Below, one piece after another: positions 1 to 64,000 of a stretch of DNA of 64,000 nt. The notes beneath the pieces were generated by a model, which was not told the DNA's origin, ran no database searches, and was given only the letters and a program-made list of their open reading frames with translations. The number at the start of each line of letters is the position of its first letter. Positions within the stretch are counted from its first letter, which is position 1. The translations under genes and the position numbers were made by a program. Location of the stretch: NCBI GenBank assembly GCA_947168815.1, contig CAMVNG010000001.1:124001-188000 (forward strand), written 5' to 3'. Source of the stretch: an uncultured bacterium. Its GTDB lineage: Bacteria > Patescibacteriota > Gracilibacteria > Absconditabacterales > Absconditicoccaceae.

Positions 1-220
1 ATTGTTCAATTTTCTTACCAATTTTTTCTTTAAACTCTTCTTCAAAAGATTTTCTAATAACAAAAATTACCTTATCAAATCATGCTCTTTTTGCATCATA
101 AACAGAATATTCCATTAAAGCATGGTGTCATGATCAAAAAGTATCAAGTTGTTTTAGCCCTCAGTAACGGCTTCACATTCAAGCAGCAAGAACTACAAGA
201 TTTAATGACATATTACTCAT
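1..220 (-). CDS. sugar-nucleotide/NTP transferase-like protein (partial, C-terminus off window)
   Basis: Code 25 translation MSNMSLNLVVLAAGMGSRYGGLKQLDTFGSGHHALMEYSVYDAKRAGFDKVIFVIRKSFEEEFKEKIG; LAAGMGSRYGGLKQ nucleotidyltransferase motif with TGA=Gly. Confidence 0.8.
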
Positions 221-360
221 AATTTAATAAATAAAAAATCCTTATTAGATATTCGTAGATTAACATTATAAACAAAATTTTCAAGAGCTAGAGAAAACAC
301 ATAATAATATTCAAAGACAAAAAAATGCTGGTAGATTGCCAGCATTCTTTTTATAAGAAA

Positions 361-1332
361 TTATGATTAATCTCTTGAAGCTTCTCTAGTAAATTCTCTA
401 ATCTTACTTTTTGCCTTCTCATTATTCTGTTCATATTCTAGAACAGTAAAATAGTATTTCTTAGCATTATCAATATCTCAAATCTGTTCATATAATTCAG
501 CAGTTGCCAACAAATATTTTGGATTAGTTGGTCTTAATTTAATAATTTTCTCCATATAAGCTAAAGCCTCATCATATCTTTCAGTATTGTAATAGATTTC
601 AACCATAGTTAGATAATATTTTGGATTATCATTTTTTAAATCAATAGCCTTCTCAATTAAAAGCTCAGCAGTTTGTGTATCACCAGCCACAAAATATATT
701 TCAGCAATTTGCCAAATTACTTTATGATCTGTTGGATCTTGTTCTGAAACTTTTTTCAAAAGAGATAATGCCTTCTTATAATTTCAAAGTGTAAAATAAA
801 GATCTGATAATGGTTTTAAAACTTTCAAAGATTCTCCATCAATAGCCATTGCTTCAATAAGCTTCTTTTCATACTGTTCAAATTTTCATTCATTCTTCAA
901 CAAATCAGCTTCTAACAACAATGCATCAAATTTTTTCCTCTCCTTTTCCTGTTCTAACTCTTTCTTTTCAACATCTTCAATTATCTCATTAAGTTTTTCA
1001 TCATGTTGTTCTTCTACCTTAAGAACAGACTCCACAGCTTCTTTAGTAGTATTTTCAATTTCCTCTTCCTTAAGATTTACATCTTCTGAAGTCGTATTTT
1101 CTTGAGGTATAAAAGTTCAATATTCATTTCTTGCAATAAGTTCATCTTTTTGATCTTCCAAATCAGACTTAATATGCTTAAGTTCTTTATTCTCCTTTAT
1201 AATTTGAGCTTTCTCATCAATAAACTTTGAAGATTTTTTCCAAGCAACATATAGCAAATAAATACAAGGAATAACAACAATTGAAATTGTTAAACCTATC
1301 CAAAAATAAACTAATAATTTTCATCGAGGCAT
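361..1332 (-). CDS. TPR-repeat protein with N-terminal transmembrane segment
   Basis: MPRGKLLVYFWIGLTISIVVIPCIYLLYVAWKK... then TPR-like repeats (ALAYMEKIIKLRPTNPKYLLATAELYEQIG...); in-frame TGA at 478-480, TAA at 361-363. Confidence 0.75.
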
Positions 1333-1354
1333 GATAATAACAAAAACAATAAAA

Positions 1355-2203
1355 TTAATTATCTGATTTTTCGGTTTTATTTTTTCTAGCTTGCTTCAAA
1401 AGAGATAATGGAACTCTAAGAACTCATCACTCCTCTGTCTTAATCACTACTTCTTTTGTAATAATATTATAAGAGCTTACAATACCTTTTTGATCACTTC
1501 ATGGACATTGAACATTACTTCATCTTTCAGGGAACTCCTTACTTTCATTAAGATATATTTCAAGTTCATAAAGCAAACTACACTTCAATTTTCAACATCT
1601 ACCCTTTAATCTTTCAATATCCCTTCAATCTAATCACTGCATAGCAATATTTTCAACTTCAACACTTGGAAGTGGTCAATATCATTGACATGCAATCAAC
1701 ATTCAACAATCAGATCAAACCACATAATCCTTAGTATTTGGATCTATTCTCATCATGTCTCTTGCTCACACTTGGAAAAGAAAAATATTCTTTCAAAATG
1801 CATCTCTTAATTCCTTAACAAAATCTCAAAAGACATATCTCTCTTCAGAGAAGAAATAAAAATAAAGCTGATCAGTTGCAGGATTATATCTCGCAGTAAC
1901 AGGTTTAGATCACTGAAATCTAGATTTAAATTTTTTCTTAAAAACTGGGAAAAGCTTTAATGCAAAATCCTGTTGTTTTGCAAATTCTTCACACTCTTCA
2001 TTATTTAATCTCTTCAAAAAATTGGCAGTTCTATCAACTTCCAAAGGATAACCAACAACAATTCAAATTGATTCCTTATTAGCTCACTTTTCCTCAACTA
2101 AATAAGATATCTTATCTCAATGATTAAGTTCAATATCATCAGGAATATCAACAACCTTAAGATTTTTATTCATGAAATAATCTAAGACAGCAATAGTTTT
2201 CAT
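1355..2203 (-). CDS. PSP1 C-terminal domain protein (RicT/YaaT-like)
   Basis: 282 aa in code 25; RDMMRIDPNTKDYVVGSDCGMLIACQG...GLEGRDIERLKGRCGKLKCSLLYELEIY resembles the PSP1/RicT Cys-containing region. Confidence 0.7.
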
Positions 2204-2224
2204 AATTCATTAGAAAAGTATAAA

Positions 2225-4246
2225 TTAGATTTTCTTTCCTTCTTTCATCATTTCTAGGAATTCTTCACTTGAAAGATATTCTTTCTCAAGAAGAATATTT
2301 GCCATTTTATTTATTAATTCTTCATTAGCCTTTAGAATAGCCTTTGCTTTTTTATATGAAGATTGAAGATAATCCTTTATTTTTTTATCAACTTCTTGTG
2401 CTATATTTTCGCTATATGGATTAGTCCATCATTGTTCTTCTCACTCTTTCAAATAATTAATTGGACCAAAATCATCATCCATACCATATTTTAAAATCAT
2501 AGACTTCACAATTTCAGTAGCTCTTTCCAAATCATTTGATGCTCAAGTGGTAATTTCTTCTTTACCAAAGAAAACCTCCTCAGCTGCTCTACCTCAAAGA
2601 AGTGAAACTATTTCATCAAGGAATTTAGCCTTAGAATACAAGTTTTTATCTTCTTCAGGTGTTGTCCATGTAACACCTAATGCATGTCATCTACGAACTA
2701 TAGATATTTTTTCAATAGGATCAGTATTATCCAATAAATGTCATGTCACAGCATGTCATAATTCATGATAAGCTACAATCTTCTTTTCATTCTCTTTCAT
2801 AGACTTAACTTTCTTTTCTGGTCACATAATCACTTTTTCTAGAGCATACTCAAAATCATGGTTTTCAAGTTCTTCTCTATTAGTTTTTGCAACCTGAAGT
2901 GCTGCTTCATTAACAATATTCTCTATATCAGCTCACACTAATCAACTAGTCCTCTTTGCTAAAGACTGAATATTAACTTCTTTATTAACTTTCTTCTTTT
3001 TTAAATAATATTCAAAAATCTGAATTCTTTCCTCAAAAGTTGGAACAGAAACAAACACCTTTCTATCAAATCTTCATGCCCTAAGTAAAGCAGGATCAAG
3101 AGTATCTGGTCTATTTGTTGCCGCCATCACAATAATATTTGTATTCTTATCAAATCAATCCATCTCGGTTAAGATTTGATTAAGAGTTTGTTCTTGTTCT
3201 TGATGACCTCAAGTGTATCAAACTCCTCTTTTCTTTCAGATAGCATCAATTTCATCAATAAAAATAATAGCTTTACCCGCAACCTTAGCCTGTTCAAAAA
3301 GTTTTCTTACTCTTGCAGCTCACATTCAAACCAACATTTCCATAAATTCAGATCATGATGCAGAGAAAAAAGCAACTCATGCTTCACCAGCAACTGCTCT
3401 AGCAAGAAGTGTTTTTCAAGATCATGGTGCTCAATATAAAAGCACTCACTTTGGAGGTCTAGCTCAAATTTTTTGATATTTCTCTGGTTCTTTCAAATAA
3501 TCAATAATTTCAATTAATTCATTTTTAACCTCATCCATTCAAGCAATATCTGAGAACTTTGTTTTAGATTCATTCTTTTTATTCTCTTTTCAAACCTTCA
3601 TACCAAACATTCAATTTGCTCAAGCCTTAGGAAGAATAAATCTAACTCAAATAGCCAAAGCTAATAACAAAAGAACAATTCATCACATTTGCTCTGCTAA
3701 TTTTTCCCAAATACTTTGATCTTTATGAACTAAAGAAACCTCAGTATCTCAAGTTAATGCAATTCAAAGATCAAGAATACTTAAAGTATCAGACTTCTCA
3801 GTTTTAAAACGCTTATATTTTTCTGTAGAGATTTTTCCTTGAAAATAAGTCTCAGTTTCACCAGAAGATAAAAATTTATATCATTCTAATTCCTGATCAT
3901 TTATTACAACAACGTTTTTAAAATCACCTGAACGATAATAATCTAACCATTGGTTAAGAGTTATTTCTTCAGTTTCATCAATTGAAACCATCGTTCATGT
4001 ATTAGCAGCAAGATTTGTTGGTGTTGCAGAATCTAATGACCTCAATCCCCAAGTAATACAAATCACAAAAAGGAATCAATAAATTCGCCACATAGAAAAA
4101 CCATTAGGAGACTTATTCAACATCTTTTTATTTGAAATTTTTTTCTCCTTTTTTTTATCTTGCTTAGACTTTTCAATATTCTTAGATTCACTTTTCAATT
4201 CTTTCTTATTTTCAGATTCAAGAGTATCAAGCAATTTCTTAGCCAT
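2225..4246 (-). CDS. ftsH: ATP-dependent zinc metalloprotease FtsH
   Basis: 673 aa in code 25; AAA+ ATPase and M41 HEXXH regions readable on the minus strand (e.g. ATNRPDTLDPALLR..., KIVAYHE.. HAVTGH), N-terminal TM segment. Confidence 0.9.
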
Positions 4247-4283
4247 AGTTTTTAATTTATTTAAAAGGAAGTACTAATATTTA

Positions 4284-5675
4284 CTAGAATTCACATGTCT
4301 TTGGAGTTCTTGGGAAAGGAATAACATCACGAATATTCTCCATTCAAGAAACATACATAACCAATCTTTCAAAACCAACTCAGAATCAAGAATGAGGTAC
4401 AGTACCATATTTTCTAAGATCCAAGAACCATGAATAAGCTTCAGGATCCATTCATAATTCTATCATTCTATTTCTTAACTTATCATAATCATCTTCTCTT
4501 TGAGAACCTCAAATTAATTCACCAACACCAGGAACTAAAAGATCAACAGCTCTTACAGTTTTACCATCTTCATTCATTTTCATATAGAAAGCCTTAATTT
4601 CTTTTGGATAATCAGTTACAAAAACTGGTCCATTAAATATTTTTTCAGATAAACATCTTTCATGTTCAGTTTGCATATCAATTCACCATTCAGGTGCATA
4701 CTCAAATTTTTGTCCAGATTTCTTCAATAATTCAATAGCCTCTGTGTAAGTAACCTTAGCAAATTTAGCATTAACCAACTTTTCAAGTCTCTCTTTTACT
4801 CAAGGCATAATAAACTTATCAAAGAACTCCATTTCTGCTTGTGCGTTCTCTAACACATAACCAAAAGCATATTTTAATAAACCTTCAGCAACATCCATAT
4901 TATCTTCCAAATCAGCAAAAGCTATTTCAGGTTCAATCATCCAAAACTCTGATAAATGTCTTGTTGTATTAGAATTTTCTGCACGGAAAGTAGGTCCAAA
5001 AGTATAAATCTTACCAAATGCAGTTGCAAAAGTTTCCCCTTCTAATTGTCAACTTACAGTCAAAGAAGCTTTTTTTCAGAAAAAGTCCTTAGTATAATCA
5101 ACTGTTCAATCTTCATTCCTAGGAAGATTCATAAAATCTAATGTAGACACCTGAAACATTTCTCATGCTCATTCTGCATCACTTGCTGTAATCAAAGGAG
5201 TATGAGCCCAAATAAATCAATTTTTATTAAAATAATCATGGATAGCAAAAGCTAACAAACTTCTAATTCTAAATACAGCAGAAAAAGTATTTGTTCTTCA
5301 TCTAAGATGAGCAATTGTTCTTAAATATTCAAATGAATGTCTCTTTTTCTGAAGAGGATAAGTCTCATCAGCTCATCAAATAAGTATTACTTCTGTTGCC
5401 TTAAGTTCAAATGCTTGTTTAGCTCATTCAGATTTTACAAGTTCTCAATGAACTTCAATACTACTACCAGTAGTAAATTTACATATTTCAGCGAAATTAT
5501 TTAAATTATCATTAAAAACAACCTGTAAATTTTTTAAATAAGATCCATCATTAACCTCAATAAATCAAAAAGTTTTAGAATCTCTTAAACTCCTTATCCA
5601 ACCCTTAATAACTAGGTTTTCTCCTATCATTTCTTCATAATTCTGAAAGATAGTCTTAATACTGGTTGCTTTCAT
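4284..5675 (-). CDS. asnS: asparaginyl-tRNA synthetase
   Basis: 463 aa; N-term OB-fold [46 protein letters not shown]-term [18 protein letters not shown] typical of AsnRS. Confidence 0.92.
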
Positions 5676-5858
5676 AATAATAAACAATTTATAATATGTA
5701 AAATCTAAAAATTTATAGTTTTTTCCCCTCCATATGCAAAGATAAATCGCACCTGAAATATTGACATTTTTAAAAATATACTAATTTAAAATATTACTTG
5801 ATTTTCTAATAAATAATTTTTATAATAAAAATCCAAACAAAAAACAAATAAATGCTTT

Positions 5859-6455
5859 ATGGATCTTTACTACATCATTGCGACTCTGTTCGCTATCGTG
5901 TCCCTTTGCATTGTATACAATGGCTTAAGGACAAAGGAAAATCCTGAAGTTATAGGAGGAATTGGCTGTCTTTCACTAGCTGCCACTCTTGCTATACTCA
6001 GGTTCTTTGAGTGTTATATAGTTATTGCTGTTGCATTCATTCCAATAGGTCTGATTGCAACCACTCTCGCAACCGCATGGTGGTCATTTGAAAAGGATCA
6101 AGAGAAAAAGGACTATCTCTCCCCTATCTTCTGCCTAATTGGAGGACTAGTATGCTACTGGGGATTTGCACAAGCATTTTATCTTGGGAACCACCATTTC
6201 CTGTTCCTTGCAAGCACCATCATCCTCACTCTAATCCATTTTGGATCTACATTCTATGGATTCTTCCATAACATGAGGTACACTTCTGCAGTATCAACCA
6301 TATTCTTAATCTGGATTATACTCTATTATTGGAAGGCTGTATCTTTCATTAATATAGATATATTCTTCGTATGGATACTGTTCGCTATTGCAATGGCAAC
6401 TCTGTTAATGGTCGTTTGGAGACTCGGATGGGGAGAAGAGAAAAAAAGCACTTAA
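5859..6455 (+). CDS. hypothetical multi-TM membrane protein (TGA-free orphan)
   Basis: 198 aa, several hydrophobic segments, 13 Gly all GGN, TAA stop, -35/-10 TTGATT-17-TATAAT upstream, intrinsic terminator downstream. Confidence 0.8.
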   Translation: MDLYYIIATLFAIVSLCIVYNGLRTKENPEVIGGIGCLSLAATLAILRFFECYIVIAVAFIPIGLIATTLATAWWSFEKDQEKKDYLSPIFCLIGGLVCYWGFAQAFYLGNHHFLFLASTIILTLIHFGSTFYGFFHNMRYTSAVSTIFLIWIILYYWKAVSFINIDIFFVWILFAIAMATLLMVVWRLGWGEEKKST

Positions 6456-6477
6456 CAAAGATCTTCTACAAAATCAA

Positions 6478-6516
6478 AAGGAGTACTTGAATCAGGTACT
6501 CCTTTTCTTGCTTTTT
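6478..6516 (+). terminator. intrinsic terminator after 5859-6455
   Basis: AGGAGTAC..GTACTCCT hairpin followed by TTTTCTTGCTTTTT. Confidence 0.75.
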
Positions 6517-6562
6517 AAAAACAATGGAATATAAAAAGGTAATTTTATAAATAAAAAACATC

Positions 6563-7012
6563 ATGAGATTACTAATTCAACAAGTAGCATCAGCAACATT
6601 AGATATCGAATCAGAAAACATACACAGAGAAATATGAAAATGACTTATAATATATTTCTGAGTTCATGACGAAGATTATAAAAACTATAAAGAAAAAATT
6701 GCAAGAATTATAAAAAAAATACCATTACTTAAATGCCTTAGCTGAGAAGATTGAGCAATAAACACCTCATTAAATGACATAAACTGAGAAATCTTATTCA
6801 TTTCAAATTTCACACTCTATTGAAGGAGTTTAAAAGGAACTAAACTCGATTTTGTCCATTCAGCTCCATTTAAAGAAGCCAAAGAAATATATGATTACTT
6901 CATCGTAGAAGCAAAAAAAGCATGACGAAAAATACAAACTTGAGAATTCTGAGCAGATATGACTGTAAGAAGTTGTAATTTATGACCACTAAATTTCATT
7001 CTCGATTATTAA
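6563..7012 (+). CDS. dtd: D-aminoacyl-tRNA deacylase
   Basis: MRLLIQQVASATLDIE...GLIIYFGVHDEDYKNYKEKIARII...LSGEDGAINTSLNDINGEILFISNFTLYGRSLKGTKLDFVHSAPF...FGADMTVRSCNLGPLNFILDY; seven or more TGA=Gly. Confidence 0.92.
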
Positions 7013-7045
7013 AAAAAGGTAGGACGTTATTCACATCCCACCAAA
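7011..7045 (-). terminator. intrinsic terminator after 7063-7794
   Basis: Minus strand GGTGGGATGTGAATAACGTCCTACCTTTTTTT hairpin plus U-tract. Confidence 0.6.
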
Positions 7046-7062
7046 TAAATACTTGAGTTCCG

Positions 7063-7794
7063 TTACTTCAAGAGATTTTCAAAGTCCGCATCAACAAAGA
7101 CCTCCTTTTCCACATCAAGACTCTCAATATATGGAGTCTGATTTTTGATAAGAAGAGACCAAAGTCTCAAGGCTGGTATCCTATCAAGGAAAGCTTTTGC
7201 CTCCTTCATGTCAGATACCGTAATTCCTCTGTTAAAAGAGACATGAAGTTCGCCAATAACATAATTGTTTGTCTTTGCCCACAGTTCAGTTATCTTCGAA
7301 TAATGAGCAAGAAGAACGAACATAACAAGTCCTGAGTTAACAATGAGCGGAATGCCAAGAAGTTCCGTCGGAGTATTGATACTAATCTCAAGCGAAGGAT
7401 GACGAGTTAGAGGCTCATGACTTAAAAAGTCTTCTGTTTCCTGACTCTCGATACAGCCAAACTGACGGAAGATAAACTCAGTAGGATCATCCTTCTTCAT
7501 CAAAGAAAATCCAAACTGATTATCACCCAACATCAACTGCTCAACCAGGTGAGAAATAGAATTCAAGGGGACACCATCCTTTGCAATTCTCAACTCAGAG
7601 TCAGAAAGTTCTCCGAACCATTCCTTCATGAAATCAAACTGATCCAACAAAACACCCTTGTGATTACCAATAAATGGCAAAGCCCTAAACGTCTTATCAG
7701 ACCACACTTCAAACTGGAAAGATAGCGTACGAGTTTTGTTCTCTTCTTGACCGCCATCAATCACTTCCTTAAATAATTCACATAACTGTTTCAT
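7063..7794 (-). CDS. hypothetical protein (TGA-free orphan)
   Basis: 243 aa, about 13 Gly all GGN, TAA stop; AAAAACAAATG at start codon. Confidence 0.8.
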   Translation of the reverse strand: MKQLCELFKEVIDGGQEENKTRTLSFQFEVWSDKTFRALPFIGNHKGVLLDQFDFMKEWFGELSDSELRIAKDGVPLNSISHLVEQLMLGDNQFGFSLMKKDDPTEFIFRQFGCIESQETEDFLSHEPLTRHPSLEISINTPTELLGIPLIVNSGLVMFVLLAHYSKITELWAKTNNYVIGELHVSFNRGITVSDMKEAKAFLDRIPALRLWSLLIKNQTPYIESLDVEKEVFVDADFENLLK

Positions 7795-8125
7795 TTGTTT
7801 TTGTTTTTTTTGGGGTTATTTTATGTTTTATTATCTTAATAAGGAAGAGGACAGATGAATCACCTGCCCTCTTTGAGTCTAAATTAGAGTAGAATAAGGA
7901 GGGAATCTTCGGTCTACCTCAAATGCTCATTTTATTCTTCATAACAAGCAAATTTTGTTCCTACAACAAAGCTCATAACGGAAAAGCAATAATACATTAA
8001 TTAAAGCTACACATAACCGCTTGCCTCAAAGAGGTACTCTACTCAAAGAATAGAAAGTCCACCAGAAAAAGACTCAATTTACTGATGGCAACAGAGTGAA
8101 GGACTCCTAATCACTTCTTTCTGTA
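7795..8125 (-). ncRNA. long structured 5' leader or independent small RNA (unidentified)
   Basis: Minus-strand TTGACA(8156-8161)/TATATAAT promoter, then ~330 nt noncoding with nested long-range complementarities GAGTCT/AGACTC and GAGTAGA/TCTACTC and a GAGGGCAGGTGATTCATCTGTCCTC hairpin. Confidence 0.35.
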
Positions 8126-8167
8126 TGATAATTATATAATCAAATAACCAATAATTGTCAAGATGTA

Positions 8168-11100
8168 TTAATCTTTTATTTCATAATCTTCATAGGCTCT
8201 TCTCAACATCAACCAAGCCCATTTCCTTATTTCAACAACATTGATAGGATGCTCAATTTTTGTCATTATTCATTTTCTCTTTAATGCCTTTAGATGTAAG
8301 TCATAATAAGAAGCACCAGTTAAATTGTACTTATCTCACCACAATACTCTAGATAAAACAGTTCCAAATTGAGCTCTCGTTACTACAGCATTAGGATTAA
8401 ATGTCTCTACATTAATTCACATCAATCATAATGCACAAGCCCTCTTAGAATATTGTTTAATCTCTTCTGATTTCCAATCAATTTCATTATCAATAAAACT
8501 ACAACGATCAGGTATTACTTTTGGCTCCTTTCTTCATAATACATTAACCACATAATTAACCATAATCTTTGCCATATGTCATCTAAGAAGTACTCAATCA
8601 GGATTTGATTCATCCTCACGTTTTGTTGTAATTCAATATTTATAAGCCCATTGATATAATGTTAAACTTAAATCATTATCTTTATCAGTTTCTTTTGGCT
8701 GTACAACCTCTTGTAATCAACTTTCTTGAGCAGCTCAATGCTCCTCTTCTTCTGGAATTATCACTTTATCTTCTCTAGGTACTATTCTTCCTCATCATCC
8801 TCATGCCTGTCATGATGACTGACCTTGATCATCAGGATTTACTTTCCATACCACTCAAATTTCTATATCTCTATCAGGCATCAATCCATTCTCAGGATAA
8901 TTTGTCCATTCAACAAACAAATATCATTTCTTTGTTGGTGTATCCAAACTAATAATATCTCAAGAAGAATATAATTTAGTCTGTAATACAGATCAATCTG
9001 TATCAATTACCTTTAATGTATGTTTAGCTGTATCACTCCATTGTGCAATTAATAATACTATTCAATTATCTTCACCAGTTAAGTTGATAACCTCCTGACC
9101 ATCTGAATACATATTATTATCTTCATCTAACCATCACTTAAAATATGATCAAGTCTTTACAAAAGTATTTACAGCTAAAGCTCATGTTTCATCATAAGTG
9201 AAAGTTTGATCTGCCATAGGTGTTCATACTCATCAATTCTTAAGATATCTAACCTTATACATATTTGGATTAGCATTCATCTTTACTATTGAATCATAAG
9301 CAGGAACATTGAATGTATGAGTTAATACTACATCTCAATCATCAAAATGATATCATGACTTTGCATATCATGTAAATGTTACTTCTGCTTCATATAAGTA
9401 CATTCATGAACCATCAATATGGTCAACTCAAGTTTCAGCTAATGTAGAAACCTTATAACTATTTCTCACATAACTTGCTGTATAAACCTGATCTTGTACA
9501 ACTGGCAATAACTCAGGTTGCCAAACTAATGTATGTCATATTCTACTTCGATTTGGAATTTGTAAATCTCAAGTAGCTGTCATATATAGATATGTATTTG
9601 AAGACTCCTCATCTCAATCTTTAAAAGTAATTGTATAAAGTCTATCTTCCTTATCATATTGAGCTACATATGTTGTATCTCAAGTTATTCATTCCAGACT
9701 AGGAGACCAAGTATTATTGAATGTATAAATATAGCGCTCATCTTGAGGTCTTACCGGAGTTGATCAACCATAAGTTGGCACAGTTCAATATGGAATATTA
9801 TTTACTTCAAATAGCTTTTCTCAATCATAATTATTAAATATTGCTGTATATAGATTAGTTTCTTGAGTATACGTCGCCATATAAGTTGCATTTCATACTA
9901 CTTGAGAAACTGCAGGAGACCATGTATCAAAATGATATGAATATTGTGCATCTCAATCTTTTTGAGGTGTCTCTCAATTATAAACAGGAGTTGTTCAATA
10001 TGCTACAGCTGCATCTGTTTCTAATACTGTTCCATCTTCATTCTTCCATATAATTTTATAAGTATTTGTTGTTGTAGTATAAGTTGCTGTATAAACTGCA
10101 TCACCAGAAACTGTTGCTCAATCAGATAATTCAGGATCCCATCATGCAAATGTATACGTATATTGAGCTGTTCAAGTTTTTGTTGCAACCGGTGGAACAA
10201 TTCATAAACCATAATTCAATGTTTGACTTTCTATTTCACTTCCATCATCATTTTTAAAGATTATCGTATATTGCCTCAAAGTACTATCATAAGTTGCTGT
10301 ATATGTTGCATCTGAAGTTACTTCATCTACTGCAGGACTCCATCATGCAAATGTATACGTATATTGTGCTGTTGCTGACTTTGTTGGATCTGCTGGTTTT
10401 ACAATACTTGCAGCTGGTGTTCCATATGCATATTCAGCACTTGATATTTCTGTTCAATCTTCATCCTCAAATGTAATAGTATATTCATTTACTGTTGAAC
10501 TATATGTTGCAGTATATGTCGCATCTGATGTTACTTCAACTACTGCAGGACTCCATCATGCAAATGCATAGGTATACTGTGCTGTCGCTGACTTTGTTGG
10601 ATCTGCTGGTTTTACAATACTTGCAGCTGGTGTTCCATATGCATATTCAGCACTTGATATTTCTGTTCAATCTTCATCCTCAAATGTAATAGTATATTCA
10701 TTTACTGTTGAACTATATGTTGCAGTATATGTCGCATCTGATGTTACTTCAACTACTGCAGGACTCCATCATGCAAATGCATAGGTATACTGTGCTGTCG
10801 CTGACTTTGTTGGATCTGCTGGTTTTACTATATCTTCAGCTGATGTTCCATATGCATATTTTGTACTTGATATTTCTGTTCAATTTTCATCCTCAAATGT
10901 AATGGTATACTCATTTACCGTTGAATTATATGTTGCAGTATAAACACTATCTTCTGTTATAGCACTAGGAACAGGATCCCATCACTTAAAACTATAAGTA
11001 TAGTGTTGATCTGCAGACTTACTTGGTTCTGCTCAAACGTATTGTGGAATAGTATTATAATCAGCATAATATTCATATAACTTAGCTCCATTTTCATTCA

Positions 11101-14100
11101 TGAAACTTGCCTTATATTTATTAATTGACCAATTTGCTACATATGATCTATCCCCTGTACTTCATGCTGGAATTACTAATGTTAAAGATAATTCCTGCAA
11201 ATCAGTTCAAGTCCATCATATAAAAGTATATCAATCCTTAACAGGATTCTTAATTTCAATACTTCAACTTTCAATTGAATATTCTAACGGATTTGTATCT
11301 CATTGTTGTAATGAACCACCATCTAAATTATATGAAATACTGTACATAATAGGTGTTCGCCTTGCTACATAGCTTCTATTACCAGTAGAACCTTGAGGTA
11401 TTACAACAGTTTCTGTTTTCTCAGAAAGTTCTGTTCATTCCCATCATGCAAAAGTATAATACTCTCTTACCGGATTATTTAATGTAATTTCTGTATCTGT
11501 TATTGAATAAGATTCTGGATTTGTCTTTCATGGTTCTAGGCTTCATCATGCTAAATTATATGTTATTTCATAAGTATCTTTTGACCATACAGCATATAAA
11601 ATAATCTCTCAATTATCTATATCTGTCAATCTATTTACTGATGCTCAATTATTATAAGTTGGCTCAGTAGCTCATTGATTTTTACTCCATCATAAGAAAT
11701 GATATCAATTTCTAGTGAAAGAATTATTTGTTAATAACCTATCCTCAGTATATCCTACCCCACTAATATCATCCATATCTCATATTCCTCAATTTGCATT
11801 AAACTTAATGACATAATGATTCTCATTCCATTGAGCTGTTGATGAACTATTGGAAGCAGGCATTTCACTAAATTGTGGATTCCATGAATCAAAAGTAAAT
11901 CATGTGTTAATTAAACTAAGACCAGCTGGAAATTCAACCTGTCTACCATAGTTAAAATCAATTCATGTTGAAGTCGAACCATCAGAGAACACAGCTCCAA
12001 CTCAAGCATTAAATGTAAATGTATAAGAACTTCTATGATAATAATACTTTATTACCAAAGAATTATTTGATAATACAATTCAAGTCTTTTCTGACGGTGT
12101 ATCAAATCATAGAATTCAAATTCTTGCTCATGTAACTACAGAATGAGTATTTGCAGAATAATCTAATCATGAATAGAATTGATAATTCTCCTCATCTCAT
12201 CACTCAATAGGCTCTATATAATGTTCTACTCTATATGAACCAGTAGAATTTTCTTCCCATTGTGCAAATAAAGTTATTTCTCAATTATCATCAGATGTTC
12301 AATTAGTAATTGTATCCAAAATTATTGATTCACCAGCCCTAGACCATCATATAAAATGATATCCAAGCTTTTCAAATTTATTTCATTCTTCTGTATTACT
12401 AGGAAGCTGAATAGTATCTGAATAATATCCTGTTATATCATCAACACTTCCCTCGGTTGCTCAGCTTCCATCAAAATGTATTGTATATGTATGTTCTCTT
12501 ATTATTGGAGTTGCTACAATATTTGATGTTCAAACTTGATAATTCAATACTGAACCATTATAAGTTACATTATTAATAGTAAATCATGAGAATGAATATC
12601 CTCCATCAACCAATCAAGTGAAGATAATATTTTGACCATAATAATACTGACTTAATAAAGGAGATCTCTGTATACTAGCATGTGGTACATTAGTTTCATT
12701 ATAATTATATGATTTTCTAGTATAGAAAAGCTTTATTACAAGATTTCATTCTGGATCAATTGCTGCTGTATCTTGATATTCTGAAATATCTGTTAAATCT
12801 ATTTCATCTACAACATCTCCATTAATTCTTGCTTTTGAATAAGAATATCATGGAATATCACCATCAGCTTTAGCAAGACTTGAAAGAGTTAAAATACTAT
12901 CTGTTTGTCAACTTAATCCTGTATCCGTTCCACTGAGATGATATTTATTACTTATTGCATTATTTTCTAGCATCTGAAAATAATGTTGCACTATATATGA
13001 TGTTTGTTCATTTGGAGATGCTGTTCATGTTAGAGTAATATTTGTACTTAATACAATTGAAGTTCAAGGATTATATGACTGAGTTCAATCATTCCATACT
13101 GGAGTATTATATCACTGCCTAGCCGTCAAATCAGGAAGTGTAATTGCATTTTCTGCTGGACAAACATTTGATTGTACAACTCAGTTGTATGTTGATGGAA
13201 CCATGCATGAATCAGAACCTGTTCAAATTGGATTAACTCTACTATCTGTTGCATAAGTTACCGTATATGTTTTTTCATCAGATTTAGTTTGTGCATAAAG
13301 ATGTAACTCAGAATCAAGAGTTCAAGTTAATAATATTTGTCATGGAACCGCATATAATACTACTCCATCTGAAGGATATGTTTCACCTGTAGTCCATCAC
13401 AAAACATGAGGAGTTGCTACTGGTGCTCAGATTTCAGGTAATGTAAATACAAAACTACATTCAGTACTTTCAGGTTCTAGATTGTAAATGTCTTTAAATT
13501 GACATCAACTAAATGACCAATTATGATTATATGTTTCACCATTATAAACAAATCATGTATTACCATTAAGATGAATAGTTATATCTTTTCGACTTCAAAT
13601 CTTTTTATAAACAGCATAGAATGTCTTATTACCATCAATTAAATAAGAATCAACTACTCAAGTCTGGTTTGCTGAAGTTGCCCATCAAACAAATTCATAT
13701 CATTCTCTTTCAGCCTGTTCAGCTCCTTCTCATGTAAGTTGAAGTGTTCAATAATCTACATTCCTTGTAACTGTTTCATCTGTTCATTTATTTGTTCACC
13801 TATCATATGTTACAATATATTTATTTAATATAGCTCTATATCTAGCATATACATTTCTATCTCTAACAACATTACTCAAATCATCAACTTCTCATCATAC
13901 ATTCGATGTATACCATCCAGAGAATTCATAGGTATATTGATCTGTTGCTTGTTTACTTGGCGTTTCTCCTTGATATGTAGCATTAGCTCAATAGTCTACA
14001 GTCTTTGTACCTAATAATGTTGTACCATTCTCATCATAGAATGTCACTGTATATTGATTAACTGTTCAACTATAGGTAGCAAAATAAGTGGCATCTTCTG

Positions 14101-17100
14101 TTACTCACGTTAATTCAGGACTCCATCATGCAAATGTATACGTATATTGATCTGTTGCTGCCTTTGTAGGATCTGCTGCTGGTTTTACAATACTTGCAGC
14201 TGGTGTTCAATAATCATACTGTGTTGCCTCTTTTAATATTGTTGTTCCATTTTCATCTACAAAAGTTACCGTATATTTATTCAATGTTCAACTATAAGTT
14301 GCCGTATATATCACATCTGATGTTACCTCCGCTAATTCAGGACTCCATCATGCAAATGTATACGTATATTGATCTGTTGCTGCCTTTGTAGGATCTGCTG
14401 CTGGTTTTACAATACTTGCAGCTGGTGTTCAATAATCATACTCTGTTGCTGCCTTTAATACAGTTGTTCCATTTTCATCTACAAAAGTTACCGTATATCT
14501 CCTTGGATAACTATCAAATGTTGCTGTATATACAGCATCTTCAGTAGCTTCTACTATTGTAGGGGTCCATCATACAAAATGATAATTAGATTGTGCATCT
14601 GAAGGCTTTTGAGGAGTAGATCAATTATAAACAGGCAACACATTATACTCTACTTCACTTGATTGTAACTCATTTCAATCATAATTAACAAATTTAATTG
14701 TATATGAAGATTTCTTTAAATCCAAACAAGTATCATTGTGTGATCAACTTAATTGTGCTATACGATTTTCTACAGTAGCTGACGAAGTAAGAATTCACAC
14801 GATAGATCATGTATTTGTTCAATTACTAGTACAAAATGCTTTATTTCAAAGAGTTTCCAAAGAATCTGGTAATCTAACTCAAGTTACAGTTGATCAATTA
14901 AATGCATAATCTCATATTTCTCTCAAGCTATTTCATAATATAGTTATTGAACTTAATCTATTATTTTGGAATGCTCATCAACTTATCACTTCTACAGATG
15001 ATGGAATAGTAATATGATCAAGTCATCCACTATAAAATGCTCATCAACCTATTACTTTTAAGGTATTAGGTAAATTAATTTCTTTCAATCTCGTATCATA
15101 TGCAAAAGGTGCATCTCAAATTGATACTAATCACTCACTAATATTTACTGATGTGATATAAGAATTACTATGTAATGCTCCATTTCAAATAACTTCCAAA
15201 GAAGTAGGCAATGTAATTGCTCATGATAGACCTTTATGATTAAAAGAACCTCATCATAACTTCTTAATTGTATATAATCTTCAATTTCTCGTAATAGTAT
15301 TTGGCATTGTTAAATTCTCTGTCGTACAGCTATTACCTCAAGAATAATCAATAATTTCTGCATAAAATTGATTATCTGAAGTTCCTGTATAAGTTTCATA
15401 TTTATAACATCAATTCCATCCCGTTAAATGCTCATATTTTGGACTTTCCCAATTTGCATAAACCTCCAAATCTCAAGTCATAGTTAATGGGAAGCTAATA
15501 TCATAATCTCAAGTTATAGCTTTCCATCACAAGAAATCATAATCTGTTTTTATAGGATCTGCTAAAGGATTAGTTGAAACTACTTCATTAAAATCATAAA
15601 GAATTCATGATAAAAGATCAGTTTTATTCTTATCAGAATAGAATGATAACTGATATTTAACAGGAATATAAACTCCAGTTAATACTAAATCTGAGACAAT
15701 TGGTGTTGTAAATACAAACTTAGTATCACCAGAATACCATCAATCAAAAGCAAATCATTCCTTTACATAATCAGCTGGTCTTTCTACAATTTCATTATGA
15801 GCAACCTGCTTAACAATATCACCAGTAAATGGATTTTTAAAGGTAACACTATGAAGTTCTACAACCGTTCATGTAACAACTAAATTCTGTGTTACTACAG
15901 AATTTTCTGATAATTCTGTACTCCATCTTACAATATGTCATGCACCAGAATTAATCAAAGAATCAACACTTGTAAAAGTACTAATATCACCTATTCAATT
16001 ATAATAATCTAATGGTATTAATTTCGTTGTATTAGATTCTAATATTTCTGGATAATATCATGTTCATAAAACAGTTCCAGTTTCATCTACAAAAGTATAA
16101 GTATAGAGTTGATATACAGGAGAAATATATGCTCATGTATAATCTAGTGTTGAATTTTTTGTAGTCACATATCAAGTAACATAGACATTTTCTCATTTTC
16201 ACTGATTAAAAGCACCACCAGATAAACTAACCATAGAATCTGGAATATAAACACTTTTTATATTATTTCATGCAAAAGCATCACTCCATATAAATCTAAC
16301 ATTTTCTCACAATGATATTCATGTTAATTGATGATTTCTAAAAGCATTAAATTCAATTCACGTCAACGTTGATGGTAATTGAACATTTTTAATTTTAAAC
16401 TTAGATTCAGGACAATCAGTTTTATCATAAAATGCATTTTCTCAAATAAGTGATATTCACGACTCTACAATCACACTTTCAAATTCATTACATCTAAAAG
16501 CACCATTTAACCTTCATCAATTTAATCTTCATGGCACAGTTAGTGTTCATGATAAATTATTACCCTTAAATACAGCAGTTCAAAGTGTTGTTAATGACTC
16601 AGGAAATATAAACTCTCATTCTATTTTTTGAAAGTAAAATGCAGAATCTCATATTGATTCAAGTGTTTCTGGTAATTTCAACTTTTTTAAGGTTTGCTTT
16701 GTCTTACAATCACTTGTATTAAACGCATGATTATCAATTTTCGTAGTTCACTCTCAAATTTCTAATTCCTCAATAAGATTACATTCAAATGCTGTAGTTA
16801 CTTCTCAAACACTTCATGGTATTCTTAACTTTCATGATATATTATTATCAAAAAACGCTTCAGCTCCTATTCGTGTTAATGATTCAGGAAGTTCAAGGCT
16901 TCAAGATATATTGTTCCCTCTAAATGCTTTTTCCGCAATACTTGTTAATGATTCAGGTAAAATTAACTTTCCTGAAATATTTTGGTGTTTAAATGCATGT
17001 CCAGCAATAGATTCTAATGTTGTTGGGAATATAACTGATTTTAAGGATTTTTTGCTTGTACATCAATCTGTATTATATGCATTTGGATTAACCTTCGTAA

Positions 17101-20100
17101 TTCCCTCTGATATTATTAAGTTTTCAATTAAATTACATCTAAAAGCAGTTCCCATAATCTTACTCAATATAGTTCACGGAAATTTTAATGTTCATGATAT
17201 TTCATTACCATAAAAAGCTTCCTCTTCAAGATAAGTAAGATTTTTAGGGAATCTAAAACTTCACGATATATCATTGTTCTTAAAAGCATATTTATCTATC
17301 TTCAAAATAGAGTCAGGAAGATTTATCTCTCAAGTAATTATTTGTTTATCACTCGACCAAATAAAAGCATTGGAAGCAATCTCAACAACAGCCTCTCAAT
17401 TTATTTCACTTGGAACTACAAAATGAGTTAAACAGTCATCACTTTGCTCTCAATCAAATCATGTAATTTTTAATCATCATAATGTTGAAGTACCAGTTGT
17501 AAATGAACAATATAATTGCCTAAATTTTGGATATAATGTTACATTATCAACAATTCTAGTTTCAAAATCAAACTCTGTATTAAAACCAGAATCTTCATAC
17601 CAAGAAATAAATTGATAATTACCTTGTTTACCTGGATTAGCTGGCTCTTTTATAACTCATCAAGAAATCACTAAACCTGAATAATAACTAACACCATTTA
17701 TATCCAGAAAATTATACGTAAATACATCATCAATTTCTCACTGTAATACCAAATCACCTGTTGCTATTCAATCACTAGGTAACTCAGGAGACCATATTCT
17801 TCATTTTCACGACTCTACAACTCCAAGAGTTATCAAATCTTCATAAATAAAAGTGTCATTTGAACTACTATAATAACTCAAAGGAATGAGTTTTGTCATG
17901 TCAGATACCGCTCAAGATTCATAATATCAAGTTCATAATATATTTCATTCAGTATCTTCAAATGTATAAATAGATAATTTAAGGAAAATAGCATACAAAA
18001 TGGTACTTCCCGTAAATGCTTGTTCTCCAATTAATCACCTCCTTGCATCCTTATCTTCGCTCCATCATACAAAATAATATCAAGGTTTTTCAGCAGTATA
18101 ATTGGATAAATCAAGAGTAAACTCATATTCATCATCTAAATATTGAGCATCTCAAGATATTCATCAATTTGTTCAAGCATCAAATGTAATTACAGATCAA
18201 GTGTAATCTAAACAATTTAGTCACTGTTTTATTTGCCCTTGTGAACAATTAGCATAATCTTGGAAACAACGAACTGGAAAATAACGATTAGCATCATTGC
18301 TTGACACCGTTCAAAGTTGACCACTCTCAAATCTAAAATAAGAACGAGTACTTACTGATTGGATTTTCGATTGCTGATATTTTCATTGACATCTACCCCC
18401 ATCTTCACAATCTTTTGCAGTTCCTAATGTACTACCATTATTATATCACCATCATACTCATGGCATCCATAATTGTTCCAAAAGGCCAGATCGAGAAGTT
18501 CATCACAAAGCTTTTATTAAATTTGTAGCCTCTGAATCAGAAGGTACATGATAACCTTCATCACAAGGTCAACGCCTTGCCTGCCAATCATTATCTTTCG
18601 AAAAATATCACCATATATTTAAATATCAAGTTCAATTATTTGTAACATAAGGAAATTTATTTATATCAGTTAAATTACCAGAATAAGTACTTGGTATAAC
18701 GTTTCACACATCAACAGAACTATTCAAAAATGTAGTTGATTGTCCCTTATATAGTCAATTATTATTTCAATATTGAAAATATTTTCATCTAGAAGCAGCA
18801 GTATAAACATTATATGCTCATGTTTCTGTTGCCCCAACATTCCTATCTTGTATAGTATATCTCATCTTAGTACCATTTACATTTCACCACACAGTAATAG
18901 TTTGTGATTCACTATCATAGACCAATCATGTAGCAGGAGCATCAGCCAATAGAACACACACATTATCTATATCCACATAACCATAATCACAAGTATATTT
19001 CGCCTTATAAGTATGACCAGCAACTGTTCATGTTGAAAGAATAGGATTCTTTGTCAATACATCCAATCAAGTATCTGTTCAAGATCCAATCCATCATAAG
19101 AAAAACGCATGTTGCCTTGTTACACCAGGGAATTCAATATTTTCATACACTGAAGAAATATCTCAAGTACAAATATTAGTTTCATTATCACATTCCAAAT
19201 TAACAATATTAGTATCATCATCTAACATTCAGCCATTTCAATCCAATGTAATAATATCACTATTATTCTCTACTAAAGTAAGCACATAAATAGAAAAACT
19301 TTCTCAATCAGCAACAATCAATCATGTTCCAGCACTTTCTTCCTCATTAGTAACATCAACTACAGTAGTTTTTACTTCTTCAACAGTTTCTCACTGTTCA
19401 GAATCAACATCTTCCTCTACTGTTTCTTTAGTCTCTTCCAAATGGAATACTTTTACTTCTTGATTCTCATCAGTTTCAGCATTTAAGAAATCATCATTTA
19501 ATTTATAATCAAATAATACTTTAACAGTTTTACCTTCTACTGGTTGAACTTCAATTTCACCTGTTCAAACTTTATACATAAAAGAAATATCAAAGGCTAC
19601 CATCTTAGATTCCTTGCTCACATTATCCTGAGAACCAGCAATTTCATCTTTTACATCATCTAATCAATCATCTTCAGTAATTACTTTAATTCTAGGTTCA
19701 GTTCCTTCATAAAAAGAACCAACAGGAGCAATTACCTTAACAGCTACTCCATCATGCTCTAACTCTCAAACAATTTCTTCTTTATTCAAATTATTCTCTA
19801 CTACTTTTTCTTTAACTTTTGTATCTAAGAAACATCTTACATTATGCCATGATGTTCTATCTTTCTCATCATCATAAATCCCTTTACCAAAATACTTATC
19901 AATACTAAAGATTTCAGATTGTGTTGTTACATTCTCACTAGGAGTAACAGTCCAATAACTTCATACTCCATCTCTATATTCACCATTTGCAGAATAACTT
20001 CATGCTTTTGGCAATTTTAAATCACTCATAAACAATGATTCTAAACCAGAAATTTCATTTTCTGCAATACACTTTCATTCAACTTCAACATCTCATTCAT

Positions 20101-21214
20101 TACATTTCTCAAGTGAAGTTAATAAGATTGATCCTTTAGTACTTCTTGTCTTTCTTATAACAGTTGATACACCCTCATCATCAACATTTTCTCTAACATC
20201 TTGAGTATGAATTTTTCTCCAAACATTAACTAAATCATTCCACTCATTTTGTGTTGGAATATGATATCATGTTGGACATGGACCTTGAATTTCTTCATCA
20301 TCTCCATTCCAATCTCCAGTACTATTTACTTCTTCATTCTCAATAAAATCAGCAATTTTATCACCACTAATTCAATTATTACTTCACCATTGGTAATAAT
20401 TTCCATAAGATTTCTCATCTTCTTCACTAGTACTTTCAGCTCATAAGTTCTTATCCATAATTGTCATTGAATCTCCATTTTCTGGATCTATCAATACAAT
20501 AATTCCTTCATCACCACTAGTTGAATATTTGATAAATGAATCACTATCTCTAGTAAAGAAATATCTCAATCCTCAGATAATTTCTTTAGCAATATCACTT
20601 AAACTATCAATAAAGCTGAAATCTGTATCTTCAACAACTACTGCTGAAGAACTTTCTTCTTCCTTATTTTCTTCAACAGTTTCTTCATTTTCTCATAGAT
20701 CAGAACCTGTATCTTCACTTAAAACACATTCATTTTCTTCAAGATTATATCAATCCTCACATTTTTCTTGGAATACACATTCCTCATCATAAATACCATG
20801 AAGAATAGCATCTTCACATTGAATAGTATCAGTTCATTGTTCATCTTCAGTTGCTGTAACTGAATTAGTCTCTGTTTGTTCTTGAGTATCTGATTCTTCA
20901 GTTTCTGTCTGTTCTTGATTATCTTTTTCATCAGTTTCAGTCGGTTCTACTGTTCCATCATTTTCTTCTCATTCAGAAGAAAGAGATCCTTGTTCTCAAG
21001 TATCTTCATCAGTATCATCAGAAAAATTATTATCTCAACTTACATTATTTTGATCTCATGCTACATTATCATTTTCAGGAATATCAGAAATATTGGAATC
21101 TACACTTTGGTAAACTTCTTCATTTAAAACTAAATCATTAGCATAAGTAATTGGTGTTAATACCTCAGTACCTACAACTATTATCAATGATAAGATACCC
21201 AAAAATCTCTTCAT
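8168..21214 (-). CDS. giant cell-surface protein (~4348 aa): signal peptide, acidic linker, two FISUMP-type domains, BspA-type LRRs, InlB_B/Flg_new-type repeats, C-terminal SLH-like domain
   Basis: Continuous code-25 frame (start 21212-21214 and stop 8168-8170 in same frame; sampled at 20480, 19000, 16870, 14400, 10700, 8300). Motifs: MTIMDKNLGAESTSEEDEKSYGNYYQWGNNG, YTIQDRNVGATETGAYNVY, SLTSIAEKAFRGNNISGSLELPESL, YTITFEDEDGTEISSAEYAYGTPAASI..YTYAFAGWSP, ..FNPNAVVTRAQFGTVLSRVLWG. Not every codon was checked. Confidence 0.85.
10275..10917 (-). repeat. tandem 213-bp (71 aa) InlB_B-type repeat, three units, two nearly identical
   Basis: Landmark TTTAC(T/C)GTTGAA recurs at 10488, 10701, 10914 (exact 213-bp spacing); the ORF track shows near-identical translations at 10495-10689 and 10708-10902. 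Confidence 0.9.
14060..14510 (-). repeat. second cluster of tandem ~222-bp (74 aa) InlB_B-type repeats
   Basis: GGACTCCATCATGCAAATGTATACGTATATTGATCTGTTGCTGCCTTTGTAGGATCTGCTGCTGG repeated at 14118 and 14340. Confidence 0.85.
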
Positions 21215-21438
21215 CAATTTTTACAATAATGTATTAAAACCGACATATCAATTATACATCAAACAATCAAAAAGTGATAATTAAACATACGTTTAATAAA
21301 GATAAAAGAGTGACAAATTGTAAAATTGTGACATAATATAAAAAGACATTTTTTTCTTAATTTATACTTGAATATAAAGAACCGTTTTAGTATATTTCAA
21401 CTACCCTATTAAAAAAACAAATAAAAAAAGTTAAACGT

Positions 21439-21603
21439 ATGAGAAAAAAGAACATTTATGAAAAAGCTCGGAGAAGTGCCGAGCGCAGACGATTCAAACT
21501 AGAAAGAACAAAACGTGAGCAAAAACGCCGCAGGTTACTTGGCATCTCAGCCAACACAAGCACATCAAGCATCAATGCAATTCTGAACAAGATACGAAAA
21601 TAG
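21439..21603 (+). CDS. small Arg/Lys-rich basic protein, 54 aa (TGA-free orphan)
   Basis: MRKKNIYEKARRSAERRRFKLERTKREQKRRRLLGISANTSTSSINAILNKIRK; TAG stop; hairpin terminator downstream; AAAAACAAAT leader. Confidence 0.65.
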   Translation: MRKKNIYEKARRSAERRRFKLERTKREQKRRRLLGISANTSTSSINAILNKIRK

Positions 21604-21627
21604 TAAGCTCACCAACAATGTCAAAAA

Positions 21628-21662
21628 ATCCTATGTGTAAACCACACTTAGGATTTTTATTT
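21628..21662 (+). terminator. intrinsic terminator
   Basis: AATCCTATGTGTAAACCACACTTAGGATTTTTATTTT hairpin. Confidence 0.7.
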
Positions 21663-21721
21663 TATCTTGAAAAGAACAATCAATTTAAATAAAGTCAATA
21701 GTAACAAAAAAACAAAATGCT

Positions 21722-22108
21722 ATGAAGTGTATAGAAAAGAAAGTTTACAAACGTGATTCTCGACTACGTGCAATTCTCTTTTCAATAAAAGAATCTGCCG
21801 AAAAGAATCGAAAAGATCCTGATATGCAGGAGGATAACTCCTACATTGATGAGTTTTACAGAAATGCATATATCCCATATGCAAACGAACTTGATTTACT
21901 AGTTTCTTCTATCTCATTTTACACCCTCTTCTGCAGAAAAATCACCACAAATGAAAAGAACGTAAAAAAAGTTTTCACGATATGTGATATACTTGAAAAA
22001 TACGGACATTTCAATATCTGCACTGCTAAAAGGTTAAAGAACATTGAAGAAGAATTGCTAAGTGAATTTGAGGATTTCAAAGAACTAACTATCCTCAAAA
22101 ACAAGTAA
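21722..22108 (+). CDS. hypothetical protein, 128 aa (TGA-free orphan)
   Basis: ORF with upstream TTGAAA-17-TAAAGT and A-rich leader; downstream hairpin ACTAGTAGTCG-TTTC-CGATTACTAGT. Confidence 0.7.
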   Translation: MKCIEKKVYKRDSRLRAILFSIKESAEKNRKDPDMQEDNSYIDEFYRNAYIPYANELDLLVSSISFYTLFCRKITTNEKNVKKVFTICDILEKYGHFNICTAKRLKNIEEELLSEFEDFKELTILKNK

Positions 22109-22159
22109 CCCCATACAAATACTAGTAGTCGTTTCCGATTACTAGTTTTGTTTAAAAAA

Positions 22160-22196
22160 AAACAAAAAGCGAATTGAATATTCTCAACTCGCAATT
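22160..22196 (-). terminator. intrinsic terminator after 22208-22603
   Basis: Minus strand GCGAGTTGAGAATATTCAATTCGCTTTTTGTTTTTT. Confidence 0.7.
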
Positions 22197-22207
22197 TATA
22201 ACAAAGA

Positions 22208-22603
22208 TTAAGCTAATTTTCTAAGATTCTCGCACAATGATTGAGCTACATAAATACTCCTATCATTTTCAGTTTCACACTCGAACAAAACACCATAAAT
22301 CGGTGACTTATCCATAACGGCATCTGACTGATTACCCCTGACAATCACACTCATACTACCATGAGAAGAAGTATCAATAACTCTCAATACCTGATAAAAA
22401 TCATCATAAAAGCTTACCCACTGAGCATGAACCTTCGAAAAAGAATCACAAAGATGTTCACAAGAACACACATTGGCATTCCAAGCGGCCAAGATCATTT
22501 CATCAACCTTTAAATCGCTTTTACAATCAGCGATTGAAGAAAAAAGTAATGAAATCACCCTATAAAAGGGAATCTGAGATTGAAAAACATGTTTTATTTC
22601 CAT
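22208..22603 (-). CDS. hypothetical protein, 131 aa (TGA-free orphan)
   Basis: MEIKHVFQSQIPFYRVISLLFSSIADCKSDLKVDEMILAAWNANVCSCEHLCDSF...; TAA stop; own terminator. Confidence 0.7.
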   Translation of the reverse strand: MEIKHVFQSQIPFYRVISLLFSSIADCKSDLKVDEMILAAWNANVCSCEHLCDSFSKVHAQWVSFYDDFYQVLRVIDTSSHGSMSVIVRGNQSDAVMDKSPIYGVLFECETENDRSIYVAQSLCENLRKLA

Positions 22604-22789
22604 TTATCTTTTTACCTTAATTGTTTTTATTTTATCAACACCTTTTTTACAAAAAAAGAAGTTCTATATCAAGATATTTTTAGAAATTTATAACTCAAAA
22701 TCATACCTATCACAAACCATGTTAGTCTTGAAAACACAATTAATTTCCGTATTTTTCAATCATCATATTTAAATTATAAAAAAACAGTT

Positions 22790-23359
22790 ATGAGAGTACC
22801 TATTTGAGTATCAAACAGACACATTCATCTAACTCAAGCTGATGCTAATACACTTTTTGGATCTAATCATGAATTAGTAAAAATTAAAGATCTTTCTCAA
22901 CCATGACAATTTGCAGCTGAAGAATGTGTTATAATTAAAGGACCTAAATCAGAAATAGCAAAAGTTAGAGTTCTTGGACCTTATAGAAAACAAACTCAAG
23001 TAGAAGTAATGCAATGAGATACTGTAAAATTAGGAACACCAGCACCTATTAGAGAATCTGGAGATTTAAAAGATTCTGCTCCTATTACTGTAATTGGTCC
23101 TAATGGGACAATAGAACTAAAAGAAGGTATGATTGTTGCAAAAAGACATATTCATATGACTGTTGCTGATGCACAAAATTTCTGAGTTGAAAACGGACAA
23201 ATTGTAAAAGTCAGAACAAACGGAGAAAGAGGTTTAGTATTTGATAATGTTGTAATCAGAGTAAGCGATAACTTTGCATTAGATATGCATATTGATATTG
23301 AAGAAGCAAATGCTGCTTATTTGAAACAATGAGATCGATGAGAACTTATTCTCGAATAA
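22790..23359 (+). CDS. pduL: phosphate acyltransferase PduL-like (phosphotransacetylase)
   Basis: [24 protein letters not shown]...[41 protein letters not shown]...[21 protein letters not shown]; 6 or so TGA=Gly. Confidence 0.92.
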
Positions 23360-23413
23360 TTATTTTTATAAAGGTCAGCAAATGACCTTTTTTATTTGCT
23401 ACTCCTAAAACAC

Positions 23414-24679
23414 ATGCAAATAAACGACAATGAAGTTGCAAGATTAATTGCCTGAGAAGAGACAAGACAAAATGAAGGAATAGAACTTATAGCAAGTGAG
23501 AATTATCAATCTCATGATGTTTTAGCTGTACAAGCATCTGTTTTTGCAAACAAATATGCTGAATGATATCCATGAAAAAGATATTATGGATGACAAGAAT
23601 TCACAGATCAATTAGAAAGCTTAGCTATCGAAAGAGCAAAGAATATCTTCCATGCAGACCACGCAAATGTTCAAGCACTCTCTTGAGCTGCTGCTAACCT
23701 GTGTTTCTATACTGCATGTATGAAACCTTGAGACAATATATTAGGACTAGATATGTGACATTGAGGTCATCTAACTCACTGAGCACCTATAACATTCATA
23801 TCTAAAGTGTTTAATTTTTTCTGATATGGAACAGATAAAGATTGAAAAATAGATTTTAATCAAGTTCGCACTCTAGCACACGAGCATAAACCTAAAGTTA
23901 TTTTAGCTGGATTCAGCGCATATCCAAGAGAATTAGAATATGAAAAATTTGTAGAAATTTCTAAAGAAGTATGAGCAATTGCTTATGCTGATGTTTCACA
24001 TATAGGATGATTTATTGCAGCAGGACTCCTAAAAAACCCATTAGATTGTGGTTTCCATGCAATGATGACAACAACTCATAAATCATTTCGTTGACCAAGA
24101 GGTGCAATCATCCTAAGTAAATGAACTGTTTCTAATCCTCTTAAAGCACCAGAAGAAACAATTGAAAATCTCCCTACAAGAATTGATCGTGCTGTATTCC
24201 CTGGAATGCAATGAGGTCCACATATGAACACCATTGCTTGAACCACTGTTGCACTAAAAGAAGCCGAAACAGAAAGCTATAAGAATTATGCAAAACAAGC
24301 GCTCCTAAACGCTCAAATACTAGCAGAAGAATTCCTATCTTTAGGATACTCTCTTGTCACTTGAGGAACAGATAATCATATGATTGTTCTTGATTTTTCT
24401 GAAAATGACTTTGATGGTAACGATGTAGAAAAAGTACTAGATAAAATCGGAATATCAGTTTCTAAATCATTAATTCCTAATGATAAACGTCCTGCATTTA
24501 AACCATCTTGAGTAAGAATATGAACACCTGCAATGACAACAAGAGGTTGTAAAGAAGAAGAAATGAAAAAGATTGTTCATTTCATAGACCAAGGAATTAA
24601 GAATAGAAATAATGAAAATGAATTACTAAAATTAAGAGAAGAAGTTAGAAATTTTTGATTAAACTATAAAATTAGTTAG
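23414..24679 (+). CDS. glyA: serine hydroxymethyltransferase
   Basis: [46 protein letters not shown]...[14 protein letters not shown]...[18 protein letters not shown]; many TGA=Gly. Confidence 0.95.
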
Positions 24680-26598
24680 ATACGAATTTCTCAATACTCC
24701 GGTTTAATCAATTGATCATAATTTTCAGGAATATGACTTTCAGATCATCATAATAAATCAACATAGAATGTTTTTCTTGTATCTGGACGTAAAATTTTAT
24801 TATATGCACTCTTAACTTTATTTATATCAGAGGCATCATAATTCATAAATTCATTTCTAATATCTGTCCAATATTTTCAGAATAAAGTATTGGTTTCATT
24901 ATTTTTAACATACGTTGCAAAATTATCCCTAATATCCATAAATTTAATTCATCTATTTGAAGTCCTAATACTACTAAACATTAATTTTAATTTATCACCT
25001 CCCTTATCCTCTCATTTTTTAGTAACAAGCTGTTCTAAATCTCTTTTCTGAGTCGGAGTCATTTCTTTAATATTCTTAGCAACTCAGAAGAAATCATTAA
25101 TTCTATCTTTTGCTGCCTGTGTTCTGTTAACTCACTCATTATTTTTTAAAGACATCCATTCATCAGGCAATCTTTTCAACTGAGCAAATCAGATATTTCA
25201 CTGTGTCGTTGGAATAAATCACGTATTCAACGCCATATTCTTTGCTGCTTTAAGTGTATCATTAACAAATCAGAATCATGGAACTTTGACAGACTTAACA
25301 CTGCTCTGAAGAGCCATTTTTACCAAAAGCCACATAAATACCAGTACAACTAAAGAAACAAAAATATCTCAAATAGATTTTTTAACTTTAATAGTTTGAA
25401 TCTTTACTGTATTTCAAATACTTACCTCAGAATCTGATGTACGTTCTATAATTCAGACACCTCAATTTGCTAATTGTAATGAACCTTTATGAAAGAATCA
25501 TTGAGAAACAATTATAACAACAAACATTAAACTAATATACAATCAAAAAATTACAGGCTGAAAAACCAAATATAATACATTCTTTATTGAAAAGAAATCA
25601 GTTGCATCCTTTCATATATCAATTCACTTCACCATATATAAAAGGATTACAACAGGACTTAAAGCAATAAAAATCCAAAGATAGAATATCCTAACAATAA
25701 GAATTATAATTAAAATCAACAAGGCAAACGAATACAAAGCACTTGCTCAAACCTCGGTTATCAAATATATCATATTTTTCACAAACAAATCAGAACAAGT
25801 TGTCGCATGATATTTAGGTGTAATAAAATTTTGCGTTTTCAAAGCTGAAAATCATAAATATACAAGTGGACCTCATAAATTATTAGCAGTAGGAACAAGC
25901 TTATCTATCATAGCCTCAGTAGTAATTGGTCATCATTCACGATCTACACTTGTATCAATAAAAGATTCACTATCCGAGTTTAAATAATCATCTGAAAAAG
26001 CATTTAATGTAACAATTTTTGAAGTATTATAATGCTTTAAAACATTATTTTCCCTTAAAGAAGTTATCATTTCATTCTTAATAGATTCACTTGATGATAT
26101 AACTTGTGATGGTAATGAACTAACAGTAGCTAATCCAATAGTCGAAAGATCAACTAATGCCATCATTAAGAACCAACTCGCTTGAATTAATACAGAAGCT
26201 CACAATATCTGCGTAATAATTGTTTTCACAGATTTAGAATCTCAAGTAGGAGATAATATATATTTAAATATGTTATATAAAAATATAACAGCAAGTGCAT
26301 AATTACAAAAACTTCTAGACAATTGCCAAATTTTCCATAATGAAACATCAAGTCACATAAACTCTCAATAAACCATAGTATTCGTCATTAATACTCCCGC
26401 AATATTTCAAAGGAAAATCCAAATCCATGAAACTATTTTTCAAAAGAAAACTAATCCATTAGTTATCTTCCACAAAGTTGAATCATCCTTAGCACAACTA
26501 GAAATATCATTAGCAAAAGTTGGATGTACAAAGAAAACAACGACTAATATAATAATCAATCACATTTTCAAATACCTATATTTATTTTCCAACTTCAT
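24676..26598 (-). CDS. multi-TM membrane protein, paralogue of 26637-29018 (VirB6/TrbL-like)
   Basis: MKLENKYRYLKMGLIIILVVVFFVHPTFANDISSCAKDDSTLWK...MGLDVSLWKIWQLSRSFCNYALAVIFLYNIFKYILSPTG...ASVLIQASWFLMMALVDLSTI. Confidence 0.65.
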
Positions 26599-26636
26599 AT
26601 AATACTCAATAAAACCAATATAAAATATTATTTATT

Positions 26637-29018
26637 TTATTTTGCCTTATCACTTACATCCAAAGATGATCAATTCCATTTATAATGCTTTGTTTCCGTA
26701 TCAAACTCTAAATCACTTCAAGACTTACCATTCATATATTTAGACATATAACTTTCATTAATTTCTTTCAAAATTTTATCTTTTACTCATTCTCATCACT
26801 CATGAGATATAACACTTTCATACATCGACATAACCTGTGAAGGATTAGATGAAGTATTATAACCAAAGGTCTCCATAAAGCTTCCATTACCAGCTATAAA
26901 TTTAGTAATACGCTCATCATTTCATGCATCTCATGTATCAGCTTTTCATTTCTTTTCTGGAGGTATAGTTCATAATAATTTCTTTAATGACTCATCACTC
27001 TTACTTGTCAATTCTCTCGTTATACTATTTGAAATCTCTGTTGGTGCATCAACCAAAGATTTATATGTCAAAGCTCCTCATCATGGTAATGGAATCAATG
27101 GCATATTTTTTAAAGTATCTTTTCAGAATCATTCTAACCTTCAACCAATTTTAGCTCAATATTCTCAACAACTCTTAATAGCCCAAAAAAGTAGGAACCA
27201 TGTTACTCATAATCAGAAAACCATCATCAATATCCAAGATAAATCTTGAAGAGCCGTATCCATTTTAATCTTAATAAATCACAGAATACTGTATCCTCAT
27301 TTCTCTTCAGTAATTCATGTCAAATTTTGCAAATTCAATTTTGCTTCCGCATCATATCTTCAAACTGCATTTTTTAATGTAGACATAAACACTAAAGAAA
27401 GACTTACAGCAAAAGAAATTAAAACTGGGGCCAATAAAACTCTAATAAGATCACTAGTCTTTATGCTAAAAGACAACTTAATATCAAAAGTTTGAGAAAA
27501 TACTTTTAATATTACAAAGAATGGAGATAAAGCAATCAATAACCATAATATTCAAATTCTAGCAAAAAGGACTAAAACTAAAGCAACTAATGGCAACAAT
27601 AATAAAACTGCAAATACAATATTAATCGCCATAACTATAAATTTTTGCCAAAGTCACAATCAACTTGGAACACTATCAAAAGAAGAAAATAATGATAAAT
27701 TTGAATATAAAGCTGAAAAAGGACCTGTCATAGAACCAGCTTTTTCAATTATAGAGCTCAATGTAGGAATATATGTTCCTTCTTTATAAATACAAATAAA
27801 ATCCTTTTCAGTATCTTCTCAAGTTTTTGTAGCAATAACTTCTCACACAACATCTCATTCTCATTCAGCTCATCCAGATCATTTACATCACAAAACTTTT
27901 CATACATATGGTTCTTTCGTTCATTCAAAAGTAACAGAGGCACCTTCATCTATCTTTCATGAAAGACGTTCAAAGTTTCAATCAGTCGCAGGAATTACAA
28001 TTCATCAACCAATAAGAGTTTTTATTTGGTCATCTTTTGCATTAGACATATTAGTTATAAACTGCTGTAACAATTCTTGATATTTAGTGTCATCCGAATT
28101 TCATCCATAAAAATCATTATAAGAAATTAATCTTCACAAATAAACACAATAACCAGGTCTCATATGCATTAATGTCTTATTATCAGTTCATGTTAATTCA
28201 ACAAATCTTCTTCACAAAATAAAAGTTTGAGACATATTTCATTGAGTTAATGCAACAGTCCTACAAGGAGCAATTGCTTCACTTCATGTCAAAGACCAAT
28301 AATTAATAATTGCATCAGTCTGATTAGATAAATCAGACAATTTCTCTGCTTTTATATCTCACAAATTTATCTTAATATTCTCTTGGAGAACTTTCATATC
28401 TGATCAGGAATTTATTTGTGTTAATACTGTAGTAGGTAATCCTCAAACACTATAAGTCAAAATAGTTGAAAGATCAACTAGCGCCATCATTAAAAACCAA
28501 CTAGCCTGAATCAAAACACTCGCAACTAATGTATTTTTTATTAATTCTCAAATAGTCTTTACTCATTTAATTCATACCTTTCAAGTAGGAGAAAGATTAT
28601 ACATCAAAATTCAAACCAAAAACATTACTCATAATGTATAATTAGCAAAGGTTCTTGCAACCTGCCATATTTTCCAAAGTGGAACATCTAATCACATAAA
28701 AGATCAATAAACCAACGAATTATCCATTGCCAATCAAGCCAAAGCTATAAGAGGCCAAAGGAATAAATAACTAACTTTTGAAAATGTTTCCATGAAATTG
28801 GTCATGGAAATTATAGACTCTCTTCTAAGCTGAGACTCCGATTTTCAAGCAGAAGTATTCTGGTTATCTGTAGGTGCAGTTTGTGCTACAACTTCCCCAA
28901 CAAAAACTCCTTGAGGTAATAATATTCAAGAAAGTAATAAAACCATTAATGATTTTACTACCACTTTTTTATTTTGTTTAAACATTTTTGTTAACAAGGT
29001 TTTAACCTTCGATATCAT
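26637..29018 (-). CDS. multi-TM membrane protein, paralogue of 24676-26598 (VirB6/TrbL-like)
   Basis: 793 aa in code 25; MGLDVPLWKIWQVARTFANYTLGVMFL...LSPTG...ASVLIQASWFLMMALVDLSTI matches the neighbour. Confidence 0.65.
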
Positions 29019-29151
29019 CCTTTTTTTCTGTTATTAAAAGATATATGGTTTATATAATAATTATAGATAAAAAGAAAAATAAGTAGAAATAACAAAGAAT
29101 CTACTTATCTTTTTAGCTTGACAATATGAATAAAACATTAAAAAATATATA

Positions 29152-29787
29152 CTAATATTCTACTGCAATAGCATAATTATATAATAGCTTGGTTGCACCT
29201 ATTCACCACTCTCTTAAAATATATTTATATGGCACTTTTATAGTACCTTTCATAAGATACTGCTCTGTATCCCTCCTCGTATTTGAATCATACACAAAAA
29301 ACATTTTTTCTCTATCATGATATCACCAAAGAGTAATATAATGCCAATGAAATAATGCTCTTCTAAGTGAAAACCAATTTCTTCTAGTTTGACCATTAGC
29401 AACAAGAAGAATAATAGGTCATCTCTTAAGTTTTTCTTTTAATAGCATTAATTTATCAACTTCACCCATTCTTTTTGCCTTTATGACCTCATATTCCAAA
29501 TTATGTTTTTTTAAAACTTTACCAATTCACCAAGGTGTCATTAAATAAGTCAATCTAGACCACCAATTAGAAGAATATGCTTTCATTGGTTTTGAAATTC
29601 CTTGTTTACCCTCAATAACCGCTTTCAATGAATGATGTGCACAACTTCAAAAACGCCTATTTCTCAAAGGAAATCCATCTGGAGGTGTTTGTAAAATCAA
29701 AACAATATCTTCATTACTTCCTAACTCTGCTCAAGCATGAGAAGGAGCACCTATTAATGTTTCAAATAAAGAATCCTGTGTTATCAT
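29152..29787 (-). CDS. C39/papain-like cysteine peptidase-like protein
   Basis: 211 aa; RRFGSCAHHSLKAVI (Cys), LRRALFHWHYITLWGYHDREKMFFVYDSNT (His/Asp); Cys-His-Asp pattern. Confidence 0.5.
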
Positions 29788-29816
29788 AATTATCAATTAA
29801 TAATATTCGTATAAAG

Positions 29817-30431
29817 TTATTTTCTTCAAAAATCGGCAGGTATTTCTCACCAATTTTCTGTATTCCACTTTAACAAAGGAGTAGAATAATTATTTACCGT
29901 AAGCCATTTCTCAGCTTTCTTAATAATATCCATAAGTTTTTGATTTTTAGGAGCATAACTACTATTACACCTCTTTTTCTTCACCCAAGAAATAGCAGTC
30001 ATTGAATCAGAATAAAGAGAATAATTAGTTAATCATTTCTCTTTAATCCATGCAAGTCAATGAACGATAGCTAAGAACTCTCAAATATTATTAGTACCCT
30101 CTTCAAACTTAAATGAGAATACTTTTTTCTGCTGAACCAAGTCTATTCCCTGGTATTCCATAATACCTCAAGATCATGAACATGCAGCATCAACAGCAAT
30201 ACTCTCTTTCACAAAAGGAAGATCCTTCTCATTCCATTTTTTTTCAGGCTGATAATACTCCTCAAATCACTTATCTAACGCAATCTTAGCTTCATCATAG
30301 CTAGCAAATCATTTATATTTAGCTCAAGCAAAACCAATAACAAGAGGCTTTACTTCATCTCGAGTCTCAAAAATTCAACACTTCACTCAGTTCCGAACAA
30401 CATACCACTTTTTCTCCTTTTTTTCAGACAT
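29817..30431 (-). CDS. rnhA: ribonuclease HI with N-terminal viroplasmin (RNase H1 N) domain
   Basis: KKWYVVRNGVKCGIFETRDEVKPLVIGFAGAKYKGFASYDEAKIAL; IAVDAACSGSGGIMEYQGID...NIGEFLAIVHGLAWIKE...LYSDSMTAISWVK. Confidence 0.85.
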
Positions 30432-30454
30432 CATTAAAAGATCAATACTAAAGA

Positions 30455-30895
30455 CTACCTCTTCGCTCTATAATCACTACTATTATGAGTTTTTGCACCA
30501 AGTCCATCCTTTATCTCAATTCCTAATTCCTTACATACCAATACTTCTGGAATATTTCAAGAGAACCTATCTCCTCCCTTTCAAAAATAAATAACAGTAT
30601 CATCTCAATACTTATCCTTAATCTTTTTTGTGATAGCTCTAATTGATTCACAAACTGATCAATCTAAATCAACAGACAAAAAGACTTCATCTACAACTCT
30701 AAGTGATGAGACTACTCTTAATCTAAACTGTTCATCTTGAAATACTTCTTCCTTACCCGTCTTCAATCTTGCTTGTACATCATTATTAACAATAACCCAC
30801 AATTCATCTCCAAGATCTTTGCATAACTCAAGACATTCAATATGTCATGGATGAATAGGATTAAAATATCAAGAAGTAATAACAACTGTTTTCAT
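30455..30895 (-). CDS. cytidylyltransferase-like (nucleotidyltransferase) protein
   Basis: MKTVVITSGYFNPIHPGHIECLELCKDLGDELWVIVNNDVQARLKTGKEEVFQDEQFRLRVVSSLRVVDEV; HxGH motif. Confidence 0.8.
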
Positions 30896-30922
30896 AATAT
30901 CGACTAATAAACATAAAACATA

Positions 30923-33121
30923 TTATCAAGGAATTACGAACCTTTTATTATAATAAGTAATATTCTTTAAAAGCCCTCTAAACCACACAATATCATCTAT
31001 AGATAAATCTTTATAAAGGGTATCTACTCTTTTTTTGCTAATATATGATTTCCAATTTTTCACAAAAAGTTCAAAGAATTGAACATTATCATCTAATCAA
31101 CACCATAATTCCAAAAGAGGTTGCAACTCCATTACTGTCTGATAAAGTGCATCGTATACCTGTTCTCAAACTCAAAAAATATCTGAGAGTAATATATCCT
31201 TTGCATACAAAAGAATAAGCATAGGTGCTTTATCACGTATAATTTTTTTCTCCTCCTTATTAAGGTAAGTATAAAGAAGAACAAATCAAAACAAGGTTTC
31301 TCTAATAGTTCCATAAAGTGAAAGAATAAGAGAATCATCAATTGTATTCTTCAAATTCAAATCCTTAATCTTATTCATAAAGCTTTCTGCAACCCAATAA
31401 TCAAGCTTATACAATGAATCTCTCAAAGTAACTAAATCAGTATCTGTCATACTTGATTGAACAACCTTAATAAGTTTACTTCAATTTTTTAAGCATCACA
31501 TTCAAGTTGCATAAAAATCAACAAGAAACTTCTTATTATCTCACTTAAGTATTTCTTGAACTTGTTTTCAAAAAAGAGCCTTAAACTTATTAATAATTTG
31601 AGTATTTTTAACTGTTAATTTCGTATCCTTAGGATTAAGATCTTGAAAATATGATGCAATCATTCATTCTAAATAAAGATTCACAATCATTACATTCAAT
31701 GATACATCAACAAAAGATGATTTAGCAGGCATCTGGAACCTTGTTTTTCAAGTCCTTATATGATGATCTATATAAACATAATAATACAAAACATTAGAAT
31801 ACAAACAAAGAATATCTTCATAATACTCTTTGTATATTGGCTTTGATAAAAGCTCTTGAATTGATGTTTCCTTCTTAAAATATTCTAATATCTCAGGTTT
31901 AAAACATCTAAGATAAAAACTATCTCATCTTGCCGTTGTAAATCCTCAAAGTAAGGTAATATAATAATTTAATAACCTTTCAGTTACCTTTGACTCCTTT
32001 TTAATTCTTTCAGGGATATCAAAATTAGAAATATCATCTCAATTATCAATTGCTGAAAGCATTTCATCTAAATCCTCTAAGATATCCTCTTTTCATGATT
32101 GTCTCAAAAGCCTAATCATATAATTCTGAAGTCAGGCAAAAAAACCATACTTATATTTCTTATATCAAAGAAGATTCTGCATAACACGAGATAATTCTTT
32201 ATCTGATTTCAAAAATGATTCAACTATTGGATTCCACTCATTTTTATCAAATATCTTTTCAATAATCGTATCAACAGCTAATATAGGATCAGAATCTCAA
32301 AATACATATTTAATCAAAATATCAACAGGCCATACTCTATTCAATATTTTTTGTTCAAGTGGTGAAGAATGAGGAAGATATTTAGTAGTTTCATAGTTTG
32401 ATTTAAAAGCACTTAATGCTGTATCTCAAACCTGAGTCTTTCCGAATAACCAATCTAAATAATCTTTATCATTAGCCTCTTTTTTAAATAGACCATTTAA
32501 TCTCTTATAAAAATGGAAAAGAAGGAAACAAAAAGCGGTTTCTTGTAAAATCTCTTTCTTAACAGCTAAGAATTCCTCATCTGAAATCTTTGTTTGTAAT
32601 TGTTCAAAAGTATTCTTAAAAAAATCAAAAAACACATCCACAAACCAATTATAGTTTTCCTGATCATTCTCAGAAGGAAAAACCTTAACTCTAGAAGCAA
32701 AAGTAAAAGTAAGTAAATAAACAGTATAGATCAACTGATTAAAATAATAATGAGGAAAATCTACCATTGCTTCCTTAAAATAAACAGAAGCAAGAAGAGA
32801 CATTGCATTACCTAAATTTGCAGGAGAAAAAAATAAGTTACCATTTAAATTAGCTGCAACACAATAAGCAAAATAGGTATCTAAATCCTTTTGATCAGAT
32901 TGAGACTTCTCTTCTCAAAATCACATTTTAAATTCAACAGGATCAAGATTTACATCAAAAAGATTTAACCTATAATTTTCAATAATTTTTCTATTAATAA
33001 TTGAAAAAAACTCTTTTGCTGAAATAAACCCGATAAACATACTTGCAGGATTCACAATATTATGAATCGTTGAATTTGGAAATTTCGTCAATAAGAGTCT
33101 TTTAAAAAGATGCATTGTCAT
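30923..33121 (-). CDS. hypothetical protein, 732 aa
   Basis: Single code-25 frame joining track ORFs 32426-32803 and 32921-33121; alpha-rich, no domain recognised. Confidence 0.65.
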
Positions 33122-33138
33122 ATATCTTATAAAATATT

Positions 33139-33615
33139 TTATTTAATAGATTCAACAGTAAATGTCCAAATATAAGGATCTATTGTTTCTATAGGATTTG
33201 CATCAAGTTCTACTTGTTCAATACCATCCTCACTTAAAACTCTAGTAACAATTGCTGTCTTATCTGAAAGTTGTACAATTGCTCCTTTTTCTGCAGGAAC
33301 ACCCATTTCATTAAGAACAAGAGTTGTTTGCTTATATGTCAAATCAGGATCATGTTCATTAAATGGATCCATAAATACATCAGTTCTAACTTCTCAAGCT
33401 TTAGCTCCTTCTAAAAGTTGGAAAAGTGATGTTCAAGTATAAGTAAAATCAACACCTTCCTTTACTCAAGATGCAATAATCTCCTGAGTCATAGGATCAG
33501 TAATTTCGTATGATAATGTCGCTATAGCTCATTGTTCAATTGTTGATTTAGAACAAGCAGCTAAAAATACAACAGCAAAAATAGATACTCATAATCAAAG
33601 TTTAGAAATTTTCAT
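33139..33615 (-). CDS. lipoprotein, FKBP-type peptidyl-prolyl isomerase-like
   Basis: Lipobox MKISKLGLGVSIFAVVFLAACSKS; EQGAIATLSYEI and FNEHDPDLTYKQTTLVLNEMGVPAEKGAIVQL resemble SlyD/FKBP-like layout. Confidence 0.5.
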
Positions 33616-33727
33616 TTTTTGTTATATATGAAGGTAAAATCATCCTTTATAACATATAAAAGAAAAGTGGATTTTCAAGTAGAAATTATTAAAAATAAAG
33701 GTGATTTACATAAAAAAATTCCCCTTC

Positions 33728-34708
33728 ATGGAAATAATAATTCAAAAAGACCAAGCGAACCAAAGGTGTGATAGATTTCTAAGAAAATTTTGTAAAGCAT
33801 ATCCTCAAGTTAAACTTTCAGACATCTATTCATGGATTCGTAAATGAACAATTAGAGTAAATGGGAAAAGAGTTAAAGAAGAATACAGAGTCCTTGAAGG
33901 TGATGAAATTCAAATACCTGAAGAATGTCTCTGAAAAAAAGATAAACAGGCAATTCTTACACAAAAAGAAAAAAAATTCCAAAAATTAAATCCAGAAATA
34001 GTTAATTCATGGATTATTTATGAAGATGAGAATTGGATTGTTTTTAATAAACCAGCTTGAATTGTAATACATCCATCAAATAAACACCGAAATGATTTAT
34101 GTATGAATGATTATCTAGAACGATACTGTGAAAAACAAGGAATAAACTGAGGTTCTACATTTAAACCATCTTTTTGATATAGATTAGATAAAGATACTTC
34201 ATGAGTTCTCATAGCAGCAAAAAATTATGAAGCACTTCAATACATTAATAAAATAATTAGAGATAGAGCTATTTCAAAAGAATACATCACAATAGTTGCT
34301 TGAAAATTTCCAAAGCATCTTATCATTAATAAAGCAATCGAAAAAACCTACAATTCAAAATTTGATAGAGCTCAAATGCAACTCAATGAAACTGATTGAA
34401 TGGATTCAAAAACAGAATGCCGACTAGAAAAAACACTAAAACACCAACAATTATGAGATATTTCATTATTAAGAGTTAAACTTTATAGTTGAAGAATGCA
34501 TCAAATAAGGATTCACCTTAGTAGTGAATGATATCCTGTACTATGAGATCTTATTTATTGAAAACCTGCATTAAACAGAATCATTTACAAAAGCTTGCAT
34601 ATTCAAAGACAATTATTACACTGTTGGAAATATCAGTTTAAGAATATTGATGGGAAAACTATTTCCTTTCAAGCTGAGATTCCCCAAGAATTTAAACTGT
34701 TTATCTAG
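33728..34708 (+). CDS. RluA-family 23S rRNA pseudouridine synthase
   Basis: S4-like N-term; NWIVFNKPAGIVIHPSNKH...FGYRLDKDTSGVLIAAKN...SGRMHQIRIHLSSEGYPVLGDLIYG. Confidence 0.9.
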
Positions 34709-34734
34709 CCTTTTATCTTTTACACTTTTATATC

Positions 34735-35220
34735 ATGAAAATTTTTAAGACTATTTTATGGACATCTTTTTTCTGGATTTTAGTTATTGTTTGATTACGA
34801 GTTGCTAGTCTTTTCTTCCCAAGCGAAGCAAGTACAGTAATTCCTAGTAAAGTTAAGAGCATCATTATTAAAAATGCTGCAATAGAATTAAGTACTGATA
34901 ATTGTATACAAGAACCTGTTATGGATGTTGAAGAAACTATCGTTCCTGAAGAACCAGAAACACAAGAAATTATAGTTGAAGAAGAACCAACATATGAAGA
35001 AATAAATGCAGAAGATAACACATCCTTTTCTCTTCTTAACACAAATCAACAAGAAGTAACAAACAATGAAGTTGATATTCAAGCTCTTCAAGATAGAGTT
35101 GCAGCACTTGAAGATCAATACGTTACATTAGTTTCTGAATTACAATGAATATTTTCAACTCCTGCAATAGCACAACTTCTTATGCAACCAGAAACTAGTA
35201 ATGAAGTAATAGCAGAATAA
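34735..35220 (+). CDS. membrane-anchored acidic coiled-coil protein
   Basis: MKIFKTILWTSFFWILVIVGLRVASLFFPSEAS... then Glu-rich and coiled-coil DIQALQDRVAALEDQYVTLVSEL. Confidence 0.6.
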
Positions 35221-35394
35221 TAATACTTTCTTAAGAAATGGGCCAAAGTTTAAAAAACGCAAGCCCATTTTTTATTTATCAACAAAATATTTCATATTTT
35301 TCTTTTTTTCTTACATTCCTCTTGTAATTATAAAAAAAAACACTAAATTGACATAAAGTATATTACTTTATTTTATTCATTACAACTTGTCGTT

Positions 35395-35700
35395 ATGCAG
35401 TATCAAGGATTTGTTAAATTTATTGGACCTAAAGAAACTTTCGGTGAAGGAATTGAAAAACAAACAATTGTTCTAGAGGAAAACACTGATAGAGAATTCA
35501 AAGGATCTATCGCCGTAGATTTCTTTAGAGATAAAATCAACCTTTTAGCTGATGTTAATACTGGTGATTTAATCACTGTTCATCTAAATTCTAGAGCAAA
35601 TGAATCAAAAAATCAACCAGGAAGATGGTTCAACAGCATTACTTGCTGGAGAATTGAAAAAGCAGCAGCTAGCACATCTAATGATGAATTACCATTCTAA
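35395..35700 (+). CDS. DUF3127/SSB-like small protein
   Basis: MQYQGFVKFIGPKETFGEG..KQTIVLEENTDREFKGSIAVDFFRDKINLL...GDLITVHLNSRANESKNQPGRWFNSITCWRIE...DELPF acidic tail. Confidence 0.75.
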   Translation: MQYQGFVKFIGPKETFGEGIEKQTIVLEENTDREFKGSIAVDFFRDKINLLADVNTGDLITVHLNSRANESKNQPGRWFNSITCWRIEKAAASTSNDELPF

Positions 35701-35715
35701 CTAACAATAATTTTT

Positions 35716-35752
35716 ATAAAAAAACTAATGAATGTATCATTAGTTTTTTTAA
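35716..35752 (+). terminator. intrinsic terminator
   Basis: AAAAAACTAATGAATGTATCATTAGTTTTTTT. Confidence 0.75.
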
Positions 35753-35763
35753 TTTATAATTTT

Positions 35764-37218
35764 TTAAATCAAATCCCCATCTAATTTAAAGACAACTCAT
35801 TTTGTTATCTTTACATCAACAAGAGAACCTAACTCTATATCTTTCTCTGTATGAATAATAACTTGTTTCATATTCTCTGTCACTCAATAATATTCTTCTC
35901 CTTTTCACTTTTCATTAATCATTACTTTCCTAATATTTCATACTTCATTCTTATTATTTTCCTCTGAAATATGATAAAGTAAATCATTTAATCTTTTCCA
36001 TCTCTCATGCTTAACTTTATAAGGAATATCATCAGGATATTTTTTATCAGCAAAAGTTCATGGACGATTAGAATAAATACCCATATAAATCATATCAAAC
36101 CTTCCATATTCAACCAATTTTAAAGTCTTCTCAAAATCTTCATCAGTTTCTCATGGAAATCATAATATAATATCCGTAGTTATTGAAATATCTCTTTTCA
36201 ATCCCCTAATTTTATCAATAAATTCATAACATTGTTCTTCTGAATATCAACGAAACATTTTCTTTAAAACAGCATCAGATCATGATTGAAAAGGAATATG
36301 AATATGAGGACATAATCTTTGTTCTTTTTCATGTAATTCTAATAACTCATCAGAATAATAGGTTGGATAAGGTGATGTATATCTTAGCCATTCTAACCCA
36401 TCAAGCTTAAGAAGTTCCTTTAATATAGTTACAAAATCTGGATGTTTATTAACAATTTGTCCCAAAAGAGTTATTTCTTTAACCCCATGTTCTAAATGAA
36501 TTTTAGCTTCATTAACAATTTGTTCTACAGGAAACCATTTTTCTAGTCAACGAGCAAATGGGACAATACAATATGCACAAAATTGGTTACATCAGCTAGA
36601 AATAGGAACATAAGCAGACTTTCAATGAAGATTCATGCTTGAATTTATTCATTCTGGAATGATTGTTGAATATTCATTAGTTAATTCTTTATCATAAGAT
36701 ATTTTATATCATAATCTCTTCAACATTAATGGTAAGAATCACGTATCATCAATACGGAAAAAAAGCTCAATATTAGGCCATTTTTTTGATAACGTATGAA
36801 AAAGTGGATTAAAAGCATGATTTATTCAAACAACTTCTTGATGCTCATTTTTTAAATTATTAATCTCTTCTGAAGTTAATCAAAGAACTTTAGGTTCTTT
36901 ACTCATAACATTTCCTGCAAAATTTCATACTTTCAACTGTTCTGGTAATCATTTTTTTTCTGTAATTTTTTGATTTCTCATAGTATGCTGAATCATACAA
37001 CCAGTTATCCATACTTTTTTTCAAATAGGAATTTCTTTAAGTTTTCATGTTACTTTATCTTCAGATTTTTGACGAACAGAACAAGTATCAAAAATTACAA
37101 TATCAGAATCCTCTACTGTTTCAGCAACTTCAAATCAACAATTCTTTAAAACAGATGTTATTCTGGCAGAATCAGAATAATTCATCTGACATCATAAAGT
37201 AATAATATGAAACTTCAT
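35764..37218 (-). CDS. MiaB/MtaB/RimO-family radical-SAM methylthiotransferase
   Basis: GCQMNYSDSARITSVLKNCGFE...DIVIFDTCSVRQKSEDKV; CNQFCAYCIVPFAR radical-SAM CxxxCxxC; HIHIPFQSGSD. Confidence 0.9.
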
Positions 37219-37329
37219 CAGGCACCTAAAGGTTATAAAACGATAAGAATCTTAGCTATTTACCACCTAAATGCAAAGCAATAAATAAACTCTTAAATAA
37301 AAAAGCGTGTATAAAAATACACGCTAATC

Positions 37330-37716
37330 TTACTCTCACAGGAATTTCCCATGATAACTCACCATAAAGTCTGAAAGCTTTTTTCTAAATTTCGGACCTT
37401 TACTAACACTATTTCTTAAAGTTTCAAACTTTGAGCCTAGACTAAGACCCCCAGTCTCTAATTCAAAACCAAATAGCTTAGCAAATTCACTCCGAATTGA
37501 TTTCAGATCTTTCAAAAGAGTGTCACTACAGTCTTCATTTGTAATCCCCTTTGAAACGAAGAACTCATTATCTTTTAAAATTTCATCAGAGATACGAACA
37601 AACAGACTAAAACTAGAAATAACACCCCCATTTAAATTTGGATTAGTAGAAACCTTATCCAAAATTTCTAATTTTTTCTGAATGTAACTCATATTCTCAA
37701 GATTTAATGATAACAT
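37330..37716 (-). CDS. hypothetical protein (TGA-poor orphan; ends ...KFL-TGA-GAG-TAA)
   Basis: Code-11 ORF 37336-37716; in code 25 only two further residues before TAA at 37330-37332; hairpin terminator GCGTGTATTTTTATACACGCTTTTTT follows. Confidence 0.65.
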
Positions 37717-37806
37717 AATATAATATTTTCAATAATCTAATTCAAGTTTTATTATAAAAAAAGATATCTCATAAGAGATATCTTTATATATTAATATTTA
37801 TTTATA

Positions 37807-38799
37807 TTAGTCAGCTTTCCTTACAAATACTCTATAACCTACATAAAGAGCTAAAGTGATTGCAACCATAACAAAGAAATCTTCAACTGGACCTGTTGCA
37901 GGAACGTTTTTAATTGTTGGTGTTACATCAGCTTCGTGTCTTACGTTTACATCATATCTATATTCTTTACCTTTCGAATCTCTAGGGATAAAAGCGAAAA
38001 GAAGTTCTTGATCTGAATCTTTATATGTGTATTGGAATTTTTCTTGAGACATTGGAACAGTTCCAAGAGTCTTATAATCAGCAGTAGCTGTATCAAAAAT
38101 TCTAATTTCAACATTTTCAGAATAAGGAACAGCTGTCCATGTTAATGTAACAGTACCTCCTTGAATATAATGTGAAATATCAGCCATAGACATATCAGCA
38201 CCATCAGCTGCACCATGTTCATCTTCCTCTTCTAGAAGACCTTTATCTTCTTTTTTTGAAGCATCTACAGTTGCTTCAACTTTCTTTTCTTCGAAATTAG
38301 CACAAGCATTTCCTTCTGCATATTTCTTAGTTTTGAAATTGAAACAGAATTCATTTGAATAAGAACCTGGTTGAACATTATCATCCAAAGGAACAACAAC
38401 ACCATAATATGTTGTACCTGAATTAACCTTAGCTTGTTCAATAACAAGATCATAAGTTCCATTTAAATCCATTGTTTCATAAGCTGGAAGTTCAATAAGT
38501 TCATCTCTGACTGTTGAATCAGCAGCAGTATAATTACTCATTGGCTTTTCAGCTAACAAAATATAATATTCACCTACTACTTCATCCTTAGCATCCTTAA
38601 GAATAGGTGTTGTAACTAAAAACTCTGGGGTGTCTGAGTTTTCTTTTGTTTGGAATCATTCAACAGTGATGTTTTGGTTTTCTGAATAACCAAATTCACG
38701 TTGTCCATCAAATACTAGATTAAGATCGAGTGTTGCTGCAGAAGCAACAGCTGCACTTCCTAATGCAAGCATTGTAAGTAAAGAAAGCTGTTTTTTCAT
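37807..38799 (-). CDS. secreted/surface protein with LPXTG-like C-terminal sorting signal (VPATG-TM-basic tail)
   Basis: MKKQLSLLTMLALGSAAVASAATLDL signal peptide; C-term NVPATGPVEDFFVMVAITLALYVGYRVFVRKAD; one TGA=Gly. Confidence 0.75.
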
Positions 38800-39015
38800 C
38801 GTTCTACACTAAAAATCAAAATAAAATGTTAACCCTATTGTAATCTTAAAGGATTAAAATGCAAATTCTGAAAATAAATTCGCTTGACAAATTTTGAGTT
38901 TCATATATTTATTACTACGATATAAAAAACCATAAAGACAAATTATCTTTTATTTCCTGTTGTTTTTTAATCCAAATCCTATAAAAAACTAGTATTTATT
39001 TTCTTCGATATCTGA

Positions 39016-40155
39016 ATGGATTATTTTGAAAAATCCTTAATACTACACAAAAAATATCATGGGAAATTATGTACAAAGGAGAAAGTATCATTAGAAAATT
39101 CAGAAGACCTTTCAACATACTACTCTCCATGAGTTGCAGCACCATGCTTAGAAATCCAAAAAGATGAAAAAAAAGCATATGACTATACACGAAAATGAAA
39201 TAACATCGCAATAATCAGTGATTGAAGTGCTGTTTTATGACTCTGAAATATATGATGATTGGCAGGACTACCTGTAATGGAAGGGAAAGCTATTCTTTTT
39301 AAAAAATTTTGAAATATTGACGCAATCCCAATTGTTTTATCAACACAAGATCCAGATGAAGTAATACATATCATTGAAGGAATTGCTCCAAGTTTCTGAT
39401 GAATTAATTTAGAAGACATATCAGCACCAAATTGTTTTTACATAGAAAAAAAATTAAAAGAAAAATTAAATATACCAGTATTTCATGATGACCAACACGG
39501 AACCGCTATTGTAGTACTTGCATGAATAATTAATGCATTGAAACTTAAATGAGAGGAACTTAGCAATCAAAAAATAATAATCTCTTGAGCCTGAGCTGCT
39601 GCAATAGCAATATGACATTTGTTGCGGAAAGCTTGAGCTAAAAACATTATTTTCAGTGATTCAAAGTGACTCCTTTCTACTTCTCGCAAAGACTTAAACC
39701 CATACAAGCAAGAAGTTCTAAAATATAACACAAACAATGTATCTTGAACTATACATGACGGATTAAAAGATAGCGATATTTTCATTTGAGTTAGCAAATG
39801 AAATATCCTTAACTCAGACGATATTAAAACGATGAATAAAGATCCAATTATCTTTGCCTTAGCTAATCCAATACCTGAAATTACTCCTGAAGAAGCTAAA
39901 AAATGATGAGCTTATATCATAGCAACATGAAGAAGTGACTACCCTAACCAAGTAAATAATGTACTAGCTTTCCCTTGAATATTCAGAGGTGCTCTAGATT
40001 GAGAAATAAAGCAAATAACTGATGAACATAAATTAGCAGCAGCCTACGCTCTAGCAAATTCAGTAAAAGAACCAGAAATAGAAAAAATACTCCCTACTGC
40101 TTTCGAAAAAGAAGTTGTTGAGAATATAGCAACAGCTGTAAAAAATATCGCCTAA
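39016..40155 (+). CDS. NAD(P)-dependent malic enzyme
   Basis: [60 protein letters not shown]...[22 protein letters not shown]...ALANPIPEI...[23 protein letters not shown]. Confidence 0.95.
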
Positions 40156-40156
40156 C

Positions 40157-40999
40157 TTATTTCATATATAATTCATCAATATGGAAAACTAAATAAGTTA
40201 GCGCAATAAAAGCAAAAACTGCCAAACAAACAACTATTAAAGGAGAATTATACACTAAAGAAAGATTATAAACGATATGAATTGAGAAACCTAAAAGTAA
40301 TGCAACAAAATATCTCAATAATAAACCTCATTTTTTCATTTTCATCAAAACAAGAGCTATTGTTCAAGTTGCAACACAATGAATTAAAGATGCAATTAAT
40401 CACCTTCAAAATAACATGCTAACAGATAATTCTCAACCTTGAAATAATTGAGTAATAAATGCCAGTAAATTTTCAGAAATACTAAAGGAAAGTCCCATCA
40501 AAAGAGATAGCAACAACAAAGTTGAAACCTCTTTTTTTTCTAAGCTTTCCACTTTATTATTGGATACACTAAACTTAAAAGACTCTTCTGTAAAAACAGC
40601 TAAAAGATAATAACATACTATAGCCGATAATCATCAAAATTCTCAACCTAATGCAAGTAACAATAAAGAAAATATCATTATACCACACTGTAAAAGAATA
40701 TTCTTATTCTTTCAATTATGAAAAACCAACATGATTCATAAAAGAATCAACACTCCATAAAATATGAATAAAGAAGCTGATCAAAAAGAAAAATTCTCAC
40801 GAATATAATACAAAGACTTATCAATTCAAAAAAAACTAAAAGCCCATTCATAAAGGAAAAGAGAAAGAACTAATAAAGCTCACCATAAAAACAATTGCCA
40901 TTTCTTAACATTTTGAATATGAGAAAAAACCTGATTAAGAATCCATGTCCAAAACCGAATAAGAATAATTAATGTAATAATTATTCACAAATAAGACAC
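40157..40999 (-). CDS. multi-TM membrane protein (start uncertain, possibly GTG)
   Basis: Code-25 frame ending ...LAVFAFIALTYLVFHIDELYMK*; hydrophobic throughout; no ATG at the 5' end. Confidence 0.55.
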
Positions 41000-41024
41000 A
41001 ATAATAATACAAAAACTAAATTAA

Positions 41025-41567
41025 TTATTTTAATAGACTCACAATTTCGTCTTCCATATCGTCCGGTTTAAATGTTGGATCAAATCTTTTAACAACATTC
41101 CCCTCTCTATCAACCAAAAATTTAGTAAAATTCCAAACAATATCACCATCTTTTTTACAAGTTTTGCTAACAGCCTTAATCGCCGCCATAGCAGCCTTAT
41201 TTTTCAATCATTTAACCTCTTCGGTTGGCTGTTGACCTTTAAGGAATGTAAATAATGGATGCTCATTCTCTCAATTCACTTCAATTTTAGAGAATTGATC
41301 AAACGTAGTTTTATATTTTGCAACACAAAATTGATGAATCTCTTCATCATCTCATGGAGCTTGATGTCAAAATTGATCACATGGGAAGTCTAATATTTCA
41401 AGTCATTTTTCATGATACTTTTTATAGAGATTTTCTAATCATTCATATTGAGGAGTAAATCAGCATCATGTTGCTGTATTAACAATAACAAGAACTTTAT
41501 TTTCCAATAAACTTAAAGGAAACATTGAATTATCTCTTTTTTTTACATCAAAATCATAAATAGACAT
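41025..41567 (-). CDS. glutathione peroxidase-like protein (Cys type)
   Basis: [66 protein letters not shown]...[20 protein letters not shown]. Confidence 0.9.
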
Positions 41568-41708
41568 AACTTTCTACAGAAAATAAAAAGGCAACAATAA
41601 CAAGATAAATATTTTTCAGTACATATCAATAAAAAATAAAAGATTATATCCTTGTAAAATATTTTAAGAATAATATACACTATTAAAGTTTTTACTCTAT
41701 CAATATAG

Positions 41709-42281
41709 ATGAAAAAGTGTAAGGCAATCTTTTTACTCTTTTTGTTTATCATATTTTCAGCATTAATAATAAGCCATACAATAAATGGCATTATTTCTAA
41801 TATCTCAATAACATGAACATGAGACGTATCAAATGAAACAGAAAACTACTCTCTTCTTGAAATCATTGATTGAGATACTGTAAAAATTAAGGATATTAAA
41901 AACGAAAAATCATACTCTGTACGCATGATTTGACTTGATGCTCCAGAAAAAACAACTACAAGATATTGATATATTGAATGTTTTTGAAATGAAGCAACTG
42001 AACACTTAAAAACCTTATTATCATGAACCAATGAAATCTGATTAGAATTAGATAATTCACAAGGTTTAACTGACAAATACTGAAGAATATTAGGATACAT
42101 TTACTACTCATGAGAAAATCTTAATCAAAAAATGATAGAAGATGGTTATGGCTTTGAATATACCTATAACCTTCCATATAAATACCAAAGATCCTTTAAA
42201 AAAGCTGAGGAAAATGCAAGAATTAATCAACGCTGATTATGGAGTAAAGACACATGTGACTGAAAAAGAGAAAATATCTAA
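41709..42281 (+). CDS. secreted/membrane-anchored thermonuclease (SNase-like)
   Basis: N-terminal hydrophobic segment; LLEIIDGDTVKIKDIKNEKSYSVRMIGLDAPEKTTTRYGYIECFGNEATEHLKTLLSG...DKYGRILGYIYYSGENLNQKMIEDGYGFEYTY...WSKDTC. Confidence 0.9.
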
Positions 42282-42934
42282 TTATAAGCCCAGACCAAAA
42301 AAATATTTTCTGAATATCAAGATGGTTTAATTTCAACAAATGAAAAATTATCCTTAAGTTTCTGATTAATTAAGTTCCAACGACTCTTCAATTCCTCATT
42401 AAGTAAATGAATTTCTATAATCATTGAATGAATAATACTCCATTCATTTTTGAATGAATCTAAAACTTCGAATTCCATTCCTTCAATATCCATTTTTAAT
42501 ACATCAATAGAAGTAATCTTTTGCTTTTCAATATACTCAGAAAGAGAAAGAAAATTCACACTCCTACTAGCTCCTCACGAATTCAAAAATGAAATAAATT
42601 TACTTGATTGCATGGTTTTTTCATCATTAAAAAATAACTCTCAATCCCCTGTTTTTCATGCAATTCAAAGATTATTTAAGACAATATCAACATCTCATCA
42701 AATATTCTCCTTTGCTTCTAAATAAAGCTCATCAAAAGGCTCAAAATAATAAATCTTTGCATAACTATTCAATGATCTAGCCCGTTTAGAAAAATACCCC
42801 ACATGTCCTCAAATATCAAAAATACAATTTGCCTGTTTTATCTTCTCCTTAGCAAATCAATATTCTTCTTTTACAAAAATTTCATACTCTAAAGCTTTCT
42901 GATATTTTAAACGCTTAGATTCACTATCCCCCAT
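42278..42934 (-). CDS. FkbM-family methyltransferase
   Basis: ANCIFDIGGHVGYFSKRARSLN...IYYFEPFDELYLEAKENI...ITSIDVLKMDIEGMEFEVLDSFK; 4-nt convergent overlap with 41709-42281. Confidence 0.8.
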
Positions 42935-43089
42935 ATTAAAGCGACAAAAGAACAAATAAACTTAATCAAAAGTTAAAGATTCACTCCCTTTTTGCAAGAA
43001 TGGTTTTAGCATAACAAAACAACTAAAGATTGAAATCTATAATAATTTAATTATGCTCCTAGTTAGGATTTAAATAAAAACCACCCCTC

Positions 43090-46000
43090 ATGAAAAAAAA
43101 GACAGAACCAATTTCTATTCCTCAACAAGATTCTGAAATTATTCTCCAAGGTATAAAAACTAACAATCTAAAAGACATAGATCTTGTTCTTCCAAAAAAC
43201 AAATTAATAACCATCACATGAGTAAGTTGATCATGAAAATCATCACTTGCTTTTGAAACAATTTATAAAGAAGGACAATATAGATACATTGAATCACTTT
43301 CAAGTTTTTTAAGACAATTCTTTAATCTTTGAGATAGACCAGAAATTGATTACTGTTCATGACTTTCTCCTGCTATTGCAATTGAACAAAATAAAAGAAC
43401 ATGAAATTCAAGATCTACTGTAGGAACCGTTACTGAAATTGATGATTACATAAGACTTCTTTTTGCAAAAACATGAGACACTTATTGCCGGAATTGTTGA
43501 AGAAAAATCGAACCAAAAACTGTTGATCAAATTCTTCAAACAATGAAAGACGATTATTGAGAAGAAAAGGTATATTTGCTTAAAGAAAGCTGAAATTTTT
43601 CGAATAAAGCAGAACTATCTAAATTTGTAAAAAATAATAAAGCAAAAGTAGATAAATGAGGTGGCTTCACAAGATATCTACTTATTTCTCAAAATCCAGA
43701 ATATCAAGATCCTATTGAATATTTTTATCTTGAAGATCCAAATATTCCTGAAAAATATTTTCCACTTAATAGCTACTGAATTTTTGATCGTATAACACTA
43801 GAAGAACAAAGATACTGAAGACTTAAGGAAGATATTATTAAAATTTTAGCAGAAACAAAAAAATTCTGAGTATATAGGGCTTGAACCGACATAGAAAACA
43901 CAGCCACTTCAAAAAATGTTGATGCATGATTCTGATGAAATATCGAAATTGAAAAAACAACGACTAAAGGGAAAAAAGCTAAAAAAGAATCAAAATCTGC
44001 AAAAAAAGAAGTTCCAACAATTCAATGGTTCACAGATAAAATGTATTGTCCAAACTGTAATATAACCTATCCTGAATTTACGACACAACATTTCTCTCCT
44101 AACAGACAAGAATGAGCATGTACACACTGTTTATGACTTTGAGAAATTCTCCAAGTAGAATTTGATAAAATCATCGATCCAAATTCTCCTTTATTTGAAG
44201 CTATTCTACCTCGAAGAGAAAGCAACTTATGACAATCCGTCCTAAAAAAACTTTGTGAAAAATACAGTATGGACTGAAATAAAAGATGGGCAGATCAACC
44301 AGAACGATTCTTAAATGTTATCATAGAATGAGATGATGAATTATTAAGAATTAACTCATGATGAAAATGGACTTCACTAAAATATCACTGAATAGAAGAA
44401 ATTATTAAAGATCAATATACAAAATGATTACTTACTGTAGATTTTCAAGCAATGTTAAGCATGAAAACATGTCCTCATTGTTATGGTTCTAGATTAAAAA
44501 AAGAAAGTTTACATTGTTTCCTCTGCTTAGATACTTCAAAAATTGATAAAAAAACACAATCTGAAATACCAGTATCTGAACTTTTTGTAAATTCAGATGA
44601 ATTACCATTTGCAAAACCAGAAGACGAACATCTTCTTAAATTCAACATCTATGATTTACAAAAAATGGAACTTGATCACTTAATTCAATTCCTCGAACTA
44701 TTAAAAAAGACAAGTACAAAACCAGTAAATCTATTAGAAAGAATTCTTACTCCTCTCTTAGATAGAGCAAAAACGATACAAGACCTAGGACTCTGATATC
44801 TCATGTTAAAAAGAGCTGTAGATACCATTTCATGAGGAGAAATTCAAAGATTAAGACTAGCAAAACAGCTTTGAAATAAACTAACAGGAATCATATATGT
44901 TCTCGATGAACCAACTATAGGATTAGATACATGAGAAATACAAAAAACAATTGCTTCAATCCAAAAACTTAAAGCAATGTGAAATACCATTGTTGTCGTT
45001 GAACATAATGAAGAATTCATTAAAGCATCAGACCGAATTGTTGAAATATGACCTTGAGCATGAGATTTTTGATGAGAACTTGTATTTAACGGACCATATG
45101 AAGAATTTTTAAAAGCAAAAACGTTAACTTCAGACTATATAACCGGAAAGAAAAAAGTTGAAGTAGAATTCGAACATAAACCAAGTCATAATCGAGTAAA
45201 AATCAAACATGCTCATAAATATAACTTAAAAAATGTCGACGTAAATCTAAACTTATGAAGTTTTACAGTTATTACATGACCATCAGGAGCTTGAAAAACG
45301 ACCTTGATGTATACAACACTCTTCAGATTTCTAAATGACAGACAAAAATTTGTTCAAAGTTATATAAGATTACAGCTCCTTAAAAAAGGTTTAAAATGGG
45401 AAGATATTCTAGCAGCTCCAGTAATGATGGCTGAAGAATACACTCATTATGAAAATCTTGCATTACAAGAATTTTATCAAGACATTGCTGTTAGTGATAT
45501 CCAATGAGCAGAACAAATAAAAAACACTATCTATGTTGATCAATCAAGTATTTGAAAGACACCAAGATCATGTCCTGCAACATTCGTAAATGTTTTCGAT
45601 AAAATAAGAGCGTTATATGCTTGAACAACTGAGAGTAAATATTTAGGTTTTAATGCTTCTCATTTTAGTTTTAATTCAGATAAGTGAGCCTGTCCAGCAT
45701 GTAATGGATACTGATACAAAAAAATTGAATTACAATTCCTTCCAGATACTTACGTTCCATGTGAACTCTGTCATGGAAGTAGATATAAACCAGAAATATT
45801 ATGAATCACTCGAAGATGAAAAACTATTAGTGAAGTTTTAGACATGTATATCTATGAAGCACTAGATTTTTTCCATGAACTGGATCACATAAAAGAAGAA
45901 CTAGAATTAATGGTTGAAATAGGACTTTGATATCTAAAAATGGGACAACCAGCACACACACTCTCATGATGAGAATCACAAAGATTAAAACTCGTTAAAC

Positions 46001-46212
46001 ACCTTTTAAAAGAATATAGAGGGAATACGGTATATTTCCTAGATGAACCAACAGTGTGATTACACCCAGCTGATATTGAAAGATTATTAAAGGTATTAAA
46101 AAGATTTCTTGATAAAGGAGATACAATTTTGATGATTGAACACGACCAAGATATCTTACAATTTGCTGACCATGTTATAAAATTAGACAATGGTAAGGTT
46201 ATAGAACAATAA
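43090..46212 (+). CDS. uvrA: excinuclease ABC subunit UvrA
   Basis: 1040 aa in code 25; Walker A TGVSGSGKSSLAF written with three TGA codons; ACPACNGYG zinc motif; [17 protein letters not shown]...LDEPTVGLHPADI. Confidence 0.95.
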
Positions 46213-46381
46213 TTAAATAATCAAGAAAAAGCTAAGTATAAAGTATATTTCCATCACATATAAACTATAAAACAGTATGAAGAAGTAAAAATATTAATAT
46301 AAAATCAAAATTTTTACTTGATTTATGCATAATAACAAATATACATTATAAAAATCTTTTATTTTATTCTATATAAAAAAG

Positions 46382-47152
46382 ATGAAAAAACTCTTTACAC
46401 TTAGTCTACTTTGAGTAGCAGGATTATTCTCTTTCGCTGCTCTACCTACTTTTGCTCAAGAAGCAGAAGAAATCGATGCAGACACTGATGTAGCTATTTT
46501 AGATGAAGCTACAGATGATGCTATCGTACCTGAAGAAGAAATCCCAGTTGAAGCTGAACCTTCAATTGAGGATGCAATCACAAGTGATCCTGAAATGGTT
46601 TCTGAATTAAATGGTATTGCAGATGAAATGCTTAACGCATTCGACGATCAAGAACTTACAGACTCATTTAATGCTCAATTCGAAACAGATGAAGAAAGAG
46701 CTCTAGCTACAGCTGGACTTGCTTTCCTATTCGCTGGAGCATGACTAATGTATCTTATTGTTGGTCTTATTTGGCTTATCATCGTAGTAATTGCTTTATG
46801 GTGTATATTTAAAAAAGCTTGAAGATCTGGATGGCTAGCATTAATTCCTATCTATAATCTATTCGTATTATGGAATGTTGCAGGATTGAAAAAATATCTT
46901 TGGACTATCTGGTTATGAGTTTTAATCTCTATATGTGCTGCTGCATTAAAAGAAGGAATGGAAGGAACAGGAGGAGAAATCGCTGAATATATCGATAAAT
47001 TCTATTGGTTAGTTCTTTCAGTATGGATGAACGTATGCTTAGCTAGAAAGTTTGGATGGAAGACATTCGGACAAGTTATGTGTGCTATTTTCTCACAAAT
47101 TTGTTACTTAATCCTTGGATTCTGAAGTGCTGAATATAATAAAGACGCATAA
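46382..47152 (+). CDS. secreted/membrane protein with DUF5684-like TM domain
   Basis: Signal peptide MKKLFTLSLLGVAGLFSFAALPTFAQEAEE; acidic linker; GRSGWLALIPIYNLFVLWNVAGLKKYLWTIW and VCLARKFGWKTFGQVMCAIFSQICYLILGFG. Confidence 0.75.
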
Positions 47153-47211
47153 TTAAAACAGTATTCAAATAAAAAGAAGATTCTCTGAAAACGAGAATCT
47201 TTTTTTATTAT

Positions 47212-47243
47212 AAAAAAGCTGAGAAGATAAAATATCTCCTCAG
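47212..47243 (-). terminator. intrinsic terminator after 47265-47564
   Basis: Minus strand CTGAGGAGATA-TTT-TATCTTCTCAG-CTTTTTT (11-bp stem with one G-U). Confidence 0.8.
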
Positions 47244-47264
47244 TTTCCCAGTGTTGTATCTCTT

Positions 47265-47564
47265 TCAACCAAAAACTTCATGAAGAACAGCATTAACTGA
47301 TCTATTCTTCCTCTCAAAGTTTTTAGTCAGAGGTGCTGCACCATCCTTCTCAACAATGGTTATCGTTACCCAAAGTGGAGTAACCTCAAAATGGACACCA
47401 CGAATTCGTTCAACAGGACAGCCACTACACCACTCCTTCATAAGGATACCTCCTTTGACCTTTGGAAGATTCTCCCCCTGAAAAGAATAATACACACTAC
47501 GGCCATAATCTACATATGTGTAGTTCAAGGCCTCATTCCAATTGTTAAATACTTTTTTAAACAT
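47265..47564 (-). CDS. hypothetical protein, 99 aa, apparently terminated by TGA (TGA-free orphan)
   Basis: MFKKVFNNWNEALNYTYVDYGRSVYYSFQGENLPKVKGG...HEVFG-TGA; next in-frame stop (TAA) lies in the U-tract of the terminator; TTGACA/TATAAA promoter at 47598-47627. Confidence 0.7.
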   Translation of the reverse strand: MFKKVFNNWNEALNYTYVDYGRSVYYSFQGENLPKVKGGILMKEWCSGCPVERIRGVHFEVTPLWVTITIVEKDGAAPLTKNFERKNRSVNAVLHEVFG

Positions 47565-47597
47565 AATTGTATTTGTTTTTCTTTTTTATTTTCAAGC

Positions 47598-47627
47598 ATT
47601 TTATATCCTTATTGAAGCCAATGTCAA
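47598..47627 (-). promoter_or_regulatory. sigma70-type promoter for 47265-47564
   Basis: Minus strand TTGACA (47622-47627), 16-nt spacer, TATAAAAT. Confidence 0.6.
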
Positions 47628-47824
47628 GATAAAAAATTATAGACAAATCAATGGTTTAAAAAACAAATCATATAATCAATTATGAAATTGTAAATAGATA
47701 TAAATACAGACAGAAAAAACACAAGAATAATCATACATTAAACAATGAGACAATTATATAAAATTCACATTCATAATTATAATTAAATCGTACGAAAAAC
47801 GCTTTAAATAAATTCAATATAATT

Positions 47825-49030
47825 ATGAATCTTGATGCATTAGAAGCTCTATACGGATGTAAAAAAGAAGATAAAAATGAATCATTATCTAACAAAGAAA
47901 TTTTTGCTGAAGAGCCACTAAATTACGAAGAAGAAATTACAATAACAGAAACCAAAGAATACGTTCCTGAAGTTTTTCCATACGAAGACACAATTCAAAA
48001 CCTCAACGAAAATTATACAATTGAAAATAATATTTCACAAAGCAATATAACAGTAACCACAGAACCAGAAGCTGGTGTTTGTACAGTTGCAATTACACCT
48101 ACTCCTACTGTACAAAACAATTTAGGACAAATAATTGAGGATATAAAACTTCCTACTCTACCAAAACTTAGTTTTCCAAAGTTTAATTTTCCAAAATTTC
48201 AAACTCCAAAATTTAATTTCAAAAGACTCTCTTTTTGAAAAATAAAGATTATATCAGAATTAAAAATATTAATAATTCTCTTCTTTACTGTTTTTTCAGC
48301 TTTTTTCTTCTTCACAAATGCAAAATTAGTTCTAATAACAGTAAATGACGTTATTGGAACAAATGAAGAAACAGATTCAACAAACATTATTGAGGATTTT
48401 GAAGAACATTCTACAGCTGAAATTACTATGGATAAACAAGAAAAATTAATGGCATTGGAAGAGAACTTTGAAAATCTAAAAAAGAATCAGAGAGAAAAAC
48501 AAGAGATGACATTAAATATGCAAGAATTTCTTGATCAAAAACAGGAAACACATGAACTAAACTTCAATATTTTACCACCTACAAACAGATTAATAATTCC
48601 AGACTTAAACGTTAATATTCCACTTATCGATATTCCTGTTATCTGAGAAGCTGATTTCGAAAATGAAAATTTTGAAGAAGAACTTACCCAAGGTGCTGTA
48701 AAATATCCAACTACAGCTACTCCATGAGAACAAGGTAATTCTCTTATCTTCGGACATTCTTCTACAGAATGGTGGAAACATAACGAATATTGATTTGTTT
48801 TTAGAAATCTACCAAGACTTCAAGCATGACAAAAAATTCAAGTAATCTGGAACGGACAATTATATACCTATGAAATGATTGAAAGAAAAGTAGTTTTACC
48901 AAAAGAAGTAGAAAGTTATTATAATGAATTTCAAAAAGATGGAGAAAGTTACTTAACATTAATGGGTTGCTACCCTATAGGTTCAAATGCAAAAAGAATG
49001 ATGGTTGTAGCAAAAAAAATTAATAACTAA
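47825..49030 (+). CDS. sortase-family transpeptidase with long N-terminal cytoplasmic/acidic region
   Basis: Code-25 401 aa; TM LKILIILFFTVFSAFFFFTNAKLVLI; VKYPTTATPGEQGNSLIFGHSSTEWWKHNEYGFVFRNLPRLQAGQKIQVIWNGQLYTYEM...SYLTLMGCYPIGSNAKRMMVVAKK (His/Cys/Arg). Confidence 0.88.
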
Positions 49031-49108
49031 AACCCCTCATTTTTTGACAAAACATACATAATAACTATACTTAATCATAGATTTTTAATTCTTATACAAA
49101 AATAAAAA

Positions 49109-50677
49109 ATGTGACGATTTGCGAATAAAGTCGATAAACGAAGAAAGAACTATCACCCATTTAAAGAAGATCCAGAATCTTACTACACTGCAAGAGTTTT
49201 TATCAGTGATCTTCAAGATGGAGAAAGAATGATTGCAATCTTAAACCCTAAGCAAGCCATGGCATATGGTATTACTTTAAACAGTAAAGTAACAATTATT
49301 AAACTAAATTGAGAAGAAATTGTAACAGATGTCTCATTTTCTGAAAGAGTAAATATTGGAACAATTGCTATTTCTGACGAAGTTGCCAAAAAATATAAAT
49401 TCAAAAATCTAGAAATGGTCGGAGTTTCTCTCACAGAAAGCAAATCAAAAACAGCTGAAACCATCAGAAAAAAGATTAGAGGTGAACACGTAAGTTATGA
49501 CGAAATATATTCAGTTATTAAAGATATTTCTGAAAATAAACTCGACGAAATTATGATGACATACTATGTTGCTTCAAGTTTTGCTCATCCGACTACAGAT
49601 GAAGAAACATACTTAACAGCAAAAGCAATGGCAGAATGTGGTGTAACATTCAAATACCCTAAAGGAGAAATTATTGCAGACAAACACTGCATTTGATGAG
49701 TTCCAGGAAATGAAACCACAATGGCTCTCATTCCACTTATTGCGAGTCTTTGAATCAAAATTCCTAAAAACTTTTCAAAATCAATTACATCCCCTGCAGC
49801 AACATGAGAATGTGTAAATGTTTTGATGAATATCAACTTTGATAAAAAAGGAATTGAAGAATTAATTGAGAAAGTTAATTGCTGCCTAGTTTGGTGAGGT
49901 GGTCTAGATTTAGCACCAGCTGACGACAAACTTATTAAAGTTCAATATCCTCTTTCTATGCAATCAAAAGCTAAAGTTGTAAGTTCAATTATGGCTAAAA
50001 AATATGCTATGGGTGTTACTCACTCACTAATCGATATTCCTGTAGGTCCAACAGCAAAAGTAACAACCATTCAAGAAGCAAAAGATTGGAAAAAAAGATT
50101 TGAAACTGTCGGAAGAAAACTATGAATGAAAATGTCAGTACAAATAACAGAAGCAAAAGAAGTCATTGGTAACGGTGTTTGAGCAGTATTACAAGTTCGT
50201 GAAGTATTAAGAATCTTGCAACAACATCCTGATAGACCTAGAGACCTTGAAAATAAAATAATTTTCCTAGCAGGTAAACTTATTGATAACATAGGACTAG
50301 TCAAAGGAAAAGGAGCAATGAACCTCGCTAAGAACCAACTACAAACTTGAGCTGCTTGGAAAAAAATGAAAGAAATTATTGAAGCACAATGAGGTAATCC
50401 AAACATTGATTCAGAAAGTCTTGAACTAGGTAAATTAACATATGACATTATAGCTACAAAAGCAGGAAAATTGAAAATCATGGATTTACATGATATAAAT
50501 GCTATTTGTAGAAAACTAGGTTGTCCTATTGTCAATGAAGCTGGTATGTATATCTACAAAAAATTAGGAAGTAATATCAAAAAAGGAGATGTTATAGCAA
50601 CTCTTTATGCAAATGATGAAACAAGTCTGAAAGCTGGTATTGCTAGATATAAGGAAAGAAGTCCTTTTGCATTTTAA
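49109..50677 (+). CDS. deoA: AMP phosphorylase / thymidine phosphorylase family
   Basis: [50 protein letters not shown]...[51 protein letters not shown]. Confidence 0.85.
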
Positions 50678-50700
50678 TAATATTAATAATTAAATAAATA

Positions 50701-50728
50701 AACTAGTGAATAATCACTAGTTTTTTTA
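50701..50728 (+). terminator. intrinsic terminator
   Basis: AACTAGTGAATAATCACTAGTTTTTTT. Confidence 0.75.
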
Positions 50729-50880
50729 ACAAAATAAAGTATCAACACTAATAAAATAAATTATATAAATATAAACTGCTTATATCTTAAAGCACTTTTT
50801 GTGATATTTAAAATTGAATCTCAGGACCATTTTCATATGATATACACAAATGAAAGCTTTTACACATTTTCATAACAAAC

Positions 50881-51393
50881 ATGCCTGAAACAGCTCTTGT
50901 TATCATAAATATGCAAAATGCATGGATTGAAAAAACTTCAGAATACTATCTTTGAAATCTAGATACCATGATTGAAAAGATGAATTATCTTATTGCCTAT
51001 GCAAGAGAGATGGGATATAAAATAATATTTATTAATCATCACGAACCAGAAGGAGCTTTTGCACTAGACAATCCTCTATCTGATTTCATACCAGAACTAA
51101 ATATTGATAAAGACGACATAATAATAAATAAATTTAAAGTAAGTAGCTTTTACAATACAAAACTCGAATCAGAACTCGCTTGAATCAGAAACATCGTTGT
51201 ATGCTGAGCATTAACAAATCTCTGTGTAAGAATGTTTGTTGAAGAAGCTTACGATAGAGAATATAGAATTGCTCTTATCGATGACTTAACTGTAGCATAT
51301 TCAGATGATTTACACGATATGACATTACAAGACCTTTCTGATACAAGGACAGATTTAAGCATATTACCACTAGAACAATTCGTTGGAGAATAA
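50881..51393 (+). CDS. isochorismatase-like cysteine hydrolase
   Basis: ALVIINMQNAWIE...YKIIFINHHEPEG...IRNIVVCGALTNLCVRMFVEEAYDREYRIALIDDLT. Confidence 0.85.
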
Positions 51394-51419
51394 TTTTACA
51401 TAATGATGATAAGGAAAAA

Positions 51420-51947
51420 ATGGAAGGTGCAAGACTCGTTAGTGAACTAATTGAAAAATATCACCCAAAGAACATCTTAGATTTAGGGGCTTGAAAAGGA
51501 TATTTTAGCATTTTAGCAGCAAGTTATTGAGCTCAAGTTGATGCTGTAGAAGATACAAGTATTAGAAATCAATATCCTGATTATTTAAAAGCTCATCCAA
51601 GTGTTTCTTTTCATGAAAGTAAAATTGATGAATATCAAATAACAAAGAATTATGATCTAGTAATCGCTAAACATATCGTAATGTATATGGATAAAGAATA
51701 TGTGTTATGAAGCTTCTTAAATTCAATTTATCAACATCTGAATAGATGATGACTCCTCTTCCTAACATATCATCATTCTGATTCAGAACTACTTAACGAA
51801 AAAGAAGGTATAGTACGTTATTCACTAAACGATTTTAAATCATTTAGATGAAACTTCTCAGTTAAAGACTTCTGAGACTACACAAATCCAGCACCATGAA
51901 TTAATAAAGAGTACAAGATTTGATACGTCATATTACAAAAAAACTAA
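51420..51947 (+). CDS. class I SAM-dependent methyltransferase
   Basis: KNILDLGAGKGYFSILAASYGAQVDAVEDTSIR...NYDLVIAKHIVMYMDKEYVLG...HLNRGGLLFLTYHHSD. Confidence 0.8.
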
Positions 51948-51972
51948 ATTTTAAAGAATAGCAAATTAATAT

Positions 51973-53481
51973 ATGCCAACAAATGTGCTTATAGATACAA
52001 CAAAAGAATACGATGAAAATAGAATAAAATATCTTCTCGACCTTTGGGAGAAGATTATTTTATCAATATCTAACCAAGTTGACCACAATAAAATTTTAAT
52101 CTTTTTACAAAAAGTTTGAGTTATTGATATTAATGAAGAGAAAAAAGAAGTTGTAATATGAGCAGCAAATGACTTTCTATTATCTCAAATAAAAAAGAAT
52201 CTTTCAAAACCACTCAAAGAAGCTATACAACAATGCTATAATTCACAATTCTGAGTTAAATTTGTTGTATTTACACCGTTTGCAGACTGAGAGCATCCTC
52301 TTCTTACAGACTTAAAAAAGCTTCTAAATATTACAGACAGTACAAGCAATAAAAATAAGCAAAACAATGTTCTAGAAACATCTTTAAAAGAAGAACTATC
52401 AAGATATTTTTGAAATTTATTTGATCCTAAATTCCGCTTTGATACTTTCATTGCAGGATCAAATAATCAATTTGCATTCTCTGCTGCAAAAGCAGTAGCT
52501 CAAGCACCAGGGACACAAAACAATCCTCTCTTCTTATACTGAAATGTAGGATTAGGTAAGACACATCTAATGCAAGCAATTTGAAATGACATTATGGAAA
52601 ATTTTCCAGACAAAGTAGTTATCTATTTGCCTGCAACAAAACTCATAGATGAATTAATACAAGCACTAAGAGCAAATAAACTCCCAACCCTCCAAAAAAA
52701 ATTTGATCAAGTTGACGTGCTTTTAGTAGATGACATACAATTTCTAGCAGATAAAGAAAGAACACAAGAAGTATTTCACGATCTTTTCAATGATTTTTAC
52801 ACAAAGAAAAAACAAGTTATACTTTCTTCAGACCGTCCACCTAGAGAATTAACTCGTATCGCTCCTAGACTACAAAGTAGATTTGCAACTTGATTAGTTG
52901 CTGATATACAAGCGCCAGATTTTGAAACAAGAATAGCAATTCTTGAATCGAAAATACAATCAAAAGACGTAAATATTGATTTTGAATGCCTTTCGTTAAT
53001 TGCACAATACATAAAAAGTAATGTAAGAGAACTTGAAGGAGCTCTCAATATTTTAATTTCAAGACAACAAATAACAAACAGTGAAATCACTGAAAACGAT
53101 GTATATAGTTGCTTAAAAACACTAGGATATTATGTTGAACAAACACCCTGAATAACAAACCCTAACGATACAATACGCAAAGGTTCAAAAACAAGTACAA
53201 AGAATTTTGAGACTCTAATCGAAATGCTAGCTTCATATTATGATCTAGCAGTCGCTGATATTAAATCAGAAAGTAGAAAAAAACCTATTGCTCAAGCAAG
53301 ACAAATGCTAATGTACTTAGCAAGAGAATACTTCTGATGGACATACGAACAAATATGAGATTACTTCAAAATGAATCATGCAACAGCAATGTATGCAACC
53401 GATAAAATAGAGAAAGCGTTAAAAAACGACTCTAGATTACAACACGATTACAGAGTTTTCTCTGATTGGATACAACAATAA
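51973..53481 (+). CDS. dnaA: chromosomal replication initiator DnaA
   Basis: [53 protein letters not shown]...DVLLVDDIQFLADKERTQEVFHDLFN...MNHATAMYATDKIEKAL. Confidence 0.96.
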
Positions 53482-53495
53482 TAAAAAACAAATAT

Positions 53496-53966
53496 ATGGG
53501 AAAAAAAATTTTTATTATTGGTCTTAATGGAAATATTCCATCAAGCCAAGAACAAGTAAGACTCTCGCTTCAAGCTGCTATTGATTTAACTCTAGCTAAA
53601 TCGATTTGTCTTGTCGCTCCTAAACCAACAAAACAAGAATTAATCGAATCAGGTTCTAAAAAAGTGCAAGCTATACTTTTGGATGAAAAAATTGAAATAA
53701 ACAAAATTCAAGAAATTGCTGAAGTCCTTGCAGAAGAATACGGAATCATTCCGAACTGTGAAGATCTAAAAAAGGAAATCGAAGAAACAACAAGAACATT
53801 TCATCTAAAAGAGAAAGAACAAATCAACATCGAAATGATTAAAGCACAAATCAATCAAAGACCTTGGTATGAGCGATTCAATAGCAACAAAACGAGAAAA
53901 AAACAGCTGTGGGAGAATCCTCCTATTAAGAAAAAGTATCTAAAAAAAGGGACTAGGAAGAAATAA
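53496..53966 (+). CDS. hypothetical protein, 156 aa, Lys-rich C-terminus (TGA-free orphan)
   Basis: MGKKIFIIGLNGNIPSSQEQVRLSLQAAIDLTLAKSICLVAPKPTKQELIESG...; AAAAACAAAT immediately upstream; terminator at 53950-53982. Confidence 0.7.
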   Translation: MGKKIFIIGLNGNIPSSQEQVRLSLQAAIDLTLAKSICLVAPKPTKQELIESGSKKVQAILLDEKIEINKIQEIAEVLAEEYGIIPNCEDLKKEIEETTRTFHLKEKEQINIEMIKAQINQRPWYERFNSNKTRKKQLWENPPIKKKYLKKGTRKK

Positions 53967-53982
53967 ATTCCTAGTCTTTTTT
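53950..53982 (+). terminator. intrinsic terminator overlapping 3' end of 53496-53966
   Basis: GACTAGGAAGAAATAAATTCCTAGTCTTTTTTC. Confidence 0.75.
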
Positions 53983-54048
53983 CTTGCATTTAAACTAAAA
54001 CATCAATAAAGTAAACAGCGTCTAAAAAACAAATACAAAATAAAATAA

Positions 54049-54432
54049 ATGCGTATGAATAATTATCACGTTGTCGTAGAACTCGACGAAAAAGGAAAAC
54101 GCAATGTCGGAAAAATCATCGACATTATGGAAAAAAGAAAGTTTGCTTTCAAAGAAAAAAAAGATCGAATTCTTGAGCCGGGGCTAAGAAGAGAGACTAT
54201 CGAACTTGAATCAAAAACCAGAAGCCAACGGTTCCTTGACCCTCTCAAAACAAAGTATGCAAAGAATAAACTCGAGAAAATGCTACAACACTTTATCTAC
54301 AACCACACAGATCTCATATTCGAAACAGATCGCCCAATTGTGGATGTTGAAGGTGTAAAAGCATTCATCTATCTCAACGTTTATCCAAGCAACAAGAAGC
54401 CTCCAATTATTTGTGTCTATAAAGAAGATTAA
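54049..54432 (+). CDS. hypothetical protein, 127 aa (TGA-free orphan)
   Basis: MRMNNYHVVVELDEKGKRNVGKIIDIMEKRKFAFKEKK...; TTGCAT-17-TAAAGT and AAAAACAAAT upstream; terminator at ~54465-54497. Confidence 0.7.
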   Translation: MRMNNYHVVVELDEKGKRNVGKIIDIMEKRKFAFKEKKDRILEPGLRRETIELESKTRSQRFLDPLKTKYAKNKLEKMLQHFIYNHTDLIFETDRPIVDVEGVKAFIYLNVYPSNKKPPIICVYKED

Positions 54433-54464
54433 AGTAAACTCACTTCTAAATTATCAAAAGTCAT

Positions 54465-54497
54465 TTCTAGCATCCCTAGATTTGACTTTTTTTCTTA
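54465..54497 (+). terminator. intrinsic terminator
   Basis: AAAGTCATTTCTAGCATCCCTAGATTTGACTTTTTTC. Confidence 0.7.
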
Positions 54498-54540
54498 TTT
54501 GTATTATAATTAGACAAGGAAATTTTAACTTTAGTACAAA

Positions 54541-54978
54541 ATGAAAGCAGTATTCCCAAAAAATATTAAAAAAGGATTGTTATCAGGATTGACCTTCTCA
54601 ATAGGTCCATTCACAATTTCTATTATTCAATTATTTATCCTTGCAATTGGGATTGCATTAGCACTAGTTACTTTTACAAAATTCCAAGAATCATCGAAAG
54701 CTGTTGGAACTATTTTTGCCATTATCATAGCTGGTATCTTTATAACAATAGCATTTTTTAATGTTTCTGAATTAAATATTCTCGCTTTTTTCGCAAAATT
54801 GATACAAAATCGTTTCTTCGACACTACAGAAAAATTTCAAACAATGAACGAAAAACCTAGCAAATCAGAACTTGCTATTAGGAAACATAAAATTGATGAT
54901 AAAAAACAAAAAATTGATTACAAAACTAATATTGAATTAGATAATGTAAACGAATTAGATACATCAGGACTTATATAA
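54541..54978 (+). CDS. small membrane protein, PrgI-like (possible T4SS-associated)
   Basis: Two TM segments (LTFSIGPFTISIIQLFILAIGIALALVTF, GTIFAIIIAGIFITIAFFNV) then charged tail. Confidence 0.45.
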   Translation: MKAVFPKNIKKGLLSGLTFSIGPFTISIIQLFILAIGIALALVTFTKFQESSKAVGTIFAIIIAGIFITIAFFNVSELNILAFFAKLIQNRFFDTTEKFQTMNEKPSKSELAIRKHKIDDKKQKIDYKTNIELDNVNELDTSGLI

Positions 54979-54985
54979 AAATTTT

Positions 54986-55435
54986 CTAATATTGATCATA
55001 ATCATCATCCTCTACCGGCTTAGCCGCACATTTTTCACATTTTTTAACAAAAGGCTCTTCTAATTGAATAGCATGATATATTAACTCCTCAATATCAATT
55101 ATTCAATTCTTAATATCTATAAAAAGAATATCATCCTCATCATCTCTAACTCATTCTTCCATTTCAGTAACATATTTAGCTGTATATCATTCTATTTTAA
55201 CCTTACGTTGATAAGTCTCAGAACATACATCACAAGTTTCATCCAAAACACACTCTACATCAAGAGTTACAAAAAGAGAATCTTCATCAAGAGATTGAAT
55301 TGTAATTTCTCAAGAAACACCATCTTTTGATAAAGTTGGTAATTCAGGAATCATTTTGTTTTCGAAACTCAAAGTATCAGTAACTTTTGAATTTAGAATA
55401 TCTGAAACTTTAATTTCAAATCATGTATGTTTCAT
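54986..55435 (-). CDS. YceD/DUF177-family protein
   Basis: Code-25 149 aa; VTLDVECVLDETCDVCSETYQRKVKIEGYTAKYV...DIKNGIIDIEELIYHAIQLEEPFVKKCEKC. Confidence 0.7.
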
Positions 55436-55573
55436 CTCGCTCAAGGATAATAAATAAACAACTATTCATATAATCCCCTACAATATTACAATCCAAAATA
55501 AAAAATCAAGACATAAAAAAAAGATCTAATTCAATAATGAATTAGATCTCATTATAATAATAAATGATATTAA

Positions 55574-57772
55574 TTACATGCTTTCATGGAATGTTCTCTT
55601 AATAACTTCTAATTGATGAGCTTTAGATAGTCTTACGAAGTTAACTGCATATCCTGAAACTCTAATTGTAAGAGAAGGATAATTCTCAGGATGTTCATAT
55701 GCATCCATAAGCGTTTCTCTATTTAATACATTAACATTAAGATGATGAGCACCTTTCTTAAAATAACCAGTTAACATAGTAACAAGATTTTTATTTTGCT
55801 CTTCCTTATTTGCACCCAATGATGAAGGTACAATTGAGAAAGTATTTGAAATACCATCTTGAGAGAAGTCATAATCAAGTTTAGCAACAGAATTCAATGA
55901 AGCAATAGCTCATGAATGATCTCTTCCATGCATAGGATTAGCTCCTGGAGCAAATGGTTCACCTGCTTTTCTTCCATCAGGAGTAGCTCATGTTGCTTTA
56001 CCATACATTACATTAGAAGTAATAGTAAGAAGAGATAGTGTTGGTGTAGCATCTTTATATGCTCTATGCTTTGATAACTCTTCCATAAGATAATGTTGTA
56101 TTTCTTTACCCATTAAATCTACTCTATCATCATCATTTCCAAACATTGGATAATCACCTTCAACTTCAAAGTCTTTTGCAATACCATTTTCATCTCTAAT
56201 AGCTTTTACTTTAGCAAATTTAATTGCTGACAATGAATCTAATACTACAGACATTCAAGCTGCTCCGTATGCAATATCTATTCCACATCCAGAATTGATA
56301 AATGCCATTTGAGCTTTTTCATAATAATATTTATCATGCATAAAGTGGATAATATACATAGCTTTAGCATATACTCTAGCAATGTTAGCAATAGCTTTTC
56401 TAAAATTAGCATATACACGTTCATAATTCAATGTTCAATCCTCGTTATCACAATCTTCAAATAAAGATTCATCCATAACTTGAACACCATCAATTTCTTC
56501 TTTACCCTTATTAATAGCAATAAGAAGTGTCTTAGCTAAATTACATCTAGCACCAAAATGTTGAATTCTTTTACCAATCTCTTGATATGATACACAACAT
56601 GCTATTCAATAATCATCTGATCATCTAGAAGGTCTCATCAAATCATCATTTTCATATTGAATTGATGAAGTATCAATTGAAACCTGTGCACAGAATTTTT
56701 TAAATCCTTCAGGCAATGCATCTGACCAAAGAACTGTCAAATTTGGCTCTGGAGAAGGTCCAAGATTATATAATGTTTGTAAGAATCTAAATGAAGTTTT
56801 AGTTACCTTTACTTTACCATCATCAAATACTCATCCTACTGATTCAGTAACCCAAGTAGGATCACCACCAAATACTTCATCATATGATCCTGGTCTTAAA
56901 TGTCTTACTAATCTAAGTTTCATAACAAAATGATCTATCATTTCTTGTGCCTCACTTTCAGTGATTTTTCCTTCTTTCAAATCCTTTTCAATAAAAATAT
57001 CCAAAAATGATGAAACGTTACCTAAAGACATAGCAGCTCCATCTTGTTCTTTAACACCAGAAAGATATGCAAAATATACCCATTGAATAGCTTCTTGAGC
57101 ACTTTCTGCAGGTCTAGTTACATCAAATCCATAAGCCTTAGCCATTTCAGCAATATCATTTAATGCAGCAATTTGCATAGAAATTTCTTCTCTCAACCTA
57201 ACTTTTTCATCACTCATCTCACCATCAATAGCAACAAAATCAGCCTTTTTTTCTTCAATAAGTCTAGCAGTTCCATAAAGAGCTAATCTTCTGTAATCAC
57301 CGATAATTCTACCTCTAGCATAGTTATCAGGCAATCCTGTCAAAACGTGCTTAGATCTATATGTTCTTACTTCACTATCATATGCTGAAAATACGGCATC
57401 ATTATGATTCTTTGCATACTTAAATATCTCTTTAACCTTTGGATCTAATTCAATTCCTCTTTCATTTAAAGCTTTCTCTACAACTCTAACACCTCAAAAA
57501 GGTTTAATTGCTCTTTTCAAAGGTTCATCAGTTTGAAGACCAACAATTGTCTCCAACTCCTTTTTAATATACCCTGGTTTATGAGCAGTAATTGTAGAAA
57601 TAGTTGAAGGATCAACAGATCTCAATCAATTGTTATCTCTTTCTTCCTTTAAAAATTTTTTTACTTCTTCCATCAATTCATTTGTTCTCTCTGTTGGACC
57701 AGCTAGAAAAGAAGCATCTCCATCATAAGGAGTAATGTTCTCATAAACAAATTTTCTTACATCAATTGCCAT
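55574..57772 (-). CDS. pflB: formate C-acetyltransferase (pyruvate formate-lyase)
   Basis: [54 protein letters not shown]...[15 protein letters not shown]...[32 protein letters not shown] glycyl-radical C-terminus. Confidence 0.96.
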
Positions 57773-58003
57773 CTCTTATATTTAACCTAAATAAAAACCC
57801 ATTTTGAACTGTAAATTAAGATTGTTATAACTAATCGTACCAAGGTGCAAATGTAACTATTTAACAATTATTATCAATTAGATATAACACCACAGAACCA
57901 AAATGATAACCATTTTTTATAATTGTATTCATAATCAAAGAAAAAAGCAAAAAAGCCGGATAATAATAACATTATCAAGATCATACACATATCATTTCAT
58001 TGT

Positions 58004-60643
58004 TTAAACCAAATTCTTAAGTACTTTATAATCAATTTTTCCAGTTCATAACAAAGGAATCTTATCTATTTTTTCAATTCTATTAATCTGAATCAAATTA
58101 CTAACTCCCTTTGATTTCAAATAATCATTAACATCCTTAACCTTAAGATTAAGATCAACGACAAATAATACCATTTCAATTCATCATTCAATTTCTTTTC
58201 CTTCAATAGCAAGATTAACTTCATCTGTACTTCAATATTTTTCCTGTAATAATTCTTCTACAAATGGAAGAGAAATCATTTCTCATCATAACTTAAGGAA
58301 TCTCTTCATTCTTCAAGTAATAAAAAGATATCAATCTTTATCAAGATAACCCAAATCACCCGTTTTATACCAAACCTTTTTACCCTTTTTCATAAAAGGA
58401 GATTCAAGAGATTTATCCTCATATCATCTAAACACATTATTTCCTGAATAATAAATCATTCATTCCTCTCAAACATCAAGTTCTTCATCATTAGATATAT
58501 CACAAATCTTTATCTCTCAACCCTTAATAGCTATTCAAACAGACTGCTTTTTTTGTTTTTCAATAGTATTAATAGAAATAATAGGAGCTGTTTCTGTAAT
58601 TCAATATCCCTCTAAAATTGTACAATGAGGAGCCAACTCTCTTGTCTTTTCAAAAACAATTTCTGAACACTTCTCACCTCAAGTAATAACATAACGAAGT
58701 GGTTTTAATTGTTCAGATGTTGCAATAGTAAGTAAGTTTTTCAAAAATGTTGGAGTTGTTGCAAGAATTGTTGGCTTTGTATGGGCAATAAGTTTGGCAG
58801 CTGTAACAGAATCATTAGGATCAGGAGTGTTAACAGACCTCAATCCAGCAATAATTGGGAAAATTGTATTTACCGTAAATCAGAAGCTATGAAATGGAGG
58901 AAGATAACAGAAAAGAATCTCATCATTATAAACGCTCAATATTCATGCTGTTCCATTCCACTCGGAAATAAGATTTTTATGTGTTAATGGTACAGCTTTA
59001 GGCAAAGATTCACTTCATGAAGTATATAATACAACAGCAGTTTCATCTAACTTCTTAGGCAATGGAAAATATAAACTCTTAACTACAGCTTTTAATTTAT
59101 AAGAAAGAGGTATATCCTTTAACAAATCCTCCAAGAAAACAAATTCATATTTATCTAACCAATCAATATTAATAGTCTTATAAAAAGTTTTTGAAGTTAA
59201 AATCTTTTTTGTTTGTGAGAATTTAACACAATGATCAAAAGCAGATTCTGGATGCGTCCAATTCATCATAACAGGTATTTTTTCTGCTAGATATGTTGCC
59301 AAAACTATCATAGTTGTACTAGAAAGTGCAGGGAACATAACACCAATATGCTTTCATGGAATTTTTTTAAGATATTCACTAATTAAAAAGGCCTTTAAAA
59401 CAATATCTTTCCTCTTTTGAAGTCAAAACATTCAATCATAAATTTGAGTAGCATTTTTATCTTTCTTCCAATATTCCTTAAAAATCTCCAAAACATTTTT
59501 ATCTTCATCAAGTTTCCAATATTGATTTTTCTTTTCTTCCTCAGATATATTCCATTCACATGGTTTTAACTCGACTTCTTCATTTCATGCTAATCAAAGT
59601 GCCATAGCAACTAAATCAGCAACTGTCTTTAAATCTTTTAATGAAGTATTTGAAGCTTTAGAATAACTTGCCAAAATTAAATTCTTAATTTCAGCCATAT
59701 CCAAAGAATCAAAATAAAGATCTAAAATAAGATTTGAAGAAAGTTCAATTTTTTCACTTTTATCCATACCCTTAACCTCTCTAACTTTATTCTCAACATC
59801 CTTAATAGTCTCTTCTGGAAACTTTGATTGATCATACTGATTAACCGTTTGAAAACTCTCTATAGAATTACGAATATGTTTAGGTAAAGTCCTATTTTTT
59901 ACATTATTATAATAAAAATAGTTCTTAACATACGATACTTGCTCTTCTCAATTTTTATTATAAAAATCTTCAAGTGTAGCATTAAAAAACTCTAATCACT
60001 TCTTTGAAGCAGACTTTAATTTTTTAGTTTGCTCTTCTACTTCTATTACAACCTTTCTCTTTGGAACAAAAAAGAAAAGATTAGCAATTAAATACCATAT
60101 AGTTCTTAAAAGATTTCAAAAAAATGCAGGTACTCCTCCGTTCCAAGCATTAGACCACCTACTTCACCAAAGACCAGTTGTTCTCACTGTTAAAACCTTT
60201 GTAGTTTTTGGTAATGATTGGACAGTTAAATATGCAGACTTTTTACCTCCAATATATTCTTTTCCCTGTCACATAAGTCTTCAAGATGGATACAATAAGA
60301 CAGAATCTCCATCTTTTAAAGCAAGGATTAAATCATGTAAAGATTGCTCAATCATTTTATTCTGATCACCTTCTTTTCCCTTCTCAAATTCCTGAATAGT
60401 TATTGTATCCATTAGCTTAAAAATCCATCATAAGAATGGATTTTTCGTAAAATCAGAAGTTGCAATAGGTCTAATTCTAATATAAGGACGGAAAATACAC
60501 CAAACAAGAACAGGATCAACAAATGCTATATGATTTGGAAGCACCAAATAGTTTTCTCAATCTTTAAACTCTGGAAAATTCTTCAATTCCACATCATAAC
60601 GAATTTTCATAATCCAATAAAAAATTCTTGCTATAATTTTCAT
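58004..60643 (-). CDS. PlsC acyltransferase - acyl carrier - AMP-dependent acyl ligase fusion (Aas-like)
   Basis: N-term NYLVLPNHIAFVDPVL...YPSGRLMGQGKEYIGGKKSAYL; middle LILDLYFDSLDMAEIKNLILASY (ACP-like DSL); C-term ETAVVLYTSGSESLPKAVPLTHKNL...GYGITETAPIIS...YKTGDLGYLDKDGYLFITGRMKRFLKLWGEMISL. Confidence 0.9.
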
Positions 60644-60716
60644 TTTTTTGTTTTTTTATATAAAAACTTCTTCCTTATAACTATACTGAAAACGTAGTTA
60701 TTTAGCAAAAAAATCT

Positions 60717-61262
60717 CTATTTTTGTATCTTTGAAAATTCTTTTATGATTATCGCTGTAACCTCTTCAGGAGTTTTATCTCAAGTATCTATCATTAAATC
60801 ATAATGGGACTGATCTAAAAGATCTATTCAATATAAATCCTGATACCTTTTTCTATCACTTTCATTTCTTTCTTTTGTAGCTTTTAGAGTTGCTTCCAAA
60901 TCTGAATAACTATCTGTTGTTCTATTATCTCAAAGAATTCTCTGAGCTGCAACCTCATCAGAAACATCTAAGAATACCTTAAATGCATGTGGTTGGCATA
61001 AGAAACCAAGCCTTGATTCTAATAAGACCTTACTATCTAAAGCTAAACTTTTTTGATATTCTTCAAATTTCAAATCAAATTCTTGTTGATTTTCTGGTTT
61101 TTCTCATAAACGATTAAACTCTAAGATACTAATTCACATTTCTTCAGCCAACTTTCTTTTTAAAGTTCAAATAGAAATAATCTCATATCATAACTGCTCT
61201 GCAAGAAGCTTAGAAACAGTACCTTTTCAACTTCACGCTTTTCATCATAAAGTAATAATCAT
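60717..61262 (-). CDS. cytidylate kinase-like P-loop kinase
   Basis: MIITLGGKAGSGKGTVSKLLAEQLGYEIISIGTLKRKLAEEMG...FLDVSDEVAAQRIL; P-loop Gly mostly TGA. Confidence 0.8.
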
Positions 61263-61321
61263 CGCTATAGTAATAGAATAAAAACAAATAATACAAAATC
61301 AGAATTATTACATCTTCTCAT

Positions 61322-61753
61322 TTATATAGAATCCTTTCATTCTGTATCACTTTCACCAAAAGAAGTCAAAGCTTCCAATAAGATTTTTTCTGATTCTAAC
61401 AACTCTTCATCCTCCTCTGCATATTCAAATGAATCATCATCTCAAAAATCTTCTTCAATAATTCAATATTTTGGATAATCTTGTTCATAATCAACAGAAG
61501 ATACCTCTGTAATTTGAGAATCCCCTGAATCATCCATTAAAGTCTCAGGAACTTGAAAATTCTCTCAATCAAGAGACAATTCATCTCAAGATAGCTCTTC
61601 TCAAGATAATTCTTCATAGTAAAAAACCTCTGGTGCAACAGCACCTAAATTATTATTCTCATTATATTCTACCTCAACCTTCTTCTCAAAAAAGAAAAAA
61701 ACGAAAAGAAGTATTAATAGAACACATCCCAGAATCATCACCTCTTTTCTCAT
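61322..61753 (-). CDS. acidic single-TM protein
   Basis: MRKEVMILGCVLLILLFVFFFFEKK then strongly Asp/Glu-rich extracytoplasmic region (EELSGEELSGDELSLDGE). Confidence 0.6.
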
Positions 61754-62892
61754 TTTTTCGTTTTATTTAGAAAATCTAAAGAAGCCCCTTCATCACATCA
61801 TCCATAAGGACAATAGTATCTATCCATAGACCTCCAATCTTCATTAAATCATGAAAGGAAACGTTCAATAACAGTAGGATCATCAATTAACAATCAAATT
61901 TCTCTATTAGTATCCAAACTTTCATGATTAAAGTTCATAGATCAAATCAATAACCATTTATGATCTATAACCATCATTTTCGTATGACTATTTGGCTTTT
62001 TTAATAGTCTAACATTTCATGTTCAGAACACATCAGCAATCAATTTATTATCCTTCGAATTAGGAAAAATTGCCTTAAATTCGAAATCTCAAGTTACAAT
62101 TCTTCAATAATCATTTTCCTTATAAACAATCTCACTTGGTTTCTCAGATAAAAGTGCATAAATACTTGGATCTGATATATCTTCCATCTGCAAAACGATA
62201 GACTCCTTTGCATTTGTAATTAGATCAGTAATAATAGCACGGCAATTCAAATTACAAACAACAAGATTAGGCTCTATACGATCAGCATCTATTTCATCAC
62301 CAATCCAATCTCTTTCAAAAATATACCTCAAAGAAGTCATTATTTGTGGATTATCAGAAAAGAGAAAATAATCACGATTTTTCGTTAATCAATCTGTTGA
62401 AAGATCTGCTGTTTGAATCCAGAACCCTGAAGAAGTAATAATAAAATTATCATGAAGATATTGTGTTGAAAGATGTTCATCACTTCTAATTTGAGCCGTA
62501 GTCCCTTGAAAATAAGTTTTCAATTCTTTAAACGCATTTATCCATTGATATGGTCTACTACTCTCAGTTAGTATTCTTAAATTTGTACCACTATCAACTG
62601 CATCCTTAAATGTCTTTAATATACCTGAATCTGAAACTTCATATGATTGAAGAAGTAAGACATGAGAATTTAACAAAGAATCCTTATAACCAGTTAGAAA
62701 ATCCTCATCAATATTTGAATAAAGGAATCAAGAAAAAGATAACAATCATTCCTTCCAATTATCAGACAAGTTGTAAAGATAATCATTAATAACATTAGCT
62801 CCTCTCTTTTCAAAAAAACGAAGTCATCCTGACCATGGAGACGCAAAATAAGCAAAAATCACTAGTAGAATTAAAAAGAATATTTTCTTCAT
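61714..62892 (-). CDS. phospholipase D-like (HKD) secreted protein
   Basis: MKKIFFLILLVIFAYFASPWSGWLRFFEKRG...; second motif SHTKMMVIDHKWLLIGSMNFNHESLD; first motif degenerate (LHDNFIITSSG). 3' end extends past TGA codons to TAA at 61714, overlapping the next gene. Confidence 0.8.
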
Positions 62893-62907
62893 TAAACACA
62901 GATAGCA

Positions 62908-63465
62908 TTAAAGAGATAGTCATTCAATCATTTCATCTATTTTTTTGTAAAGAGTAGATGAATCTGAATTATTATCAAGAGTATAATCAGCTAATTTCTG
63001 GCACGCAAGAATATTTCACTTATTTATATCTTCATTTGATGCTTCCAAAGCCTCCTGCTTTTTAAAAGTATCAAAATCTATATGATCTTTTGCTGAATTC
63101 CTCTGTAAAGCCCTTTCATACCTAACCTTTTGGTCAGCATCCACAGATAATAATATAAAATTTGATTGCTTTTTCAATAGCTCAACTTCTCAAACAGTAC
63201 GGATTGATTCAATAATAGCATTTTCTCAAACAACGCTTGCTTTCTTATATAACTCTCAAACAATATAACTTGAACCATGCTCTGCCCTTAAACTATCAGC
63301 CAAATATCTCATGGTATCTCTATTCACCTCTTTTCATTCATTTTCTAAAATCTCAGTCAAATATCAACTAACAGAATAATGGAGAAATCAGCACTTATTT
63401 ACTAAATAATCAACAACTGTTCATTTACCCGCAGCAGCAGGACCTGTAATTCAAATAATCTTCAT
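62908..63465 (-). CDS. dephospho-CoA kinase/adenylate-kinase-like P-loop kinase
   Basis: MKIIGITGPAAAGKGTVVDYLVNKCGFLHYSVSGYLTEILE...; TGA=Gly in P-loop. Confidence 0.7.
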
Positions 63466-63486
63466 ACTATAATATGTAAGATAAAA

Positions 63487-64000
63487 CTAAGGATTTAAGA
63501 GTTCCTTTAATTTTTTCAAAGCTCTTGAGATTCTCTGTCTAATTGTATCCTGAGAAATTAATAATTGTTCTTCAATCTCTGAATAACTTCTATCTTCAAT
63601 ATATCTTAAGAAAATAATTTCTCTACTCAAAGAATCTAACGACTGCATTGCTTCCATAATCTGATCAAGTTCAAAATCCTGTTGTAAAAAATCCTCAAAT
63701 TCAGTTTCATCAACCAAACTATCTTCAAAATGTTCAGATTCATCATCATCTGAATCTAAATCAGAAAAAGGAAGATCCTTATGTTTTTTAAAGAAATCTT
63801 TGACAGTATTTTTAAAAATAGTTCGAACATATGCGGAAAAAGACTGAGATATATCATATTTCTTTACAGCTGTCCAAAATTTTACATAAAAATCTGCAAT
63901 AATATCTTCTGCATCCTCCTGAGAAAGAAAAAAATTACTCTTTAAATAACGAAAAAAAATATCCACAGTTTTAAGATAAAAAGTATTATATGCTCAAGAA
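63487..64000 (-). CDS. ECF-type RNA polymerase sigma factor (partial, N-terminus off window)
   Basis: GAYNTFYLKTVDIFFRYLKSNFFLSQEDAEDIIADFYVKFWTAVKKYD...LDSLSREIIFLRYIEDRSYSEIEEQLLISQDTIRQRISRALKKLKELL. Confidence 0.88.

Follow-up and report, generated by a model that had tools for sequence, protein, structure and literature searches.

The window analyzed here, 64,000 nucleotides of contig C1 of a bacterial genome of 1.29 Mb in 18 contigs, contains a small gene that raises the question of how a TGA codon can close a reading frame in a bacterium that reads UGA as glycine (genetic code 25). The first-pass annotation had described a 99-aa ORF ending in ...HEVFG-TGA, and this description is accurate; the gene lies on the minus strand. 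Its features and those of similar genes in the window are summarized in Table 1.

Table 1. Features of the 99-codon gene, its neighbours and other class genes of the window
Feature	Position (strand)	Properties
Gene	47564..47265 (-)	ATG at 47564; 99 codons to 47268; then TGA 47267-47265
Coding region	47268..47564 (-)	99 aa; Gly codons GGN only; GC 0.394 (genome gene median 0.305)
Promoter	47598..47627 (-)	TTGACA-18-TAAAAT
Leader motif AAACAAATAC	47569..47578 (-)	directly 5′ of ATG; common to the class and the G014/G015 orthologues
TGA	47265..47267 (-)	TAG/TAA at the same position in orthologues
Code-25 extension	47208..47264 (-)	18 codons past TGA, plus TAA; overlaps the terminator; no counterpart in relatives
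Intrinsic terminator (hairpin and U-tract)	47212..47243 (-)	such a hairpin just 3′ of the stop in relatives
Second terminator hairpin	47177..47201 (-)	on the + strand serves the convergent DUF5684 gene
Convergent neighbour	46382-47152	DUF5684 membrane protein; has TGA-Gly codons
Divergent neighbour	47825-49030	sortase (PF04203); has TGA-Gly codons
Class gene	5859..6455 (+)	198 aa; 13 GGN / 0 TGA; GC3 0.41; TAA; terminator
Class gene	7063..7794 (-)	243 aa; 13 GGN / 0 TGA; GC3 0.40; diverged G015 orthologue likewise TGA-free
Class gene	21722..22108 (+)	128 aa; GC3 0.33
Probable class gene	22208..22603 (-)	131 aa; GC3 0.29
Class gene	54049..54432 (+)	127 aa; GC3 0.38; leader AAACAAATAC

UGA decoding and the end of the gene

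The genome bears the marks of code 25. RF2 is absent, the single class-I release factor of the whole genome being RF1 (TIGR00019, 458.7 bits, cut-off 423; TIGR00020, 277, cut-off 370), a tRNA-Gly(TCA) with the anticodon UCA is encoded, and TGA is common as Gly (57% of Gly codons in stretches of this genome totalling 464 kb). A tmRNA match is also present. Since RF1 occurs without RF2 and tRNA-Gly(UCA) is available, UGA should mean glycine to the genome's own ribosomes, in this gene as elsewhere, and no known factor here would terminate at it. Context-dependent decoding of UGA had been considered in the first-pass annotation; the analysis gave no pointer to machinery for it within this cell.

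Read in code 25, the frame would gain G-KRYNTGKLRRYFIFSAFL and run on to the next in-frame stop, the TAA of 47210-47208, where the gene's own terminator ends; the overlap with the terminator had been noted before. The terminator is real: the stem-loop at 47243-47219 (CTGAGGAGATA-TTT-TATCTTCTCAG, then CTTTTTTATA) has a folding energy of -17.6 kcal/mol, with a z-score of -4.9 relative to shuffled sequences. The TAA lies 9-11 nt past the stem, so it would be partly or wholly missing from most terminated transcripts. The non-stop mRNA predicted earlier is thus likely but not absolute, because transcripts that read through would be ended past the TAA by the second hairpin.

No TGA is used as Gly in the coding part of either the 99-codon gene or its four relatives; the only TGA is the terminal one. 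Given the genome's share of TGA among Gly codons, the exclusive use of GGN upstream of this TGA has a chance of ~0.001. The family is present in five code-25 genomes, with gene order partly kept. The four relatives, all from code-25 genomes of the same order (mostly draft assemblies, parts of which were sampled), show 43%, 37%, 27% and 29% identity, and their genes end in AFK-TAG, AFK-TAA, VFEF-TAA and IFE-TAA at the place homologous to VFG-TGA, the nearest relatives stopping with TAG and TAA. Members of the genus carry the same kind of terminator 3′ of their stop codons. The alignment of orthologues, which the first-pass annotation had proposed as a check, therefore puts the four protein ends at the position of the TGA. 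Judged by this comparison, the TGA marks the true end of the gene, because relatives that use code 25 stop there with TAG or TAA, and the earlier view of a gene that looks standard-coded is borne out. The 99-aa protein has no Pfam match over the cut-off, and no similar solved structure was found for its confident structure model (pLDDT 85.5).

A class of genes free of internal TGA

The 99-codon gene is a member of a class: small genes, orphans for the most part, each with its own promoter and terminator. The class is characterized by raised GC3, an A-rich AACAAATA leader and the absence of internal TGA. A search of the genome, also suggested in the first-pass annotation, yielded many further GGN-only genes, several of them with TGA just before a terminator. 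Genes with high GC3 are mostly short, and the A-rich leader is clearest as AACAAATA 5′ of ATG, with variation among lineages. ACAAA precedes 31 of the 40 class genes in a hand-pruned list for this genome; among native genes whose upstream region is free, AACAAA has a frequency of 6.5% (three genomes).

Class promoters follow CTTGAA-N18/17-TATAAT; their boxes equal the native ones, while the spacing is mostly 18 bp versus 17 bp in native promoters. A Bacteroidota-type promoter was rejected, as a two-box model converges on TATAAT in both class and native sets. Shine-Dalgarno sequences are rare in native genes, and GGAGGT occurs in some class genes (of G002, and in the acyltransferase of G015 and G034). 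The 16S 3′ tails (L088-L091, i.e. G002, G001, G039 and G014) lack CCTCC (CCACCATTCTAATC in G014, CTACCATTCTAATT in G039). Several dense clusters of class genes lie at C1:7-75 kb of G000, a possible variable island that is partly collinear with C22 of G015. A class-gene cluster of G015 includes a GGN-only thymidylate synthase (PF00303; L113:8731-9639) with the code-11 stop TGA.

Class lists built from code-11 ORFs include some spurious ORFs and are free of TGA by definition, which makes them circular as evidence of TGA avoidance. For this reason, frames were also defined by the leader only, and GC3 bins were computed under code 25. In three genomes of the genus, 50 code-25 frames start at an ATG with AACAAATA in front of it. 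TGA was absent from 31 of these, nine were native genes with a chance motif or doubtful frames, and the remaining ten, including the 99-codon gene, contained TGA solely within the final 17% of the frame, at ≥83% of its length (P ~2e-8 under uniform placement). In the GC3 bins, TGA made up 49-58% of Gly codons at GC3 <0.30 and 2-12% above this value.

The stops of 89 leader-bearing class genes (a set selected by its leader, whose frequency there is thus no evidence) are TAA in 52, TAG in 23 and TGA in 14 cases, with median distances to the terminator of 14.5, 16.5 and 17 nt, respectively. Back-up in-frame TAA or TAG codons are not enriched downstream of TGA in these genes, and of the 11 TGA-ended class genes for which a hairpin was recognised, five would yield non-stop messages under code 25. 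TGA is exchanged with TAA or TAG in 6/16 near-full-length class pairs. Besides the family of the 99-codon gene itself, exchange was found in four others, which have TGA in one member and TAA in another at homologous ends: families of 105 aa (69% identity), 93 aa (83%) and 99 aa (71%), and an acyltransferase (66%). Among 286 native pairs there was no clean case of such an exchange and one ambiguous case. At conserved Gly sites of class pairs, 0/93 codons are TGA and 56 have changed among GGN codons, versus 58% TGA in natives.

Chance or base composition was rejected as the cause. GC at fourfold sites is 0.23-0.33 in the class versus 0.06-0.08 in native genes, and a value of ~0.3 alone cannot remove all TGA. 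A gene for a PIN-PhoH protein (PF13638 and PF02562; 438-531 aa), detected in 17/49 genomes of the order and, at E≤1e-40, in none outside the order within the same taxonomic class, provides a further probe. Of its 473 Gly codons one is TGA, and this one lies in a copy interrupted by a stretch of N, so that no credible case exists in the 17 genomes. In nine TGA-rich genomes, 0/237 Gly codons of PIN-PhoH are TGA, while RecA of the same genomes has 170. Two of these PIN-PhoH copies have a GC3 of 0.16 and 0.20, in the native range, and the avoidance of TGA is thus separable from composition. The PhoH tree groups largely by genus, although congruence is not full. Across the order, the TGA share of Gly varies strongly among genera (RecA, 0 to 26 TGA). 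High expression was also rejected: the strongly expressed native genes for EF-Tu and S12 have a low TGA share as well (6% and 14%, respectively), but their GC3 is as low as in other native genes, unlike that of the class.

Evidence against recent import, and possible translation elsewhere

A recent import of the gene from code 11, proposed in the first-pass annotation, was not supported. In G014 and G015, class orthologues are flanked by native orthologues whose order is shared in three blocks, and one block contains the 99-aa family; in G034 and G039 the neighbours of the gene are conserved, and the copy of the present genome lies ~6 kb away from a shared neighbour. Absence from the syntenic place, the sign of an import, was found in none of these four relatives. 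The synonymous divergence tau is 0.18 for the class orthologues of G014 and G015 versus 0.19 for natives with <70% protein identity. Conserved gene order and native-like synonymous divergence speak against recent import, as do the spread of the family over five code-25 genomes and the TAG and TAA stops of its nearest relatives. Since class orthologues in synteny with native neighbours swap stops and have no TGA at conserved Gly sites, recent import is not enough to explain them. Phage origin was rejected as well: ten class-family proteins have no PHROG match, and pattern-based searches of limited reach found no relatives of the 99-aa family among phages, on viral contigs or in other genomes. 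A DapD-like gene of G002 (G002:C1:111625-112467, minus strand; GC3 0.73, 31 GGN Gly codons, Shine-Dalgarno GGAGGT, TGA end before a terminator) is likely a recent import into a code-25 genome.

From the observed class, with its leader, TGA avoidance, stop exchange, terminator placement and orthologues in conserved order, we infer selection for translation elsewhere, in a standard-code host. Within class genes UGA is never used for Gly, and UGA, UAA and UAG are interchangeable at the end; the class behaves as if read by ribosomes provided with RF2 and devoid of tRNA-Gly(UCA). Expression in the host is favoured because the nearest ribosomes of that sort would be those of the host. That this chromosomal class evolves as if UGA were a stop, and is kept by selection because it is translated where UGA terminates, most probably in a standard-code cell that serves these epibionts as host or prey, is a proposition for which we consider the scales about level. 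We offer more tentatively, and with some doubt, a more specific form: members of the order would maintain standard-code genes in a chromosome where UGA is Gly so that these can be expressed in host or prey cells of standard code, to which they would be transferred as nucleic acid, not as protein. The genes would reach that cell as DNA or mRNA through a putative delivery route; translated inside the epibiont, the 99-codon gene would yield either a protein longer by 18-19 residues or a message without a stop, to be resolved by tmRNA. Vampirococcus, a related bacterium, lives as a predatory epibiont and has been proposed to import DNA from its host (PMC8080830). Class promoters are near the native consensus apart from their spacing, so transcription in the epibiont is likely, which counts against host expression. 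The leader differing between lineages, the TGA-poor EF-Tu and S12, imports of the DapD type and the PhoH tree also weigh against it.

It is also conceivable, if unlikely, that hosts, phages or plasmids using or tolerating the standard code form an exchange pool that repeatedly supplies class genes, whose donor codons and TGA stops are kept with no function in another cell. Class-type genes include those for thymidylate synthase, NDK and PhoH, types that phages frequently carry. The foreign-looking composition of the class, its clusters in variable regions, its mostly orphan proteins and the DapD gene with its TGA stop fit such a pool, whereas the collinear native flanks in G014 and G015, a synonymous divergence equal to that of fast natives, the TGA-free PhoH at native GC3 and the fruitless phage and PHROG searches do not. 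Code-11-compatible phages of these bacteria have been reported (PMC10746230), and a pool could mimic part of the pattern.

An ordinary native gene, in which TAA or TAG mutated to TGA and a protein longer by 18-19 residues is tolerated with UGA read as Gly, would agree with the decoding machinery, with the TAA available at the end of the terminator and with the TAG and TAA of the nearest relatives. This would leave the missing internal TGA, the leader class and the exchange in four further families unexplained, its stop would sit at the terminator's end, and the 286 native pairs offer no clean parallel; we regard it as improbable. Still less probable is a special decoding state of the epibiont in which charged tRNA-Gly(UCA) is scarce during class translation and ribosomes stall or stop at UGA, to be dealt with by tmRNA. 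The link of PhoH-type genes to starvation, the presence of tmRNA and the native-like promoters with altered spacing speak for it; this state, however, is unobserved, lacks a second release factor and does not account for raised GC3. A sequencing or assembly error at the TGA is scarcely credible: the locus comes from a single assembly, but the same pattern recurs in independent genes and genomes.

If translation in a standard-code host is correct, the class would provide a sequence signature for genes acting across cells in uncultured epibionts and would illustrate the way in which a parasite with a changed code copes with a host that has the ordinary one. Whatever the cause, code-25 gene calling alone misplaces the C-termini of class proteins.

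Comparison with known systems

ArfA of E. coli and BrfA of B. subtilis are made as non-stop messages. As in the 99-codon gene, a terminator precedes the in-frame stop; in contrast to them, the relatives of the 99-codon gene have their stop 5′ of the terminator, and no link of sequence or function with them is apparent. No earlier report of such a class was found in the literature searched, and we know of no description of a lasting chromosomal gene set that follows another genetic code than the rest of its genome.

Code-11-compatible phages are predicted to infect Gracilibacteria and Absconditabacteria, and TGA-free phage genes have been linked to moves between recoded and standard hosts (PMC10746230). 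Like the class, these phages have no in-frame TGA and are readable in both code 11 and code 25. However, these are genomes of phages, in which TGA stops are mostly avoided, whereas the class genes are dispersed over the chromosome in conserved order, have a leader in common and can end in TGA. In Vampirococcus lugosii, 126 horizontally acquired genes have been inferred (PMC8080830). Acquired genes of Absconditabacteria resemble the class in their foreign-looking codon usage, the DapD gene of G002 being such a case; the class differs from them in that its order is conserved and its synonymous sites are near saturation, and still it gains no TGA.
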